A DNA stretch of 64,000 nucleotides from Candidatus Zixiibacteriota bacterium (GTDB taxonomy: Bacteria > Zixibacteria > MSB-5A5 > GN15 > PGXB01), in NCBI GenBank assembly GCA_026397505.1, contig JAPLUR010000061.1, positions 1 to 64,000 of the forward strand. The letters run 5' to 3'. This document shows positions 1-64,000 of this stretch, piece by piece. Every line of letters begins with the position of its first letter. The stretch's first letter is position 1. The notes under the pieces were generated by a model, which saw only the letters and a program-made list of their open reading frames with translations, was not told where the DNA came from and made no database searches. A program made the position numbers and the translations under genes.

Positions 1-1
1 T

Positions 2-367
2 GGCGCCGATTTTGAATATCTTGCAAGGCAATATGGAGAGCAGGTCAAAGTGGTCAAAGCCGAACAGGAAAACGGATGGGCGCCGTTGTCGATATTTCCT
101 TCGGCGGTATCTTCGGATATCCGCAAATTGACAATCGGCCAGACATCAAAGTCATATCGGACCACTGAAGGATGGATGTTTTTCCGCATAAAGGGCCGGC
201 GTGCCGGCAATTTGAAACCCCTGGCCAACGTGGAGACAGAGATCCGCGAGGTCATGTTTCAAAGCAAATTCAATGATGCTCTGGACAAGGTTTTGAACAC
301 ATTGAAGGCCGACGCGACTGTAGAATACAATGAAAAGGCTGTCACGAAGTACTTCGGCAAAGAATAG
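2..367 (+). CDS. Parvulin-type peptidyl-prolyl isomerase, C-terminal part
   Basis: The frame is open from the window edge, so the 5' end is missing; 121 residues are visible. The first residues (GADFEYLARQYGEQ) match the end of a PpiC/SurA rotamase domain, where a phrase of the form DF..lA..yS is typical. The rest (KLTIGQTSKSYRTTEGWMF, then a helical tail) resembles the C-terminal arm of periplasmic folding chaperones of this family. Such proteins isomerise X-Pro bonds and assist folding of exported proteins. The multihaem cytochrome gene starts one base after the stop codon, so the two are probably co-transcribed and this chaperone may help fold exported products. Recognition rests on a short stretch, so the exact subfamily is not settled. 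Confidence 0.6.
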   Translation, partial: GADFEYLARQYGEQVKVVKAEQENGWAPLSIFPSAVSSDIRKLTIGQTSKSYRTTEGWMFFRIKGRRAGNLKPLANVETEIREVMFQSKFNDALDKVLNTLKADATVEYNEKAVTKYFGKE

Positions 368-368
368 A

Positions 369-2411
369 ATGATTATTAGTACCATCCGTTCAGTAAAGGC
401 AGTGCGACCTCTCTTCATCAGAGGTGAGGGAGCTATAAAGACGCGAAGATATCCCACGGCTCTGTCTGTTTATTTATTGGCAGTCTATCTGGTGATCTGT
501 CTGGTTTCCCCGGCCGGCGCGCAGGTGCAAAAGGGCAAACGGTTCTCCTCGAAAAGCAACTGCGTTGATTGTCATCCGGTCGATGAATTCAAGGGTACCG
601 ACAAGCATCGGCCGTTTCAGCGCGAAGAATGCCTGTCCTGTCATAAGCCTCACGGTCTGGTGGGGATGCTGCGTCTGGTCAAGGAAGGGGCCGAACTCTG
701 TTACACATGCCATGATTCGACAGCCCTCGGAATGGGGAAAAGCAATATTCATCAGCCGGCCCACAAAGGCAAATGTACTGTCTGCCATAATCCTCATGCC
801 GGCGAGGGAAAAGGGATGCTGTCTTCCGTTTCACCGGAGCTCTGTTTTACCTGTCATAATCGAATCGAGTTTGAACAGAATCACTTGCATAAGCCCATGG
901 AAAAGGGATGTTTTTCCTGCCACGAAATTCACGGCAGCGACTACAAATATTTATTGAAGAAAGATGAACAGACGCTCTGCAGCGACTGCCATGATTCCAA
1001 AGCTGGCAATTTTACGAAGGCACATGCCGGCTATCCGATCCAGCCATCTTCCTGCCTGCGCTGCCATACGGCCCATTCATCCAATCAGAAGGGTCTCCTG
1101 ACGGCATCGGTGCACCAACCGATGCTCGGCGGCGGCTGTGAGAGCTGTCATAATTCCCCGGGAAGCGACAAACCGTTCGCGACCATGGAAGCGGGCAGCA
1201 AATTATGCCTGACATGTCACGATGGTGCCAATATGACCGGGTCCGATATACATGCTCCGGTATCGGCGGGCGAATGCCTGACCTGTCATGATCCCCACGG
1301 TTCCAAACAAAAGGCGCTTCTGGCGCAGCCTCCCAATGAACTATGTCTGGGTTGCCATGATGATATCAGGCCCCAGTTGGCCATGGCGTCGCGTCACAAA
1401 CCAGCCGGAGAGAATTGCACGCTCTGCCACAGCGGCCACGGGCAGGTCAAGACCGGGCTGATCGTTAAGGATGAGAAGACGCTTTGCCTTGATTGCCATC
1501 AGAAAGAAAAGGATATGCTGGCGTTGCCCGATTCGCATCCTCCTTTCGCCGAGGGCCTCTGTATGACCTGCCATGTTCCGCACGGTTCAGCTTATGACAA
1601 GCTGACAAAAACCAACCGCAGTGACCTGTGCGGAATATGTCATGAGAAATCAAGAGAATGGCTGGCGCAGAAGAATGTGCATCTTCCGCTCAAAGCCGGC
1701 AAATGCAATGATTGTCACCTGCCCCATGCATCGACCCAGAAATCACTTCTGAAGGAGGAACGAAACGCCCTGTGTCTGACCTGCCATTCAACCATGCTTA
1801 ATGTCGCCGCCGATATGAAACTTCATCCACCTTTCAGTGAACATACCTGTGATCCCTGTCATGTACCGCATGCCTCTGATGTTCCCGGTCTGCTGAGCGA
1901 GCAACAGGCGAATATCTGCGGCGCTTGCCATGACGGCATCCCCGGAGATACCACGACTATGGTAAGTAAGCATCAACCCGTTGCAGAGGGGAAATGCACC
2001 GCGTGTCATCAGCCGCATATGTCGCAGTTGAAAGGACTTCTGCTCGACAGACCGGATCGCCTATGTCTCTCATGCCATGTGGATTTGCAAAAACAGATGG
2101 CTTCGGGGATTGTTCATCCCCCGGCCAAAGAAGGCGAATGTCTGGGATGCCACAAGCCACATTCAAGTACTTTTGCCTCTCTTCTGACAGAAAATATTCC
2201 TCAGCAGTGTCTGGCCTGCCACGAAGGAGAAGATCAGGCGTTTAAAGAAAAGCATCTGAATTTGAGCGGCAGCCGGATCGATTGCCGTAAGTGTCATAAT
2301 CCGCATGTTTCTGTCACCGCCGGCTTGATTCAATCACAGGTACATGCGCCATTCAAGGACGGCATGTGCGACGCCTGCCACGAACCGGTGCCGCAGGAGA
2401 AGAAGCCATGA
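369..2411 (+). CDS. Secreted multihaem c-type cytochrome with 26 CXXCH motifs
   Basis: About 680 residues. I count 26 CXXCH haem c attachment motifs, mostly in pairs of the form CxxCHxPHgs...LCxxCH, the doubled-CXXCH arrangement. A hydrophobic segment near residues 32-52 (SVYLLAVYLVICLVSPAGAQ) is a signal peptide, so the protein is exported and haem would be attached in the periplasm. The ATG at 369 was chosen because an upstream in-frame ATG at 330 would overlap the previous gene and lengthen the already long N-terminal region. The stop codon overlaps the next start (ATGA), so the two cytochromes are translationally coupled. Family knowledge suggests electron storage or transfer, possibly across the envelope; the partner and direction are unknown. 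Confidence 0.85.
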   Translation: MIISTIRSVKAVRPLFIRGEGAIKTRRYPTALSVYLLAVYLVICLVSPAGAQVQKGKRFSSKSNCVDCHPVDEFKGTDKHRPFQREECLSCHKPHGLVGMLRLVKEGAELCYTCHDSTALGMGKSNIHQPAHKGKCTVCHNPHAGEGKGMLSSVSPELCFTCHNRIEFEQNHLHKPMEKGCFSCHEIHGSDYKYLLKKDEQTLCSDCHDSKAGNFTKAHAGYPIQPSSCLRCHTAHSSNQKGLLTASVHQPMLGGGCESCHNSPGSDKPFATMEAGSKLCLTCHDGANMTGSDIHAPVSAGECLTCHDPHGSKQKALLAQPPNELCLGCHDDIRPQLAMASRHKPAGENCTLCHSGHGQVKTGLIVKDEKTLCLDCHQKEKDMLALPDSHPPFAEGLCMTCHVPHGSAYDKLTKTNRSDLCGICHEKSREWLAQKNVHLPLKAGKCNDCHLPHASTQKSLLKEERNALCLTCHSTMLNVAADMKLHPPFSEHTCDPCHVPHASDVPGLLSEQQANICGACHDGIPGDTTTMVSKHQPVAEGKCTACHQPHMSQLKGLLLDRPDRLCLSCHVDLQKQMASGIVHPPAKEGECLGCHKPHSSTFASLLTENIPQQCLACHEGEDQAFKEKHLNLSGSRIDCRKCHNPHVSVTAGLIQSQVHAPFKDGMCDACHEPVPQEKKP

Positions 2412-3628
2412 AGATGCGAGTAATAATTTTATTGACTCTGGCGCTTCTTCCGGCAGGCCGGGCGGGCACGTCACCAGTTAAAGTCAATGAGCCGAGTGTC
2501 TGTTTTGCCTGTCATGACACGATTGAGGCTTTAAATAAGATGAGACATCTGCATACAGCGTTTAAGCAGGGGATCTGCTCGGCCTGTCACAATCCGCATG
2601 CCTCCAAACATGCCGCTCTGATAAACGACGATATTAAGACACTCTGTCTTTCCTGCCATGAGAATGTCAAACAGGAGGTGCATAAAGCATCAGTTCATCA
2701 ACCGGCGCTTGACGGCGACTGCACGACCTGCCATGACCCGCATGCCTCGGAACAGAAAAATCAGTTGAAGCAGAAGATGCTTTCGCTATGCACCCAGTGC
2801 CATACCGCGGTCGCCGGGTGGGCGACTCAGGCGGTGGTTCATTCGCCGGTCAAAGCAGAGAATTGCCAGATTTGCCACTCTCCGCATGGTTCCGACAACG
2901 AGAATTTGCTGACTCATGCCGTACCCAACCTCTGTTTCTCCTGCCATAAACAGGATGCTCCCTTTGCTGCCGCCCATAAAGGATATGATCTTTCGAAGGC
3001 CAATTGTATAACCTGTCACGATCCTCATTCATCGGAGCGACCGAAACTTCTGATGGCCAATCAGCACGCACCTTTCAAGGCGGGACAATGTGTCAGCTGT
3101 CACACCGCCGGCGCCGGTTCGGCCTTTGCATTGGTGAGTGAGTTGAAAACACTGTGTCTGAAATGCCACAAGCAGATTCAGGAAAATATGGATCTTCCCT
3201 ACCGTCACAATTTGACCGACGAGCGCTCCTGTCTTAATTGCCATAATCCGCACGCCGCGCCGGCTTCTCCCCTTCTGGCGGCCGGGCAAAAAGACCTGTG
3301 TTTTCGCTGCCATTTCAAGGGTGAGAATTATAAAGACAAAAGCCGCGAGCAGTATGTTACACACAGCGGTATGGATTGCTCGAATTGCCACACCCCTCAC
3401 GGCGGCGATAATGCCAAATATCTCAAGAGTGTCGGCGAGGATCTATGCCGCGGCTGTCATCCGAGTGCACATAAAGGGTCGCATCCAATGGGCGGCGATG
3501 TTATCGATCCGCGAACCAATACCACTCTGGTCTGCACCGGTTGTCATGAGCTTCACGGGGCTGATTTCAAACCATATTTGCCCCTGAATCCGGCGCGCGA
3601 GTTGTGTCTCCAGTGCCATAAAAAATAG
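2408..3628 (+). CDS. Secreted multihaem c-type cytochrome with 16 CXXCH motifs
   Basis: The product is 406 residues with a short signal peptide (MKMRVIILLTLALLPAGRAG) and 16 CXXCH motifs. They follow the same paired pattern as the gene upstream, with HNPHAS/HDPHSS-type spacers, so the two probably arose by duplication. The ATG at 2408 overlaps the upstream stop by four bases (ATGA), the usual sign of coupled translation; the in-frame ATG at 2366 lies inside the upstream gene and lacks the signal peptide at its very start. Together the pair could bind 42 haems. I see no transmembrane helix besides the signal, so it is likely soluble periplasmic or surface-exposed. Function in electron transfer is inferred from haem content only. 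Confidence 0.85.
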   Translation: MKMRVIILLTLALLPAGRAGTSPVKVNEPSVCFACHDTIEALNKMRHLHTAFKQGICSACHNPHASKHAALINDDIKTLCLSCHENVKQEVHKASVHQPALDGDCTTCHDPHASEQKNQLKQKMLSLCTQCHTAVAGWATQAVVHSPVKAENCQICHSPHGSDNENLLTHAVPNLCFSCHKQDAPFAAAHKGYDLSKANCITCHDPHSSERPKLLMANQHAPFKAGQCVSCHTAGAGSAFALVSELKTLCLKCHKQIQENMDLPYRHNLTDERSCLNCHNPHAAPASPLLAAGQKDLCFRCHFKGENYKDKSREQYVTHSGMDCSNCHTPHGGDNAKYLKSVGEDLCRGCHPSAHKGSHPMGGDVIDPRTNTTLVCTGCHELHGADFKPYLPLNPARELCLQCHKK

Positions 3629-3650
3629 GAAGCAGTATCGGCTGTGATTG

Positions 3651-3687
3651 AAAGGCGACGGAGCGACGAGGCTCGGTCGCCTTTTTT
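3651..3687 (+). terminator. Rho-independent terminator after the cytochrome pair
   Basis: A stem AAAGGCGAC ... GTCGCCTTTT, with further pairing inside (GGAGC/GCTC), is followed by a run of T. It lies 22 bases after the 16-haem cytochrome stop. The A run on the left also gives a T run on the other strand, so it could serve the convergent 7-haem gene, whose stop codon is at 3686-3688. Confidence 0.75.
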
Positions 3688-4480
3688 ATCGGCCTTGCCG
3701 GGAGCGCATATGGCAGCCGGTGCAGAGTTCGGAAGCATCATTAAAGGCGGCGGTAAGAGCTTGATTGGAAGAGGTCAGGGAATGGCAGGTCTGGCATTCA
3801 ATACGTCCGTTAAATAGCTGCAGACGAGGATCGATCTCAGCGCGAACGGTGTACCCACCGTCTCCGGCATTCGCCACGACCGGCACCCCCAGGGGATGCC
3901 CCTGATGCCGGCCAAAACTGGGCACCTCGGAAATATTAGTCAAATTCCGATCGACCATGGCACCTTTGGCATGACACAAAAGACAGGCTTCGGACGGCGA
4001 CAGGAACGACAAATATTGATAATCGGAGTGATACAACTTGGCCGCTTCGCGATGCCCCGCCGAAAGGTTGGAGAGATTCTTGTCGGCGCCGTGACAGGTG
4101 CCGCAGATATTTTGAAGATTGGTGTTGGTGTATTGAAATGTGAATTCTTTTCCCGCAGCTTTCAATTCTGCAGAATTGTGGAAGATATGGCAATCAAGAC
4201 AGCGGCGAGCCCGATTGCTATGGAAGGAAAGGCGGAAATTTTCATTTTTCTCGTCAATAATCATATGGCAGGAACGGCAGCGTTGCTCAATAATTCCAAA
4301 CGAATATCCTTCATCATTGACCTGTGCCAGCATTTCATGGCAACCGGCGCAGGCGATTTGCGCGTGACCGGGAGTGCCGTTCGGGCCGGTCCGGGCGGGG
4401 AAAAATTCGATCGCGAGCCCCAGAGCAAGAATAATCGGAATAATAACGCCGGGTCTGGGGGGCATATATAAGAAGCGCAT
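3686..4480 (-). CDS. Membrane-anchored or secreted 7-haem cytochrome c
   Basis: About 264 residues with seven CXXCH motifs (ACAGCH, RCRSCH, RCLDCH, ICGTCH, ACLLCH, ECQTCH, LCTGCH) spread over the whole length. The N-terminus has one hydrophobic stretch (VIIPIILALGLAIEFF) that could be an uncleaved anchor or a signal peptide. Motif spacing is wider and less regular than in the two cytochromes on the other strand, so this is a different type, possibly a NapC/NrfH-like or small multihaem carrier; I cannot assign it further. The ATG at 4480 is preferred over a GTG at 4516; neither has a clear SD. It converges on the cytochrome pair, and the insertion sequence lies about 120 bases upstream of its start. 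Confidence 0.75.
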   Translation of the reverse strand: MRFLYMPPRPGVIIPIILALGLAIEFFPARTGPNGTPGHAQIACAGCHEMLAQVNDEGYSFGIIEQRCRSCHMIIDEKNENFRLSFHSNRARRCLDCHIFHNSAELKAAGKEFTFQYTNTNLQNICGTCHGADKNLSNLSAGHREAAKLYHSDYQYLSFLSPSEACLLCHAKGAMVDRNLTNISEVPSFGRHQGHPLGVPVVANAGDGGYTVRAEIDPRLQLFNGRIECQTCHSLTSSNQALTAAFNDASELCTGCHMRSRQGR

Positions 4481-4573
4481 ATTGTATTTATCGGAAAGTT
4501 GTTTGACAATCTGCACACAATTTTGGAATAGTCCGGTTTTCCCTGCGTCCGCTGTCTTTTTCCTTCAGATTGA

Positions 4574-4601
4574 ATTACCAGGCATATCATAATGGTGTCA
4601 A
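4574..4601 (-). promoter_or_regulatory. Possible outward promoter at the insertion sequence edge
   Basis: On the minus strand a perfect -35 (TTGACA, 4596-4601) touches the left end motif of the insertion sequence and is followed after 16 bases by GGTAAT. It points at the 7-haem cytochrome gene. The -10 matches 4 of 6 positions. Whether TTGACA belongs to the element or the target is not clear. Confidence 0.35.
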
Positions 4602-4649
4602 CGCAAAGTAGAAATGTCCTATTTTTAGCAAAGTAGAAATGTCCTATTT
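4602..4649. repeat. Left end of the insertion sequence, motif present twice
   Basis: Two direct copies of GCAAAGTAGAAATGTCCTAT lie at 4603 and 4628, 25 bases apart. They mirror the paired motifs at the right end, as expected for tandem transposase-binding sites. Confidence 0.8.
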
Positions 4650-5930
4650 GGTTAATTGAGTATACATCTTCTTTCTCATCACAACCTTCAATGGTGACCG
4701 TTTCCAGGGATGATCTTTAGAAGGGAGAGTGGGCTTGGGAGGGTGGCCGGGCCGTTCAGGCGGGGTCGCTTTTTGAGGTCGCTCAGTGATTTCACGATAC
4801 TTCAAATTAACCCCGCTACGGCTGATGACATGTAACGAGCCGTTAAGCCTCTCTTCCACGATCACCTTCCTGGAGATAACCTTTTCCTTGATCTGGTAGA
4901 GCTTTTTGTCGTGGGCGACGGTGTTGTCATTCCTCACCGTGCGGTTGGTCTTGAGGCAGAGGGATCGTTCCAGATTGAAGTATCGCTCCGGCCTTATATG
5001 AACATCGCTCTGGTTTGCCGGCGTTACCCGGAACCTCTGGTTGAATGTGGGAAGATACTCCTGGAGAAAGGCATTGGCTTCCGCCTTGGTCTTGATTCCC
5101 CGAAGTCGCATCTCCTTGACCAGCCGATCCTGAAACACCCCGAACAACCTCTCGATGCGACCCTTGGCCTGAGGCGAATGCGCATGGATCACCTTCACCC
5201 CCAGTTCATCCAAAGCCCTCTCAAACTGACTCATCGGTTCACACACCCCCTCCAGCTCCTCCTCCGCCGTAAGCTTCCTCTGAGATTTATACGTCGTGTG
5301 CTTGTCAAGATAGACGCTCAAGGGAAGACCATACTTCCTCACGTAGCCTTTGAAACTGTCCATCGCCGGCATCGTCCCCTCATAGTCATAGAACCGGCCA
5401 TAGACCGTGTTGGTGGCGTCGTCTATGTAACCCATCAAAACCAATTCCGGACCCCGGTCTTCAAGCCAGGCGTGATGGGAACCGTCCATCTGAACCATCT
5501 CCCCAAAACACCCCTTCCGCTCCCGCCACTGCCGGTGCCCACGCTTCCGGCGCCTCTTCTCCCAAAGACCAGCCGCCACCAGCCACTGCCTGACAGTCTC
5601 TCGGCTCACCCGTATCCCCTCCATCGCCACAAGCTTTTCCGCCGCCAGAGTCGGGCCAAAATCACCATACTTCTTCCCATACACACTTAGCACTCTTTCC
5701 TTTATCTTCTCCGGAAATCTCCGGTTGGATGGACGACCACGACCCCGATGAACAATACCGCCATCCCCAAACTCACGCACCAACTTCACAAGTCTTCTGA
5801 CATGCCGCTCACTCAGAGACAACGTCGACGACGCCATTCTCTGCGTCATGCGCCTGTCTAAAATATCATGAACCACCTTCAACCGTCTCAACTCCCTCAA
5901 ACTCATCCTGATAACGTCCTCTCCGACCAT
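4644..5930 (-). CDS. DDE transposase, ISNCY/IS1202 type
   Basis: About 428 residues. An N-terminal helix-turn-helix region (SLRELRRLKVVHDIL ... LSERHVRRLVKLVREFG) is followed by a second DNA-binding part and an rve/DDE integrase core. The catalytic triad is visible: Asp in VQMDGSHHAW, Asp in YLDKHTTYKS and Glu in KGRIERLFG. It catalyses cut-and-paste or copy transposition of the surrounding element. The ATG at 5930 is chosen because GGGGAGG lies just upstream of it; an in-frame ATG at 5957 has no such site. That SD is buried in a perfect 8-bp hairpin. The reading frame is intact, so the element may still be active. Confidence 0.85.
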   Translation of the reverse strand: MVGEDVIRMSLRELRRLKVVHDILDRRMTQRMASSTLSLSERHVRRLVKLVREFGDGGIVHRGRGRPSNRRFPEKIKERVLSVYGKKYGDFGPTLAAEKLVAMEGIRVSRETVRQWLVAAGLWEKRRRKRGHRQWRERKGCFGEMVQMDGSHHAWLEDRGPELVLMGYIDDATNTVYGRFYDYEGTMPAMDSFKGYVRKYGLPLSVYLDKHTTYKSQRKLTAEEELEGVCEPMSQFERALDELGVKVIHAHSPQAKGRIERLFGVFQDRLVKEMRLRGIKTKAEANAFLQEYLPTFNQRFRVTPANQSDVHIRPERYFNLERSLCLKTNRTVRNDNTVAHDKKLYQIKEKVISRKVIVEERLNGSLHVISRSGVNLKYREITERPQKATPPERPGHPPKPTLPSKDHPWKRSPLKVVMRKKMYTQLTK

Positions 5931-5934
5931 AAAC

Positions 5935-5954
5935 CTCCCCAACTTTTTGGGGAG
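5935..5954 (-). promoter_or_regulatory. Hairpin hiding the transposase ribosome-binding site
   Basis: The minus strand reads CTCCCCAA-AAAG-TTGGGGAG, a perfect 8-bp stem with a 4-base loop. Its 3' arm contains the SD (GGGGAGG) for the transposase ATG at 5930. In other insertion sequences similar stems block translation of transcripts that read in from outside. Confidence 0.6.
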
Positions 5955-5968
5955 CATTATAGCCTCTC

Positions 5969-6014
5969 AATAGGACATTTCTATCTTGCTCAAAGAGGAC
6001 ATTACTACTTTGCG
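5969..6014. repeat. Right end of the insertion sequence, motif present twice
   Basis: Two copies of the end motif in inverted orientation relative to the left end: AGGACATTTCTATCTTGC near 5972 and AGGACATTACTACTTTGCG ending at 6014. The second copy is the outer terminus. Confidence 0.75.
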
Positions 6015-6022
6015 GAAATATT

Positions 6023-9000
6023 TTAGAAACGGATCTCGACCCAGATGCGGAGTTCCCTGAGATGCGAGTTTCTCCGATTGGCAGCGTCCTTGCTATCCTG
6101 CCAGCGGGCGCTCAAGCCGCCTTTGATCTGGGATGAGAAGGTATACTGTATATCCGGTGTCACCTGAAATTCGGAACGCTCGCCCGAGGATACGAGCGGA
6201 TTATCGCCGCTGGCGCTCTGGTCTCTGTCCTTGCGCAGCGAAACACTGACGGAGATGGTCATCGTGGAATTGAATTTCAGCCGGCCAAGCAGCGGAAATC
6301 TGATACCGGACGGCGAGGTAAAGGAGTACTTGGTGGAAGCCGACAGCGAAGTGGAAGTATTTCTTCTGCGTGTGGTCAATGTCCCGGTCTGGGAATTAAT
6401 TACTTTCTCATCGGTAATCTGCTTATCGGTATTAACATTAACCTGCATTCCCCTCATGATGTCAAAGGTGAATGAAATCAACGGCCGGTAGGCGGTAGAA
6501 GTCCGGTCCATTGATTTGAATCCGGTCTGAAGGTTGATGTTTTCAGACCTGGAACGACTGTAACCGGTGCGCGGCGAGAAGCGGCTGATAATCGGATTGA
6601 ATAGCCTGAAAGTGGTCATCGTTCGGATGTTGAAGCGGATATCGGGAAAAGTCGTGCTCACCGACTTCTGCGGATTCATGGCTTTGACGAGGTCCTGATC
6701 TATTTTACGGTTGAAGCTGACATCAGCTTTGAGACCGCCAAAAAGCTCGGTTCCTGAACCAAATGAATACCCGGTGCTTTTGTTGCTGAAAGCCGACTGT
6801 CCTGTTCCGGCGGCCCCGGAATTGATCGGTACGCCTACCTGATCGGTGAGGCCGAACCGGAACTTGAGTTGTGCTCTTTGCCGCAAACCAATAAAAGAGT
6901 AATTGTACCTCTCATTGAATTCATAGCTTATCGGATTTATCCAGCCGGTCAGGAAACCCATAATCCGGGTAAAGGGATTAATAATCCCGCCCAGGGGATT
7001 CTTCTTCTCGACTTTTATCACCTTCCCTTTTGTCCCCTGCGAGCCGATCGGTGAAGATTTCTTCCGGGAAGACTGGCCAAAGAGTTTTTGCAGATTCAGG
7101 TCTCCGCTGACACCATAGGACTTGGAGGCGGCGACATTACGAGTAGAATCATTCGCCCCGATGTCTTCACGATAGGCGGCCGAATAATTGAACTTATGCG
7201 TAAAAAATGGAACAATATTCGGTGTATAACTGCTCCCGAAGCTTTCGTTGAAACTGGTCTCGCGGCCCAGTTTCAACTTCATGGGATTGAAACTGAAAGC
7301 CACCGTCTCCGGATCGCTCATATCCCGTCGCGTATCCATGCCATAATTGGCCGATAAATTATCGGCAATCTTGTAGCTTCCCCGGAAAGTGCCGCGAAAA
7401 TCGCGTGTAAGATTATCGGTTCGGGAACCGCTGGAGTTTTCGGAAAGCCGGAAAGTTCGATCCAGGTCCGCCGAGAAATTATAGGAGTTGGGGAAAAAAT
7501 AGAAGCGGTTGTCGCGCAATTTACTCAGAAGTGGAACCGGTTTGGTCCAGAAAAATGGCTTAATATAAGGCACTTTAGCGATACTGTAATCGGCCCGGCC
7601 GCCGATGTGGTAGTTCTCCATCAAAGATACGGGAGTGGAAGGAGAAGTAGATTCGGTCCGGTTATATGAGAAATTAGCCTTGACTTTATTGAGGATAAGA
7701 GTAAACAGGGGATTCCAGGTCTTTTTATTGAAGCTCTCCGACAGAGTAAATCCCTTGCTCACGCTTATAGAACTCTCGGCGTCGCGTAGTTCCTTGGGAA
7801 GGATGATATCGGTTCCGAAGCGCAGAAGAGGAACATCGACGTTCTTACTATATCTCAGGGAGACCGGCAGGCTGGCTCCCAATGAACGAGGGAGGAATTT
7901 GTCCAGACCGAAATTGATACTGAAGTTATAACCAGTATTGGTGCGACCGCTTCCCAGGTTATCGGACGACCCGCCGCGGGTCGAGGTGGACAGCCCCCGG
8001 AAAAAGCTGTTTTTATAAGTATAGCCGGCACTGTAAGTAAACAAGTCGGCCACATTGCCGCTGACGGAGATCCGGCCGGCGAAACCGACATCGCGTCTGA
8101 CGCCGGTCAGGCGCAATTCATCGACCCAGACATCGCCGGTGGGTGCGGCCATGGAATCCAGGTTAATCACCCCCATGGCCACATATTTAACCTGCGTCAG
8201 TCTGGGGAGGCCATAAATCCGATATTTGCCGGCGACCGTATCCACCCGAGGATTTGTGCCGGGGTGATTCTGATTATAGTATTCCTTAAGACCGGTAATC
8301 TCATTGAAATCAATTTTCACGGCGTTCAGGGGGCTCCAGCCGGGTTCAAGCATGGTACGATACTCATAGAAGTTGGCGCTGTCCTGCCCGACCCGGAAGA
8401 AAAAGAAGAGATTTCTGACATCCGAGGCACCGTGAACGTACATTTCCAATGTCCGGTACCCCACCAGACTGGGAGTATCGTACAGCAGCCGGTGAACCAA
8501 ACCGGTGTCATTTACTTTCAGACTGTCGTAATGCAGCAGAAGCGACTGTTCCGGTTCCTGATAGCCGGTGCTCTTGTTATAATTGCCACTGACCCCCGAG
8601 GGAGGGAAATAATTATCATTTTCGGTGTTGATGACCGCTACGTTGAACCGGCTGGAAGTAGGGGAGGTCTTGTCGGCTCTGAGCAGTGTGTCATCCCAAT
8701 TGGACTGAATCAGATCGGCGGCCGCCAGCCCGATCTTCACACTGTCGCCCGTCAGAGATTCAACCCAGAGTCGGGCATAAGTAATGCTGGTCCAGGAAGG
8801 ATTGCCGACCAAATCGTCGATTGATGCGGTATCCTTGATCGGGATGCGGAAGGTGCGCCAGCCGTTATGCTCGGTGCTGTCAACCAGGAAAGCGGTGTCA
8901 GCCAGATTAATCCTATAAGAGAAATATCGATTGTACCTATCAGCAGTTTGGTTGAGATTGAGATCTTCGGCGTCCGGTTTGCCGTTATCGGTCTGTTCCA

Positions 9001-11749
9001 GACTGCCGTTTCCTTCGGTTCCGTTGATGAAACGATAATCATCGGGGGCGTCGGTGGAATTATAGTACCAATTGTCCCCATTGGGATCAAGATTATCGGG
9101 CCTATACCCGTCTTCGGACCGATCGGGCTGACCGTCAAGCCCAATATCCTCGCCGTCATCGAGAATATTATTCCTTTGTCCGCTACGCGTGCTATCCTCG
9201 GTGTCGAGCACGCCATTTCCATTGACATCCTCGGAGATTTCTCCCAGATCAATATGCAGGACTCCCCGCTGGCCAAATACTCGCAGCTCGAGCAATTGAG
9301 CCCGTTCCTGGTTGGCGGAACCGGATGGCATATAACGCATGACTCCCCCCCAGGCGGCATTGGGATCATGGGAGACCGAATCGGAAAAATCGCCGCCGGC
9401 GCGACGATCGTATGTATGCGGTTCGAAGACAAGCCAGAGAGTCTGGGTCCCCTGCTGATTGGGGTCCCTGTCCCGTTTCCAAATATCGGTCGTCGCAATC
9501 TCTTTGTAGGGATTGTACCAGATCAATTTGGCCCGAACATTGTATGTTCCCAGGCCAATCGGTTTTGACGCCAGGGTCCAGATCTGGCGCATAAGCCCCA
9601 ACGAATAGGAATCGCGACTTCCTTCAAAATCATCAAGATAAGCCACCCCATCGACATTGGGATTCGGATAGGATTGGGCAACCTCGCCCGAAATGGCCAT
9701 ACTTGAACCGGCCTCGGAATAATAGAGCGGGAGCAGGTTGGCGGCCTTGGTCAGGAAATTCGGTTTCAGCCGGAAACTGGCGTCGGCATCCCAAACCATC
9801 ATGCGGGCCGTCTCCTGGCCTATTTTCGGTTTTCGGTCGGTAGCCTTATCGGACTTATAGAGGAAAGTCGAACCGATTCTCAGATCGTCGCTGACTTCAT
9901 ATTCGCCGCGAATTCCGAAAAGGGTTTTCTTTTCGGCCGAAATAAAGGGTGAATATTCATAATCGATATTTACATTGGCATTGGGGTCAATTTGCTCCGG
10001 CTTCTTAAAAGTCACCACGCCGAAATCATATTGAATTTCGTAGTCCTGGTCTCGAATAAGCTGCTGGCCATCAACCGTGATTCTCTCGGAACCCTCGATT
10101 ATATTCGGCTTGCCCAAATTGATCTGGGTTGCCCGGCTACGACTCGAGACCTCGATATAATAAGTACTTGCCGTTACCGGTTTCTCGGTTGCGCTGGCAT
10201 AATTGTAGATATCCGGAACAGTTACAGCCAGAGGCGGAGAATAAGCAGTTTCAGGGGCAAAGGGACGGCGATCGGGGAAGATAAGAAGCCCGTGCTTCTG
10301 ATTTATCAATTCGTTGTTGTAGACATCAACCAGGCCATCCGCCAAGGTATCACCTGCCCTCGTGGATTTATCGAGGCCGAAAATCCTCACATACAAAGGA
10401 CCCTCCTGATGTTCCAAATTCGCATCAGATCCTTCGGTGTTGGCCGGTCCTTTGAAGATTTTTATTTCCAGACCTTCAAGCGGAATATTAACCATTCCGA
10501 GGTAGTACACATTCCGCCACAAGTATTCCCATGTTCTGAGACTTGAATCGAACTTCCGGCTCCTGAGCAGTTTGAGCCTGTAAGTGGTGGACGAAATATC
10601 GCCAATCGTATCGACGGTGTTATCGCTGTGCCTGATTATCATCCAGACGCCGATTTCATAGTTGGTTCCGGCGTTGGGAACATCAAATATAACATAAGGT
10701 ACTTTCCCTCCCTCCAGCAGGGGAGGGACTTTCAACATGAAAGCTTCATAAGTTTCGGGATCAACCCTCTTGACTAAAGCGATGCAGTTTTCAAGACTAT
10801 CATCCAGGGTATCCTTGATATTACCATACATCCGAGCCGAGGTGCCGTCGGGTTCGCTATAGGGATTATTAACCGCGGCATAGATATCGAGTTTTAGGAT
10901 GCTGTCTCCCGTTCTGAAATCCTGGGCCAGGCCCAGATCATAAATTTTGCCGTTGGCATATTGATAGTCGCGGATATATTCCTTTTTGGCACTGGCGCCG
11001 GCGGTCAGGGAGTTTCGCTCGGTGGTTCCTTTTTCCTGGCTGGCGATGGCCGTCAGGGTAAGATTTCCCAGCTGGGCGGCGGTCTTAATGCCGAATAATC
11101 CCTGAATACGAGAGGAATACCCCACGAATTGAGTATTGGGCAGGGAGAGAGTCGTATTGCCGGCCTCGATGCTCTTAATGACATCATCCTCATCGCCTTT
11201 GTATCTTAGAATAATGCGGTTGGCCAGAGGGATATCGGTTTTGGAATCCTGAGAGACAGAAACCGAAATCTTGGTGCCGATAGTTCCATTGATATCAAAA
11301 CGGGATATCTGCTCCATATTCAGTGAAGGGAATTTATTCTGGCGAAAGCCACCGCTGGAAGCCCGATCATCCCATGTGGATCGTCCGGAAAAAGAAATGA
11401 GGTGATATCCCGAAACCTTAAGCCCCGCGCCCCCCTCACCAAAAAGAGATTCAATCGCTTTTGATTTCAGCGGAATATTAAGGGAAAGAAGCCCGCCCTC
11501 TTTCTGCCTCTGTTCCTTGGATAAGGCTCGAGAGCTGCTCTCCTGCAGTTTCTGGCTCAGGGTCAGTTGCCGGCGGTAATCCAGAAAAGCCCGGGCATCA
11601 ACCGACCGCGGGGTATATTCGTAAGCATACTCTCCGGATTTATAGTAATGGCCGGTGAAAGTGAGAGTGTTATTTTCAAAATCAGAGCGGGCGACGCGCA
11701 ACGGGGTCGAATAAGGGCGGGCGAATTTCGGTAAAGGTCGCTCACTCAT
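6023..11749 (-). CDS. sprA: SprA-type outer-membrane protein (type 9 secretion translocon family)
   Basis: At least 1908 residues. In Flavobacterium SprA is the giant outer-membrane channel of the type 9 secretion system and is needed for gliding. Sequence support: the segment EAGNTTLSLPNTQFVG...LFGIKT, the phrase AYLDDFEGSRDSYSLG, a long Asp/Asn-rich insertion (DVNGNGVLDTEDS...), repeated beta-strand-like stretches, and a C-terminus ending in VEIRF, typical of a beta-barrel. The family's best-known members are longer (about 2400 residues). The ATG at 11749 is the first normal start, but it lies after the signal peptide: the frame stays open for 168 more bases and encodes a good signal sequence. 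It follows murB closely and is the last gene of the recG unit. No other type 9 secretion gene is visible in the window. Confidence 0.85.
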   Translation of the reverse strand: MSERPLPKFARPYSTPLRVARSDFENNTLTFTGHYYKSGEYAYEYTPRSVDARAFLDYRRQLTLSQKLQESSSRALSKEQRQKEGGLLSLNIPLKSKAIESLFGEGGAGLKVSGYHLISFSGRSTWDDRASSGGFRQNKFPSLNMEQISRFDINGTIGTKISVSVSQDSKTDIPLANRIILRYKGDEDDVIKSIEAGNTTLSLPNTQFVGYSSRIQGLFGIKTAAQLGNLTLTAIASQEKGTTERNSLTAGASAKKEYIRDYQYANGKIYDLGLAQDFRTGDSILKLDIYAAVNNPYSEPDGTSARMYGNIKDTLDDSLENCIALVKRVDPETYEAFMLKVPPLLEGGKVPYVIFDVPNAGTNYEIGVWMIIRHSDNTVDTIGDISSTTYRLKLLRSRKFDSSLRTWEYLWRNVYYLGMVNIPLEGLEIKIFKGPANTEGSDANLEHQEGPLYVRIFGLDKSTRAGDTLADGLVDVYNNELINQKHGLLIFPDRRPFAPETAYSPPLAVTVPDIYNYASATEKPVTASTYYIEVSSRSRATQINLGKPNIIEGSERITVDGQQLIRDQDYEIQYDFGVVTFKKPEQIDPNANVNIDYEYSPFISAEKKTLFGIRGEYEVSDDLRIGSTFLYKSDKATDRKPKIGQETARMMVWDADASFRLKPNFLTKAANLLPLYYSEAGSSMAISGEVAQSYPNPNVDGVAYLDDFEGSRDSYSLGLMRQIWTLASKPIGLGTYNVRAKLIWYNPYKEIATTDIWKRDRDPNQQGTQTLWLVFEPHTYDRRAGGDFSDSVSHDPNAAWGGVMRYMPSGSANQERAQLLELRVFGQRGVLHIDLGEISEDVNGNGVLDTEDSTRSGQRNNILDDGEDIGLDGQPDRSEDGYRPDNLDPNGDNWYYNSTDAPDDYRFINGTEGNGSLEQTDNGKPDAEDLNLNQTADRYNRYFSYRINLADTAFLVDSTEHNGWRTFRIPIKDTASIDDLVGNPSWTSITYARLWVESLTGDSVKIGLAAADLIQSNWDDTLLRADKTSPTSSRFNVAVINTENDNYFPPSGVSGNYNKSTGYQEPEQSLLLHYDSLKVNDTGLVHRLLYDTPSLVGYRTLEMYVHGASDVRNLFFFFRVGQDSANFYEYRTMLEPGWSPLNAVKIDFNEITGLKEYYNQNHPGTNPRVDTVAGKYRIYGLPRLTQVKYVAMGVINLDSMAAPTGDVWVDELRLTGVRRDVGFAGRISVSGNVADLFTYSAGYTYKNSFFRGLSTSTRGGSSDNLGSGRTNTGYNFSINFGLDKFLPRSLGASLPVSLRYSKNVDVPLLRFGTDIILPKELRDAESSISVSKGFTLSESFNKKTWNPLFTLILNKVKANFSYNRTESTSPSTPVSLMENYHIGGRADYSIAKVPYIKPFFWTKPVPLLSKLRDNRFYFFPNSYNFSADLDRTFRLSENSSGSRTDNLTRDFRGTFRGSYKIADNLSANYGMDTRRDMSDPETVAFSFNPMKLKLGRETSFNESFGSSYTPNIVPFFTHKFNYSAAYREDIGANDSTRNVAASKSYGVSGDLNLQKLFGQSSRKKSSPIGSQGTKGKVIKVEKKNPLGGIINPFTRIMGFLTGWINPISYEFNERYNYSFIGLRQRAQLKFRFGLTDQVGVPINSGAAGTGQSAFSNKSTGYSFGSGTELFGGLKADVSFNRKIDQDLVKAMNPQKSVSTTFPDIRFNIRTMTTFRLFNPIISRFSPRTGYSRSRSENINLQTGFKSMDRTSTAYRPLISFTFDIMRGMQVNVNTDKQITDEKVINSQTGTLTTRRRNTSTSLSASTKYSFTSPSGIRFPLLGRLKFNSTMTISVSVSLRKDRDQSASGDNPLVSSGERSEFQVTPDIQYTFSSQIKGGLSARWQDSKDAANRRNSHLRELRIWVEIRF

Positions 11750-11928
11750 GCTGGCAATGAATTTTGGTTCCGCACCCGGAAAACCCGAAATATATGATTG
11801 GGGATAATTAAGATTGAAATAAAATCCCGGCTGGGTCGAATGAGAAAGGTTCGGCCAGAGAAGCAGGGCAAGAAGCGCTAAATATGTGAATCGCTTGAGC
11901 GTAACAGGACCAAAAACTTAACGGTCAA
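11750..11928 (-). other. Upstream in-frame part of sprA encoding its signal peptide, start codon unclear
   Basis: The frame of sprA is open up to a stop at 11918-11920. It encodes TLKRFTYLALLALLLWPN followed by about 40 further residues, a clear signal peptide, yet has no ATG, GTG or TTG. A TTG at 11926-11928 would be in frame if the run of five T (minus strand, 11912-11916) had one more T. This suggests a homopolymer sequencing error or a real mutation; an ACG start at 11900-11902 is a less likely alternative. Confidence 0.6.
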
Positions 11929-11950
11929 TTTTACATCTTTAGAAATTACT

Positions 11951-12916
11951 CTATAAACTTTCCTCCTGAAATTCTCCAAGAAAAACGATTTCTTCCTGCA
12001 ACACTATACCGAATTTATCCTTAACATGTCTTTTTAATATTTCGGCCAGACGCCAAATTTCTTCAGAGGTTGCGGTGCCTTCATTAATAAGAATATTGGC
12101 ATGCTCTTCCGAGACCCGGGCGCCGCCGACAGTAATCTCTTTAGCGCCAATCTCTTCCAAAAGCTGTCCCGCCGGTATCTTACCATAAGGACGGTTCTTA
12201 TCCACGACATTCTTAAAAAAACACCCGGCCGACCTTTTGTCAAGCGGCAGTTTGGCCTTTCGGGTCTCCATTATTTCGTTGATCCGGCTCAGAATGAGTG
12301 CCTTATCGCCTTTTTTCAGTGCAAACTTTGCGCTCGCAATAAACTCTCCGGTACTTTTCAATTTCGAAATGCGATAGCTGAATTCAAAATATGAGGCTGT
12401 CTCAGTTCTCATATTACCTTGTTTGTCAATAACTTGTGCCGAATCAAGACAAGTCCCTATCTCGGCTCCATAGGCACCGGCGTTGCCATAAATAGCTCCG
12501 CCTACAGTACCCCATATTCCAGTAGCAAATTCAAGGCCGGTCAGACCACACTCGGCGGCAAAACTGACCAGGTCATTAAGGCTCTCCCCGGCCCCTGAGC
12601 TGATAGTCGCTCCCTCGACTTTCAATCCTTTAATCAAATTCCTTATGATAAGACCGCGGTATCCCTTATCCGAGATGAGAATATTTGAACCTCCGCCCAG
12701 CATAAAATGGGGGATGTTGAGTTCCCGGACGGTATGCAGAAGAAGAGATAACTGATCGGGAGTTTCCACCTCCATAAATAATCCGGCGCGACCACCAGTC
12801 CCAAAGGTACTGTAGCTGTGAAGCGGCCAATCGATCTTGATGGCTTCTCCAAATTTCTCTTTCAAGAGCGCGATAGCAGCTTCCGGCAATATGGCGAGAC
12901 GGTCGGACATGCTCAT
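11951..12916 (-). CDS. murB: UDP-N-acetylenolpyruvoylglucosamine reductase (MurB)
   Basis: At 321 residues it has the usual length. MurB is the cytoplasmic FAD enzyme that reduces UDP-GlcNAc-enolpyruvate to UDP-MurNAc with NADPH in peptidoglycan synthesis. FAD-binding phrases are clear: STFGTGGRA, LGGGSNILISDKGYRG, GAGESLNDLVSFA and WGTVGGAIYGNAGAYG. The C-terminal domain has SAGCFFKN, AGQLLEEIGAK and VSEEHANILIN. The catalytic proton donor, Ser in Escherichia coli, is Cys here (AGCFFKN), a substitution I believe also occurs in other type II MurB proteins. It sits between a DUF1844 gene and sprA on the same strand and is likely part of that transcript. Confidence 0.95.
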   Translation of the reverse strand: MSMSDRLAILPEAAIALLKEKFGEAIKIDWPLHSYSTFGTGGRAGLFMEVETPDQLSLLLHTVRELNIPHFMLGGGSNILISDKGYRGLIIRNLIKGLKVEGATISSGAGESLNDLVSFAAECGLTGLEFATGIWGTVGGAIYGNAGAYGAEIGTCLDSAQVIDKQGNMRTETASYFEFSYRISKLKSTGEFIASAKFALKKGDKALILSRINEIMETRKAKLPLDKRSAGCFFKNVVDKNRPYGKIPAGQLLEEIGAKEITVGGARVSEEHANILINEGTATSEEIWRLAEILKRHVKDKFGIVLQEEIVFLGEFQEESL

Positions 12917-12997
12917 TAATACAATATAGCTGTTTTCGCTGAAAATTCAAGGCAAAAGGTTCGGAAGAAAGAGTCAGGACCACCCCGAATATATAAC

Positions 12998-13315
12998 TTA
13001 GTTCTTCTCTTCGGGTTTGTTATCGCTCTGTTTTTCGGGGGACGGCTCCGGCTTGCGGCACTCATCCACATAATTCATCCGCAACTCAAAGAGAATATTA
13101 GAGAGAAATTGCTCTTCTTCTTTACTGAGGTTGTTTCTGGTTTTTTCCGAGAGCATTTCGAGCATATCAATACTGGTCCTGGCCTGGTCCAGATTACGCT
13201 CGATTTTGCCGGTAATCGGTGAAACGATTTTGCCCATCTGTTGCACGGCGGCAATCTGGAGCGAAAGCACCAATTGAAAGAAATTGACATTGATCTTTGA
13301 GTCGGAATCAGTCAT
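12998..13315 (-). CDS. DUF1844 family small protein
   Basis: 105 residues, rich in helix and charged at the C-terminus (KPEPSPEKQSDNKPEEKN). The core, NFFQLVLSLQIAAVQQMGKI, the segment ending in NLDQARTSIDMLEMLSEKTR and then LSKEEEQFLSNILFELRMNY, matches the DUF1844 pattern of a short conserved helical domain. The function of the family is unknown. No signal peptide or membrane segment is visible, so it should be cytoplasmic. It lies 25 bases after recG and about 80 bases before murB, all on the minus strand, consistent with one operon. Confidence 0.8.
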   Translation of the reverse strand: MTDSDSKINVNFFQLVLSLQIAAVQQMGKIVSPITGKIERNLDQARTSIDMLEMLSEKTRNNLSKEEEQFLSNILFELRMNYVDECRKPEPSPEKQSDNKPEEKN

Positions 13316-13340
13316 TCCATGCTCCCTGGTTACAGTTCTT

Positions 13341-15428
13341 CTACCCGAATCGGGTAAGAGTCTGGCGAAAACCGCCTTTCTCCGCCAGATAGGTTAACAG
13401 GTTCCTCTCGCTTATGTCAAGCTTTTTGTCGTCAGCCAAAAGATGAATGGCGATTTTACGGGTAACGGGAAGCAGGTCGGTGTCAACCGCCAGATCGGCG
13501 ATTTTCAGCTCCGGAAGGCCATGCTGTCGGGTGCCGAAGAATTCCCCCGGACCGCGTAATTTTAAATCGGCTTCCGCAATCCGGAAGCCATCACTCGATT
13601 CCTGAAACATTTCCAGCCGCTGACGGGCCAGTTCACTCAAGGGGGGAGTTGCAACGGCGATGGTCATCCCGCGTTTCTCTCCCCTGCCGACCCGGCCGCG
13701 CAGTTGGTGGAGCTGGGAGAGACCGAATCGTTCGGCATGTTCAATCACCATAATGGACGCGGCGGGAATATCAATGCCTACTTCTATGACCGTGGTAGCC
13801 ACCAGAATCTTGATTTTGCCTTCGCGAAATTCCTTGATAGTCTTTTCCCTGACATCTTTTTTCAAACGTCCGTGGACAAGCCCTACCCCAACATCCGTGA
13901 ATACTTCATCCTTGAGCCGCTTGTATTCCTCTTCGGCGGCCTGTAGATCGAGTTTCTCCGATTTCTCCACCAGCGGATAGATGACAAATATCTGTTCATT
14001 CTCAGCCAATTTGGTACGGAGAAAAGTGTAAATTTCCGGGCGGGAGGCAGCCGTACGCCAGAATGTCTTGCACGGTTTTCGCCCCGGCGGCATGGTCTTT
14101 ATCGAAGTTATATCCAGATCTCCATAGAGAGTCAGGGCCAGCGTGCGCGGGATGGGGGTCGCCGTCATCACCAGAACATCGGGATGCGCCCCCTTTCCAA
14201 TCAATTTTCCTCTTTGCATGACACCGAAGCGATGCTGCTCATCAATTATAACCAGCCCCAGATTATCGAACCTGACCGGCTCCGCAAGAACGGCGTGGGT
14301 GCCGAAAGCAACCGCGGCCCGACCGCTCAGAATTTCCTCCTCACTCTCCTGTCTTTGCTTTTTGTTCAATCCACCAATAATAAGAGTCGAGTTAATTCCC
14401 ATCTTTTGAAGAGGCTCCCGCCAGTTACGGTAATGCTGTTCCGCCAGTAATTCGGTGGGGGCCATAAAAGCGGTCTGCATGTTGTACTCGGCGGCATGTA
14501 TCGCGGCCAGAAGCGCCACGACGGTCTTCCCGCAGCCGACATCCCCCTGAAGCAGGCGATGCATCGGGCGCTCCGATTCCATATCGTGAAAAATTTCTTG
14601 GACGGCGGCCTCCTGATCAGACGTCGGTCGAAACGGCAGTCCTGATAGAAAAGTCGCAACCTTTTTCCCGGCGCCGCCGCATTTCTGTTTCTTCTTGACA
14701 GCGGTGTAATGCTTCCGGGCATTCAAAATCAGATACTGCAATTCCAGAATCTCATCAAAAGCGAGCCGCCTGCGGGCGCTCTCAGCCTTCTCGATGGCAT
14801 CGGGATAATGGATCTGCCGAAGGGCGGAGGCTATCGGCATAAGCTGATACCTGCTGCAATATACTTCAGGGAGGAAATCGGGCAACTTATCGGCCATAAG
14901 CTCCAGCGCGCGATTTATAATCTGCCGCATTACCCGTCCGGATAGACCAGCTTCCTTCAGTTCCGCCGTTGAGGGATAAACCGGAACGATTCTCCCGGTA
15001 TGAATCAACTCTCCTTCCTCATCCTCAATCCGCTCCACTTCGGGGTGTACAAATTGCAACTGCTGGAAATAAGTCACCGGCCCGGTCACAGCATAGATTT
15101 CCCCCTTATTGAAAGCCTTTTCAAGGTAGTGGTACCCCGCGAACCAGATCATGGCCACATACCCGGTCTCATCGCCAATGACAACTTCGAGCCGGGATCG
15201 CTTTCCTTTCAGTATCCCTTTCCCCAGTATTTTGCCCACAATCGTGGCATTCATATTTGCTTTCAGAGCCCCGACGGAGGTTATCGTGGTGCGATCGATA
15301 TAGCGGCGGGGGAGGAAATGAAGCAGATCTCGAAGTGAAATAATGCCCACCCGGGATAGAGCAGCCGCCCGACGAGGTCCAACCCCCTTCAGATACTGAA
15401 TATCGGAATCGAGTCTCATTTCTGCCAT
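13341..15428 (-). CDS. recG: ATP-dependent DNA helicase RecG
   Basis: The product is 695 residues, close to the usual length. RecG rewinds and remodels stalled replication forks and Holliday junctions. The N-terminal wedge/OB region is present (YLKGVGPRRAAALSRVGI, then GDETGYVAMIWFAGYHYL). Helicase motifs follow: Walker A QGDVGCGKT near residue 300, PTELLAEQH, the DEQH box IIDEQHRFGV, MTATPIPRTLAL, TTVIEVGIDIPAA and motif VI QLRGRVGRGEKRG. The start ATG at 15428 lies seven bases below a putative -10, so the message may have almost no leader; an ATG three codons further in is an alternative. It heads the unit with the DUF1844 gene, murB and sprA. Confidence 0.96.
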   Translation of the reverse strand: MAEMRLDSDIQYLKGVGPRRAAALSRVGIISLRDLLHFLPRRYIDRTTITSVGALKANMNATIVGKILGKGILKGKRSRLEVVIGDETGYVAMIWFAGYHYLEKAFNKGEIYAVTGPVTYFQQLQFVHPEVERIEDEEGELIHTGRIVPVYPSTAELKEAGLSGRVMRQIINRALELMADKLPDFLPEVYCSRYQLMPIASALRQIHYPDAIEKAESARRRLAFDEILELQYLILNARKHYTAVKKKQKCGGAGKKVATFLSGLPFRPTSDQEAAVQEIFHDMESERPMHRLLQGDVGCGKTVVALLAAIHAAEYNMQTAFMAPTELLAEQHYRNWREPLQKMGINSTLIIGGLNKKQRQESEEEILSGRAAVAFGTHAVLAEPVRFDNLGLVIIDEQHRFGVMQRGKLIGKGAHPDVLVMTATPIPRTLALTLYGDLDITSIKTMPPGRKPCKTFWRTAASRPEIYTFLRTKLAENEQIFVIYPLVEKSEKLDLQAAEEEYKRLKDEVFTDVGVGLVHGRLKKDVREKTIKEFREGKIKILVATTVIEVGIDIPAASIMVIEHAERFGLSQLHQLRGRVGRGEKRGMTIAVATPPLSELARQRLEMFQESSDGFRIAEADLKLRGPGEFFGTRQHGLPELKIADLAVDTDLLPVTRKIAIHLLADDKKLDISERNLLTYLAEKGGFRQTLTRFG

Positions 15429-15434
15429 CGAATC

Positions 15435-15463
15435 AGCTTACTTTTTTGGAAGGAGAATGTCAA
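15435..15463 (-). promoter_or_regulatory. Promoter for recG
   Basis: Minus strand TTGACA (15458-15463), a 17-base spacer, then TAAGCT (15435-15440). The -35 is perfect and the -10 is weak. The predicted start of transcription falls at or next to the recG ATG. The opposite promoter's -35 box is only six bases away. Confidence 0.5.
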
Positions 15464-15469
15464 TAACAT

Positions 15470-15498
15470 TTGACGGGAAGCGCCGGCCGAAATATATT
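15470..15498 (+). promoter_or_regulatory. Promoter for the DUF3078-like gene
   Basis: TTGACG (15470-15475), a 17-base spacer, then TATATT (15493-15498). It is followed about 50 bases later by an SD and the ATG at 15556. It is back to back with the recG promoter. Confidence 0.7.
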
Positions 15499-15555
15499 CG
15501 TTGCAATATGGAAATTCAATTGCGTAGGTTAAGCAAAATATGCAGGAGGTTTTCT

Positions 15556-16443
15556 ATGAAAGTAGTTATGACATCATTTCTGTTCACCATGTGCACCTTT
15601 CTTCTAGTGACGAGCACCGGAGCAGCAGCCGGATGGGAGAAGTCGCTTGATTTGAATCTGAACACGACTCAGAGCAGTTATTCCGACAGTTGGACCGGGG
15701 GCGAGGCGAGCAATGTCAGCTGGACGGCCAACGCCAACGGAATTTTCAACCGGCAGATGTCGTCGATTTTCAATCTCAAGAATACGATCAAGCTGGCCTT
15801 CGGGCAAACCCTGAGCCAGGACAAAGACACGAAGAAATGGGCCAAACCGACCAAGTCGACCGACAAATTCGATCTGGAATCAGTCGGGCTATTCACCATC
15901 AAGGCGTTTGTCAACCCCTATGCCGCAGTGCGATTTGAAAGCCAATTCCTTGACGCTTCCGTTGACGCCCACAAACGATATATCAACCCGATGCTGCTGA
16001 CCGAATCGGCCGGTCTGGCACGGCAAATATTAAAGAAGGACAAGGATGATATTTTGAGCCGTCTTGGTTTTGCCTTCAAACAGAATATCGATCGAGTGCT
16101 TCAGCTCCCCGACTCCTCGACAACCAAAGCCAGAACCACCACCGATGGCGGCATAGAATCGGTTACCGATGTCAGGCTGGTTTTGAGCGACAAGGTAGGA
16201 TACGTGGGGAAATTGTCGCTTTACAAGGCGGTCTTCTTCTCAAAGAAAAATGATTTTATAGGGACACCGGAAGCGGATTATTGGAAAGCAATCGACATTA
16301 ACTGGGAGAATAGCCTGACGGCATCCCTTTCGAAATATCTGCAAATGACTTTCTATACTCAGCTGCAGTATGACAAGCAGATAAGCCTCAGGGGACGGCT
16401 CAAAGAGACGCTTGCGCTTGGATTGACCTATAAACTTCTTTAG
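15556..16443 (+). CDS. DUF3078-like exported outer-membrane beta-barrel protein
   Basis: 295 residues with a signal peptide (MKVVMTSFLFTMCTFLLVTS ... GAAAG). The mature part begins GWEKSLDLNLNTTQSSYSDS and WTGGEASNVSWTANANG, which fits the DUF3078 family, best known in Bacteroidota. The rest alternates short beta strands and ends TLALGLTYKLL, as beta-barrel proteins do. Its function is unknown. The start at 15556 is set by AGGAGG six bases upstream and by the promoter at 15470; in-frame starts further upstream would lie before the transcription start. It is followed at 89 bases by the serpin gene. Confidence 0.75.
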   Translation: MKVVMTSFLFTMCTFLLVTSTGAAAGWEKSLDLNLNTTQSSYSDSWTGGEASNVSWTANANGIFNRQMSSIFNLKNTIKLAFGQTLSQDKDTKKWAKPTKSTDKFDLESVGLFTIKAFVNPYAAVRFESQFLDASVDAHKRYINPMLLTESAGLARQILKKDKDDILSRLGFAFKQNIDRVLQLPDSSTTKARTTTDGGIESVTDVRLVLSDKVGYVGKLSLYKAVFFSKKNDFIGTPEADYWKAIDINWENSLTASLSKYLQMTFYTQLQYDKQISLRGRLKETLALGLTYKLL

Positions 16444-16474
16444 GAAGTCCCTTTCTTGCTGCAATCGGGAAGAA

Positions 16475-16515
16475 AATGGCTGCCTCTTTGTAATAATGTC
16501 AAAGCAGTAGCCATT
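16475..16515 (+). other. Extended hairpin upstream of the serpin gene
   Basis: AATGGCTGC ... GCAGTAGCCATT with an inner CTTTG/CAAAG pair forms a long imperfect stem that ends just before the serpin SD (AGGAGG). There is no T run, so it does not look like a normal terminator. It could affect mRNA stability or translation. Confidence 0.35.
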
Positions 16516-16531
16516 TATCAGGAGGAATAGA

Positions 16532-17764
16532 ATGAACGGAAAAATCACTATGGCGGCGATCGGCATTTTGCTGATGTTTGTGCCGGGGCCAGCTTTGCAG
16601 GCCCAATCTGGTCGCCCGTCGAATATGTCCAAGGCCGCCGCTAACGACACTCTTTTCATGGAGCGGCAACTGAACTTCTCGTTCAATTTCATCTCAGAAA
16701 TCACAAAGGGCGATTTTGGGAAGAACATTTTTGTGTCACCGTTGAGCGCCATGCTGGCCCTGGCCATGACTTACAATGGCGCGAGCGGCGAAACCCGGAC
16801 GGCCATGGAAAAGGTTCTGGCTTTCGAAGGACTTGACCGGGCGGCCACGAATAAAAGCATTCAGGATTTGACATCATCAATGAAAGATTCCGACCCGACG
16901 GTGCAACTAAGTATCGCCAATTCTATCTGGGCCAGGGCAGGATTGAAATTCAGGCAGGATTTCTTTGATCTGGTTAGAAAAACATATGATGCCGAGCTTC
17001 GGCCCTTGACTGACGCCCCCGCTATTAACAATTGGGTTTCCGAGAAAACCAATGATAAAATCAAAGAGATAGTGCAAGAGGTGAAACCTGATGACATCAT
17101 GTTCCTTATCAATGCTATCTATTTTAAGGGGATGTGGAAATATAAGTTCGACCGTGCCAATACCGCTGAACGGGATTTCTATCTTCTGAATAAAGGATCT
17201 AAAAAAATCCCGATGATGTCCCAGGAGGGTGAATTTCAATATTATGAAGACGGGGATTTTCAGGGCATCCGTCTCCCCTACGGCAATGACCGCCTGGCAA
17301 TGTATATTTTCCTTCCGAGCGGCGACACAGATTTCCGAGCTTTTGTCAACGATCTTTCCGCTGAAAAGTGGCAAGACTGGCTCAGTCGGCTTTATTTGCG
17401 GGAAGGGGAAATTATTCTGCCGCGATTCAAACTGGAATATGGGAAAAACCTGAATGACATTCTTAAATTGATGGGGATGGGAGTAGCCTTCGATCCGGAT
17501 AGAGCCGACTTTTCCGCGATGTATAATATATCATCTGAGGAAAGGGTATTTATCAGCGAGGTGCTGCAAAAAACCTTTGTTGAAGTGAATGAAGAGGGGA
17601 CTGAAGCCGCGGCGGTCACCTCCGTCCGCATGGAAATGACATCAGCTTATGGCGACGAGTCTCAGAAATTCCGGATGGTGGTTGACCGTCCGTTTTTCTG
17701 CGCCATTCGTGACGATCGCACCGGCGCAATTCTCTTCACGGGAATAATAGTAAACCCGGAATGA
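16532..17764 (+). CDS. Secreted serpin (serine protease inhibitor)
   Basis: At 410 residues it has typical serpin length, with an N-terminal signal peptide (ITMAAIGILLMFVPGPALQA), so it is exported. Serpins trap proteases by a loop insertion mechanism. Family signatures: NIFVSPLSAMLALAMTYNGA near the start, FLINAIYFKGMWKYKF in the middle, and FVEVNEEGTEAAAVTS followed by DRPFFCAIRDDRTGAILFTG at the end. The hinge (EEGTEAAAVT) has small residues, so an inhibitory rather than a substrate-like serpin is expected. Counting from the conserved Gly at 356 as P15, the scissile bond would be near Met369-Thr370-Ser371. The start follows a strong SD, AGGAGGAATAG. Bacterial serpins are uncommon and the target protease is unknown. 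Confidence 0.92.
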   Translation: MNGKITMAAIGILLMFVPGPALQAQSGRPSNMSKAAANDTLFMERQLNFSFNFISEITKGDFGKNIFVSPLSAMLALAMTYNGASGETRTAMEKVLAFEGLDRAATNKSIQDLTSSMKDSDPTVQLSIANSIWARAGLKFRQDFFDLVRKTYDAELRPLTDAPAINNWVSEKTNDKIKEIVQEVKPDDIMFLINAIYFKGMWKYKFDRANTAERDFYLLNKGSKKIPMMSQEGEFQYYEDGDFQGIRLPYGNDRLAMYIFLPSGDTDFRAFVNDLSAEKWQDWLSRLYLREGEIILPRFKLEYGKNLNDILKLMGMGVAFDPDRADFSAMYNISSEERVFISEVLQKTFVEVNEEGTEAAAVTSVRMEMTSAYGDESQKFRMVVDRPFFCAIRDDRTGAILFTGIIVNPE

Positions 17765-17796
17765 TGCTCCATCGAAAAGAGGATTCAGCATTCCGG
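17756..17796. terminator. Possible terminator hairpin between convergent genes
   Basis: CCGGAATG at the serpin stop codon pairs perfectly with CATTCCGG at 17789-17796. The loop is 25 bases and no strong T run follows on either strand, so it is only a weak candidate. Confidence 0.3.
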
Positions 17797-17803
17797 GCCG
17801 GTA

Positions 17804-19120
17804 TTATTTATTCCGATAAACGATTCGTCCGCCCAGTATAGTGATATCGATTTTGCCGGATAATTTCCAGCCGATGAAAGGAGAATTTTTCGACTTGGAG
17901 CGGAAATTCTCTTTCTTGACCGTCCATTTTTTCTCGGGGTCTATTACGGTAATATCGGCGGCGGTGCCGACTTCCAGCGTACCAGCCGGCAGACCGAGGA
18001 TCCGGGCCGGATTGTAGGTCATTTTCCTGACGGCATCGGCCCAGGAAAGATATCCTTTGTCAATCAGAGCGATTTTCACGAGTCCGAGGGTTGTTTCCAA
18101 CCCAATCATTCCCGAAGGAGCCTGGTCGAATTCAACATCCTTTTCCTCATCGGCGTGCGGGGCATGGTCGGAGGCGATGCAATCGATGGTCCCGTCGATC
18201 AATCCTTCGATAACCGCCTCAACGTCTTTTTGCGTCCGTATGGGCGGGTTGACCCGCAGATTGGTGTTGAACTCCTTGCCGATTTCCTCGTCGGTCAGTG
18301 TGAAATGATGCGGGCAAGCCTCCGCGGTAATATCAATGCCATCGGCCTTGGCCTGCCTGACAGCCTTGACCGCGCCAGCCGTAGTGATATGAGCGATATG
18401 AAGCCGACCGCCGGTAAAGCCACACAGTTTGATATCGCGTAAGACAGCGATCTCTTCGGCAACCCCCGGGCGGCCTTTCATTCCCAGGCGGGTCGATTGA
18501 TATGATTCATTCATCACGCCATTGGCACAGAGGAAATAGTCCTCGGCATGAGAGATAATCGGGATACCAAACATCCGAGCGTATTCCAGCGCCCGGCGCA
18601 TGATTTCGGGATTCTGCACATAGTTGCCGTCATCCGAGATGGCCACCGCGCCGGCGTTGACCAGATCGCCGATTTCAGCCAGTTCCTCTCCTTTGAGCAT
18701 CTTGGTGATAGCGCCGACGACATAGACATGGGCATCAGCCTGCTCCGCCCGCGAAAGGACAAATTTGACCGTTTCCTGATGATCGATGGTCGGGTTGGTG
18801 TTGGGCATACAGCAGATGGAGGTGAAGCCTCCAGCGGCCGCCGCCTGACAGCCGGTAATAATCGTCTCTTCATCTTCACGCCCCGGTTCCCGCAAATGCA
18901 CGTGCATGTCGATCAAGCCCGGGACCACCAGTTTTCCGGAGGCATCAACAACATTTTCAACGGGTATTGAAGCCATATCTTTTGGGGAGACATCCGATTC
19001 TTTAACAATCGCAGCTATTTTGCCATCCTTCACAAAAATGGCCGCCTCCTGACCGAAACCGAGCGCCGGGTCGATTACCAGTCCCCCCTTTATTAACATA
19101 TCATATATGGGAGTTTTCAT
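17804..19120 (-). CDS. pyrC: Dihydroorotase (PyrC), class I
   Basis: The product is 438 residues, the length of class I dihydroorotases. The enzyme closes carbamoyl-aspartate to dihydroorotate, step three of pyrimidine synthesis, in the cytoplasm. Metal-binding and substrate motifs are visible: DMHVHLREPGREDEET, CMPNTNPTID, AISDDGNYVQNPEIM, SHAEDYFL, LHIAHITTAG and IASDHAPHADEEK. The start codon directly abuts the pyrB stop, so the two are translated from one message and may form a complex, as known for class I enzymes with aspartate carbamoyltransferase. It is the last gene of pyrR-pyrB-pyrC. Confidence 0.95.
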   Translation of the reverse strand: MKTPIYDMLIKGGLVIDPALGFGQEAAIFVKDGKIAAIVKESDVSPKDMASIPVENVVDASGKLVVPGLIDMHVHLREPGREDEETIITGCQAAAAGGFTSICCMPNTNPTIDHQETVKFVLSRAEQADAHVYVVGAITKMLKGEELAEIGDLVNAGAVAISDDGNYVQNPEIMRRALEYARMFGIPIISHAEDYFLCANGVMNESYQSTRLGMKGRPGVAEEIAVLRDIKLCGFTGGRLHIAHITTAGAVKAVRQAKADGIDITAEACPHHFTLTDEEIGKEFNTNLRVNPPIRTQKDVEAVIEGLIDGTIDCIASDHAPHADEEKDVEFDQAPSGMIGLETTLGLVKIALIDKGYLSWADAVRKMTYNPARILGLPAGTLEVGTAADITVIDPEKKWTVKKENFRSKSKNSPFIGWKLSGKIDITILGGRIVYRNK

Positions 19121-20050
19121 TTATTCCTCCTCCTTTTTTCCCGAGAGCAGAAAGAGCACGGCCATACGAACCGCCTGTCCGTTGGTTACCTGTTCGAGAA
19201 TAACCGAGGAATCGCCGTCGGCCACCTCGTTGGTGATTTCCACGCCGCGGTTTATCGGCCCGGGGTGCATGATAGTATAGTTCTTGTTGAGAAGTTGCAG
19301 ACGTTCTCTGGTCATTCCGAATAGATTCGTATACTCCCGCTGGGAAGGGAATAAACCTGCCTGCTGCCGCTCCAGTTGAATCCGCATGATGTTAACAACA
19401 TCAGCGCCGTCAATCGCCTTATCCAGATCGGTAAAAATATCGACCCCGAATTTTTCCACCTCAAAAGGAAGGAGTGTGGATGGACCGCAGACGGCCACGG
19501 ACGCTCCCATCGTCTTCAATCCCCAGATATTAGAGCGAACCACACGGGAATGCTTGATATCGCCGACGAGGACAACGCGCAGGTCTTTTAGTTTTTTATA
19601 TTTGCGACGGATGGTAAACATATCCAGCAGGGCCTGAGTAGGATGCTCATGTGCGCCATCGCCGGCATTAATGATATTTGATTGGGTGCACTGTGTCAGG
19701 AAATATGGGACGCCGGATGAAGAATGCCTGACAACAACCATGTCGATTTTCATCGCTTCGATATTTTGCACCGTATCCCGCAGGCTTTCGCCCTTTTTGA
19801 CCGAGGAGGTCCCCGGCGTGAAGCTGACCGTATCAGCCGAGAGCCGTTTTTCCGCCAGTTCGAATGAAATCCGGGTGCGGGTGGATGGCTCATAGAAGAG
19901 ATTAAGAACCGTGATGCCGCGCAGGGTGGGGACTTTCTTTATGGGGCGCTCGATGATTTCGCGAAATGTTTCGGCCGTGTCGAGAATCAGAGTGATCTCC
20001 TCGGCTGTCGCGTCCTCCAACCCCAGAAGATGGCGTGAACGCAATTGCAT
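19121..20050 (-). CDS. pyrB: Aspartate carbamoyltransferase catalytic subunit (PyrB)
   Basis: At 309 residues it is the usual catalytic chain length. It joins carbamoyl phosphate to aspartate, the committed step of pyrimidine synthesis. Motifs: carbamoyl phosphate loop YEPSTRTRISFE, HPTQALLDMFTI, VGDIKHSRVVRSNI and HPGPINRGVEI. No pyrI regulatory chain is present in the window. The ATG overlaps the pyrR stop by one base (TAATG) and the gene ends exactly where pyrC begins. Regulation would be through the pyrR leader. Confidence 0.96.
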   Translation of the reverse strand: MQLRSRHLLGLEDATAEEITLILDTAETFREIIERPIKKVPTLRGITVLNLFYEPSTRTRISFELAEKRLSADTVSFTPGTSSVKKGESLRDTVQNIEAMKIDMVVVRHSSSGVPYFLTQCTQSNIINAGDGAHEHPTQALLDMFTIRRKYKKLKDLRVVLVGDIKHSRVVRSNIWGLKTMGASVAVCGPSTLLPFEVEKFGVDIFTDLDKAIDGADVVNIMRIQLERQQAGLFPSQREYTNLFGMTRERLQLLNKNYTIMHPGPINRGVEITNEVADGDSSVILEQVTNGQAVRMAVLFLLSGKKEEE

Positions 20051-20658
20051 TACTTCTTACCCCCTTTCTTGCCCGATTTCAAGGCTTTCTTGATTTCGGA
20101 AGGGCTCTTTTTCATACCGGATTTGGCCACTACTACTATTTCCTGACCATCCTTTTCCATGAGGCGGACCAGGACCCGGTCATCTTTTGAGGTCGGGATA
20201 TTCTTGCCGACAAAATCGGGCCGGATGGGAAGTTCGCGATGGCCGCGGTCGATGAGAACGGCCAGCTGTATCGAGCGGGGACGGCCGAAATCAATGATCT
20301 GGTCGAGAGCGGCACGGATGGTGCGGCCGGTGAAAAGAACATCGTCCACCAGAATGACATTACGGTCAACCACATCGAAGAGGATTTCGGTTCGCTGAAT
20401 CACCGGCTGATCGAGCTTGGAATGGACATCATCACGATAAAGGTTAATATCCATAAGGCCGACCGGAATCTCTATTCCTTCGATTTCCTTAATCCTATCG
20501 GCTACCCGTTTGGCAATATCGGCCCCGCGGTTCAGGATACCGATCAAAACCAGCGTCTCAGCGCCGCTGTTTTTTTCCAGAATCTCATGGGAGATGCGGA
20601 TAATAGCGCGGGCGATATCCTTTTCATCCATCAAGGTTTCGATTTTCTCTTTGGTCAA
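20050..20658 (-). CDS. pyrR: PyrR, pyrimidine operon regulator / uracil phosphoribosyltransferase
   Basis: About 202 residues. PyrR proteins bind pyr mRNA when UMP is high and also convert uracil to UMP. The PRPP-binding motif VILVDDVLFTGRTIRAAL and the family phrases VGLMDINLYRDD and LIDRGHRELPIRPDFVGKN are clear. The start is taken as TTG at 20658, four bases after AGGAGG, which gives an N-terminus aligning with the Bacillus protein; an ATG at 20688 would lie before the SD. The C-terminus carries an extra Lys-rich tail (KKSPSEIKKALKSGKKGGKK), which could help RNA binding. It leads pyrR-pyrB-pyrC. Confidence 0.93.
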   Translation of the reverse strand: MTKEKIETLMDEKDIARAIIRISHEILEKNSGAETLVLIGILNRGADIAKRVADRIKEIEGIEIPVGLMDINLYRDDVHSKLDQPVIQRTEILFDVVDRNVILVDDVLFTGRTIRAALDQIIDFGRPRSIQLAVLIDRGHRELPIRPDFVGKNIPTSKDDRVLVRLMEKDGQEIVVVAKSGMKKSPSEIKKALKSGKKGGKK

Positions 20659-20809
20659 ATTACCTCCTATAAAGCAAAATAGTGTCAACCGCAGAATTAA
20701 AGGAGAAAATGAAACTTCTGTACTCTTGAGAAGCCCAAGATGATGACTGAGCGAGGACTTTCATTTTTTCCTTTAGCCGCCTCTCGTGCGGCCTTAAAAG
20801 GTTAAAATC
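20659..20809 (-). promoter_or_regulatory. Structured pyr operon leader, possible PyrR-binding RNA
   Basis: About 150 bases of leader precede pyrR. Close to the 5' end (20770-20801) the RNA can fold into a stem, CCTTT/AAAGG and GCCGC/GCGGC, around the loop ACGAGAG. A GAGAGGC sequence at such a hairpin resembles the known PyrR-binding loop. Its 3' arm touches the 5' arm of a second possible pairing (20759-20771 with 20702-20714, GAAAAAATGAAA against TTTCATTTTCTC), so the two may exclude each other. The second stem has a 44-base loop and is not a classical terminator. Confidence 0.45.
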
Positions 20810-20815
20810 AATGCG

Positions 20816-20843
20816 ATAATATTCAAATTCGGGGTTTCGTCAA
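20816..20843 (-). promoter_or_regulatory. Promoter of the pyrRBC operon
   Basis: Minus strand TTGACG (20838-20843), a 16-base spacer, TATTAT (20816-20821). Transcription would begin about eight bases before the first leader hairpin. Confidence 0.75.
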
Positions 20844-20920
20844 GCGATATTTTCGGAGATAAAGCAAATTGTCAGCCTTATGCCTTAAGCCTTTGTCGCT
20901 GAAGTTGATAAGGTTTGTGC

Positions 20921-22498
20921 TTATGTGATGATAGAGGCCAGTTCGGATTCGGTTAAAAAGCGCCATTTGCCCAGTTGCTCGTTCTGATATGAGATTATTT
21001 CAGGACAAGAGAGATAAGCGGAATAATCATGCCAGCGAAAAAAATCCTTTTTGCCTGTCATGCATTCTATGGCTCCGTCTTTCAGGGCGATAATCCTGTC
21101 GGTCAGCTGGAGGATAATATTCCCATAATGGGATATGATTATTATACCGATTCCTTTGCTCCGCAATTTTCCGACCATTTCCACAAAACGCGCGACGCCA
21201 TCAGCATCAAGGCCGCACGTCGGCTCATCGAAGAAGATAAATGCGGGTGTCAAAGAGAGGATGGTGCCGAAGGCCAGCCGCCGTTTCTCCCCGCCCGAAA
21301 GAGTGAACGGATCACGCCCGGCGAATTTTTCCCTGGTCAGCCCGATCAGCCGGTAACTGTCATCGGCCAGCGCATCTATTTCCGGAAGGTGCAGATTTTC
21401 CGCCGCAAATTTTATCTCCCTGTCAACGGTGGGAAGAAAAAACTGTCTTTCAGGGTGCTGGAACGAAATCGCCACCGCGCCGGGACCAGGCTTAAAGTTG
21501 CTGTATTGCACCGTTCCCTTATCCGGCTTGAGAAGACCGGCCAGAAGCTGGATAAGGGTTGACTTGCCGCTTCCGGAACAGCCGACCAGACCATAGATGC
21601 AATTGCTCTCAATAGAAAGATTAATTCCCTGGAATAGAGCATTGTCTTTTCGATTACCATAGGTAAACCAGACCGATTTGAGCGAGATTCCTTTAGGCTT
21701 TTCCGCAAGCCCCTGGTTGATGCTTTCAACCATAGGTTTGTCTTTCGGAAAACCGATCTCGGCTTTTATTCGGTACCTCAAGGGGACATCAAGCCCGACG
21801 GACAGGCAGAGCGCGACCTGTGAGAATATTTCCTGTGGGCTTCCATCCGCCAAGACTCCGCCTTCCCTGAAGACAATGACCCTACCGTATTCCTCAGCTA
21901 CATAATCGTATTGTGTTATGCGGAGAACAGTCAGGTCTGACTTATGTTCGAGAAGCTTTCTAACTGCGGCGCCGAGGAGTTTCTTCCCCGATTCATCCAG
22001 ATAGGAGCCCGGTTCATCAAGCACCAGAATCTCCGGCTCAGAAATCATGACCGCGGCTAAAGCCAGTTTCTGCTTTTCTCCGCCGGAGAGTCCCGAGGTG
22101 AGCCAGCGGTGCATATGCGACAATCCAAAAAACTCCAGCGACCGGTCGACCCTCTCGGCAATTTTCGGTTGTTCGACATTCAGATTCTCCAGGGAGAAAG
22201 CAACCTCGCGTTCCACGGTGGTGGATACGAGCTGATTGTCCGGATTCTGAAAAACCATACCGACAATCTGCTTAAGATGCCGGCTGTCCTGCTCAACAGA
22301 TGGATCCAGCCCGCACACTCTGATTTCACCCGAGGTCGGTTTCAAAATACCGTTGATCAGCAGGGCAAAAGTGGTTTTCCCGGAGCCATTGTTGCCGATA
22401 AGGGCGACTCTCTCGCCGGAAGCAATGGTGAGAGTCAAATCATCAATTGCCTTTGTACCGTCAGGGTAGATATATGTCACATGGTCGAACTTTATCAT
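20921..22498 (-). CDS. ECF-type transporter ATPase, two ATPase domains fused
   Basis: About 525 residues with two complete ABC ATPase domains. Domain one: Walker A GNNGSGKTT, Q-loop VFQNPDNQLVS, signature LSGGEKQKLALA, Walker B ILVLDEPG. Domain two: GCSGSGKST, SFQHPERQFFL, signature LSGGEKRRLAFG, FIFFDEPTCGLD. The QNPDNQ form of the Q-loop is typical of energy-coupling factor (EcfA/CbiO) ATPases for vitamins or metals; the two halves, usually separate EcfA1 and EcfA2, are fused here. No EcfT or substrate-binding gene is visible in the window, so the substrate is unknown. The ATG at 22498 fits the family N-terminus (MIKFDHVTYIYPDG) but has no SD and directly follows the T run of a terminator. 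Confidence 0.85.
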   Translation of the reverse strand: MIKFDHVTYIYPDGTKAIDDLTLTIASGERVALIGNNGSGKTTFALLINGILKPTSGEIRVCGLDPSVEQDSRHLKQIVGMVFQNPDNQLVSTTVEREVAFSLENLNVEQPKIAERVDRSLEFFGLSHMHRWLTSGLSGGEKQKLALAAVMISEPEILVLDEPGSYLDESGKKLLGAAVRKLLEHKSDLTVLRITQYDYVAEEYGRVIVFREGGVLADGSPQEIFSQVALCLSVGLDVPLRYRIKAEIGFPKDKPMVESINQGLAEKPKGISLKSVWFTYGNRKDNALFQGINLSIESNCIYGLVGCSGSGKSTLIQLLAGLLKPDKGTVQYSNFKPGPGAVAISFQHPERQFFLPTVDREIKFAAENLHLPEIDALADDSYRLIGLTREKFAGRDPFTLSGGEKRRLAFGTILSLTPAFIFFDEPTCGLDADGVARFVEMVGKLRSKGIGIIIISHYGNIILQLTDRIIALKDGAIECMTGKKDFFRWHDYSAYLSCPEIISYQNEQLGKWRFLTESELASIIT

Positions 22499-22537
22499 AA
22501 AAAAATCCGCCGACGGCTTAATAAAAGCCATCGGCGG
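22499..22537 (-). terminator. Strong rho-independent terminator after gcvPB
   Basis: Minus strand CCGCCGATGGCTT ... AAGCCGTCGGCGG, a 13-bp stem with one G-T type mismatch, followed by seven T. The stem begins 24 bases after the gcvPB stop, and the T run ends one base before the ECF ATPase ATG. It could therefore also act as an attenuator for that gene. Confidence 0.85.
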
Positions 22538-22561
22538 CAATAATCAAGTCAATTCGTTCGG

Positions 22562-24019
22562 TCATCCCTTATGGCAGACATCAAGCTCCCGCGCGGCTTT
22601 TACTTCATCGAGCCGCCGAACCGGCGTGGTAAAGGGCGCATGATGCAGTTTTTCGGGATCGGATTGGGCTTCTCCGGCGATGGCGATCAAAGCCCTGGCA
22701 AAAGCCTCGAGAGTCTCGCGGCTTTCGGTTTCAGTCGGTTCAATCATAAATGCTTCCGGTACAATCAGCGGGAAATAGACCGTGGGAGCGTGGAAGCCGT
22801 AATCCAATAATCGCTTGGCCAAGTCAAGGGCCCTGGCGCCTGCCTTCTTCTGCCGATTGCAGGAAAGAACAAATTCATGCTGGCAGGTTCGGTCATAGGG
22901 AATGTCAAAGTCATTCCTAAGAAGGGCCTTAAGATAGTTGGCATTCAAGACGGCGTTGTCGGAAACCCGCCGCAATCCTCCGGCTCCAAGCGCTCTGATA
23001 TAGGTATAGGCTCGAATGCAGTTGGCAAAATTCCCATAGAAGGTATGCACCCGGCCGATCGATTTGGGGCGATTATAATCGAGAAAGAGGCGGTCATTCT
23101 CCTGCGGATTTTTTCCAATGACGGGCACCGGCAGAAATGGCGCCAGTTTGGCCACAACTCCGACTCCTCCCGCTCCCGGCCCACCGCCACCGTGCGGAGT
23201 GGAGAAAGTTTTATGGAGATTGAAGTGCAGGATATCGAAGCCGATCTTCCCCGGCCTGACAATTCCCAACTGGGCGTTGAGATTTGCGCCATCCATATAG
23301 AGGAGAGCGCCCGCCTTGTGAACGATCTCGGCAATCTTTTCGATTTCCGATTCAAACAGCCCGAGAGTATTGGGATTGGTCAGCATCAGAGCGGCCGTAT
23401 CGCTGTCAATCGCGGCGGCCACTGTTTCCGGAGAAATTATGCCGTTCTCGTTCGATTTAATTTGCACCGTTTCATATCCGACCATCGTTACCGAGGCGGG
23501 GTTGGTTCCATGGGCGGAATCAGGGATAAGAACCTTCTTTCTGATATTCCCCTGGTCCCGATGATAAGCCCGGACAATCAAAAGCCCGGTGAATTCTCCC
23601 TGAGCGCCGGCCACCGGCTGCAAGGAAACGGCATCAAATCCGGAGATTTCCATAAGATATTGCTCCAACTCATACATGATTTGGAGCGAACCTGCGGCAG
23701 TGCGGCACGGGGCCAGCGGATGCTGATTTACAAATCCGGGCAGCGAAGCCATTTTATCATTCACCTTGGGATTATACTTCATAGTACACGACCCAAGGGG
23801 GTAAAATCCCTTATCGATATGATGGTTCTTTATGGAGAGCCCGATATAATGGCGCACCATCTCGCCTTCCGTCACCTCGGGAAGCGGGGCATCCTGCTCC
23901 CGACGATATTTGGCGGGAATCAGATTGAGAAGATCCTTTTCATCACGGCCGGTCGGAGGCAAAGGCGATCCCTCTCGTCCCGGCCGAGACTTTTCATAAA
24001 TCAAAACCTTGTTGTCCAT
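22562..24019 (-). CDS. gcvPB: Glycine dehydrogenase (decarboxylating) subunit 2
   Basis: The product is 485 residues, normal for the C-terminal half of a split P-protein. With GcvPA it forms the PLP enzyme that decarboxylates glycine and passes the aminomethyl group to the lipoyl arm of GcvH. The PLP lysine lies in HFNLHKTFSTPHGGGGPG; other family phrases are KGFYPLGSCTMKYNPKVN, LMLTNPNTLGLFE and DGANLNAQLG. It is the last gene of the long minus-strand unit, separated from gcvPA by a thioredoxin lipoprotein gene, and ended by a strong terminator. No gcvT or lipoamide dehydrogenase gene is in the window. Confidence 0.96.
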   Translation of the reverse strand: MDNKVLIYEKSRPGREGSPLPPTGRDEKDLLNLIPAKYRREQDAPLPEVTEGEMVRHYIGLSIKNHHIDKGFYPLGSCTMKYNPKVNDKMASLPGFVNQHPLAPCRTAAGSLQIMYELEQYLMEISGFDAVSLQPVAGAQGEFTGLLIVRAYHRDQGNIRKKVLIPDSAHGTNPASVTMVGYETVQIKSNENGIISPETVAAAIDSDTAALMLTNPNTLGLFESEIEKIAEIVHKAGALLYMDGANLNAQLGIVRPGKIGFDILHFNLHKTFSTPHGGGGPGAGGVGVVAKLAPFLPVPVIGKNPQENDRLFLDYNRPKSIGRVHTFYGNFANCIRAYTYIRALGAGGLRRVSDNAVLNANYLKALLRNDFDIPYDRTCQHEFVLSCNRQKKAGARALDLAKRLLDYGFHAPTVYFPLIVPEAFMIEPTETESRETLEAFARALIAIAGEAQSDPEKLHHAPFTTPVRRLDEVKAARELDVCHKG

Positions 24020-24041
24020 ATTATATCAGCGTTCTATCCGG

Positions 24042-24938
24042 TTATTTGCCTCCCTCGACAGGGGCGGGGTTTTTGAGCTTCAATATCTGTTTCTGGGCGT
24101 AAGCGGTGTCTGGGCTGGCCGGATTATTCTTAATAAACCCCTCAAAAGACTTAATGGCCATGGCGGTATCGCCCTTCTCGCGATAAACGATGGCGGTCAT
24201 GATTTCGGCGTCGGATGCGATGCTCTGGCCGGGGAATTTCTTCATCACCTCGGCGAAGCGGGCGATTGCTTCTTCATACATTTTGGCCTGCATTTTCATT
24301 TCTGCCAGAGCCATCATGGCGCTGTCGCTCCGCCCTTCCTTATTGTCGGGATCGGCGGCAATGACTTTGCCATAATAATTTTCAGCTTCCGCAACCATTC
24401 CGCGGTACTGATATTTTTCGCCGATGCGGAAATTGAGTTCCGTGGTTTCCCCGGCCGCTGCCATCCTCAAATAGTAGTTCAGCGTCTGAATATCATTCAA
24501 GTAATTATTAACGGTTTCAACAAAATCGGGCCCGGGCAGGAATCCGGCAATGCGGTCGATTTCGGTGCCATCGCTATTGAGGAGGACTATTGTAGGATAT
24601 GCTTTGACCGAATGCTTCCGCGCAGTGGCTGTATCCACCTCGGCATTTATCCTGGTGAAAACGATATTCCCCGACATGGCGACAACCATCGTATCAACAT
24701 AAGTCTCGGTATCCAGCTTCTTGCACCAGGTGCACCAGTCGGTATAGAAATCGATCAGGATCTTCTGATTTTTCTCCTGGGCAAGTTTTAGCGCCTGGTC
24801 ATAACTGGTGGCAAAATCAATTTTCGCCGGGCCAATCGGAACCGGGGCCTCTTTCTTGCCGCAACCGGAAAGCGTAACCAAACTCATTATGATCAATGCC
24901 CCGGCTAAAGCGGTCAGAATTCTCAAACTCTTCCTCAT
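24042..24938 (-). CDS. Thioredoxin-fold lipoprotein with TPR-like tail
   Basis: About 298 residues. A lipoprotein signal peptide ends in LSGC, so the protein should be lipid-anchored in the envelope. Residues 35-150 form a thioredoxin fold with the active site DWCTWCKK and the cis-Pro KAYPTIVLL, as in DsbD-gamma-like or thiol reductase proteins. The rest holds helical repeats of TPR type (FRIGEKYQYRGMVAEAENYY, AIVYREKGDTAMAIKSFEGF). It probably reduces or oxidises envelope proteins. The ATG at 24938 follows GGAG; an ATG five codons upstream is the alternative. It lies between gcvPA and gcvPB, which is unusual for an envelope protein. Confidence 0.8.
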   Translation of the reverse strand: MRKSLRILTALAGALIIMSLVTLSGCGKKEAPVPIGPAKIDFATSYDQALKLAQEKNQKILIDFYTDWCTWCKKLDTETYVDTMVVAMSGNIVFTRINAEVDTATARKHSVKAYPTIVLLNSDGTEIDRIAGFLPGPDFVETVNNYLNDIQTLNYYLRMAAAGETTELNFRIGEKYQYRGMVAEAENYYGKVIAADPDNKEGRSDSAMMALAEMKMQAKMYEEAIARFAEVMKKFPGQSIASDAEIMTAIVYREKGDTAMAIKSFEGFIKNNPASPDTAYAQKQILKLKNPAPVEGGK

Positions 24939-25024
24939 TTCCTCTCCAATCATTTAATGAATATTAAATATCCTTATTATACTTATCCCTGCGAGCGGCA
25001 GTCTTTAGATGGACGACTTATGCC

Positions 25025-26359
25025 TCAAAGCTCGCGCAGAGCTTTCACAAGCAACTCTATTTCCTCATCGGTTCTCTTTTCGGTCACAGCAATCAGCAAA
25101 CCGTCAGTCAAACCCGGATAATATCTTCCGAGATCGATGCCGGGCAGGACACCATATTTATCAATGGCTTTTTCAACCACCTCTTTGGCCGGAACGGGTG
25201 TCTTTACGGCCAGTTCCCTGATGAAACTTCCCTTGAAATAGGGAGCGTAACCGGGAATGGCGGAAAGCATATCAGCCACGCGATGGGTTTTATCCATGGA
25301 AAGAAGGGCGACTTTTTTCAGGCCCGTCTTCCCCATGAGCGACAGGTAAACGGTGGCGGTTGTGGCGCAAAGAGCCTGATTGGTACAGATATTTGATGTC
25401 GCTTTGTCGCGCCGGATATGCTGCTCGCGTGTCTGCAGAGTCAGAACAAAACCGGTCTTGCCTTCTTCGTCGAGCGTCCTGGCGGCAAGACGCCCGGGAA
25501 TGGAACGCACCAATTCCTTCTTGACGGCGAAAAATCCCAACAGCGGACCGCCGAAATTGAGAGGAATCCCCAGAGGCTGTCCCTCGCCGATGACGATATC
25601 GGCTCCGCATGCCGCCGGGGTCTTGAGAAGCGCGGCGGCGATCGGATCGGCGGCGGCAATCAGATATCCGCCGGCTTTATGAATCATCTCCGCGGCCGCT
25701 TCAATATCCTCAAGCATTCCTAAAAAATTCGGCTGAGCCAGAAGAACTCCGGCGGTTTGCCCGGTGATAGCATCTTTCAGACGATTGAAATCAGTTACCC
25801 CACCGCTTTGAGGAATAAGTACTATCTCGGCGTTCTGGCCGGAAAGGTAGGTTTTAATCACTTCGCGGAAGAAGGGGCTGATTGTCTCGGATATAATGAT
25901 ACGATTTCTCTTGGTACGGGCCAGAACGAGGTGGACCGCTTCGGCGGCGGCGCTGGCGCCGTCATACATCGAGGCATTGGCCACATCCATTCCGGTCAGG
26001 CGGCAGATATGAGTCTGAAACTCATAAATCACCTGCAGCGTCCCCTGGGCAACTTCGGCCTGATAGGGGGTGTACGCCGTCACGAATTCGGGACGATTGA
26101 TTATAGTATCGACTGCGGCAGGAATGAAATGATCATAAACACCGCCGCCGGCAAAAATGACCAGGTCGGAACGATTCTTAATCGAGATGGCCTCAATTTC
26201 GCGAACCAATTCCATTTCGGAAAGCGGCTCGGGAAGATTCAGAGGCCTTTTCACGCGAAGATTCTCGGGAATCGGCGCGAATAAATCATCGATATTTTTG
26301 GCCCCGACCCTATCCAGCATAATCCGACGATCGTCGTCGGTATTGGGTATGTATGGCAT
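25025..26359 (-). CDS. gcvPA: Glycine dehydrogenase (decarboxylating) subunit 1
   Basis: The product is 444 residues, normal for the N-terminal half of a split P-protein. Characteristic parts are YIPNTDDDRRIMLDRVGA at the start, FAGGGVYDHFIPAAVDTII, TAYTPYQAEVAQGTLQVI, NASMYDGASAAAEA and REQHIRRDKATSNICTNQAL. It forms an alpha2beta2 enzyme with GcvPB; the PLP lysine is in the other chain. It follows gcvH by about 20 bases, so both should be made together. Its own SD is weak. Confidence 0.96.
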   Translation of the reverse strand: MPYIPNTDDDRRIMLDRVGAKNIDDLFAPIPENLRVKRPLNLPEPLSEMELVREIEAISIKNRSDLVIFAGGGVYDHFIPAAVDTIINRPEFVTAYTPYQAEVAQGTLQVIYEFQTHICRLTGMDVANASMYDGASAAAEAVHLVLARTKRNRIIISETISPFFREVIKTYLSGQNAEIVLIPQSGGVTDFNRLKDAITGQTAGVLLAQPNFLGMLEDIEAAAEMIHKAGGYLIAAADPIAAALLKTPAACGADIVIGEGQPLGIPLNFGGPLLGFFAVKKELVRSIPGRLAARTLDEEGKTGFVLTLQTREQHIRRDKATSNICTNQALCATTATVYLSLMGKTGLKKVALLSMDKTHRVADMLSAIPGYAPYFKGSFIRELAVKTPVPAKEVVEKAIDKYGVLPGIDLGRYYPGLTDGLLIAVTEKRTDEEIELLVKALREL

Positions 26360-26379
26360 ATTAATCTTGGAGCAGAATC

Positions 26380-26757
26380 CTATTCGACTAGTTTGCGGTA
26401 TTCCGAGACGGGCAGAAGTTTATCCAATTCGCCGGGGTCGTTCATTTCGATTTTGATCATCCAGCCGCCGCCGTATGGGTCACGGTTGACCGCCATTGGA
26501 TCATTTTCCAGTTCGGCGTTAATTTCGACGACTTTCCCCGAGACAGGCGAAAAAAGCTCGGAGACGGCCTTGACCGCTTCAATGGTTCCAAAAGGCTGCA
26601 TCGCTTTGACCACAGTACCGACCGCGGGAAGCTCGACAAAAACGACATCCCCCAACTCTCCCTGGGCGTACTCGGTGACCCCGACTGCGGCGACTTTGCC
26701 TTCTACTTTAACCCACTCATGTTCAGCGGTGTATTTTAATTCGGAAGGAAAATTCAA
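26380..26757 (-). CDS. gcvH: Glycine cleavage system H protein
   Basis: At 125 residues it has the usual length. GcvH carries the lipoyl arm that shuttles the aminomethyl group between P, T and L proteins. The lipoylated lysine is Lys63 in TIEAVKAVSELFSPVSG; the surrounding GDVVFVELPAVGT and the C-terminal GGGWMIKIEMND match the family. The start is a TTG at 26757, supported by GGAGGTGCAGT directly upstream; no ATG fits the conserved N-terminus. It lies 15 bases after accC. Confidence 0.96.
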   Translation of the reverse strand: MNFPSELKYTAEHEWVKVEGKVAAVGVTEYAQGELGDVVFVELPAVGTVVKAMQPFGTIEAVKAVSELFSPVSGKVVEINAELENDPMAVNRDPYGGGWMIKIEMNDPGELDKLLPVSEYRKLVE

Positions 26758-26772
26758 ACTGCACCTCCAATG

Positions 26773-28164
26773 TTATTTATCTCCATTGACAGCCCTAGTT
26801 GACTCTGATAAGGCTTCTTTCTTTTCCTCGCTCAGCTTCTGAATAAACGAGGTGTCGAAATTGCCGGCGATGAAATCAGGATGATTGAAAATCCTTTTAT
26901 GATATCCGATAGTGGTGGGGATACCCTCTATAATAAATTCCTCCAGCGCATATTTCATTTTCTCAATTGCCTGGCGGCGGGTTTGAGCGCGAACGATCAG
27001 TTTGGCGATCATCGAATCATAGAAAGGAGGAATGATATATTTGGCATAGGCCGCGGTATCAACTCTGATACCATGTCCGCCGGGTACATGAAACGATGTA
27101 ATCTCACCCGGAGTCGGGCGGAAATCCTTTTCCGGGTCCTCGGCATTTATGCGGCATTCGATGGCATGCCATTTTAATATGACATCCTCCTGACGATAGC
27201 TCAGCTTTTCGCCGGCCGCCACCCGGATCTGTTCTTTCACCAGGTCAATATCGGTGGCTTCTTCGGTAATCGGATGCTCTACCTGAATGCGGGTGTTCAT
27301 CTCCATGAAATAGAAATTGAGATCGGCATCGACCAGAAACTCGATTGTCCCGGCGCCCAGATATTGAATGTTGGCGGCGCCCAAGACAGCCGTGCGTCCC
27401 ATGATAGCCCGCATTTCAGGAGTAATGATGGGTGACGGGCATTCCTCAACCAGTTTTTGATGTCTTCTCTGAATACTGCAATCACGCTCGCCGAAATGAA
27501 TGATATTTCCGAAGGAATCCCCCATTAGCTGTATTTCCACATGATGGGGTCGGACAATAGCTTTCTCGATATAGACATCAGGATTTTTGAAAGCCACTTC
27601 GGCTTCAGCCCGGGCCATGGAGAAATTGGTTTCCAATTCGGTCTCATCGAGACAGTAGCGCATTCCCCGCCCGCCGCCGCCTGCCACCGCCTTGACCATA
27701 ACCGGATAGCCGATTTCGGCGGACACAGAACGTGCTTCATCGATATCTTTTACAATTCCTTCGGAACCGGGGATAACCGGAATACCTGCATTCCGCATCA
27801 TCTGTTTGGCGATATTCTTATTACCCATTTTCCGGATCATCTCCGGTTTCGGCCCGATAAAAGTTATACCGCAGGATTCGCAGATTTCCGCAAAATCGGC
27901 ATTTTCCGCCAGAAAGCCGTATCCCGGATGAATGGCATCGGCATTGGTTACTTCGGCGGCGGAAATAATCCGCTTGGCATCAAGATAACTTGAAGCCGAC
28001 GGCGCCGGACCGATACAGACATCCTCATCGGCAAAACGGACATGCAGGGAGGCTCGATCGGCCTCGCTATAAACGGCGACCGTTTTTATGCCCAGTTCGC
28101 GGCAGGCGCGTATCACTCGAAGGGCTATTTCGCCCCGGTTGGCTATTAATATCTTATTGAACAA
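26773..28164 (-). CDS. accC: Biotin carboxylase subunit of acetyl-CoA carboxylase
   Basis: The product is 463 residues, close to known AccC. It carboxylates the biotin of AccB with ATP and bicarbonate, the first half of malonyl-CoA formation. Motifs: N-terminal [20 protein letters not shown], the glycine-rich ATP loop [50 protein letters not shown] and the end of the ATP-grasp fold. The start is a TTG at 28164 behind AAAGGAT. accB lies upstream but is separated by the broken pilT gene, unlike the usual accB-accC pair. Confidence 0.96.
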
Positions 28165-28203
28165 GAATAATCCTTTTCATAATAAATCACATTATACAAC
28201 ACA

Positions 28204-29279
28204 CTAAAACTTCTGAACGTCACTCTCCTCTTCGGCGCCGGCAGACTGCCAGCGTTCCGAGGCTCCCGTGATGCCCTTGACGCGCAGGTCGAAGTCATCC
28301 GGATTAGTGCACTGGTTCATGGCTTCTTCAAATGATATCATGCCGGATTTATACAAATTCATAATCGATTGATCGAAAGTAATCATCCCGTACTGCCCAC
28401 CCTGTTCGACCAAATCATGTATTCCAGCCGTTTTCTCGGGATTAATGATATAATCTTTGACAGCCCCCGTGGAAATCAGTACTTCCAGTGCGGGAACGCG
28501 TCCGGCCATATCACATCGGGCCAACAACCTCTGGCAGACGATCGCTTTCAGGGTTCCCCCAAGAAGAAGCCGGATCTGCTGATGCTGGTGCGGCGGGAAG
28601 AAAGAGATAATGCGGGAGATAGTTTCCACGGCATTCAGAGTATGCAAAGTGCTCAGGACCAAATGCCCGGTGTCGGCGGCTGTAAGCGCAATCGACATCG
28701 TATCGAGATCGCGTATCTCGCCCAGAAGAATGACATCAGGATCCTGACGAAAGGCATGGCGCAAAGCGTTGGAGAAACTCTCCGTATCGGCTCCCACCTC
28801 TCTTTGACTGATAATGGATTTCTTATCCCGATAGATATATTCGATGGGGTCTTCGATGGTCAGAATGTTATCATCACGGTTAGAGTTCATATATTCAATC
28901 ATGGCCGCCAGAGTTGTGGATTTTCCCGAACCGGTGGTCCCGGTAATGATGATCAGACCGCGCCTCTCCAAAGAAAGCTTGCGGATCGTATCCGGCAAAT
29001 TGAGTTCCTCAAAGGTAGGCACATTGGTATTGACGGCACGGATGGCGATACCGGTTGTCCCGCGCTGACGAAAGAGATTGATACGAAAACGACCCAGCTT
29101 GGCCACCGATAAGGCCAAATCCATTTCATTTTTCTTGCGGAAACGATCCAACTGCTGTTCGTTGAGCACCTGGCCGACAACATTTTCCATTTCATCGTAT
29201 GAGGACGGATACCGACCCGGATGTGAAGATCGGACGCATTCCGGTTCAGCATGTCAACCAGCATTTGCTTGAGGTTCAT
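28204..29279 (-). pseudogene. PilT-like twitching ATPase with frame-breaking deletion near the N-terminus
   Basis: The start at 29279 has a good SD (AAGGAGG) and encodes NLKQMLVDMLNRNASDLHI plus RVGIRP, the normal PilT N-terminus. The frame then shifts: the rest of the protein (MENVVGQVLNEQQ onwards, about 328 residues from 29190) lies in another frame that reads YPSSYDEMENVV at the junction. Compared with PilT, about a dozen residues around the small N-terminal beta sheet are missing. The downstream part is intact, with Walker A GTTGSGKST, Walker B VILLGEIRDLDT and HLVLSTLHTLNAVETI. PilT drives type IV pilus retraction. Either the gene is broken or the assembly is faulty here; internal initiation at 29190 has no SD. 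It splits accB from accC. Confidence 0.75.
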
Positions 29280-29313
29280 AATCCTGCCTCCTTATGATGC
29301 AAAAAATAAATAA

Positions 29314-29796
29314 TCAACCTACCGGGTCGATCAGGAAGAGGACTTGTCCGAATTCCACCGGCTGAGCATTTTCGATCAGAATCTTGGTCACGGTTCCGGC
29401 AACTTCAGACTCAATCTCATTCATCAGCTTCATGGCTTCCACAATGCAGACCACTTGACCGACCGAGATTTTCTGATTAAGCTTCACATAGGGAGGGGCA
29501 TCCGGCGCCGGGGAGGCATAGAATGTCCCGACCATAGGCGACTTAATCTCTACATATTTCTTTTCGGCATCAGGAGGCTTGGATTCCACTGCCGGTAAGG
29601 GCGCAGGCGCCGGAACCTGCTGGGCAGGCGCAGGCGGGGCATACGTCTGTAAAACGGCGGATTGATCCGAGTGGCCGTTGCGGCTCCCCAGCCGGCGAGT
29701 GATCCGAACTGTCCTTCCCCACCCGGTAACTTCAAGCTGGTCGATATCAGACTCTTCAACCAGTCGTATTAATCTCTTAATTGTTTTCTCACGCAT
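29314..29796 (-). CDS. accB: Biotin carboxyl carrier protein of acetyl-CoA carboxylase
   Basis: 160 residues. The C-terminal biotinyl domain has the motif VEAMKLMNEIES, with the biotinylated lysine at position 123. The N-terminal helical region (KTIKRLIRLVEESDIDQLEV) and the Pro/Ala-rich linker (APPAPAQQVPAPAPLPAV) are typical. It carries CO2 between AccC and the transferase. The ATG at 29796 follows GAGG. It lies between pepP and the disrupted pilT gene. Confidence 0.95.
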   Translation of the reverse strand: MREKTIKRLIRLVEESDIDQLEVTGWGRTVRITRRLGSRNGHSDQSAVLQTYAPPAPAQQVPAPAPLPAVESKPPDAEKKYVEIKSPMVGTFYASPAPDAPPYVKLNQKISVGQVVCIVEAMKLMNEIESEVAGTVTKILIENAQPVEFGQVLFLIDPVG

Positions 29797-29842
29797 AGCA
29801 AACCTCGTCGGGCTTATAACCCCGAAAAGATAACACTTTAAA

Positions 29843-30916
29843 TTATACTTCCAACAACTTTTTTGTGGTCTTGTTGAGGACTATACAACCGGTTGTGGTT
29901 ACCAGAACGTCATCCTCAATCCGAACGCCACCCCAGCCGGGTAGATAAATACCCGGTTCGATCGTAACAACCATCCCCTTTTTCAATGTTTCCTTGCTTT
30001 TTGATCCCATATTGGGCTTAGAATGGACATAAATCCCAATTCCATGCCCAATCCCATGACCGAAATATTTATTATACCCGGCTCTATCAATAATATCCCG
30101 GGCGGCCTTATCGACAACTTTTCCCTCAACTCCGGCTCGAACCTTCTTCACCGCTGCGGCTTGAGCCCTGGAAACGAGGCCATATATCTTTTTCTGGCGT
30201 GAAGTGGCTTTGCCGACAACCACGGTTCGGGTCATATCGGCCACATACCCCCGGTAAGACGCGCCAAAGTCGAAAGTAACGAAATCGCCCCTCGCAATTT
30301 TCTTACCCGAGGCCACTCCGTGAGGCAGTGCCGAGCGATATCCCGAGGCCACGATAGTTTCAAAGGCCGGCTTGTCCGAACCAAAAGTCATCATTTGGTA
30401 TTCCAGCTCCGCACATACCTCGTTCTCTCGCAGGCCTGGCCGCAGATATCCCAGAATCCGTTCAAAAGCGGTGTCGGTTATCTCAATTGCTTTTCGGATC
30501 AGGGCAATTTCGGTCTTGTCCTTGACGACGGAAAATTGTTCGACCGCCTCAGTAGTCGGTATCAGCAGAACCCCCTTCAAACCATCCTGAATCCTCTTCA
30601 AGTCATGGCAGATCAAATGATCAGCCTCATAGCCATAGCGAAGATTTTTGCCATGGAATTCTGTCAAATCCTTTAGGGCGGAAATGCAATCGCCCTTGGA
30701 GATAGTGACTTTCGCCCCTTTAACCTGCTGGGCGGATTGATCTTTGTAGCGGAAGTCAGTTATGAAATAAGCCCGATGAGGCTTGATTATCATCAGACCC
30801 GCGGAGCCGCTGAAACCGCACAAGTAGCGGATATTAATCACTCGGTTGACAATGAAACCGTCAAGATTTTCCTTTTTCAAGTAAGCCTGTAATTTTGCTA
30901 TTCTTTCTTTATGCAT
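29843..30916 (-). CDS. Xaa-Pro aminopeptidase (M24 family)
   Basis: The product is 357 residues, the length of short bacterial PepP/PepQ-type enzymes. It removes N-terminal residues before proline or cleaves X-Pro dipeptides in the cytoplasm. The creatinase-like N-terminal domain (FIVNRVINIRYLCGFSGSAG) is followed by the metal-binding pita-bread fold. Ligands can be recognised in FVTFDFGASYRGYVADMTRT (two Asp), FGHGIGHGIGIYVH (His), VTIEPGIYLPGWGGVR (Glu) and RIEDDVLVT (Glu). The start overlaps the end of the TPR gene by eight bases. In many bacteria a similar peptidase gene precedes the acc genes, as here. Confidence 0.93.
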   Translation of the reverse strand: MHKERIAKLQAYLKKENLDGFIVNRVINIRYLCGFSGSAGLMIIKPHRAYFITDFRYKDQSAQQVKGAKVTISKGDCISALKDLTEFHGKNLRYGYEADHLICHDLKRIQDGLKGVLLIPTTEAVEQFSVVKDKTEIALIRKAIEITDTAFERILGYLRPGLRENEVCAELEYQMMTFGSDKPAFETIVASGYRSALPHGVASGKKIARGDFVTFDFGASYRGYVADMTRTVVVGKATSRQKKIYGLVSRAQAAAVKKVRAGVEGKVVDKAARDIIDRAGYNKYFGHGIGHGIGIYVHSKPNMGSKSKETLKKGMVVTIEPGIYLPGWGGVRIEDDVLVTTTGCIVLNKTTKKLLEV

Positions 30917-31526
30917 CCTGTTTTTCCTTATGCTTGAGAAGCTCCTGCGATTTATCCAGCTTCTCTCTCAAACGTGGATTTTCGGTTCTCATGGTCAGAT
31001 CACGGAATACTTCCATTGCCAGACGCGGATGTCCCTGAGCCAGCAATAGATCCCCCAATGTCTCCGTTATAAACGGAATTTGACGCAAATGTTCCCGGAT
31101 AGTTTCAGATTTCTCGGGCTCTTTTCTCAGGAGGAGAACACGAGTCGCTTCGACCCTGCCATCCTCAATAAATGAGCACAGCCCCTTTGTATGGGGATCT
31201 ATCTTCCATACCCGCTCATAGTAGGAGAAGGCCGTCGGCTCATCGGCGGCGCGGAATTTTAAGTCCCCGAGATACTTCAGGGCAACCAGATTGGAGAAGT
31301 CAACCTGCAAAATCCGATAGAATTGCTCTTCGGCCTGTTCATATTGCCCCGAATGATAAAAAGCCCTGGCAAGGATAATTCTCCCCGAAAGAAGGTTGGG
31401 ATTCTCTTTCAGCCTTAATTGACACAACTCTACAACACGCGAATATTTCTTCTGTTCCAGGTATTCTCTGGCAACAGCCGGCCAATATCCCTTGGAGGCC
31501 AGTTCGAGAACGAGATTATTGCTCAT
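30909..31526 (-). CDS. Tetratricopeptide-repeat protein
   Basis: About 205 residues. Several helical repeats of TPR type are visible, for example RIILARAFYHSGQYEQAEEQ, ALKYLGDLKFRAADEPTAFS and LGDLLLAQGHPRLAMEVF. There is no signal peptide or membrane segment, so it should be a cytoplasmic scaffold. The partner is unknown. The start was set at ATG 31526 because a promoter covers 31559-31587, making a more upstream TTG at 31559 impossible. It is the first gene of the long unit and overlaps pepP by eight bases. Confidence 0.7.
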   Translation of the reverse strand: MSNNLVLELASKGYWPAVAREYLEQKKYSRVVELCQLRLKENPNLLSGRIILARAFYHSGQYEQAEEQFYRILQVDFSNLVALKYLGDLKFRAADEPTAFSYYERVWKIDPHTKGLCSFIEDGRVEATRVLLLRKEPEKSETIREHLRQIPFITETLGDLLLAQGHPRLAMEVFRDLTMRTENPRLREKLDKSQELLKHKEKQDA

Positions 31527-31558
31527 AAGTCCATCAAAATCTTCCACATCTTTGAACA

Positions 31559-31587
31559 AGAATATATCGCTGGAGCCGTTAAGTCAA
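31559..31587 (-). promoter_or_regulatory. Promoter of the TPR-pepP-acc-gcv unit
   Basis: Minus strand TTGACT (31582-31587), a 17-base spacer, TATTCT (31559-31564). The first downstream ATG in frame is at 31526. Gaps downstream are short until the terminator at 22499, so this may drive about 9 kb. Confidence 0.65.
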
Positions 31588-31655
31588 GTAAGCGGCTGAT
31601 GCGGAACCTGAAGTCAATGCCGCGAGACCAAACATTCGCAACTCTAGGAGTAAAT

Positions 31656-33986
31656 TTAGAGCCAATCAAACCAGTCCCAGAACTCGGTTCGAATGGTCCG
31701 AAGGAATTTTCGGTAAATATGGTAACTTATCGGCCGCTGACCACAATAGACATTGGCCACACCGGTCATTCCCGGCTTGAGCGTGTGACCCTGATTGGGA
31801 ATGCGGCAGGAAACCTGCACTATCCGGTTGCCCTTGGCATCGATTTCCACTTTGCTGTTGATACGAGATATCTCGCCATAAAAATTAAGCGCGGGGAAAC
31901 TGCGGACTTTGAATTTCACCTTTTGCCCCACGGTGATGTCGGCCAGTTCTTTTTCGGAGAGGGTGATGCGTGCTTCCATGGTATCCAGATTGGCGATCTC
32001 GCAAACTGTCTCGCCGGTATCGACCCTGATGATGATACCATTGATGCTGGTCTTTATCTCCGAAGATTGCTGTCTCTGCGAATGAAACTCCATCTGGCTT
32101 TTGAGGCGAACAATTTCAGCCTCCTTAGCTTTTATCTCTTCCGGACGGGAGCCGGCTTTGAGCATCCAGAGCTTGCTTCGGGCTGCCTTATGGCGGGCAT
32201 CCCAGATCATCGAATCGGCCTGAGCGTCCTCCCAGGCCTGTTTTGATATGAGGTTTTTATCCAGCATTTCATTCATCCGCTGAAGGTTCTGAGTGGAAAG
32301 TCTCAATTGCGCTTCCATTTCATTGAAATTATTGCGCGCTTGCTCAATTTCCTGCGGGCGCGGCCCCTGTTTTAGAAGGGACAATTGCTCTTCAGCTTCT
32401 TTAAAAAGGGCGGAATATTCATTCACCAATTGCGCGGTCTGGGTGTTGACCAGGCGGGCTACAACCTGACCGGCTATCACCGTATCTCCACTCGTCACAA
32501 GAGGCAAGAGACGAGTGGTGGCGTAATCTCCGGTAAAGGAACTGATTTCTCTCTGCTGACCGGCGAAGCGATTATCGACATCATAATGAATCAACTCGGC
32601 ATAGCCGGCGCTATTGTATTTAAGAAGCAAAGACTGCAAAGGGTTCAGAACCAGCTCCCCTTTTACCCGCAGTTGCCATCGACCCAGAAAAATGAACAGG
32701 ATTATAATAACCAGAAACGCCAGGATTCCGATCCTCACCGGCCATCTTCTGAAGATTCCAGATTTTGCTCTTACCAGTTCGCCGGTACCTTTTGCTGCAT
32801 CCATAATAATATTCCTGAACAGAAAAACCAAAATGGCGGCGAATATCAAAAAGCCGGTGCCGCCCAGCCGGGACACCAGAAACTTCCCCACCAGCAGGAA
32901 GAAGTATCCCAATACAAAGACAATGTATATAAATGATAAAAGGCCATAATAAAAATAGATTCTGCGTTCCCGGTAGGAAAAATTTTCCGAGTCGGCGTGG
33001 GAACCCAGGAATAAGCGCCTGAATTTATCCCGCCAATATTTCCCCGCCTTCTTGCGCAAATTGGGGATTTCGAGATAATCGCTGAGGAGATAATACCCGT
33101 CGTACCGCAAGAGGGGGTTGAAATTGAAAAGGGAGGCAATCCCGGCAAAGGAAAGCGCGGCCAGGGAGATTTGGTTTATCAGAGTATCCGAGGCCGTCAC
33201 CCTCCAGGCAATAACCGCCAGAGCCCAGATGAAGAGCTGAAAAAAGCCGCCGGAAAAGGAGACCCATAGTTTTTTGGCTTTTTCCGTGAATAGCCAGGCG
33301 TCACTGACATTGCAGTAGAAGGCGGGCTGGAAATAAAGAAGCAGGAAACCTATATCCCGCACCTCGCCGCCGTAATAGGTGCAGGTCAGGCCGTGGGCGA
33401 ATTCATGCAAGACGACAATGCTGAACATGGTTATATAGAACACGACTATTCCGCCGAAATTGAACAGCCCGGCGAAATCTTCAGCCAGTTCTCTGGTATT
33501 ATAAAGAGTAATCAATAGCGAAAAAAACATCAGGATAATTGCGATCCAGACGAACTGTCGGGTGAAAAAGAAATGCACCGGTCGTGATAGGCGGGTGAAT
33601 AAGCGTCCGGGATTGATCGCTTTCAGTTTGATAAAGAGGAGCCTTCGGAAAAGCGTCTGGTTTCTATCGCGTGAGGCCAGATGTTGCTGCCTGAGAAGCT
33701 CCTTCCGGGTCAGTTCATTATCGAGAAAGCAGAGCCGCTGCAATTCTCCGATGAAGGCATTGACGGTTTCATCATCAAGTTCGACCTGAAATTTCGATTT
33801 GAAAATGGCCGCTATCTCGGGGATGGTCTTGATCCCGTCAAAGTTCGATATGATGAAATATTCCGGTTCACCGACCTTGAAAAAGGCGTTGGTTATGGGA
33901 TCTTTGATGACATAATACTTGGAGCCATCGCCGATGACATTCTCTTTGGTTATCAGATCATCCCTGATTTTGGGCGTCGTATCCAT
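31656..33986 (-). CDS. PqqD-like / M50 site-2 protease / HlyD-like fusion membrane protein
   Basis: About 776 residues in three parts. Residues 1-95 resemble a PqqD-type peptide-binding domain. Residues 140-445 form a multi-pass membrane domain with the zinc motif HEFAH at 194-198 and the second ligand site NPLLRYDG at 290-297, marks of M50 intramembrane proteases. Residues 455-765 look like a HlyD/membrane-fusion adaptor: a barrel-sandwich half, a coiled coil rich in Gln/Glu, then VRVDTGETVCEIANLDTM and TLKPGMTGVANV. This set occurs near modified-peptide export systems, where PqqD-like domains hold a leader peptide. No maturase or ABC exporter is next to it. The ATG at 33986 follows AGGCAGAG and the promoter at 34020; a TTG at 34004 is the alternative. 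Confidence 0.75.
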   Translation of the reverse strand: MDTTPKIRDDLITKENVIGDGSKYYVIKDPITNAFFKVGEPEYFIISNFDGIKTIPEIAAIFKSKFQVELDDETVNAFIGELQRLCFLDNELTRKELLRQQHLASRDRNQTLFRRLLFIKLKAINPGRLFTRLSRPVHFFFTRQFVWIAIILMFFSLLITLYNTRELAEDFAGLFNFGGIVVFYITMFSIVVLHEFAHGLTCTYYGGEVRDIGFLLLYFQPAFYCNVSDAWLFTEKAKKLWVSFSGGFFQLFIWALAVIAWRVTASDTLINQISLAALSFAGIASLFNFNPLLRYDGYYLLSDYLEIPNLRKKAGKYWRDKFRRLFLGSHADSENFSYRERRIYFYYGLLSFIYIVFVLGYFFLLVGKFLVSRLGGTGFLIFAAILVFLFRNIIMDAAKGTGELVRAKSGIFRRWPVRIGILAFLVIIILFIFLGRWQLRVKGELVLNPLQSLLLKYNSAGYAELIHYDVDNRFAGQQREISSFTGDYATTRLLPLVTSGDTVIAGQVVARLVNTQTAQLVNEYSALFKEAEEQLSLLKQGPRPQEIEQARNNFNEMEAQLRLSTQNLQRMNEMLDKNLISKQAWEDAQADSMIWDARHKAARSKLWMLKAGSRPEEIKAKEAEIVRLKSQMEFHSQRQQSSEIKTSINGIIIRVDTGETVCEIANLDTMEARITLSEKELADITVGQKVKFKVRSFPALNFYGEISRINSKVEIDAKGNRIVQVSCRIPNQGHTLKPGMTGVANVYCGQRPISYHIYRKFLRTIRTEFWDWFDWL

Positions 33987-34019
33987 TCTCTGCCTGAAAT
34001 TCAATATGACTCTGGACTA

Positions 34020-34048
34020 ATGATAAGAGGGATATTGATGATAGTCAA
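34020..34048 (-). promoter_or_regulatory. Promoter of the PqqD-M50-HlyD gene
   Basis: Minus strand TTGACT (34043-34048), a 17-base spacer, TATCAT (34020-34025), with the ATG about 27 bases after the predicted start of transcription. Confidence 0.7.
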
Positions 34049-34078
34049 AAGAATTCTGGAGCAATTCCGGGTCGCGAC

Positions 34079-34306
34079 TTAAAGCACTTTCACATATAAA
34101 TAAATGAGAATCAGCATAAAAATAATGCCGCAATAGAAGCCGAGCATGAAGCTATTCCGCCAGGTAGGGACATTCTTCTTCTTGGCCGGGAGCTTGATAA
34201 TCGAATGACAGTGCTTGCAGATCAGCGCCCCGGGAGCGATCTCCTCTCTGCAAAACGGACATTTCTCGGTCGATCTCTGATTCTTCACAGAAACCAAGAT
34301 GGGCAT
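34079..34306 (-). CDS. Small zinc-ribbon membrane protein
   Basis: About 75 residues. An N-terminal zinc ribbon with two CxxC pairs (KCPFCREEIAPGALICKHCH) is followed by a Lys-rich linker and one hydrophobic helix near the C-terminus (FMLGFYCGIIFMLILIYLYV). It looks like a small tail-anchored protein. The function is unknown. Several starts are possible; the ATG at 34306 gives a compact protein but has no clear SD, and an in-frame TTG/ATG further upstream cannot be excluded. Its stop lies about 30 bases before the promoter of the PqqD-M50-HlyD gene. Confidence 0.6.
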   Translation of the reverse strand: MPILVSVKNQRSTEKCPFCREEIAPGALICKHCHSIIKLPAKKKNVPTWRNSFMLGFYCGIIFMLILIYLYVKVL

Positions 34307-34474
34307 GTTTATATGGGATTGGCAACAAAAAAGAGCAGGGAATTGCGGCGGCCATAAATACAAATGGCGGGTTCACCTGCAAGGTTACGCCTTGGGGGTA
34401 ATTCCCGCCGAATATTTCACTTTTAATGAAGCCTCCTTACGCCGGATACTCCACCCGGCCAAACCACTCCGGCT

Positions 34475-34798
34475 CTATTTCCCTTCTTCGGTCTCCGGCA
34501 TTCCGAATCCGATATTTTTGGCGTGCATGCCCTCCTGCCCGCCATAGATCTTTATTTCCCCGAATTGCTTTTCGTACTTTTTCAGGTTCTCTTCGAGCGT
34601 TTTCTGAAGCAGCTTCGCATGCGTGGGGGTCATAATAATCCGCGCTTGCACGCGGGTTTTCGGAGCACCCGGCATAATACGGGCAAAATCAAAAACGATT
34701 TCGGTCGCCGAATGAGCAATCATCACCAAATTGCTGTAAATCCCCTCGGCTTCCTTCTCGCCGATTTCAATATTGACCTGCTGGGGTTTGATTTCCAT
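34475..34798 (-). CDS. DUF3467 family protein
   Basis: 107 residues. The core QVNIEIGEKEAEGIYSNLVM, HSATEIVFDFARIMPG and ARIIMTPTHAKLLQKTLEEN matches DUF3467, a small conserved cytoplasmic family of unknown function. The ATG at 34798 has AGAGGTGACC just upstream, which decides against the longer frame starting at 34870. It is divergent from rfaE1, with about 86 bases between the two starts that should hold both promoters. Confidence 0.85.
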   Translation of the reverse strand: MEIKPQQVNIEIGEKEAEGIYSNLVMIAHSATEIVFDFARIMPGAPKTRVQARIIMTPTHAKLLQKTLEENLKKYEKQFGEIKIYGGQEGMHAKNIGFGMPETEEGK

Positions 34799-34884
34799 AT
34801 GGTCACCTCTATTCAACTTGTCATTTCCAGACAGTTTTTTTATATTGATCCAAAAGTCAAATTTAGACAATTGGGTAATTCTTT

Positions 34885-35886
34885 ATGCCAATAAAGATTG
34901 ACAGAATTAGTAAGATATCGTCAAATTTCGGAAAAGCAACAATATTAATCCTTGGCGATATCATGCTCGATGAGTATCTCTACGGCGCGGTCACCCGAAT
35001 ATCGCCCGAGGCGCCGGTGCCGGTGGTCGAGATAAATAACGAGCAAGTGCGTCTCGGCGGCGCCGCCAATGTCGCCAATAATATCCGTAGTCTTGGGGAT
35101 GAGCCTTATCTGGTCGGCGTGGTCGGTGAGGATGAAGCCTCCATTAAACTTTCACAGCTTCTGAAGGAAAAAGGAATTTCGCGGGACTATCTGGTAAACG
35201 ATTCGGAACGACCGACAACGATAAAAACCAGGATTATCGCCCATTCGCAACAGGTAGTGCGAGCCGACCGCGAGGATACCCGCGAAATATCCGGCGACCT
35301 GGAAAAAAGAATTCTGGACAAATTCAATATGGTGACGGATAGAATTAAGGCGGTAATCATTTCCGATTACGGGAAAGGGGTAATCACCGCCTCATTGCTG
35401 GAAAAGATTATTCCGGCCTGCCGGAATAAAGGAATCTTTGTCGCGGTTGATCCCAAAGAAACGCATTTTCTAAATTATAAGAAAGTCTCGCTCATCACGC
35501 CCAATCACCACGAGGCGGGATTCGCGGCTGGAAAACGGATAAAGACTGATGAGGATCTCAACGCGGTCGGCAAACTGTTATTGGATAAACTTCAGACCGA
35601 TTCGATTTTGATCACGCGCGGCGAGAAAGGGATGGCTTTGTTCAACGCCAATGGCGAGGTAGATTATTTTCCAACGGTGGCGAAGAAAGTGTTTGATGTC
35701 ACCGGCGCGGGCGACACCGTGATTGCCTCGTTTGTTTCGGCGGTGGCGGCGGGCGCGACGCTCAAAGAGGCGGCCGTCATTTCCAACTGCGCGGCGGGAG
35801 TAGTGGTAGGTGAAATCGGCACCGCGACTGTGACCCTGCCGCAGTTAGTGGAGGAATTGAAACGCAATTTCGTCAACGGTGGCTGA
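34885..35886 (+). CDS. rfaE1: D-glycero-beta-D-manno-heptose-7-phosphate kinase
   Basis: 333 residues, the kinase half of the HldE-type pathway for ADP-heptose, a building block of the LPS core. It is a PfkB/ribokinase-fold enzyme: N-terminal ILGDIMLDEYLYGAVTRISP, LGGAANVANNIRSLGD, substrate region IISDYGKGVITASL, and the C-terminal signature DVTGAGDTVIASFVSAVAAG containing the catalytic Asp. In E. coli this and the adenylyltransferase are fused; here they are separate genes with a CoA-binding protein gene between them. Confidence 0.93.
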   Translation: MPIKIDRISKISSNFGKATILILGDIMLDEYLYGAVTRISPEAPVPVVEINNEQVRLGGAANVANNIRSLGDEPYLVGVVGEDEASIKLSQLLKEKGISRDYLVNDSERPTTIKTRIIAHSQQVVRADREDTREISGDLEKRILDKFNMVTDRIKAVIISDYGKGVITASLLEKIIPACRNKGIFVAVDPKETHFLNYKKVSLITPNHHEAGFAAGKRIKTDEDLNAVGKLLLDKLQTDSILITRGEKGMALFNANGEVDYFPTVAKKVFDVTGAGDTVIASFVSAVAAGATLKEAAVISNCAAGVVVGEIGTATVTLPQLVEELKRNFVNGG

Positions 35887-35937
35887 AAGTGCTTCCTTCA
35901 GCAAGTATGCATGAAGCGTTAGATTCCAAGGAAAGAT

Positions 35938-36378
35938 ATGACGAGAGAAATAGAAAATTTCATCAACCAGAAAAATATTGCCGTACTCGGAGCTTCACCC
36001 TCAGGCAAGAAATTCGGCAATGCCATTTACCGGGAATTGAAGAGCAAGGGGTATCAGGTCTATCCGGTGCATCCGACCGCCGAGAGTATCGAAAACGACC
36101 GGGCTTATAATAGCCTCAAGACTCTCCCGGCTGAGGTCACGGCGGCCGTTTTTGCCATCTCCCCGGATAAGGCCCTGGAGGCGGTTGATGATGCCGTGGC
36201 ACACGGAACAAAACGGATCTGGTTCCAGCAGGGAGCAAATTTCAAACTGGCGGTCGAGAAAGCAAAAGCGGCCGGCATCGAGACCGTGACAAAGAAGTGT
36301 ATCCTGATGTATGTACCACCGGTGAATAGCATTCATGCCGTGCACCGTTTCTTCGCCAAAATATTCGGAAGAGTATAA
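35938..36378 (+). CDS. CoA-binding (YccU-like) protein
   Basis: 146 residues with a Rossmann-like fold: IAVLGASPSGKKFGNAIYRE carries the nucleotide loop, followed by GYQVYPVHPTAESI, AVFAISPDKALEAV and IWFQQGANFKLAVEKAKAAG. This is the small CoA-binding family known from YccU, related to the N-terminal part of succinyl-CoA synthetase alpha. The biological role is not established. The ATG at 35938 follows AAGGAAAG. It sits between rfaE1 and rfaE2, so co-expression with heptose activation is likely but a functional link is unproven. Confidence 0.85.
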   Translation: MTREIENFINQKNIAVLGASPSGKKFGNAIYRELKSKGYQVYPVHPTAESIENDRAYNSLKTLPAEVTAAVFAISPDKALEAVDDAVAHGTKRIWFQQGANFKLAVEKAKAAGIETVTKKCILMYVPPVNSIHAVHRFFAKIFGRV

Positions 36379-36438
36379 TAATGCTCAATCAGCCGAAAGG
36401 GTGAATCGCCGCCAAATAAACACTGACATGGGATATTT

Positions 36439-36924
36439 ATGAAAAAAGTGAATAACATTCTCTGGAAAATCTCGCCAAAGAAGATCGAAACCCTGGTCGC
36501 CAATCTTCGAAAGCGAAACAAGAAAATCGTTTTCACCAACGGCGTATTCGATATCCTGCACTACGGCCATATCGACTATCTCACCAAAGCCCGTAAACTC
36601 GGGGATTTCATGGTTGTCGGACTTAACACCGATAGCTCGGTCCGAAAATTCAAAGCGAAAGGTCGCCCGATACAGAATGAGAAAGACCGGGCCCGGATTC
36701 TGGCCGCGCTCAAGCCGGTCGATTATGTCATTCTTTTCGGCGAAACAACCCCGGAGCGATTGATTAATCTGGTCAAACCTGATGTACTGGTCAAGGGGGC
36801 CGATTATAGAATTGCGGAGATTGTCGGAGCGGCGTTTGTCAAATCATACGGCGGAGTTGTCAAGAGAATTAGAGTCATTCCCGGCCGATCAACATCGCGA
36901 ATTGTCAAGAAGTTGGGATTATGA
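36439..36924 (+). CDS. rfaE2: D-glycero-beta-D-manno-heptose 1-phosphate adenylyltransferase
   Basis: 161 residues, the nucleotidyltransferase half of the HldE pathway. It adds AMP to heptose 1-phosphate to give ADP-heptose. The cytidylyltransferase-fold motif FTNGVFDILHYGHIDYLTKA contains the HxGH signature (HYGH), and the later IPGRSTSRIVKKL is the conserved ISGRSTT-like motif. Paired with rfaE1 about 550 bases upstream, it shows that the organism makes heptose-containing LPS or a similar glycan. Confidence 0.94.
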   Translation: MKKVNNILWKISPKKIETLVANLRKRNKKIVFTNGVFDILHYGHIDYLTKARKLGDFMVVGLNTDSSVRKFKAKGRPIQNEKDRARILAALKPVDYVILFGETTPERLINLVKPDVLVKGADYRIAEIVGAAFVKSYGGVVKRIRVIPGRSTSRIVKKLGL

Positions 36925-36932
36925 GTGGTTTT

Positions 36933-36981
36933 CAGTCAATATTTGTCAGTATGGTTTCTTTCAGCCATTGACTGTTTTTTT
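36933..36981 (+). terminator. Possible terminator after rfaE2
   Basis: CAGTCAAT (36933-36940) pairs with ATTGACTG (36967-36974), followed by eight T. The loop is long (26 bases), which makes it weaker than usual. The T run ends at the RAYT ATG. Confidence 0.45.
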
Positions 36982-36982
36982 C

Positions 36983-37552
36983 ATGGGGGGTAATTTGGGC
37001 AGCAATCAAAGATATCATCGACATTCAATCAAGATGAAGGAATACGACTATTCTCGGGCCGGTTATTATTTTAGCACAATTTGTACGGCCAATCGAGAAC
37101 AAGTATTAGGCAAGATATCCGGCAATAGAATGATTTTATCGGATATCGGGCTTATATTAAAAGACCACTGGCAAGGAATATCGAGTCGATTTGCCCATAT
37201 AGTGTTGGGCGATTATGTCATTATGCCCGATCACATCCATGGCATAATTATGCTCCAGGAACATGAAACAAAGAAGGGTTTGATAAATCAAACCCCTACC
37301 AAAAATTCATGGATTCTATCCGAAAATCAAAAACTTACGTTGGGTAAAATTATCAGATTCTTCAAGGCCAAGACCTCCAAAGTTCTGCAAGAAAGGGGGC
37401 ACATTAATTTCCGATGGCAAAGGAATTACTATGAGCATATAGTCAGGAATGATTTTGAATTGGGCAAGATTCGAGAGTATATTCGATCTAATGTCACACA
37501 ATGGCCAAACGATAACGGTGATTTTGAAGATATTGTATTAAAAGCAGATTGA
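36983..37552 (+). CDS. REP-associated tyrosine transposase (RAYT, Y1/HUH type)
   Basis: 189 residues. The HUH motif is in YVIMPDHIHGIIML and the probable catalytic tyrosine in RNYYEHIVRNDFELGKIR; GYYFSTICTANREQ at the start is typical. RAYTs nick single-stranded DNA at REP palindromes and are thought to spread them. The ATG at 36983 is chosen because upstream in-frame codons lie inside rfaE2. A 20-base REP-like palindrome lies within the coding sequence (37276-37295), adding residues KGLINQTP in frame, and an inverted copy follows the stop. The gene is a probable insertion between the rfaE and pyrE regions. Confidence 0.85.
   Translation: MGGNLGSNQRYHRHSIKMKEYDYSRAGYYFSTICTANREQVLGKISGNRMILSDIGLILKDHWQGISSRFAHIVLGDYVIMPDHIHGIIMLQEHETKKGLINQTPTKNSWILSENQKLTLGKIIRFFKAKTSKVLQERGHINFRWQRNYYEHIVRNDFELGKIREYIRSNVTQWPNDNGDFEDIVLKAD
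37276..37295. repeat. REP-like palindrome inside the RAYT gene
   Basis: GGGTTTGATAAATCAAACCC, a nearly perfect palindrome followed by CCTAC. Read on the other strand, the unit GTAGGGGTTTGAT...CAAACCC matches the copy at 37565-37588, so the two are inverted relative to each other. Confidence 0.8.
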
Positions 37553-37568
37553 TATCCGGAATATGTAG

Positions 37569-37588
37569 GGGTTTGATAAATCAAACCC
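37569..37588. repeat. REP-like palindrome after the RAYT gene
   Basis: GGGTTTGATAAATCAAACCC preceded by GTAG, 16 bases after the RAYT stop. It forms an inverted pair with the copy at 37276, the arrangement typical of bacterial interspersed mosaic elements. Confidence 0.8.
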
Positions 37589-37610
37589 ACGGAATATTTC
37601 ATGGTCATTC

Positions 37611-37630
37611 CCCCCAAATAAGTTTGGGGG
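37611..37630. other. Hairpin between the RAYT and pyrE genes
   Basis: CCCCCAAA-TAAG-TTTGGGGG, a perfect 8-bp stem lying about 30 bases past the pyrE stop. No T run follows on either strand. It could be another repetitive palindrome or a 3' end stabiliser of the pyrE message. Confidence 0.5.
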
Positions 37631-37661
37631 TGCCACCTATCGGATAATTTTAAGTGCAAAA

Positions 37662-38240
37662 TTATGATTTTCGGCTGCCTCGCTGCGTAATCGGCACGCC
37701 CTGCTTGCAGAGCGGGCAATCCTCCAGCTCCCAGGCGTTGGCCGAAACCGTGGCCAGCGCTTTGAGAGGATATCTGAATTTTATTTTTCCGCCGGAACGG
37801 TCGAGAAACTCGCCGATACCGACAATGGTGGCGTCATAAGTTTCAACCAGATCCAGCAGCTCTAAAACGGAAGTGCCGGTTGTCAGAACATCATCAACAA
37901 TTAGCACCCGTGTGCCCGGCTTGATATTGAATCCCCGCTTGAATATCCGTCCGGTTATACCTTCTCCCGGCTCGGCATAGATTGCGTCGACACCAAGGTA
38001 TTTGGCAACCTCATAGGCGATAATCACGCCGCCGGTGGTTGGGCCGACCACCAGTTCCACTTCGTCCTTCTCAAAAAGCCTGGCCATTTCTATGCAGACT
38101 TTCTCACAGAGCCGCGGCCGTTTGAGAATCATGAATTTCTCGTAATAGATATCACTGTGTTTGCCTGAAGTTAGTTTAAAATGTCCCTCAAGGAGTGCAT
38201 CCGTCTCCCTGAAAATACCGAGGATATTATTTCCGTTCAT
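37662..38240 (-). CDS. pyrE: Orotate phosphoribosyltransferase (PyrE)
   Basis: 192 residues. PyrE joins orotate to PRPP to make orotidine 5'-phosphate, step five of pyrimidine synthesis. The PRPP motif RVLIVDDVLTTGTSVLELLD and the N-terminal HFKLTSGKHSDIYYEKF are clear, together with VVGPTTGGVIIAYEVA. The tail (LEDCPLCKQGVPITQRGSRK) has a CPLC pair, seen in a group of PyrE proteins. The ATG at 38240 directly follows the acpS stop, so the two genes are coupled. The other pyr genes of the window are about 17 kb away. Confidence 0.95.
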   Translation of the reverse strand: MNGNNILGIFRETDALLEGHFKLTSGKHSDIYYEKFMILKRPRLCEKVCIEMARLFEKDEVELVVGPTTGGVIIAYEVAKYLGVDAIYAEPGEGITGRIFKRGFNIKPGTRVLIVDDVLTTGTSVLELLDLVETYDATIVGIGEFLDRSGGKIKFRYPLKALATVSANAWELEDCPLCKQGVPITQRGSRKS

Positions 38241-38241
38241 T

Positions 38242-38613
38242 TCAGTCTCCGGTCAGCACGGCCACCGCCGCCGCCATATCCCGCTCATGCGTAATAGAGA
38301 CTTTGATTTCCTTGTCGAAAATCTTCTCTCTGACCGCATCATCGAGATGAACGTACGGTTTGCCGTAGAGGTCGTTGAGGACCTGAATCTGACGGGCGAA
38401 AACCCGCTGGTTGAGAATGACTCCCAGAGTCTTGATGACCGCTTCCTTGGCGGCAAAGCGGCCGGCCAGGAACTGGACCTTATTCAATTTATCTTTGAAC
38501 AGTTCCATCTCCTCCTCGCCCAAAACCTTGGAGGCGAACTTGTCTCCCCACATTTCCAGCGCCCTTTTAACTCGCTTGGTCTGGATTAAATCAATGCCTA
38601 TGGAATAAATCAT
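38242..38613 (-). CDS. acpS: Holo-[acyl-carrier-protein] synthase
   Basis: 123 residues, the usual length. AcpS moves phosphopantetheine from CoA to acyl carrier protein. Motifs: N-terminal SIGIDLIQTKRVKRAL with the Mg-binding Asp, the second motif FLAGRFAAKEAVIKTLG, and SITHERDMAAAVAV near the end. The ATG at 38613 fits the family N-terminus; the frame is open 93 bases further upstream but those residues are not conserved. It is followed directly by pyrE. Confidence 0.94.
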   Translation of the reverse strand: MIYSIGIDLIQTKRVKRALEMWGDKFASKVLGEEEMELFKDKLNKVQFLAGRFAAKEAVIKTLGVILNQRVFARQIQVLNDLYGKPYVHLDDAVREKIFDKEIKVSITHERDMAAAVAVLTGD

Positions 38614-38966
38614 ATCAAGATTATTTCCTCTCCTTCCGACAATAAATTTAGTGGAAGATAAAGGATGAATTCTTTTTTTGCAACAGGTTGAAAAAATCAT
38701 TTGCATTGAGAGTTTGAAGAGCGTAAATTAAGCAAGACAAAATGAGTTGGAGAGGGTTGATTTTTGAAAAATCTCTAACAACTCAATAATGAAGGTTGTC
38801 TCTTCATGGCTGCGCGTACGCCGTGACCCACCTTATGGGTGGTAGCGAAAGCAAAATGCTGGAAGTGGCTGTAAAAACCCTTTACCGTAAGGAATTGAGG
38901 AGTTTTTTCAAATCAAATTTTCCCTCTCCATTTTTTTATGCCTTTTTGGAGAAAAATCGAGAAATT
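38614..38966. other. Intergenic stretch with no supported gene
   Basis: About 350 bases upstream of acpS. It contains a small hairpin (ATGAAG...CTTCAT near 38790) and CCACC/GGTGG near 38828, but no reading frame with an SD. A plus-strand frame from 38796 is open but runs antisense into the next gene and looks non-coding. The acpS promoter must lie here; I could not identify it with confidence. Confidence 0.4.
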
Positions 38967-39593
38967 TCAGATATTGAAAATGGTGTGAAGTTCAACTTCC
39001 AGGTCCGCATCGGCCGAGACATGGCGGGCCAGAATAAAATAGCATTCATATCCGGTGGAAACCAGATAAAGGCGATTCCGCTCCACTTCATAAACTCCCT
39101 CTTCCCTCTTACCCCCGGGAAGATGGCGGAAAATCTCGAGAAGTTCGCCGAGGTTTTTGAATATGACGGAATATTTCTTCTTGAATTCTGAGGAAACAGA
39201 ATCGGAATCAAAATTCCCCTCATTATCCAGTCGATAAATTCTTTCCACTCCGGGTATTTCACTCAGTCGTTTTACAAGTGAGGGATTTTGAGGGCTTTCG
39301 AGCGGCTTTTTCTCGGGCGGCAGATTGGTGAGGAAATTCCGGGTATTGATGATTTCCATCACGTCCATATGCTGTTTACGCAGAAGCCCTTCGATCCTTA
39401 TCTTGTCCTCATTAGAAGAAATGGGTGCGGCCAGTTCTTTTTCAACTTTATGCAGCACCCGCCCTTTGGAAAAAACGGTCGTCGTCAGTCTGGGATTGGG
39501 ACGATAAGCGTACTCTGTTTGTATTTGTATTTCCGCCGCCCCCCGAACAATCCGTGAGGTTCTTCCGGCGGGTATGTAATCTGCTATAGCCAT
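38967..39593 (-). CDS. Uncharacterised protein
   Basis: 208 residues, not recognised. No signal peptide or membrane helix. The middle is charged and helical (EDKIRIEGLLRKQHMDVMEI), and the last 100 residues (SEIPGVERIYRLDNEGNFDS ... RNRLYLVSTGYECYFILARH) have the pattern of a Roadblock/LC7-like alpha-beta domain, which binds small GTPases in other systems; this is only an impression. The ATG at 39593 follows GGAAG, which is why the longer frame was not used. It starts 54 bases after nrdJ on the same strand, so it may be co-transcribed with thyX-nrdJ. Confidence 0.6.
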   Translation of the reverse strand: MAIADYIPAGRTSRIVRGAAEIQIQTEYAYRPNPRLTTTVFSKGRVLHKVEKELAAPISSNEDKIRIEGLLRKQHMDVMEIINTRNFLTNLPPEKKPLESPQNPSLVKRLSEIPGVERIYRLDNEGNFDSDSVSSEFKKKYSVIFKNLGELLEIFRHLPGGKREEGVYEVERNRLYLVSTGYECYFILARHVSADADLEVELHTIFNI

Positions 39594-39647
39594 AATAACT
39601 TCCAGCGGGATTATGAAATATCCCGCCACGAAGTTATATCGGCAGAA

Positions 39648-41915
39648 TCAGCATTTTGAATAACCACAACTGCGACAGACCAAACATCCCCCCTCATGCT
39701 CAATCCGGGAATGGCAATCCGGGCAGAATTCCTGGGCCAGGTCAAACTCCTTTTCCATCTTCTTTCCGTTTCCGAATTGCTTATGCAACACATGGGCGAT
39801 GGCATCGGGTATAGAGGAAATGAGTCCGCCGCTGCCGAAAACCGGGGAAGCGCCGCCGATTCCTTTCAGCTGCTCAATCACCATTTCCACCGGGACTCCG
39901 GAACGAAAGGCCAGCGAAATCAAGCGGCAGATAGCCTCGGTATCGGCCATGGTGGAATATCCCGATTTTCCGATCTGAGCGAAAACCTCAAACGGCTTGC
40001 CGTCCAAAGTATTGACAGTGACGTAGAGATTGCCATATCCGGTTTTGATTTTCTGCGTGACACCTTCCAGAACCTCAGGTCGGTCTTTGACTTTCAGCGG
40101 CGTACCGGCCGGAGCCGCCGCCTCCGACTGTTCTTTGGCCGATCCGGTGGAGAGGACCTGCTCGGCCCGACTGCCATCACGATAAATGGTAATACCTTTG
40201 CAGCCCAGCTTGTAAGCCAGCATATAGGCGGTGCGCACATCATCAATCGTGGCGTCGTGTGCCAGGTTGATTGTTTTCGACACGGCGTTGTCGGTATGCT
40301 TCTGGAAAGCCGCCTGCATCCTTACGTGCCATTCCGGGTTGACATCATGAGAGGTAACGAAAATCCTCTTCACATCATCGGGAATCTCGCTGTGAGATGA
40401 AAGAGAATTTGTTTGTGCTATTCTCTCCATCAGTTCCGGCGAATAAAAACCTCTTACTCGGGCCACTCTCTCGAAATAGGGATTGACCTCGACCAGTCTG
40501 GTATCGTCCATCACCTTCCGAATATAGGAGACGGCGAAAAGAGGTTCAATGCCCGAAGAACACCCGGAAATAATCGAAATTGTGCCTGTGGGAGCAACCG
40601 TGGTGACCGTAGAGTTGCGCAGTCTCGGCCCGGTACCGCTCTTATAATAGAATGATTTATCCCAGTTGGGGAAAACGCCTCTGGTTTCGGCCAAACGGCT
40701 GGATTCATCATGTCCGACATTATTCACCCGGGACATCACCCTCTCCGCCAAGTCGAGCGCTTCCTGGGAACTATATGGAATTCCCAGAAGAATCAGGAGG
40801 TCGGCCCAACCCATTAGCCCCAGACCGATTTTTCGATTTTCCTTGGTCTGGATATCTATATCGGGAAGCGGGTAGCGATTGGCCTCGATGACATTATCCA
40901 GAAAATGGACGGAGAGGCGGACAGTCTTGTCCAGTTTCTCCCAATCGATTTCATATCGGGAAAGTTCATGCGGGGAATTGAAATCAACCACCGCCCGAAC
41001 CATCTGGCTCATATTTATCGAACCAAGATTGCAGCTTTCATATGGCAATAGCGGCTGTTCACCACAAGGATTGGTTGACTCATACAGACCGACTTTGGTA
41101 ACCGGATTCCCTTCGTTCATCCGGTCGATGAACATCAAGCCCGGTTCGCCGGTGCGATGGGCATGCTCTATAATTTTATCAAGCACTTCCCGTGCACTGA
41201 GACAGACCGGTTTGCCTTCCTTGACATAGACCGTGTCGGTGCGGGGGTCGATCAACTCATAAAGGGCATTTGCCTCCTCCGCCCGCATGAAGGCATCGGT
41301 GATGGCCACGGAAATATTGAAATTGGTCAATTCGGCGAGATTATCTTTGCAGGAGATAAAATCGAGAATATCGGGGTGGTCAACGCGGAGAATACCCATA
41401 TTGGCGCCCCGTCTGGTACCCCCCTGCTTGACTGCCTCGGTAGCGGCATTAATAACCCTCATGAATGAAATCGGCCCGGAGGCGACCCCGGAGGTGGAGG
41501 CGACCACGGCATGGCGCGGACGCAGGCGCGAAAATGCAAACCCGGTACCGCCGCCTGACTTGTGGATCAGCGCTGTCTGCTTGACGGCATCGAATATCGA
41601 CTCCATGGAATCTTCAATGGGCAGGACGAAGCAGGCGGAAAGCTGTCCCAGAGGACGCCCGGCATTCATCAGGGTCGGCGAGTTCGGCATAAATTCCAGC
41701 CGATACATCATCTCATAAAAGCTATTTTCGAGCCTTTTGACCTCTTCGGCCGATACGCCGAATTTTCTATCCGGCTCAACAATGGCCTGCGCCACGCGCC
41801 GGAAAAGCTCCTCGGGCGTCTCGATAACCTTTCCCTGGTCATCTTTCTTGAGATAGCGACGCTCCAAGACCTTAATGGAGTTTTCACTCAATTCAAATTT
41901 TTTATCATCTTCCAT
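39648..41915 (-). CDS. nrdJ: Adenosylcobalamin-dependent ribonucleotide reductase (class II)
   Basis: 755 residues. It reduces ribonucleotides to deoxyribonucleotides with B12, independent of oxygen. Core motifs: LSACFVLPIEDSMESIF with an active-site Cys, HKSGGGTGFAFSRLRP, the NxCxE loop STNPCGEQPLLPYESCNLGS, and TVAPTGTISIISGCSSG. The C-terminal third has the extended NrdJ domain (GKPFEVFAQIGKSGYSTMAD) and ends with a zinc ribbon of four cysteines (CPDCHSRIEH ... CRSCGYSKC), which probably helps re-reduction. The start follows AGGAGAG. thyX ends nine bases upstream, so thymidylate and dNTP synthesis are coupled. Confidence 0.96.
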   Translation of the reverse strand: MEDDKKFELSENSIKVLERRYLKKDDQGKVIETPEELFRRVAQAIVEPDRKFGVSAEEVKRLENSFYEMMYRLEFMPNSPTLMNAGRPLGQLSACFVLPIEDSMESIFDAVKQTALIHKSGGGTGFAFSRLRPRHAVVASTSGVASGPISFMRVINAATEAVKQGGTRRGANMGILRVDHPDILDFISCKDNLAELTNFNISVAITDAFMRAEEANALYELIDPRTDTVYVKEGKPVCLSAREVLDKIIEHAHRTGEPGLMFIDRMNEGNPVTKVGLYESTNPCGEQPLLPYESCNLGSINMSQMVRAVVDFNSPHELSRYEIDWEKLDKTVRLSVHFLDNVIEANRYPLPDIDIQTKENRKIGLGLMGWADLLILLGIPYSSQEALDLAERVMSRVNNVGHDESSRLAETRGVFPNWDKSFYYKSGTGPRLRNSTVTTVAPTGTISIISGCSSGIEPLFAVSYIRKVMDDTRLVEVNPYFERVARVRGFYSPELMERIAQTNSLSSHSEIPDDVKRIFVTSHDVNPEWHVRMQAAFQKHTDNAVSKTINLAHDATIDDVRTAYMLAYKLGCKGITIYRDGSRAEQVLSTGSAKEQSEAAAPAGTPLKVKDRPEVLEGVTQKIKTGYGNLYVTVNTLDGKPFEVFAQIGKSGYSTMADTEAICRLISLAFRSGVPVEMVIEQLKGIGGASPVFGSGGLISSIPDAIAHVLHKQFGNGKKMEKEFDLAQEFCPDCHSRIEHEGGCLVCRSCGYSKC

Positions 41916-41924
41916 GATGCTCTC

Positions 41925-42587
41925 CTAGGACTCGGGGTAATCTATCAGCATGGCGGAATTGGTTTCTTTGTCAATGGTGAAATCATCGAACACGATTGGT
42001 GCTTCTTTCTTCATAATCTCCAGCATGATCATACAGATCTGCCGAATCTCCCAGTGGGCTCGCGGATGACAGCGCACCGCAAAAATATGACGGTACTCCC
42101 TGAAATTGGCCGAGATGACTATCTCCGAGGTCGTCCCGTTGGGCAGAATATATCGGGCATCCTCTTTGGGAACGCCGGCTTTAACCATCTCGGAATAAAG
42201 GCGCTCGCAGGAGGCTGCCATTTCCAAGTATCGGCTTTTGAATTCGCTTTGTTCAATCGTCGGCGGCAGAACGACATCAAAATTCCGAACTTTGCCATAT
42301 TCCACATATCGCTGCGATTCCTGTGATGGCGACATAAGGCGATGGCGCACCAACTCATGAGTAAAGACGCGGGATCCGCCCTTTATCCTAAAAGTCGCCA
42401 GGGCATGCTCCAGAACCGAGTGATGCTTTTTCCTGATAACTTTCTTAATTAATTCTTCGGTCGAAGCGGGAGGATTATACCTGTGAAATGACAAATAACA
42501 GGTGCGGCAAGCCAATTCAATCACCTGTTCTGCGTTGGGCGTAATGGCCATCAATTCCACTGACGGCCGGGCGACAATTTCTGACAT
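41925..42587 (-). CDS. thyX: Flavin-dependent thymidylate synthase (ThyX)
   Basis: About 220 residues. ThyX methylates dUMP to dTMP with FAD, NADPH and methylene-tetrahydrofolate. The defining motif RHRLMSPSQESQR matches RHRxxSxxxxSxR exactly; HSVLEHALATFRIKGGSR and the end region ANFREYRHIFAVRCHPRAHW fit too. The start is set at ATG 42587 with AGGTG six bases upstream. An ATG at 42620 is in frame but lies inside a likely -10 element. No thyA or folate gene is in view. Confidence 0.95.
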   Translation of the reverse strand: MSEIVARPSVELMAITPNAEQVIELACRTCYLSFHRYNPPASTEELIKKVIRKKHHSVLEHALATFRIKGGSRVFTHELVRHRLMSPSQESQRYVEYGKVRNFDVVLPPTIEQSEFKSRYLEMAASCERLYSEMVKAGVPKEDARYILPNGTTSEIVISANFREYRHIFAVRCHPRAHWEIRQICMIMLEIMKKEAPIVFDDFTIDKETNSAMLIDYPES

Positions 42588-42618
42588 ATCTTTCACCTGG
42601 CTGGGAGTGATACTTTCC

Positions 42619-42646
42619 ATAATAATCTAACCATTATTCTTTCCAA
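42619..42646 (-). promoter_or_regulatory. Possible promoter of thyX-nrdJ
   Basis: Minus strand TTGGAA (42641-42646), a 16-base spacer, TATTAT (42619-42624). The -10 is good, the -35 matches 4 of 6. The position supports the thyX start at 42587. Confidence 0.45.
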
Positions 42647-43321
42647 TGGTGTCACATTTTTTCTTCTTGGAGCACAAAACTCCCTCTGCCACCAGGGGCG
42701 ACACCGTAACATACAACCCTTCAATAAGTTAAGAGATCCATACCGGACTCCCAGTAATTGTCCGGCGAATGTCCAAAGCGGATGGCACTCTAAGGAAACT
42801 TACGAAGGCTGTCAATATAAAATTTGGGAAATGTCGCAAAAAAATCACAATATATTGTATTGCAATATCTTGAGTCACCATTACTTTGTGTTTCTTGTTG
42901 ATGGTCTGATGATTATCCCCAATTTTTGACGAGCCAGACCATTTTCCTTCTCCGATATCAACAGCACTAATCCCGCCCTGAGGCAGATCCATAGCTTACG
43001 AAGGAGCGTCCATAAGAGCGGGTTGTCAGGATAAATTGGCAGCCCGCTGCGAAAGCTGCAACATTCGCTGCCTATTGTCGGTCTTATGCTCTGGCAACTG
43101 TATTGGAAGCAGGAGAATTCGTTGTTTTCATTGATGGCATCGAGCAGCATTTCGCCTGTCTCACCGGACTCAGAGTCATAGAGAAATACCTTGACATAGC
43201 CCTATTATTTGCGGATTTTTTAAAGGAATCAAAGAAGTGTTCACTTTTCGCTGAGACGGAAAGGATAAAGAGAGACTGAAATGAGAATTCTGCAAATAAT
43301 TTTACGGAGGTGTCGGCTCAG
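42647..43321. other. Long intergenic region, possible gene remnant, inverted repeats
   Basis: About 670 bases between divergent thyX and the STAS gene. No complete gene is supported. A short minus-strand frame near 43080-43200 reads like protein (YVKVFLYDSESGETGEMLLD), opens after a stop codon and soon degenerates, which suggests a decayed gene. Inverted repeats: ATGGTCTG/CAGACCAT (42901 and 42935) and AGCGGGTTG/CAGCCCGCT (43017 and 43040). TTGACA at 43191 could be a -35 for the STAS gene but no good -10 follows. Confidence 0.4.
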
Positions 43322-43657
43322 ATGAAACTAAGCGATTTTGAAAAGAATGGAGTGGCTGTCTTGGAGCCAAAAGGGAAAATCATGGGCGGCCCCGATGCAA
43401 CTATCCTTCATGATAAGCTCCATGAATTTATCGAAAAGGGGATGAAGAAGGTTGTTGTTGATATGTCGAAGGTGGAATGGATGAATTCGACCGGTCTGGG
43501 GATTCTGATTTCCGGTCTGACCACCATTCGCAACAATCAGGGGGATTTGAGACTGGCCAATGTGACCGGCAAGATTCAATCACTTCTGACCATTACCAAA
43601 TTGATCACCGTATTTGAAGCCTTCGATTCGGTCGAGGAAGCTATAAAATCGTTCTAG
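43322..43657 (+). CDS. STAS-domain anti-sigma factor antagonist
   Basis: 111 residues, a single STAS domain as in SpoIIAA/RsbV. VAVLEPKGKIMGGPDATILH opens the fold and VDMSKVEWMNSTGLGILISG holds the phosphorylatable Ser (NSTGLG). Such proteins bind the anti-sigma kinase when unphosphorylated and free the sigma factor or another partner. The ATG at 43322 is used; a GTG at 43310 would overlap the SD (GGAGG). The next two genes encode the matching kinase and phosphatase, so the three form one partner-switching module. Confidence 0.9.
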   Translation: MKLSDFEKNGVAVLEPKGKIMGGPDATILHDKLHEFIEKGMKKVVVDMSKVEWMNSTGLGILISGLTTIRNNQGDLRLANVTGKIQSLLTITKLITVFEAFDSVEEAIKSF

Positions 43658-43740
43658 GGAAAATTGAAGACGAGAAGAGGAACAATGTCAGGGTAGGTTG
43701 TGTCTCCAACCTGCCCTTTTTAGTAGAATGGGAAGCAAAG

Positions 43741-44166
43741 ATGAAAAAGCCGACGATCATTGACAACACCATCAAAATCCCTTCGTCTCAGGAGTACCTG
43801 GTTGATGTTGACAGTTTTCTCGAAGGAATTTTGCGTGGATTCGGAGTGGATGAATCGGCCATCGCCGATATCGCTATTTCGGTAACGGAAATTGTCAATA
43901 ACGGCATTATTCATGGCAACCGCTCGGACCTTGAAAAAGAGGTGACGGTTACCATTCGGAAAAAGAATGCCGACCTGGAGATAGCTATTTCCGACCAGGG
44001 AAACGGATTTGACCCCGCCAGTGTGCGGAGTCCCATTGAGGACGGCAATTTGATGCGGGAAGCGGGCCGGGGGATTTTTATCGCCCGGTCGTTGATGGAC
44101 ACCGTGGTGATCGATTCTCACGAGAATCGGGGAACACGGGTGACACTGACTAAACGTCTACTCTAA
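43741..44166 (+). CDS. Anti-sigma factor / serine-protein kinase (RsbW-SpoIIAB-like)
   Basis: 141 residues with a GHKL ATPase fold: N-box SVTEIVNNGIIHGNRSD, G1 box ISDQGNGFDPASV, and the G2-like AGRGIFIARSLMDTV. It would phosphorylate the STAS protein encoded upstream and hold a sigma factor or other target when the antagonist is phosphorylated. No sigma factor gene is adjacent, so the final target is open. The ATG at 43741 follows GGAAGC. Confidence 0.88.
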   Translation: MKKPTIIDNTIKIPSSQEYLVDVDSFLEGILRGFGVDESAIADIAISVTEIVNNGIIHGNRSDLEKEVTVTIRKKNADLEIAISDQGNGFDPASVRSPIEDGNLMREAGRGIFIARSLMDTVVIDSHENRGTRVTLTKRLL

Positions 44167-44185
44167 TTCGGGATTTGGCGACTCT

Positions 44186-46447
44186 ATGGAGTCAATTCAG
44201 CCTTTCATAACAGCGCTGTATTTTATCTTTGGCGGAGTGCTGCTCTTCCTGGCCTTTGCCGTGGTACGCGAGCATGTCTCCAATCGCCTTAACCGGATCA
44301 CTGGAATGACTTTCTTTTTCGCGGCCATGGGGCCGGTTTTTCTCGCCCTGGTGAGTATTGTCAAACCGAATGTCTCCGCCGGGGCCCCTTTTGAAGAATC
44401 GCTGGTTTATAACCTGCAATATATCTGGGAACTCTTTTTCCCGGCTTTTCTTCTTTTCTCATGGGTCTTCCCTGTCGACCGATTGTCATATTTTCGATTC
44501 CCCAAGTTGCGTTACCTGATATTCTTTCCCCATGTATTCCATATCCTGCTGGTCGTGATATTCATCAATCCTGAAAAAATACTCAATCTTCTTGAGGTTG
44601 GCTCCGGCGAAGGATTCATCTCTTTGATTCTGGAACCTCTCTCCTATATCCTGAAATGGGTGGTCCTCGGATTCAGTGTTTTATTGGGTTCCCAGAGAAC
44701 GTTGTTTTCCACGATCAATCTGATTTATGTGGCGCTGGCGGTTTATTTTATTTTGCGAGGGAAAGCTCAGATAACAAATCGGCAGCTCCGGAATCAGTCG
44801 AATGTGATCATCTGGGGTATGTCGACCGCCATGGGGCTTTATACCATTTCCTTCCTGTTGCCGGTGATATTGTCATTTGAGATGCCGGAACCGCTGAAAA
44901 CCGGCATCCTGATTCTGGCCCTCATGACCGGGGGGGGCGCTATTGCCTGGTCGATTATCCGGCACCAATTCCTCGATATCCGAGTTATTGTGCGTCAGTC
45001 GCTGGTTTATACGATCTCATCGGGAATACTGGTCGGTTTATATATATTGCTGGTTGATCAGGCGGACAAGATAATCACCGCCTTTTTCGGAACCAAAACA
45101 ACCATCGTAAATATTGCCTTTATTGTCGCAGCGCTGATCCTCTTCCAGCCCATCAACGTACAACTCGACAATCTGATTAAGAGGCTTTTTATCAAAAATC
45201 GCGCCGACTATCGGAATGTCATGGAGCTTCTGTCGCGGCGCCTGATTTCGGTTTTTGACCCGGTGCAGTTGCGCAATATGATTGAGGTGACGTTCAAGTC
45301 CACACTGCTGGTGGAAAGAGTTTACTTTATTCTGTTCGATGACAGCCTGAATGAATATACGGTCCTTCCTTCCGAAGATTTCCCGGAGAAGATAATCATC
45401 AGCCGCGAAGACCTCTTTTTGGGAGGTATCGGCCAACTGGAATCGCCGACCATGATCGACCGCCTGGCGGCCTATCGCAGGGGAAGCGCTCTTGCCGCCG
45501 AAGTGGACAAGCGCCGGGTACAGCTGATTCTTCCCTTAAAGGACGCCAACCATCTCCTGGGATTTTTGGCGCTGACCGAGAAAATTTCCGGATTCCGTTA
45601 TAATGCGGAAGATATCACGATGCTGGGGGTTATATCCAACCAACTGGTAACGGTGCTGACCAACGCCCGTCTCTATATCGATTCGCTCGAAAAACAGCGT
45701 CTGGACGAGGAAATGGCAATGGCGCGGCAGATTCAGCTCGATCTGCTTCCAAAATGCCCTCCTCGAGCCGAGACTTTCCATATCTGCGCCAGTTCCATTC
45801 CTTCGCGCACGATCGGAGGGGATTTCTATGATTTTATTCATCGCGAAAATGGCCTCATCGGAATGGTCATCGCCGATGCCTCCGGGAAGGGAATGCCGGC
45901 GGCGCTTCTGGTGGCCCAGATACAGGCGATGCTGCGTTCCGAGGTCGGAAACAACATCAAAATTTCCAGAATTTTGTATAATATTAATAGATATGTGGTT
46001 CAGTCAACTTCATCAGAGAAATTTGCCACCCTTTTTTATGGCGAATTTGATCAGAATAATTCTGAGTTCCGCTATTCCAATGCCGGGCACAATTATCCCA
46101 TTCTGGTGCGTGCCGATGGTACCCATGAACCCCTCTCAAAAGGCGGCATCTTGCTCGGGGCTTTCCCGGGAGCTGAATATCAGGAAGGGCTTGTGAAATT
46201 TCATAAAAACGATGTTCTTTTCCTGTACACCGATGGTCTTTCGGAAGCGCAAAATGAACGGGATGAGGAGTACGGCGAGGAGCGCATAACCAATTATATA
46301 GTCAGAAATCGCGACCTTGATGTTAACACCATTGCGGATGGCATTCTGAACGACGTTCGCGGCTTCGACCCGACCGATCCGCCGCGCGATGATACCACTT
46401 TGATTGTACTCAAGATTGTAAAGGGGACAGCATCCGATGGACATTAA
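44186..46447 (+). CDS. Membrane PP2C-type serine phosphatase with GAF domain (RsbU/SpoIIE-like)
   Basis: 753 residues. The first 300 contain seven or eight hydrophobic helices (FITALYFIFGGVLLFLAFAV ... ILVGLYILLVDQ), a sensor-like membrane module. A GAF-like domain follows (residues about 350-500), then a short coiled linker EKQRLDEEMAMARQIQLDLL and the PP2C/SpoIIE domain with metal-binding Asp residues in GGDFYDFI, MVIADASGKGMPAAL and FLYTDGLSEAQN, ending in DDTTLIVLK. It should dephosphorylate the STAS antagonist in response to a membrane or small-molecule signal. It lies 19 bases after the kinase gene. Confidence 0.88.
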   Translation: MESIQPFITALYFIFGGVLLFLAFAVVREHVSNRLNRITGMTFFFAAMGPVFLALVSIVKPNVSAGAPFEESLVYNLQYIWELFFPAFLLFSWVFPVDRLSYFRFPKLRYLIFFPHVFHILLVVIFINPEKILNLLEVGSGEGFISLILEPLSYILKWVVLGFSVLLGSQRTLFSTINLIYVALAVYFILRGKAQITNRQLRNQSNVIIWGMSTAMGLYTISFLLPVILSFEMPEPLKTGILILALMTGGGAIAWSIIRHQFLDIRVIVRQSLVYTISSGILVGLYILLVDQADKIITAFFGTKTTIVNIAFIVAALILFQPINVQLDNLIKRLFIKNRADYRNVMELLSRRLISVFDPVQLRNMIEVTFKSTLLVERVYFILFDDSLNEYTVLPSEDFPEKIIISREDLFLGGIGQLESPTMIDRLAAYRRGSALAAEVDKRRVQLILPLKDANHLLGFLALTEKISGFRYNAEDITMLGVISNQLVTVLTNARLYIDSLEKQRLDEEMAMARQIQLDLLPKCPPRAETFHICASSIPSRTIGGDFYDFIHRENGLIGMVIADASGKGMPAALLVAQIQAMLRSEVGNNIKISRILYNINRYVVQSTSSEKFATLFYGEFDQNNSEFRYSNAGHNYPILVRADGTHEPLSKGGILLGAFPGAEYQEGLVKFHKNDVLFLYTDGLSEAQNERDEEYGEERITNYIVRNRDLDVNTIADGILNDVRGFDPTDPPRDDTTLIVLKIVKGTASDGH

Positions 46448-46997
46448 GAAATTTGATGAGGCATTCCTTTTCGAACGGAAAAAGAGATTCTCGGGATATA
46501 AGTTCTGTCCTTATTGCCGGGCGCCACTGGAGCAATTGGACCTTGACCATCGCATTCGGCTTAAATGCTCCAATCAGGGCTGTGATTTTATTTATTACCA
46601 TAATCCGACCCCGGCCGCCGGGGCGCTGGTTCTTGAGCAGGGGAAAATCCTCATGGTGAAGAGAGCCGCCCCGCCCCGTGTCGGCTGGTGGTGCCTTCCT
46701 GCCGGGTTCATGGAGTGGGATGAGCATCCCTCGCAAACAGCCGTCCGGGAAATCGCCGAAGAAACCGGCCTGCGTATTAAATTGGAGTCGCTTTTTGAGG
46801 TTTACTCCGGGACCGATGATCCCAGAACCAATGCTCTCTTGATACTCTATCTTGCTTCAGTAGTCGACGGTGAACCGAAGGCGGCTGACGATGCCATGGA
46901 AGTGAGATTCTTTGGCTTTGAGGAATTGCCGGAAAACATCGCCTTTCTCTCGCATCGGCAGGCGCTGAAAGACTATCGGCAAAGGTATTTGAGATAG
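46437..46997 (+). CDS. Nudix hydrolase with zinc ribbon
   Basis: 186 residues. A zinc ribbon of four cysteines (CPYCRAPLEQ ... KCSNQGCD) precedes a Nudix domain with the box GFMEWDEHPSQTAV-REIAEETGL, matching Gx5Ex7REUxEExGU. The arrangement resembles NADH pyrophosphatase (NudC), although the N-terminal NudC domain is absent. It may hydrolyse dinucleotides such as NADH or ADP-ribose; substrate not known. It overlaps the phosphatase gene by 11 bases. Confidence 0.88.
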   Translation: MDIKKFDEAFLFERKKRFSGYKFCPYCRAPLEQLDLDHRIRLKCSNQGCDFIYYHNPTPAAGALVLEQGKILMVKRAAPPRVGWWCLPAGFMEWDEHPSQTAVREIAEETGLRIKLESLFEVYSGTDDPRTNALLILYLASVVDGEPKAADDAMEVRFFGFEELPENIAFLSHRQALKDYRQRYLR

Positions 46998-47074
46998 TTG
47001 CTTGGCAAAATTGATTGAGATTATTATCGTTGTTAAAAACAGGGAACGTAATGGATGGAAATGGAGGATATGGT

Positions 47075-48817
47075 ATGCTTCGTAGAATATCATTGATAGC
47101 AGCCGGTCTCCTGCTTGCCATAAATCTTTTCGGTGCTGATGAATATAAAAAATACGATCGGCCCCAGTCGGAAGATTATTTCATGAAAATCGCCTTTGTC
47201 AAAAAGCAATTAATCATGACCATCAATGGAGATGATACTACCGAAACAATGGTCTTCACCCGCGGCGATGTCAGGAAAACGGCACAGGAGGTCCTGATTA
47301 ATAATAATCTCTTTGTCGACTCCGCCGGTTTTCATCTGGCCGGAAAGGTTTATCCGGCCGATATAATCGACCGGGTCGAAGTCGAGACCACTCCCCAGGG
47401 CGAAACAAAATTGTTTTTCTTTAAGAAAGGGATCGAGACAGCTCGGCCTTATCGCAGCCACAAGAAAAATGTAATATCGCTGCTTAAAGATATCAATATC
47501 GGCAGCGAGGAGTTCATTCGCGGCGCCGTGGTCAGTTTCTGGTCGGATATCAGGGTTGATGGGGAAGTCAACGAAGAGGTCGTGGCGGTTTTTGGCACGA
47601 TTAACATCGGTGATAATGCCGTCATCCGGGGAAATGTGGCGACCGTCGGCGGGAGTGTAAGTATTGCCAAGAAAGCTACGATTTACGGCGCCATTCAATC
47701 AGCCGACACCAAGAATAAATTCGATTTCGGCCAGTGGCGGCGCTGGTATCGTCATGATCGGACATTCTCTCCGATGTTCAGCTTCAATTATAATCGAGTT
47801 GATGGCGCCGCACCGTTACTGGGAGTGCAATTTCGTGACGAGGACTCAGTGCTGCCGGAAATAAGAGTTTACGCCGGATACGCCTTCGCGTCGGATCGAT
47901 GGCGCTATCATATCGGCATTGAGCAGACCTTTTTCGAGAAATATCCTTTTACTTTCGGCGGCTCTTATTACCGGAAGCTGGCCTCCAATGACGATTTGCT
48001 GATTTCAGAGACGGAAAATACGATCTTTGCGCTTCTGGCAACCGAAGACAACAAAGATTACTTTGAGGCCGAAGGAGGTTATGGATTCGCGCGAATCAAG
48101 CTTTTCGGAAAAATCAGCTATGAACTGGGCGTTTTGGCGGAAAAATATAAATGGCTGAACGGGCACCGCAATCTTTGGTCGCTTGGCGGAGGCTCAAAGA
48201 GATTCTCGGAAAATTTTCTTTCCCTTGAAGGTCCCGAGCGGGCACTGGGCCAGGGCGAAATTGAGGGCCGCGATATTACCTCCTTAATGCAGAAAATTAG
48301 GCTTGATACCAGGAAAGACGAGGGGCTCTTCGAAGGCTCCTTCTGGGAAGGTGCGGCTGAAATAGAATGGGCGCCGGACAAATGGAACAGCGACTTTGTC
48401 TTCTCGCGCTATATGTTTGTGGTCTCGCGCCATCAAAGCCTGGGAATGCAATCCGGCCTGCTTTTGCGAGGAGCATACGGCGGTTCCGATGGTTATCTTC
48501 CGCTGCAACGCAAATTTTTCATCGGCGGCCTGGGGACGCTTTATGGTTACAAGCAAAAAGAATATATGGGGACTGAATTTTGGCTGGGCGATATCGAATA
48601 TGGAATCGAATTTCCCAATTCCGGCATGATCGGCTGGCTGTTCTATAATGTCGGGCAAATAGGCGATGGCCCGGGTCGTCTGGCCGAGGCCGAAGTCAAA
48701 CATGCGCTTGGTGTCGGCCTATCGTTCGAAGAGGATATCAGGATAAACGTGTCCAAGCGAATGGATCGTTCGGAAGCCTCACCAAAATTCTATGTTCGAC
48801 TGGAGCATCTTTTCTAA
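47075..48817 (+). CDS. Outer-membrane protein: bactofilin-like stalk plus Omp85-like beta-barrel
   Basis: About 580 residues with a signal peptide (MLRRISLIAAGLLLAINLFG). Residues 90-205 contain short repeated strands (IRGAVVSFWSDIRVDGEVNE, VAVFGTINIGDNAVIRGNVA, TVGGSVSIAKKATIYGAIQS) like the right-handed beta helix of bactofilins. The remaining 370 residues look like a beta-barrel; KFFIGGLGTLYGYKQKEYMG recalls the GG..LRGY substrate motif of Omp85/BamA, and the last residues are RLEHLF. The role is unknown: a barrel with a periplasmic oligomerising stalk fits. The ATG at 47075 is set by GGAGG seven bases before it. Confidence 0.7.
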   Translation: MLRRISLIAAGLLLAINLFGADEYKKYDRPQSEDYFMKIAFVKKQLIMTINGDDTTETMVFTRGDVRKTAQEVLINNNLFVDSAGFHLAGKVYPADIIDRVEVETTPQGETKLFFFKKGIETARPYRSHKKNVISLLKDINIGSEEFIRGAVVSFWSDIRVDGEVNEEVVAVFGTINIGDNAVIRGNVATVGGSVSIAKKATIYGAIQSADTKNKFDFGQWRRWYRHDRTFSPMFSFNYNRVDGAAPLLGVQFRDEDSVLPEIRVYAGYAFASDRWRYHIGIEQTFFEKYPFTFGGSYYRKLASNDDLLISETENTIFALLATEDNKDYFEAEGGYGFARIKLFGKISYELGVLAEKYKWLNGHRNLWSLGGGSKRFSENFLSLEGPERALGQGEIEGRDITSLMQKIRLDTRKDEGLFEGSFWEGAAEIEWAPDKWNSDFVFSRYMFVVSRHQSLGMQSGLLLRGAYGGSDGYLPLQRKFFIGGLGTLYGYKQKEYMGTEFWLGDIEYGIEFPNSGMIGWLFYNVGQIGDGPGRLAEAEVKHALGVGLSFEEDIRINVSKRMDRSEASPKFYVRLEHLF

Positions 48818-48882
48818 AGACATTCAGGGTAGCTCCTGTTACGGGCAATCCCTTACTGCGCTATAAGTTAATAGCAATTATT

Positions 48883-48910
48883 GGGGTGGTAAATTCAACC
48901 GCCCCCCTTT
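48883..48910 (+). terminator. Rho-independent terminator
   Basis: GGGGTGGT ... ACCGCCCC with one G-T pair and a 7-base loop, followed by CCTTT, 66 bases after the beta-barrel gene. Confidence 0.6.
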
Positions 48911-49009
48911 CAAGTTGATCATCTTGTTTTCACGGACCCGGTCGCGGCGCCGGTGGTTCCTAAAGGGGCGGTCATATCTGCCGATATGATAAGGAGATAA
49001 TAACATTCT

Positions 49010-50851
49010 ATGGTGGACTATATGAGCATAATAGACGATGATAAAACCATAAGAATTTTGACCGGGTATACCCTGGATGATACCGATCGCGAAATTGAAT
49101 CAGACACACAAAGGCTGAAATTAAGCGATACCGGAAATGTCCTGGCGGAGATGGAGGCGGCGCTTGATGAAATCGCCGATACCAATCCGCGCATTGAATC
49201 AAACGACAGCAATACTTCGAAATCCCAGGAGGACTTGCGAGCCCTACTGGAGGTATCACTGGCGATCAATTCCTCCCTGGTTCTCGAAGATATTCTGCAG
49301 ATTGTCATGGAAAAAGCCATTGAACTCCTTGTCGCCGAAAGAGGCTTTATCATGCTTCTCGATGACAAGGGGGAGCTACAGTTCAAGACGGCGTATAATC
49401 TCTGCAAAGAATCATTGATGGAAGAGGATTTCAAGATCTCCAATTCCATTGCCAACAAAGTTGCCTCCTCCGGAAAATCGGTATATACTTCGGATGCCCA
49501 GTCGGACGAGCGATATGCCAATCAGCAATCGGTTCTGGAACTGCACCTCCGCTCCATCATGTGCGTTCCGTTGAAAATAAAAAGCAATGTCATAGGCGTG
49601 ATTTACCTGGACAACTCCTCGCAGGCCAAGATATTTCTGAAATCAGATTTATATCTTTTTGAGCTTCTGGCCCAGCAGGCGGCACATGCCATACACAACG
49701 CCAATCTCTATTACAACCTGCTGGATCTGAAACAGTACAACGAAAAGGTTGTCAACAAATCGCCGGTCGGGATTGTCGTTATTGATTCCCTCTACAATCT
49801 GGCTTCGATAAACGACGCTGCCCTGGCCGTTCTGGACAAGAACAAAGAAGGGATCAAACTGCTCAGCCCGGGTCAGGCCCCGAACAAATTCTTTGAGCTT
49901 GTTCCCGAAAGTGAAGTCACCAAATGGCGGCAGATGATTGATATCGCTTTGACCACCAACCAGCCATTTGAGGATTCCCGCTATTTCCATAACACCGGCT
50001 ATGCCGAAAAAGTCTTCTCCGTTAAGATTTCTCCCATTAACAAGCTGCCTTATGGCGGCGACGGTCTGATTCTGATTATTGAGGATATCACGGAGAAGAT
50101 TATTATGGAGAAATATGTAATTCTCTCCGAAAAGCTGGTGGCACGGGGCGAGATGGCGGCCTCTATCGGCCATGAGCTGAATAACTATTTGGCCATTATC
50201 GCCAATAATGCCGAACTCCTGTCACTGAATCTGCAGAAAAATCAGGCCGACAAAGCAAGGTATAATGCTCATCAGATCATAGAGAGCATCTCCAAGATGA
50301 AACGTTTCACCGACGGCCTGATGGATTTCTCGAAGCTCGAGACGGAAGTCATAAATTATGATATCAAGCATTTGATAGAAGATCTCCTTTTCTCCCTCAA
50401 GGCGCAGTCCCGATTTAAGAGGGTGGTTTTCTCGGTTGACCTGGGCAATAATCTCCCCAATATCCAGATTGATGTCGGGCAGATTCAGCAGGTACTCATG
50501 AATCTTCTGAACAATGCGGCCGACGCCCTGGAACAGCGGGCCAAACAGGAAGAAACGCAGGGGAACACCGGGTTTATCCACCGGATCGGGATTCAGGCTT
50601 CCTATGATGAAGCCAAGGCGGCCTTAAAGGTTTGCATCTCAGACAACGGCTGTGGCATCCCCGAGGATTCGTTACCCAAAATATTCCAGCCGCACTTCAC
50701 CACCAAAGAGACCGGGCACGGCCTCGGCCTGGCCAATTGCCGCAAGATTGTCAAGAATCATAGCGGCGAAATAACTTTGATCTCCAAAGCCAATGAGGGG
50801 ACAATCTTTACCATTTTCCTACCCAGGGATCAGGTTGATAAGATAAAGTAG
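49010..50851 (+). CDS. Soluble GAF-PAS sensor histidine kinase
   Basis: 613 residues, no membrane helix. Order: an N-terminal region with a likely coiled coil (1-75), GAF domain (about 80-235; ERGFIMLLDDKGELQFKTAY, SIMCVPLKIKSNVIGVIYLD), PAS domain (245-365), dimerisation/phosphoacceptor domain with His388 in ASIGHELNNYLAII, and a HATPase domain with the N-box NLLNNAADALEQ (Asn502), DNGCGIPED and GHGLGLANC. It senses a cytoplasmic signal and phosphorylates an unknown response regulator, which is not in the window. An SD-like AAGGAG lies 13 bases before the ATG, rather far. The kinase-TPR gene starts on the next base after its stop. Confidence 0.9.
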   Translation: MVDYMSIIDDDKTIRILTGYTLDDTDREIESDTQRLKLSDTGNVLAEMEAALDEIADTNPRIESNDSNTSKSQEDLRALLEVSLAINSSLVLEDILQIVMEKAIELLVAERGFIMLLDDKGELQFKTAYNLCKESLMEEDFKISNSIANKVASSGKSVYTSDAQSDERYANQQSVLELHLRSIMCVPLKIKSNVIGVIYLDNSSQAKIFLKSDLYLFELLAQQAAHAIHNANLYYNLLDLKQYNEKVVNKSPVGIVVIDSLYNLASINDAALAVLDKNKEGIKLLSPGQAPNKFFELVPESEVTKWRQMIDIALTTNQPFEDSRYFHNTGYAEKVFSVKISPINKLPYGGDGLILIIEDITEKIIMEKYVILSEKLVARGEMAASIGHELNNYLAIIANNAELLSLNLQKNQADKARYNAHQIIESISKMKRFTDGLMDFSKLETEVINYDIKHLIEDLLFSLKAQSRFKRVVFSVDLGNNLPNIQIDVGQIQQVLMNLLNNAADALEQRAKQEETQGNTGFIHRIGIQASYDEAKAALKVCISDNGCGIPEDSLPKIFQPHFTTKETGHGLGLANCRKIVKNHSGEITLISKANEGTIFTIFLPRDQVDKIK

Positions 50852-53800
50852 ATGGCCAGAAATTCCTTCTCTCCCGGCGGATATGAAATCATCCGCTTCC
50901 TGGGAAGCGGCGGGACGGCTCATGTTTATCTGGCCCAAAGACTCTCCGATTCGCACCTCCAGGCTCTTAAGATACCGCTCGATGACACCTCCCCATCAAG
51001 GGAAAAATTCTTGCCTCTTATTCGGCGTGAGCATGATTTAATCGGTCAATTGAGATATCCCGGTCTGGTCCGCGTATGGGGGGTAAATGAAATGGAGGCA
51101 ACTCTTCCCTTCCTGACCCTGGAATTCTGCCCCGGAGTGACTCTTGATCAAATTGGAGAGCCTGACACCAGCGAGCTTCTCCTGAATATTATTTCATCAA
51201 TAAGTATCAATCTCTATTTTTTGAGGCTGGCCGGCCTCAGTCACGGGGATCTGAAACCCCAAAATATTTTCCTTAATAATCAATTGACATCATATATCAA
51301 TGGAAATTTGAGCTACTCCAAAATCTCTGATTTCTCATTGGCCTTAAGAGATACGGAAGAAAAGGATGCCCGGCTGGGGCTTGGCACTGTTGGATATATG
51401 GCGCCGGAGACAGTCGATAGCGGCCTCCTCGACTATCGTTCCGATATTTTTTCCCTGGGTGTGATAGCCTATCGGTTGGCGACCGGAAATCATCCCTTTC
51501 TCGAAGATGAAATCGATCCGGTTCGCATCAATGCCCGGGTTAAAGAATATGATCCGCCTGCTCCCGAGACTCTGAATAGCTCTCTCCCCGGCGGTTTTTC
51601 CGATCTGGTTAAGATGATGCTGGCCAAGGAGCCTCAAAAGCGGCCGGAAAGCGGCTTCGCTATCTGCGTGATGTTGGAAAAGCTTGGGGCCGGATATCCT
51701 TTTCGCAGGGCGATCAGGCCGAAACATCTGCTCGAATTAAAGAAAGCGGATGATTGTCTATCTTTATTAAACAGGGCCCCTTTTAAACTCGAGTCGCCGA
51801 TTGTCGAGAGACTATATGATTATTCCGGCGAGGACTTGTCCAAACTAAGGAATATTCTGGAAATCAACTTTTCTTTGGGCCTTATCAGTTGGCATCAGGG
51901 TTATATCATTGTCAAAGGCGGGCCGGAGCAGATAATCTACCCCCGCCGACTGCAGGTGCAGGTGGGTAACGGTTATCGCCGGCTCAGCTATTCAGCGAAA
52001 AAGAAAGCGGTAATGGCCGCAATTCTGGGAAGTGCGGAAGCGGCGGAAACCATCGGTCTTCTGATCTCGGCAAATGAAAAAGCGTTTCTTACTCGCCCCC
52101 TTTTTTATGCCATATCGGGACAACTATCCCGGTGTACGGTCAGGCGCTTCGCTGGTTTGCTGGCCCACCTGGCCCATCATAAGGCCCCGACCAATCCGAT
52201 GGCGGCCCATCTCTACATGCGCGCCGAGGATTTGCAGGATGGGTATGCCGTTGCCTGGGATATGGTAAATGCCTTAATCGATCGGAATGAAAATGCCGGG
52301 GCTCTGGAATTGTTAAGTGCCATGGAGAAAACATGTCGGATTAAGAACGAGACGGCCAAGCTCGGCCTCGTCCTGATGAAAAGAGCCGACCTGGAAAAGA
52401 CTATTGGCGAAGCGAATTGGGCCGAGGAAACTTATCTGCAAATCATCGATCTTTACCGGGGGCAGCCCTCCGATAAACTGCTGGCCGAGACATACAAAGA
52501 TCTGGGCGACCTTTACAAAATGAAGCAGGACTATAAATCAGGTGTTGAGGCCCTCGAAAAAGCGCGGCTGATATACAGTGATATCGGAGACCAATTGGAG
52601 TTGTCACATACGCTCAACAATATCGGCAATATCCATTCTATCAGCGGCCAGATGGATAAAGCCTATAATTATTTCAGGCAGGCCTTCAGGATTCAGCGGC
52701 GGCTTGAGGCAAAATCCGATGTCGCCTCGACGCTCAACAATATGAGTTTCATTTTCTATGTCCGGGGTCGCCTTGATCGGGTCATCAGGGTCATAACTCT
52801 GTCACTCAATTTGAACCGCGAGATCGGCAACGCATTGGAGATTGCCCGGGCTCTTAATAATCGAGGATTCTTTTATAATGAAATCGGGCGATTCGACAAG
52901 GCGCTGGAAGATCTTCAGGAATCTTTGGAAATAAATCGCAAGATTGGTAACAAGAAGGAATTGCTGTTTAACCTCGACAACCTGACTCAGGTCATGATCT
53001 CCGCAGGGCGACTTAAGGAATCTTTTCAGTTCTTGAGAGAGGGCATGAATCTGGCCTCCGAACTGGCCGATATGCCTCACACCGGGGTTTTTACTGGTAA
53101 CATGGCGGTGGTTCAAAAGCGGATGGGGCACTACGGCAAAGCTATGGAGAGCGCCGCCCGGGCGGTCGCAATCGGAGAGCAACTTGATGCCAATAACGAC
53201 CATATTCTCAGTCGTATCAATCTAGCCGACCTTTATTATAGGCTGAACGATCGGGGCCGCGCTCGAAATACCATTGAAACTGCGCTGAAGCTGGCACAGG
53301 AGCGTGGTGACAAAAGAGCGCTTACATCCATCTATTCCATCCTTTCCCTTATCGATAATGATTTCTCATTGATGGAGAAAGCCGAGACGATCGCCATGGA
53401 AACCAAAGTCTTGCGCGATATCAGCCTTGTGAGATTGAAAAAGAGCGCGCTGCTGCTTCAAGCCGGGAATAATGAAAATGCTTTCCAAGTACTGAGCAGA
53501 TTGACCACCACTTTCCGGGAAGATAATCCCGATATCGAAAATGCGGGATATTTCATTTTCTTAGGCGATCACTATCTAAGCCGGGGAAATCTTCAGGAAG
53601 CGCGCACATTCCTTGAAAAGGGTTATCGTATCGCCTCCGATTCGGCTCTTCTGCCCGAAATGATAAGCGCGGCCGTCGGGATGGGCAGAATTCATACTGT
53701 GCTGCATGATTATGAGACCGCCTACGCTTATTATAAAAAAGCCATAAATGGGGTCAAAGCCATCGCTGATGATATAAAGGATGATTCGCTCCGGCAGAGT

Positions 53801-53875
53801 TTTCTATCAGATCGAAAAATCGCCTCTCTCGCTGGCGAGGTAAAAAAGCTCAGCCAACTTCTGGCCAAAAAATAA
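50852..53875 (+). CDS. Ser/Thr protein kinase fused to TPR repeats
   Basis: 1007 residues. The N-terminal 280 form a eukaryotic-like kinase: glycine loop LGSGGTAHVYLA, Lys40 (LQALK), Glu60, catalytic loop HGDLKPQN at 131-138 and DFS at 160-162, then GTVGYMAPE. The HRD Arg and DFG Gly are replaced (HGD, DFS) but both catalytic Asp remain, so activity is likely. From about residue 480 there are many TPR units, several close to consensus (LSHTLNNIGNIHSISGQMDK, ALNNRGFFYNEIGRFDKALE). No membrane segment. The start abuts the histidine kinase stop, so both are made together: two kinases of different chemistry as a pair. Substrates unknown. Confidence 0.88.
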   Translation: MARNSFSPGGYEIIRFLGSGGTAHVYLAQRLSDSHLQALKIPLDDTSPSREKFLPLIRREHDLIGQLRYPGLVRVWGVNEMEATLPFLTLEFCPGVTLDQIGEPDTSELLLNIISSISINLYFLRLAGLSHGDLKPQNIFLNNQLTSYINGNLSYSKISDFSLALRDTEEKDARLGLGTVGYMAPETVDSGLLDYRSDIFSLGVIAYRLATGNHPFLEDEIDPVRINARVKEYDPPAPETLNSSLPGGFSDLVKMMLAKEPQKRPESGFAICVMLEKLGAGYPFRRAIRPKHLLELKKADDCLSLLNRAPFKLESPIVERLYDYSGEDLSKLRNILEINFSLGLISWHQGYIIVKGGPEQIIYPRRLQVQVGNGYRRLSYSAKKKAVMAAILGSAEAAETIGLLISANEKAFLTRPLFYAISGQLSRCTVRRFAGLLAHLAHHKAPTNPMAAHLYMRAEDLQDGYAVAWDMVNALIDRNENAGALELLSAMEKTCRIKNETAKLGLVLMKRADLEKTIGEANWAEETYLQIIDLYRGQPSDKLLAETYKDLGDLYKMKQDYKSGVEALEKARLIYSDIGDQLELSHTLNNIGNIHSISGQMDKAYNYFRQAFRIQRRLEAKSDVASTLNNMSFIFYVRGRLDRVIRVITLSLNLNREIGNALEIARALNNRGFFYNEIGRFDKALEDLQESLEINRKIGNKKELLFNLDNLTQVMISAGRLKESFQFLREGMNLASELADMPHTGVFTGNMAVVQKRMGHYGKAMESAARAVAIGEQLDANNDHILSRINLADLYYRLNDRGRARNTIETALKLAQERGDKRALTSIYSILSLIDNDFSLMEKAETIAMETKVLRDISLVRLKKSALLLQAGNNENAFQVLSRLTTTFREDNPDIENAGYFIFLGDHYLSRGNLQEARTFLEKGYRIASDSALLPEMISAAVGMGRIHTVLHDYETAYAYYKKAINGVKAIADDIKDDSLRQSFLSDRKIASLAGEVKKLSQLLAKK

Positions 53876-53908
53876 GGGCAGGCCGCTGAAACATTTCAGG
53901 GCCTGCCC
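53867..53908 (-). terminator. Rho-independent terminator of the small peptide gene
   Basis: Minus strand GGGCAGGCC ... GGCCTGCCC, a 9-bp stem with a further CTGA/TCAG pairing, followed by TTATTTTTT. The T run is only on the minus strand and overlaps the end of the kinase-TPR gene. The stem starts 23 bases after the peptide stop. Confidence 0.85.
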
Positions 53909-53931
53909 GACTCATCAACTTTCAAAGGAGC

Positions 53932-54000
53932 TTATTGCCCGCCCAAGCTAAAGCCGAGAGGGGCGATTTTCTCCTCGAGTCTTTCGATGGTGAGTTTCAT
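53932..54000 (-). CDS. 22-residue peptide, unknown function
   Basis: A very short gene with all marks of expression. AGGAGG (54007-54012) lies six bases before the ATG, a promoter-like pair lies about 120 bases upstream and a strong terminator follows the stop. The peptide starts MKLTIERLEEK, so the first half is a charged amphipathic helix, continues with IAP at 12-14, and ends Phe-Ser-Leu-Gly-Gly-Gln. The LEEKIAP core and the terminal GG resemble leader parts of processed peptides, but this is only a resemblance. It could be a precursor of a modified or secreted peptide, a signal, or a small regulator. It is convergent with the kinase-TPR gene. No modifying enzyme is adjacent; the PqqD-M50-HlyD gene is about 20 kb away. 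Confidence 0.65.
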   Translation of the reverse strand: MKLTIERLEEKIAPLGFSLGGQ

Positions 54001-54033
54001 TCTCCACCTCCTCTGAAGTTGGTGTTACAACTA

Positions 54034-54048
54034 CCCGGATACTCCGGG
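54034..54048 (-). other. Small hairpin in the leader of the peptide gene
   Basis: CCCGGA-GTA-TCCGGG, a perfect 6-bp stem with a 3-base loop, 33 bases before the peptide ATG. It may stabilise the message or affect access to the SD. Confidence 0.5.
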
Positions 54049-54123
54049 CTTCTTTTAATTAAATAAATCTGTTTACCAAAAGCAAATGAAACAATTTCCC
54101 GCTAGCAATTAGTCCCTATATTT

Positions 54124-54153
54124 CTAATAAAACAGATCAAAAAAATTAGTCAA
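54124..54153 (-). promoter_or_regulatory. Promoter of the small peptide gene
   Basis: Minus strand TTGACT (54148-54153), an 18-base spacer, TATTAG (54124-54129). It implies a leader of about 115 bases. The surrounding DNA is very AT-rich. The 295 bases from 54154 to 54448 hold nothing else I can name. Confidence 0.5.
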
Positions 54154-54448
54154 GCAAAATCAACAAGAATTATTATTTTTTCTCATTAATTTTCCCGAAA
54201 GCCTCATAGGTCGCCCCTACAAATTCCTAAACCCCAATATATTGTGCAAAATATTTCAATTATTGGATTATTTAATACTGGATAGGAATATCATGTTTCA
54301 GCTGCTGATCCTCAACCTCATAAACTGCTGTCAGTAAGTTTAAAATCCTAACTGAGAAGGGTATATCAATACCGGGCAGCCCGGAATCTATTCGTCAGCC
54401 TATCCCTCACTGAGGCATTGCCTTCATTCGAAAAATGTCCCTTTTTCC

Positions 54449-54476
54449 TTGACTTATGCCGGGTTCTGGATACATT
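54449..54476 (+). promoter_or_regulatory. Promoter of the FAD oxidoreductase gene
   Basis: TTGACT (54449-54454), a 16-base spacer, TACATT (54471-54476), about 60 bases before the ATG at 54536. Confidence 0.5.
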
Positions 54477-54535
54477 GAGAAAGTGAAAAGTTTCACTATT
54501 TGGTTTGTGTCAACTTTATGATGCAGGATTGAGAA

Positions 54536-55684
54536 ATGACAAAGAATGCTGATGTTGTCATAATTGGCGGCGGGATTATTGGTCTGGCGGCTGCCTTCAA
54601 TTTGGCCAAGCGGAAATATGGCAAGATCGTAGTGCTGGAAAAGGAGCTGTTTCTTGGCGCCGGAGCCACCAGCAAATGCGCCGGCGGAATCCGGGCCCAG
54701 TTCTCAACCAAGATAAATATTCAAATGTCGATGAAATCGGAAGAAATCCTGGCTCATTTTGAGGAGGAAACCGGCTATCATGCTCTCTATGACCAGGTCG
54801 GATATATGTTTCTCTTAGCCGATGAAAGGGAGCTGGCCGATTTCACCAGAGCGATGGAGCTCCAGCGTTCTCTGGGGCTGAAAGTCGAGCTTATTGAACC
54901 ATCGGAAATCAATAAGATTGCTCCCCCGGTCAGGACTGACGACATTATCAAGGCTACCTACTGTAAGGATGACGGTCTGGCGGATCCCAGCGACCTGATT
55001 CAGGGTTATGCGACCGCCGGCCGCAGGCTGGGGGTCGAAATGCTGGTTGAGACTGAAGTAACCGGCTTTACGATGAAGGGCAACAGAATTACCGGCGTCA
55101 TCACCAACAAGGGTGAAATTGAAACCCCGCTGGTGATCAACGCTGCTGGACCTTTCGCCGGTTTGATAGGCAAGATGGCCGGGACAGATGTCCCGATTGA
55201 TCCCATCCGCCGGCAGATTGTTACGACCGGTGCTCTGGATTATATTCCACCGACTTTCCCCATGGTCGTTGATTTTAAATCCGGCCTTTATTTCCACAGA
55301 GAATCCCCCGGCCTCCTGCTCGGCTGGGCCGACAAGACTGTGAAGCCGGGATTCGATATCTCGGTCGACCCGGATTATACCGATACCATTTTGATGAAAG
55401 CTCTCGACCGAGTGCCCAAGCTGGAGACGGCGGAAGTATCCCGAAGTTGGGCAGGCCTGTATGAAACAACCCCTGACCATCATGCAATAATCGGTTATGG
55501 TAATGATGTTGAAGGGATGTTTCTGGTAGCTGGTTTTTCCGGCCATGGGCTGATGCACGCCCCGGCGGCCGGGATTGTCGCGGCCGAAGTGATATGTGGA
55601 AAAGAGCCCTCAATTGACATCTCCCCCCTCTCGCCGCAGAGGTTTATGAAGGGAATGGTTCACGAAGAGACCAACGTCATCTGA
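54536..55684 (+). CDS. FAD-dependent amino-acid or amine oxidoreductase (DAO family)
   Basis: 382 residues. N-terminal FAD site ADVVIIGGGIIGLAAAFNLA (GxGxxG form), then GAGATSKCAGGIRAQFS, as in sarcosine oxidase beta and glycine oxidase-like enzymes. The C-terminal AGLYETTPDHHAIIGYGNDV and VAGFSGHGLMHAPAAGIVAA complete the FAD fold. It probably oxidises a secondary amine or amino acid such as sarcosine, dimethylglycine or proline; the electron acceptor is not evident. No signal peptide. It is not obviously in an operon with glmL, which has its own promoter 75 bases downstream. Confidence 0.88.
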   Translation: MTKNADVVIIGGGIIGLAAAFNLAKRKYGKIVVLEKELFLGAGATSKCAGGIRAQFSTKINIQMSMKSEEILAHFEEETGYHALYDQVGYMFLLADERELADFTRAMELQRSLGLKVELIEPSEINKIAPPVRTDDIIKATYCKDDGLADPSDLIQGYATAGRRLGVEMLVETEVTGFTMKGNRITGVITNKGEIETPLVINAAGPFAGLIGKMAGTDVPIDPIRRQIVTTGALDYIPPTFPMVVDFKSGLYFHRESPGLLLGWADKTVKPGFDISVDPDYTDTILMKALDRVPKLETAEVSRSWAGLYETTPDHHAIIGYGNDVEGMFLVAGFSGHGLMHAPAAGIVAAEVICGKEPSIDISPLSPQRFMKGMVHEETNVI

Positions 55685-55759
55685 CCTCCCGGGGGTTGGC
55701 GAAGAGGAAAAGAAAAAACCACTCAAATGGATCGGTTTCACCTCTGTCAAAAAAACCGA

Positions 55760-55788
55760 TTTACATTGGAAGTAATTTTAATTATAAT
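55760..55788 (+). promoter_or_regulatory. Strong promoter of the glmL operon
   Basis: TTTACA (55760-55765), a 17-base spacer, TATAAT (55783-55788), the best promoter in the window. A leader of about 105 bases with a small hairpin (TGCGG/CCGCA near 55855) follows. Confidence 0.8.
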
Positions 55789-55900
55789 ATTTATCTTTGG
55801 AAAATCCGGAAGTTTATAGTCGACATCCAGGGAATTCCCTCGTGCGGCTTCCTTCCGCAGCAAATTAAAAAATGACTAATGCAAATAGAGCAGGTACGAT

Positions 55901-57757
55901 ATGGCAAAGATGAATCCTGAAGATATCCAGGTAATCCTGGCAACCGACTGCGGCTCTACGACTACGAAGGCAATTCTGATTGAGAAACGTGACGGTGAAT
56001 TCCGGCTGATTGTCCGCGGTGAGGCTCCCACAACGGTCGAGGCCCCCTTTGAGGATGTTACCAAGGGCGTGCTCAATGCGGTGGGCGAGGTTGAGGAATT
56101 ATCCAACCGCAAATTACTGGACGAGGAAGGCAGAATTATATCGCCCGCCAAAGGAAATGTGGGCACCGATATTTATATCTCGACATCCTCCGCCGGAGGC
56201 GGTCTTCAGATGATGGTGGCAGGAGTGGTTCGTTCCATGACCGCCGAATCGGCCGAGCGTGCCGCGCTGGGCGCGGGAGCGATTGTTATGGATGTCATCG
56301 CTTCCAACGATAAACGTCTTCCCCATCAGCAAATAGAACGTATTCGTCACCTCCGCCCCGACATGATTCTTCTATCCGGCGGCATTGACGGTGGCACCAC
56401 AACCCACGTTGTGGAGATAGCGGAATTGATTTCGGCCGCCGACCCGAAGCCCCGTCTTGGGTCAGGTTATCACCTGCCCGTGATCTATGCGGGTAACAAG
56501 GAAGCCGCTAAGGCGGTGGAGGAGACCCTTTCCAAGAAGGTTGATTTGCGCACCGTTGAGAATATTCGTCCGGTACTGGAACGGGAGAATCTCGGCCCGG
56601 CCCGCGAGGAAATCCATGAGTTGTTTATGGAGCATGTGATGGCGCAGGCCCCCGGCTACCGAACCCTGATGACTTGGACCGATGCCCCTATCATGCCGAC
56701 GCCTGGCGCCGTGGGATTGATTATCAAGACCATCGCCGATATGGAGGGAATCGAGGCGGTTGGTGTCGATATCGGCGGCGCCACCACCGACGTTTTCTCG
56801 GTCTTTCGGCCAGGAGGCGCCGAGGGTGTTTTTAACCGAACCGTATCGGCCAATCTTGGCATGAGTTATTCTATCTCCAACGTCTTTGCCGAGGCCACCC
56901 TGCCGATGGTAATGCGTTGGGTTCCGTTCCATATGGATGAGCGCGATTTGCGCAACCGGGTCAAGAACAAAATGATCCGGCCCACGACCATACCGCAATC
57001 GATGGAGGAACTGATCTTCGAGCAGGCTATCGCCAAAGAGGCGCTCCGCCTGGCTTTCATTCAACATAAGAATTTCGCCACCGTGCTCAAAGGCGTACAG
57101 CAGCAGAGGACAATCGCCGATGCTTTCGAGCAGACCGCCTCAGGAGCCACGCTGGTTAATATGATGACACTCGATATCCTGGTCGGTTCCGGAGGCGTTC
57201 TCTCCCATGCCCCGCGACGACAGCAATCGGCCCTGATGCTGATTGATGCTTTTCTGCCTGAAGGAATCACCCGCCTTGCCGTGGATTCCATCTTCATGAT
57301 GCCTCAGTTGGGGATCCTTTCCACGATACATAAACAAGCCGCCACCGAAGTATTCAACAAGGACTGTTTGATTCATTTGGGCACATGTGTCGCTCCGGCC
57401 GGTGAAGTGAAAAAGCCTGGTCCGGTCATGGAATATAAAATCACTCTTCTTGATGGAAAAGTGGAGGCGGGCACACTCGAATTCGGTCAGATGAAACTCA
57501 TCCCTCTGGGCGTGGCAGATAACGGTCTGCCGTTTAAAGCCAAAGCGGAGCTGGTACCGCTTCGCGGCCTGGACCTGGGGAAGGGTAAGGGAAATAAGGT
57601 CGAAACCGAACTTCCGGGCGGCGTCACCGGGATAATTCTTGACGGACGTGGTCGTCCGTTCGAGCTTCCGACCGACGAAACGATCAGAGTCAATAAATTG
57701 AAAGAGTGGATGCTTGAGCTTAATATTTACCCCAAAGATGCTCTGGAGCGGCTGTAA
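55901..57757 (+). CDS. glmL: GlmL/MutL-like ASKHA protein
   Basis: 618 residues. The family (MutL, not the mismatch-repair protein) is named after genes beside B12-dependent glutamate mutase and is thought to act as a reactivase or chaperone. It has an actin-like ATPase fold: phosphate 1 loop ILATDCGSTTTKAILIEK, phosphate 2 region AVGVDIGGATTDVFSVFRPG and ILLSGGIDGGTTTHVVEIAE. In the window no mutase (GlmS/GlmE) gene is present, but two other genes follow within 12 and 10 bases. So it may serve another partner. The ATG at 55901 is used; an SD (AGCAGGTACGAT) precedes it. Confidence 0.85.
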   Translation: MAKMNPEDIQVILATDCGSTTTKAILIEKRDGEFRLIVRGEAPTTVEAPFEDVTKGVLNAVGEVEELSNRKLLDEEGRIISPAKGNVGTDIYISTSSAGGGLQMMVAGVVRSMTAESAERAALGAGAIVMDVIASNDKRLPHQQIERIRHLRPDMILLSGGIDGGTTTHVVEIAELISAADPKPRLGSGYHLPVIYAGNKEAAKAVEETLSKKVDLRTVENIRPVLERENLGPAREEIHELFMEHVMAQAPGYRTLMTWTDAPIMPTPGAVGLIIKTIADMEGIEAVGVDIGGATTDVFSVFRPGGAEGVFNRTVSANLGMSYSISNVFAEATLPMVMRWVPFHMDERDLRNRVKNKMIRPTTIPQSMEELIFEQAIAKEALRLAFIQHKNFATVLKGVQQQRTIADAFEQTASGATLVNMMTLDILVGSGGVLSHAPRRQQSALMLIDAFLPEGITRLAVDSIFMMPQLGILSTIHKQAATEVFNKDCLIHLGTCVAPAGEVKKPGPVMEYKITLLDGKVEAGTLEFGQMKLIPLGVADNGLPFKAKAELVPLRGLDLGKGKGNKVETELPGGVTGIILDGRGRPFELPTDETIRVNKLKEWMLELNIYPKDALERL

Positions 57758-57769
57758 GGCGGGAGAAAT

Positions 57770-58588
57770 ATGATAAAATCCGGCGGAATATTTCTGGCAA
57801 TGATTCTTGCTGCGGTGATGGTCGTCCCATCGGCTTTACCGGGTAATACCTTTGTTGATTGGCGAGGCGGCTTTTATGTCAGCTATCCTGATGACTGGTT
57901 TCATGTCCCCTATTCGACGGTAGATATTTTTCTTCAGACGCAGGGGATTGATCCCAACCGATTCGATTTTGACGCTGTGCTGGCTAAGAAGACCGACCAG
58001 CCATTTTTCCTGGAGCCTTATGTGTTCATCACCCTCACTGCCGATTGGCAATTAGACGGCAGAGAAATCGACTCGGCCCTGAAATCAATTTCAGCCCAAT
58101 ACGGCAAGGATTATGTCGAAGGCTCCCTAAAAACGGCCGACGTGGTTTTTACTTTCGATCGTCCCGTTTACGACCGGTCGCTCAATGCTGTGGCGGTTGT
58201 CAAACCTATTACAACCGATGTGGCAAACAAAATATCGATGGAAATAAGAAAATTCTATGAGAAGGGTTGCGCCGTATTTCTTTGTTATGCTCCAAGCGAA
58301 ATGTACGAATCGGCCAAACCAATCTTCATAAGTATGCTGAATTCCTTCTCGACCAGAGACCTTGATAAAGTCGCCCCCAAAGAGAGTTTGAAAGTGGTGG
58401 ATTTATCTCAGAGGAAAGCGTCTTCGGCCGGGCAAATCGAATCGGAATCCGACGGTGATGACGCCGATGGCTCCGGTGGCAACAAGACTATAATCATATC
58501 GCTGATTGTGTTGGTTGTCCTCGGCGCCGGGATTCTGAGTATCTGGGCGAATAAAAAGAAAAAAACAGCGGATTCGAAAATAGATTAA
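57770..58588 (+). CDS. Exported protein with C-terminal membrane anchor, unknown
   Basis: 272 residues, not recognised. A signal peptide (GIFLAMILAAVMVVPSALPG) is followed by an envelope-facing domain of about 190 residues (WRGGFYVSYPDDWFHVPYST, DQPFFLEPYVFITLTADWQL), a Ser/Asp/Gly-rich linker and one C-terminal helix (TIIISLIVLVVLGAGILSIW) with a Lys-rich end inside the cell. The topology suggests a single-anchored envelope protein. It is co-transcribed with glmL and the gene downstream, 12 and 10 bases apart. Confidence 0.65.
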   Translation: MIKSGGIFLAMILAAVMVVPSALPGNTFVDWRGGFYVSYPDDWFHVPYSTVDIFLQTQGIDPNRFDFDAVLAKKTDQPFFLEPYVFITLTADWQLDGREIDSALKSISAQYGKDYVEGSLKTADVVFTFDRPVYDRSLNAVAVVKPITTDVANKISMEIRKFYEKGCAVFLCYAPSEMYESAKPIFISMLNSFSTRDLDKVAPKESLKVVDLSQRKASSAGQIESESDGDDADGSGGNKTIIISLIVLVVLGAGILSIWANKKKKTADSKID

Positions 58589-58598
58589 GAGGCATTTT

Positions 58599-59726
58599 AT
58601 GGGTCATGCATATACGCCCGGTCTGAAAGTGACCGAAAAGATTCTAGTAACCAAGAATCGGATTCTCCCGCTGAAAGGCGAGGTGATCGTTAAAAAGGGC
58701 GATCTGGTCAATCCGGATAACGTGGTGGCGCGCACACATCTCCCCGGAACAGTAGAACCGGTTAATGTCGCCAACATTCTCGGGCTTCCTCCGGAAGATA
58801 TCAGCGAGGCAATGCTCAGGAAGCAGGGCGAGGCGGTTACGGAGGGCGAAGTAATTGCCCGGGCAAAATCATTTTTTGGGTTGTTTAAATCCGAATGCAA
58901 AGCCAAAATAAGTGGGACCGTTGAATCAATTTCTCATGTCACCGGTCAGGTCTTGCTGCGGGGGGCTCCTATTCCGGTCGTAGTTAAAGCCTATGTCACC
59001 GGCGAAGTGGTTGAAATATTCCCCAATGAAGGGGTGGCTGTATCCACGTGGGGTTCCTTTGTCCAGGGCATCTTTGGAATAGGTGGCGAGACTCACGGCC
59101 CCATAAAGGTGGTCGTCCCCGATAACACATTTGTTTTGACCGATCAGGAGATCGGCCCTGAATGCAAGGGTAAGGTAGTGGTCGGCGGCTCCATGGTGAC
59201 GGCCGAGGCCATCAAGAAGGCGGTCAAAGTGGGCGCGACCGGGATTGTAGTCGGCGGATTTGATGATAAAGACTTGCGCGATTTTCTTGGGTATGACCTG
59301 GGAGTTGCTATCACCGGCTCGGAGGAAATCGGCATCACGCTTGTGGTCACCGAGGGTTTCGGCCAGATAAACATGGCCGAGAAGACTTTCGAGCTTTTGA
59401 AATTAAAAGAAGGAAAACTGGCTTGCATTAACGGTGCCACGCAGATTCGCGCCGGCGTCATTCGGCCGGAGGTCATAATCCCCAGCGATGGTGATGTCCA
59501 TGCCAAAACGGAGCATGCCGATTATCGCGAACAAGGGTTGCATACCGGCTCACCGGTCCGCGTTATCCGTCATCCCCATTTCGGAAAGCTCGGTGTCGTC
59601 ACCGACCTGCCTGCTCCCCTCATGGAATTGGAGTCCGGCTCTCACGCTCGAGTCCTGGAGGTGGAATTTAAGGATGGCGTGAGGGCGATAGTCCCCAGAG
59701 CCAATGTGGAGATGCTCGAATCATAA
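58599..59726 (+). CDS. Conserved protein with biotinyl-like N-terminal and KOW-like C-terminal regions, unknown
   Basis: 375 residues. The start (LPLKGEVIVKKGDLVNPDNV, HLPGTVEPVNVANILGL) looks like a barrel-sandwich (lipoyl or RnfC-like) fold. The middle has glycine-rich alpha-beta segments (KGKVVVGGSMVTAEAIKKAV, ATGIVVGGFDDKDLRDFLGY). The end, GSPVRVIRHPHFGKLGVVTD, is a KOW-like beta motif. No signal peptide. I do not know its function; its place right after glmL and the anchored protein suggests a shared complex. There is no cofactor lysine motif of the biotin type. Confidence 0.6.
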   Translation: MGHAYTPGLKVTEKILVTKNRILPLKGEVIVKKGDLVNPDNVVARTHLPGTVEPVNVANILGLPPEDISEAMLRKQGEAVTEGEVIARAKSFFGLFKSECKAKISGTVESISHVTGQVLLRGAPIPVVVKAYVTGEVVEIFPNEGVAVSTWGSFVQGIFGIGGETHGPIKVVVPDNTFVLTDQEIGPECKGKVVVGGSMVTAEAIKKAVKVGATGIVVGGFDDKDLRDFLGYDLGVAITGSEEIGITLVVTEGFGQINMAEKTFELLKLKEGKLACINGATQIRAGVIRPEVIIPSDGDVHAKTEHADYREQGLHTGSPVRVIRHPHFGKLGVVTDLPAPLMELESGSHARVLEVEFKDGVRAIVPRANVEMLES

Positions 59727-59775
59727 GAAGCATTGCCGGCCGGGACAACTGCTCGAATTGAACCGGGAATTAATT

Positions 59776-59805
59776 GAGGTCTGCCGCAGGTAGGCCTCTT
59801 TTCTT
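59776..59805 (+). terminator. Rho-independent terminator of the glmL operon
   Basis: GAGGTCTGCC-GCA-GGTAGGCCTC with two G-T pairs, followed by TTTTCTTT, 50 bases after the third gene of the operon. Confidence 0.7.
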
Positions 59806-59918
59806 TATTCTCCGCCTTACAGCTGAGAAAATCATATTGATGTTCTATTGCCATTCTGAGACAGAGAGAATTAATCGGGATGAAGCGCCGCCCATTTAAT
59901 TTGAGCGCCCAGTTTTTG

Positions 59919-59947
59919 TTGACGAACCGTTTTTATAGCCATAGATT
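59919..59947 (+). promoter_or_regulatory. Promoter of the tol operon
   Basis: TTGACG (59919-59924), a 17-base spacer, TAGATT (59942-59947), about 77 bases before tolQ. Confidence 0.55.
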
Positions 59948-60024
59948 AAGCCAAATATATGATGACTATGGGCGGATAAGAACAATTTAAACCTTCCTTC
60001 CGCTCGAGCGTAAAAAGGTACAAT

Positions 60025-60747
60025 ATGGAAATTCAATACATTCTATCTCTGGGACTTCTTTCCGGAGGTGTCTGGCAAATAGTGGGACAATCCAGCCTGT
60101 TCGGTTCAATTATTCTGATAATTCTCGTCTGCTTCTCGCTGATATCCTGGGCCATCATGTTCAACAAGTGGCGTTTATTCAAGAGAGTTGACCAGCAGAG
60201 CAAGCTGTTTCTGAGTTCGTTCCGAAGGTCAAACAAATTCACCGACGTTTTCAGTCAGGCTAACACTTTTAAACTGACCCCCTACTCGGGTCTCTTTCTT
60301 GCAGGCTATAATGAAATTCGGGATATCATCAATCGTAATAATGAAACCGGGACCGTCTCGGGAAATTCCCGCCGGCTCCAGAAAGACGAAATCGAAATCG
60401 TGGGGATGACTCTGGAGCGCGCCACGGCTGAAGAAGTCGGTCGTCTGGAAAAATATGTTGTTTTCCTTGCCACGACCGCCAACACTTCCCCCTTTCTGGG
60501 CCTGTTGGGCACCGTAGTCGGCGTGATGGATGCTTTCTGGTCAATTGGCGAGCGGGGATCGGCTTCTCTGGCGGTGGTCGCACCCGGCATCGCCGAAGCG
60601 CTGCTGGCCACTATCGTAGGCCTGGGAGCGGCCATACCGGCCGTGATTGGGTTTAACTGGGCCAATAACAAGCTCAAATATTTCTATGACCAAACCTCCA
60701 ATTTTTCGCTCGAGCTTCTGACCCGGATCAAGAAGGAGGCGAGTTAA
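60025..60747 (+). CDS. tolQ: TolQ / MotA-ExbB family proton channel protein
   Basis: 240 residues with three membrane helices: near 25-50 (IILIILVCFSLISWAIMFNK), 145-170 (TANTSPFLGLLGTVVGVMDA) and 185-215 (APGIAEALLATIVGLGAAIP). The GLLGTVxGxxxAF and IAEAL signatures are classical for TolQ/ExbB. With TolR it converts the proton gradient into force on TolA at the septum. The stop overlaps the tolR start (TAATG). Identity as TolQ rather than ExbB follows from tolB and pal downstream. Confidence 0.93.
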   Translation: MEIQYILSLGLLSGGVWQIVGQSSLFGSIILIILVCFSLISWAIMFNKWRLFKRVDQQSKLFLSSFRRSNKFTDVFSQANTFKLTPYSGLFLAGYNEIRDIINRNNETGTVSGNSRRLQKDEIEIVGMTLERATAEEVGRLEKYVVFLATTANTSPFLGLLGTVVGVMDAFWSIGERGSASLAVVAPGIAEALLATIVGLGAAIPAVIGFNWANNKLKYFYDQTSNFSLELLTRIKKEAS

Positions 60748-61166
60748 TGCGACGCCGTGAATACAGAGCCATGGCGGAGATAAACGTTACCAATCTGGTC
60801 GATGTCGTCTTGGTCTTATTGATAATATTCATGATTTCGGCGCCCCTTCTTCAATCAGGGATCGAGGTCGATCTTCCCAAAACCAAAACAGCCGCTCTTG
60901 ACGACCAAGCGGAAGGGGTAGTTCTTACGATTGACAAGAAAGGCGGTATTTTCATCAACGATGTTTGGACCAAAATTGCCAATTTTGAGACGGCTCTCGA
61001 TAAGGAACTTAAAAAAGCCAGCCGATCATCAGTTTACTTGCGTGCCGACTCTCTTGTACCATACGGTATCGTTGTTGATGTCATCGGCCGCATGAAGAGC
61101 ATGGGGATAAAGGAACTGGGACTGATAACCACCAAGGAAGAATCCGAAAAGGCCAAAAAGAAATGA
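60747..61166 (+). CDS. tolR: TolR / ExbD family protein
   Basis: 139 residues with one N-terminal membrane helix (VTNLVDVVLVLLIIFMISAP) carrying the conserved Asp (LVDVVLVLL) needed for proton use. The periplasmic domain includes QSGIEVDLPKTKTA and YLRADSLVPYGIVVDVIGRM. A Lys/Glu-rich tail is longer than usual. It overlaps tolQ by one base and tolA by four. Confidence 0.92.
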   Translation: MRRREYRAMAEINVTNLVDVVLVLLIIFMISAPLLQSGIEVDLPKTKTAALDDQAEGVVLTIDKKGGIFINDVWTKIANFETALDKELKKASRSSVYLRADSLVPYGIVVDVIGRMKSMGIKELGLITTKEESEKAKKK

Positions 61167-61843
61167 GGCAGGACCTTCTTTTCTCAATACTTCTGCATGT
61201 CGTGCTGATAGCCGCCATGGTCATAACCGCCCCATTCAAGCCGCAGTATAAGCCAAATCTTGGCGACATTATCAAAGTCAATCTGGCCTCGCTTCCTCCC
61301 TCTTTTTCCCGGGGTGCGGCGAAACCGGCGGTAATTCCCAAAGCGACGACCGCCGAAAAGAAAGCGACTCCTCTCCCCCACAAGGCCAAGGCCGGGCCGG
61401 CGGATAAAACCAAACCCACCAAGACGGATAACAAAAAACAGAAACCGGCCCTTGATAGAGGCCTCGAAGATATTCCCGGAACCGATACCGGCGCAAAGGA
61501 TGTAAGCGAAAATCTCAGCCCCGGATCGATTTTCGGCAGCGCCGCAATCGATAACAGTTCCTTTGACTATCCATACTGGTTTGTCCAGGCCTTCAGTAAG
61601 ATCGAACGCAACTGGAGTAATCCGGTTTATGCCAACCAGGCTCTGACCTGTATCGTCTATTTTCAGGTGATTCGTTCCGGGCGGATTATTAAGATAGAAA
61701 TAGAGCAAACCTCAGGGATCGATACTTTCGACCGTGCCTGCGAGCAAGCGATTAAGACATCCGAGCCGTTACCGCCGCTACCCGGCGAATTTGCCGATGA
61801 AATCATCGGTATCCACCTCGAATTTCCATACGTGCCTCAATGA
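61163..61843 (+). CDS. tolA: TolA / TonB-like energy transducer
   Basis: 226 residues. One N-terminal membrane helix (LLFSILLHVVLIAAMVITAP), a Pro/Lys-rich periplasmic linker (residues about 50-115) and a TonB-like C-terminal domain (SFDYPYWFVQAFSKIERNWS ... YFQVIRSGRIIKIEIEQTSG). It spans the periplasm and would link the TolQR motor to TolB/Pal. By position in the operon it is the TolA equivalent, though shorter and with a TonB-type end. It overlaps tolR and tolB by four bases each (ATGA). Confidence 0.85.
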   Translation: MRQDLLFSILLHVVLIAAMVITAPFKPQYKPNLGDIIKVNLASLPPSFSRGAAKPAVIPKATTAEKKATPLPHKAKAGPADKTKPTKTDNKKQKPALDRGLEDIPGTDTGAKDVSENLSPGSIFGSAAIDNSSFDYPYWFVQAFSKIERNWSNPVYANQALTCIVYFQVIRSGRIIKIEIEQTSGIDTFDRACEQAIKTSEPLPPLPGEFADEIIGIHLEFPYVPQ

Positions 61844-63159
61844 AAATGAAAACCATAACAAGATTATTCTTCTTCGGCGTGCTTCTCATATCGACCACCC
61901 TTTTTGCCCAGAGCGGGCCGGTGCGCGATATCCGTGGCCGCCTGACCGAAAAGAGCTCCTTTGAGCCGACCAAAATCGGTGTCGAGGAAGTGAGATATGT
62001 CGGCATCAATTACATCACTGCCGCCGACTCGCTGATTATGCGGGAATGCGGCGCCATCCTTCGAAAAGACCTTGATTTTTCTCCCTACTTCGAAATTGTC
62101 CTGGTTGATAGTTTCTTTATGAAGCATATGGAGCTGCAGGAGATGACCTTACTCGGATGGAAATGGCTCGGTTCCGCCTATGTCGTCAGGCTCGAGGCTG
62201 AATTCCCCGGGGATAATGTGCGCCTGCGCTATCGGCTATTTGCAGCCGACTCCGAAAAAGAAATCCATAAGGAAAAATTCGAGACCAACAAAATCTATTA
62301 CCGGGCCCTGGCGCATGAGATGGCCGATGATATCGTCAAATTCCTAACCGGCGATCAGGGGATATTTCGCTGCAAAATAGCCTATATTAAGCATGTCAGA
62401 GGCAATAAGGAACTCTTCATATCCGACTACGACGGTTTTGACGAGCGGCAATTGACCAACAATAAGGCGATCAATATTTCTCCGACCTTTTCCCCTGACG
62501 GCGAGTATATCTTTTTTACCAGTTATGTCGATGGGTTTCCCAAAATTTATATGCTTACGACCAGCGACAACAGCATGAATTTGATTGCCGGCTATCCCGG
62601 GATAAATGCCGCACCGGCTGTCTCACCCGACGGTAAACAGATTGCCTGCGTTCTCTCCAAGGACGGTAATTCTGAAATATATACGCTTGATAGAAAAGGC
62701 AAGATTATCAAACGTTTGACCTATAGCTGGGCCATAGAATCGTCACCCACCTGGTCGCCGGACGGCAAAGAAATAGCTTTTACCTCGGATCGCACCGGTT
62801 CCCCTCAAATATACGTTATGGATGCCGAAGGGCTGAATGTCCGACGGCTCACGTTTGAAGGAAAATACAATGATTCCCCCTGCTGGTCGCCCCGCGGTGA
62901 CAGGATTTCCTATATCAGTCGTGACAGAATATTTAAGATATATTCTGTCGACATTAACGGAAGAGACCTGCGAGTTCTGGCCGAAATTGGAGATAATGAA
63001 AACCCTCATTTCTCTCCGGATGGCAATCATATCATATTTTCTTCCACCCGCTGGGGGCAGTCGGATCTGTATATGATGGATTTATTCGGCCGCAAACAGC
63101 AAAGAATAACGACTGACGGGGGGTATTCCAACCCGGTCTGGTCGCCATTGCGAAAATAG
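61840..63159 (+). CDS. tolB: TolB, periplasmic beta-propeller
   Basis: 439 residues with a signal peptide (ITRLFFFGVLLISTTLFAQS). An N-terminal alpha-beta domain is followed by a six-bladed WD40-like propeller; repeats of the form SPTFSPDGEYIFFTS, SPTWSPDGKEIAFTS and SPCWSPRGDRISYIS are obvious from residue about 200. TolB binds Pal at the outer membrane. The start overlaps tolA by four bases. Confidence 0.95.
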   Translation: MKMKTITRLFFFGVLLISTTLFAQSGPVRDIRGRLTEKSSFEPTKIGVEEVRYVGINYITAADSLIMRECGAILRKDLDFSPYFEIVLVDSFFMKHMELQEMTLLGWKWLGSAYVVRLEAEFPGDNVRLRYRLFAADSEKEIHKEKFETNKIYYRALAHEMADDIVKFLTGDQGIFRCKIAYIKHVRGNKELFISDYDGFDERQLTNNKAINISPTFSPDGEYIFFTSYVDGFPKIYMLTTSDNSMNLIAGYPGINAAPAVSPDGKQIACVLSKDGNSEIYTLDRKGKIIKRLTYSWAIESSPTWSPDGKEIAFTSDRTGSPQIYVMDAEGLNVRRLTFEGKYNDSPCWSPRGDRISYISRDRIFKIYSVDINGRDLRVLAEIGDNENPHFSPDGNHIIFSSTRWGQSDLYMMDLFGRKQQRITTDGGYSNPVWSPLRK

Positions 63160-63221
63160 AACGGGCCTGACCGCCAAGCCCGAATCGAAGTAAAAAAATA
63201 TCGATTTTTTCTTGTTTATTG

Positions 63222-63250
63222 TTGACCATCCGCGTAAAAACATTTAAAAT
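63222..63250 (+). promoter_or_regulatory. Promoter of pal
   Basis: TTGACC (63222-63227), a 17-base spacer, TAAAAT (63245-63250), 47 bases before the pal start. pal can thus be expressed apart from tolQRAB. A weak AT-rich hairpin near 63182-63211 may end part of the tol transcript. Confidence 0.7.
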
Positions 63251-63297
63251 ACAGTCAAATCTAAGAGTAATATATGAATCGATTCAAGGAGGATCTA

Positions 63298-63810
63298 ATG
63301 AAGAAATTATTCCTGCTGGTACTCGCCCTGACAACTCTGATGTTATTTTTCGGATGCGGCTCGAAGCCGAAACCGGTTGAGGAGACCAAGCCCGTTATAA
63401 CCGAGCCGACCCCTCCCAAAGAGGAACCGAAGCCGGAGCCAAAACCGGAGCCGGTTATCAAGAAGATCACCGAGTCTGATTTTAAGGCCGTGTACTTCGA
63501 CTTCGACAAATATAATCTGGTTGATTCGGCTAAAGCCGCTCTCGACTTCAACGCTCAGGTTCTCAAAGACAATCCGAGCGTGATAGTCCGGATCGAGGGT
63601 AACTGTGACGAGCGAGGTACCGTGGAGTATAACATTTCTCTCGGCGAAAAAAGAGCCAATTCGGCCAAACAATTTCTGATGGGCCTGGGTATTCCGGAAT
63701 CACAGATGCAGACTATCAGTTTCGGCAAAGAAAAACCGGTTGCCCTGGGTCATGATGAAGCCTCATGGGCCAAGAATCGGCGTGACGATTTTAAAATAAT
63801 ATCGCAGTGA
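63298..63810 (+). CDS. pal: Peptidoglycan-associated lipoprotein Pal
   Basis: 170 residues. A lipoprotein signal ends in FFGC, so it is anchored in the outer membrane. A Pro/Glu/Lys-rich linker (residues 22-55) leads to an OmpA-type peptidoglycan-binding domain: VYFDFDKYNL, VRIEGNCDERGTVEYNISLG and RANSAKQFLMGLGIPES. It ties the outer membrane to the wall and partners TolB. The ATG at 63298 follows AAGGAGG; an in-frame ATG at 63274 would precede the SD. Confidence 0.95.
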   Translation: MKKLFLLVLALTTLMLFFGCGSKPKPVEETKPVITEPTPPKEEPKPEPKPEPVIKKITESDFKAVYFDFDKYNLVDSAKAALDFNAQVLKDNPSVIVRIEGNCDERGTVEYNISLGEKRANSAKQFLMGLGIPESQMQTISFGKEKPVALGHDEASWAKNRRDDFKIISQ

Positions 63811-63820
63811 TCCTTCGGCG

Positions 63821-64000
63821 ATGGACACGCGCAGAACAATAATCGGACCGGCCGCCATATTTTTTATGACGGCCCTGTTTCTCTTGGCCGGCTGTGCCAT
63901 GAAGCGGGATATAGTCCAGCTTGAGACGAAGGTGGACACTATCCGCACCGACCAGCAGCAGACCAGAGATGTTGTGATGCGTCTGGATTCGCTGCTTAGT
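63821..64000 (+). CDS. CpoB/YbgF-like lipoprotein, N-terminal part
   Basis: The frame runs off the window after 60 residues. A lipoprotein signal ends in LLAGC, followed by a charged heptad-like stretch (RDIVQLETKVDTIRTDQQQT), the start of a coiled coil. Position directly after pal is that of cpoB (ybgF) in Tol-Pal loci, where the protein coordinates wall synthesis with outer-membrane constriction. Identification rests mainly on position and the coiled coil. Confidence 0.65.
   Translation, partial: MDTRRTIIGPAAIFFMTALFLLAGCAMKRDIVQLETKVDTIRTDQQQTRDVVMRLDSLLS

Follow-up and report, generated by a model that had tools for sequence, protein, structure and literature searches.

A 22-codon open reading frame from a Zixibacteria genome is a real gene under purifying selection. 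It is near-universal in this uncultured phylum (Candidatus Zixiibacteriota, a candidate phylum of the FCB group), although it lies below the usual size limits of annotation. Gene content and gene order point to a fusion protein of an RRE domain, an M50 protease and an HlyD adaptor as the more likely functional partner of the peptide. We consider it probable that the peptide is a precursor or leader-type peptide that this protein recognizes, cleaves and exports. The DNA that we analyzed, a stretch of 64 000 nucleotides, is called the window throughout; positions refer to its first letter.

The peptide gene and its expression signals

The following elements were located on the minus strand:

54124–54153, minus: promoter-like pair TTGACT-18-TATTAG, with boxes at 54148–54153 and 54124–54129; weak alone, TTGAC box conserved
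54034–54048, minus: 5′ leader hairpin CCCGGAGTATCCGGG; kept in 10 of 12 members of the window's family
54008–54021, minus: half on the RBS side of a long-range complementarity to the bases behind the stop codon; window's family
54007–54012, minus: Shine-Dalgarno sequence AGGAGG, 6 bases ahead of the ATG; from the sequence
53932–54000, minus: 22-codon frame MKLTIERLEEKIAPLGFSLGGQ, with the ATG at 54000–53998 and the TAA at 53934–53932; from sequence and conservation
53916–53930, minus: CTCCTTTGAAAGTTG, complementary to the RBS region, which it may mask; conserved in the window's family
53867–53908, minus: intrinsic terminator, with the stem at 53876–53908 and the U run at 53867–53875; from folding

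A preliminary description had read these elements as a self-contained gene, and the AGGAGG, the frame and the small leader hairpin are all present as it described them. A GGAGG-type site precedes most homologues of the frame, and the hairpin recurs as CCCGG...CCGGG. The terminator, described as strong and with its U run on the minus strand, was confirmed as such: the stretch folds with −30.2 kcal/mol (z = −3.4) and none of 200 shuffles was equally stable. The promoter-like pair stood in part. It is present, and a TTGAC box is found upstream of the peptide gene in 12/12 members of the window's family, mostly at 134–160 bases (chance ∼0.23 each). Taken alone, the pair with its 9/12 matches was equalled in 72% of shuffles and is no better than chance. 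A near-perfect sigma-70-like pair, TTGACC-16-TATAAT, lies at 53730–53757 on the minus strand of the window, downstream of the peptide terminator and inside the kinase gene of the opposite strand.

The pairing between the RBS region and the post-stop sequence encloses the entire peptide frame. It is kept in the window's family, with the post-stop element displaced by ∼65 bases further on in two loci (L034 and L041). In the window itself the pairing gives p = 0.135 against simple shuffles, a modest significance for a single sequence. Judging from the complementarity, it is possible that the post-stop sequence masks the RBS in this family. We rejected masking as a phylum-wide rule, as the pairing is clear in the window's family only.

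Conservation of the peptide

We found a match to the peptide in 37/40 relatives searched, nearly all of them single. For the phylum, a profile built from 36 peptides was run against 132 Zixibacteria genomes at E ≤ 1; 107/132 genomes gave a match, and 104/132 remained once three weak ones (E 0.1–0.5) were dropped. The Zixibacteria homologues are 21–36 residues long in total and follow the consensus MxxYxLTIExLEEKIAPxGxSxGGQ, with a conserved core LEx[KR][IV]AP plus S-x-GGQ. The alignment shows no variation at L3, L8, E9, A13, P14 and S18 (numbering of the window's peptide). Across the 13-codon core of the window's family we determined pS = 0.44 and pN = 0.076, which means that selection works at the protein level. 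The corresponding pN/pS ratio is 0.17, compared with a phylum-wide ratio of 0.32 that is biased by choosing the core through its residue pattern; this choice matters less for the family, since its members share the same genome position.

The claim in the preliminary description that such a set of signals is hard to obtain by chance is thereby settled by conservation, and the neutral substitution pattern that it had named as speaking against the gene did not occur in the relatives. A chance frame with good-looking signals could draw on the promoter pair, which alone does no better than shuffles, but the same motif in homologues of 104 genomes, mostly at the same place, refutes it and leaves this explanation with practically no probability. 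We also weighed whether the transcript acts mainly as a regulatory RNA or as a type I toxin-antitoxin-like message, with the peptide being secondary. The strong terminator, the conserved 5′ hairpin and the RBS/post-stop pairing in the window's family would fit such a role, but selection on the amino acids speaks against it, the pairing does not hold across the phylum in general, and the peptide is not hydrophobic and is mostly encoded in one copy at a fixed place. An Rfam scan of the window gave no match either, and we regard this explanation as very unlikely.

A search of Pfam and NCBIfam with 36 family members yielded no credible family, in agreement with the first impression that the peptide belongs to no named one. 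Nothing pertinent to small proteins or RiPPs of Zixibacteria came out of our literature searches.

In the window's genome the codon pattern LExK/R-[IV]AP fits the peptide gene and its paralogue; two further DNA matches start with Phe and are devoid of the motif. The paralogue, MVKLTIERLEERIAPDNTWASLTGFHNGISLGGLS, is located on another contig (L021, 363–531; G000 contig 48) near a gene resembling a REP-type Y1 transposase and near prepilin-like genes. Genus g38 carries arrays of divergent copies with 2–7 matches (L101–L104; in L101 at 8153–9893, reverse-complement coordinates), in which the tail SxGGQ is changed to S[RK][YWF]G.

Outside the phylum, a pattern scan gave 35 matches. Of these, 32 are this peptide family, some under labels such as Ignavibacterium or Calditrichota, and several records with labels of this type correspond to contigs of phylum genomes. 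Matches in Tahibacter, Chloroflexia and Fusobacteriales sit within longer unrelated frames and were rejected. Of 105 known loci the scan pattern recovers just 54, about half, and the peptide may occur elsewhere. A tblastn search of phages with the peptide gave no match. Viral contigs contained 22 pattern matches, none in a comparable short frame, and these were judged to be chance.

Neighbouring genes and the choice of a partner

The conserved neighbours on the plus strand and one more distant gene on the strand of the peptide are as follows:

47015–48817, plus: outer-membrane-like protein (weak DUF5686/Omp85); conserved synteny
49010–50851, plus: GAF-PAS histidine kinase; conserved synteny
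50852–53875, plus: Ser/Thr kinase-TPR protein, the convergent neighbour; convergent in 64/73 loci
31659–34004, minus: fusion of a PqqD-like RRE, an M50 protease and an HlyD part, 781 residues, the proposed partner; from profiles, co-occurrence and a fold model

The fusion protein was detected in 101 of the 132 genomes. Peptide and fusion protein occur together in 97 and are both missing in 24, with the peptide alone in 7 and the fusion protein alone in 4 (odds ratio 83, Fisher p = 3e-16); these counts come from related genomes, and the Fisher value overstates the number of independent events. The seven genomes with the peptide and no detected fusion protein include two single-contig assemblies, G003 and G059, although these two are rated 83–84% complete. 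The fusion gene directly precedes the peptide gene, on the same strand, in 35/73 loci. Most members of the window's family have it ∼20–25 kb away, again on the same strand, and several families have something else as the upstream neighbour; these arrangements, like the seven genomes with the peptide alone, speak against the partnership. Genomes in which the two genes are apart showed no second peptide next to the exporter.

The convergent kinase-TPR gene suggests a different connection, namely that the peptide acts as a signal, intracellular or re-imported, which is read by the TPR region and controls the kinase, as in RRNPP systems. The protein carries TPR_12 and MalT-like TPRs, and repeats of these types resemble the TPRs of peptide receptors. 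Its adjacency is a constant synteny, and a functional connection may exist through the fixed position, but conserved synteny alone would be enough to explain it. The patterns of loss and amplification separate the two candidates. Two species, with genomes G053 and G054, are devoid of both the fusion and the peptide genes and retain the flanking genes, with a chloride-channel gene abutting the kinase gene at the site of the loss; their congener G052 keeps both. Family f8 has the peptide behind the fusion gene and no kinase next to it. Genus g38, with its peptide arrays, has the fusion protein in 3/4 genomes, and the kinase was undetected. Therefore the fusion protein is the likelier functional partner of the two. 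The peptide and the TPR protein are not kept together as an RRNPP pair would be; we rejected the kinase-TPR protein as an obligate partner and consider the kinase-signal explanation unlikely.

The metal-binding motif of the kinase reads DFS rather than DFG. D160 and S162 do not vary among 13 aligned homologues, and the other catalytic residues are intact.

Domains of the fusion protein and comparison with known peptide systems

In order to characterize the fusion protein we compared its N-terminal half with NCBIfam, where it scored 217.8 bits against daptide_HExxH (cut-off 300) and 53.6 bits against the YydH/LiaK epipeptide metalloprotease (cut-off 225). The protease residues are intact: neither the HExxH motif (His200, Glu201, His204) nor Asp302 varies among 13 homologues. 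The N-terminal domain, modelled alone, reached a pLDDT of 83. Its top structural matches are lasso synthetase B1, TbiB1 and PqqD (6jx3, Z 9.7; 5v1v, Z 9.6; 5sxy, Z 8.3), other structural rows begin near Z 8, and Foldseek gave no match at E 0.001. A sequence profile of the domain against the PDB found no clear relative, so that relatives came from the fold comparison alone. Because the top rows form one class and the daptide profile matches as well, we assign the domain as an RRE, which is predicted to fold like the leader-binding members of this class.

The daptide peptidase MpaP is described as an intramembrane enzyme that depends on an RRE and takes off the leader (PMC10036551). The systems of daptides (MpaP) and epipeptides (YydF with YydH/LiaK) resemble the present one, in which a short putative precursor is linked to an intramembrane M50 metalloprotease with a predicted RRE. 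They differ in that the protease is fused to an HlyD adaptor here and scores below both curated cut-offs. Moreover, genes for an oxidative decarboxylase, an aminotransferase, a methyltransferase or a radical SAM enzyme, as known from those systems, are not consistently linked here, as judged by eye from the neighbourhood clusters. Daptides also have an invariant C-terminal Thr, whereas the tails of the present peptides end in GGQ or are Gly-rich.

The precursor peptides PqqA and MftA (mycofactocin) are likewise very short and conserved, and their systems include a leader-binding domain of the PqqD type. In contrast to them, the present peptide has no conserved Tyr in its tail and no linked maturase was found. 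The ammosamide/lymphostin leader model (NF033737) aligns over 9 residues around LEEKIAP at 12.2 bits (cut-off 30), and it matches only one of the 36 family members.

Among the neighbourhood gene clusters we found no consistently linked maturase or other modifying enzyme; not every neighbour in these clusters was identified, and distant genes are possible. As no such enzyme is consistently linked, the genes identified around the peptide do not amount to a complete RiPP cluster, which speaks against the precursor reading. The preliminary description had suggested a signal, a regulator, or a precursor from which a modified or secreted peptide is made. One branch of this is supported: co-occurrence, adjacency and co-deletion with the RRE-M50-HlyD protein favor a precursor or a putatively secreted peptide, and modification gained no support.

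Proposed mechanism

In the favored reading the RRE domain would hold the N-terminal half of the peptide, Y/K-x-L-x-I-E-x-LE-x-K/R-I-A-P, which alternates like a beta strand. The intramembrane M50 protease would then cut the peptide, and the HlyD part, probably together with an outer-membrane TolC-type channel, would export the peptide as a whole or just its short tail, S-x-GGQ, which is often rich in Gly. We infer binding, cleavage and export by the fusion protein, and likewise the direction of export. The product could be a housekeeping signal, an envelope component or a regulator of the exporter. An antibacterial toxin is disfavored because the peptide evolves slowly and is mostly encoded in a single copy.

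A possible relation to LEPR-XLL proteins

A tblastn search of plasmids with the fusion protein found relatives in Proteobacteria and others, the best matches being mostly from Alphaproteobacteria. At 8 of the 14 plasmid loci examined, a large neighbouring gene carries the motif LEPRxx[LF]x[AG] near its start. All eight occurrences in the 0.47 Mb of those loci lie within those large genes; in a total of 1.96 Mb the motif is otherwise present in just two loci, both of them retrieved because they carry it. One of the giant proteins, two genes away from the protease, is annotated as LEPR-XLL. The association with a PqqD-M50-HlyD protein is common to the peptide (35/73 loci) and to the LEPR proteins (8/14 plasmid loci); it is seen here and lies outside the published definition of LEPR-XLL.

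In seven proteobacterial loci (L221, L225, L227, L228, L229, L230 and L232) the PqqD-M50-HlyD genes adjoin further HlyD adaptors, often TolC, and giant DUF4347, cadherin, VCBS or LamG proteins, several with a LEPR start. Some Zixibacteria (L249–L253) encode large proteins with an N-terminal LEPR, LEER or LEQR, for example FELESLEERIMLS and FKLEQLEQRLLLS.

The giant secreted LEPR-XLL proteins (NF012209) resemble the peptide in having a homologous RRE-M50-HlyD partner and a core of the type E-x-LE-x-[RK]-hydrophobic. They differ in size, with hundreds to thousands of residues compared to 21–36, and have LL where the peptide has IAP. At the level of motifs, the LEER and LEQR forms appear as a bridge between the peptide core and LEPR-XLL. 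By hhalign, KLTIERLEEKI aligned with LFELESLEERI over 11 columns (P = 4.7e-4, probability 33%). None of the 36 peptide members matched NF012209 (cut-off 17 bits) at E ≤ 1, and the window's genome contains no LEPR-type match. The similarity is short and serves as a lead; it does not prove common descent. Among the papers searched LEPR-XLL is seldom mentioned, and none joins PqqD, M50, HlyD and a precursor peptide.

These large proteins bring up a further role, in which the peptide would stay with the exporter as a small regulator or subunit, for example by occupying the RRE until a larger LExR-type substrate arrives. Its tight association with the fusion protein and its slow evolution would be compatible with this, as would the large LEPR, LEER and LEQR proteins of some Zixibacteria. 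But in the window's genome the missing LEPR-type match means that no larger substrate is known there, and the conserved tail S-x-GGQ would require another explanation. We rate such a subunit role as improbable.

Starting from the reading of the peptide as an exported precursor, a broader and tentative idea, possible although we would not bet on it, is that LE-x-[KR] is the general leader code of RRE-M50-HlyD proteins. In Proteobacteria this code would launch the giant surface proteins of the LEPR-XLL type; in Zixibacteria it would stand alone in a self-contained peptide, retained throughout the history of the phylum, which would be the main cargo of the exporter and probably act as a secreted signal or as an envelope factor. 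If the RRE-M50-HlyD protein does read the LExK/R core, the orphan LEPR-XLL motif would gain a function, that is leader recognition and cleavage at the exporter. A tiny, near-universal gene of an uncultured phylum now has a concrete candidate partner.
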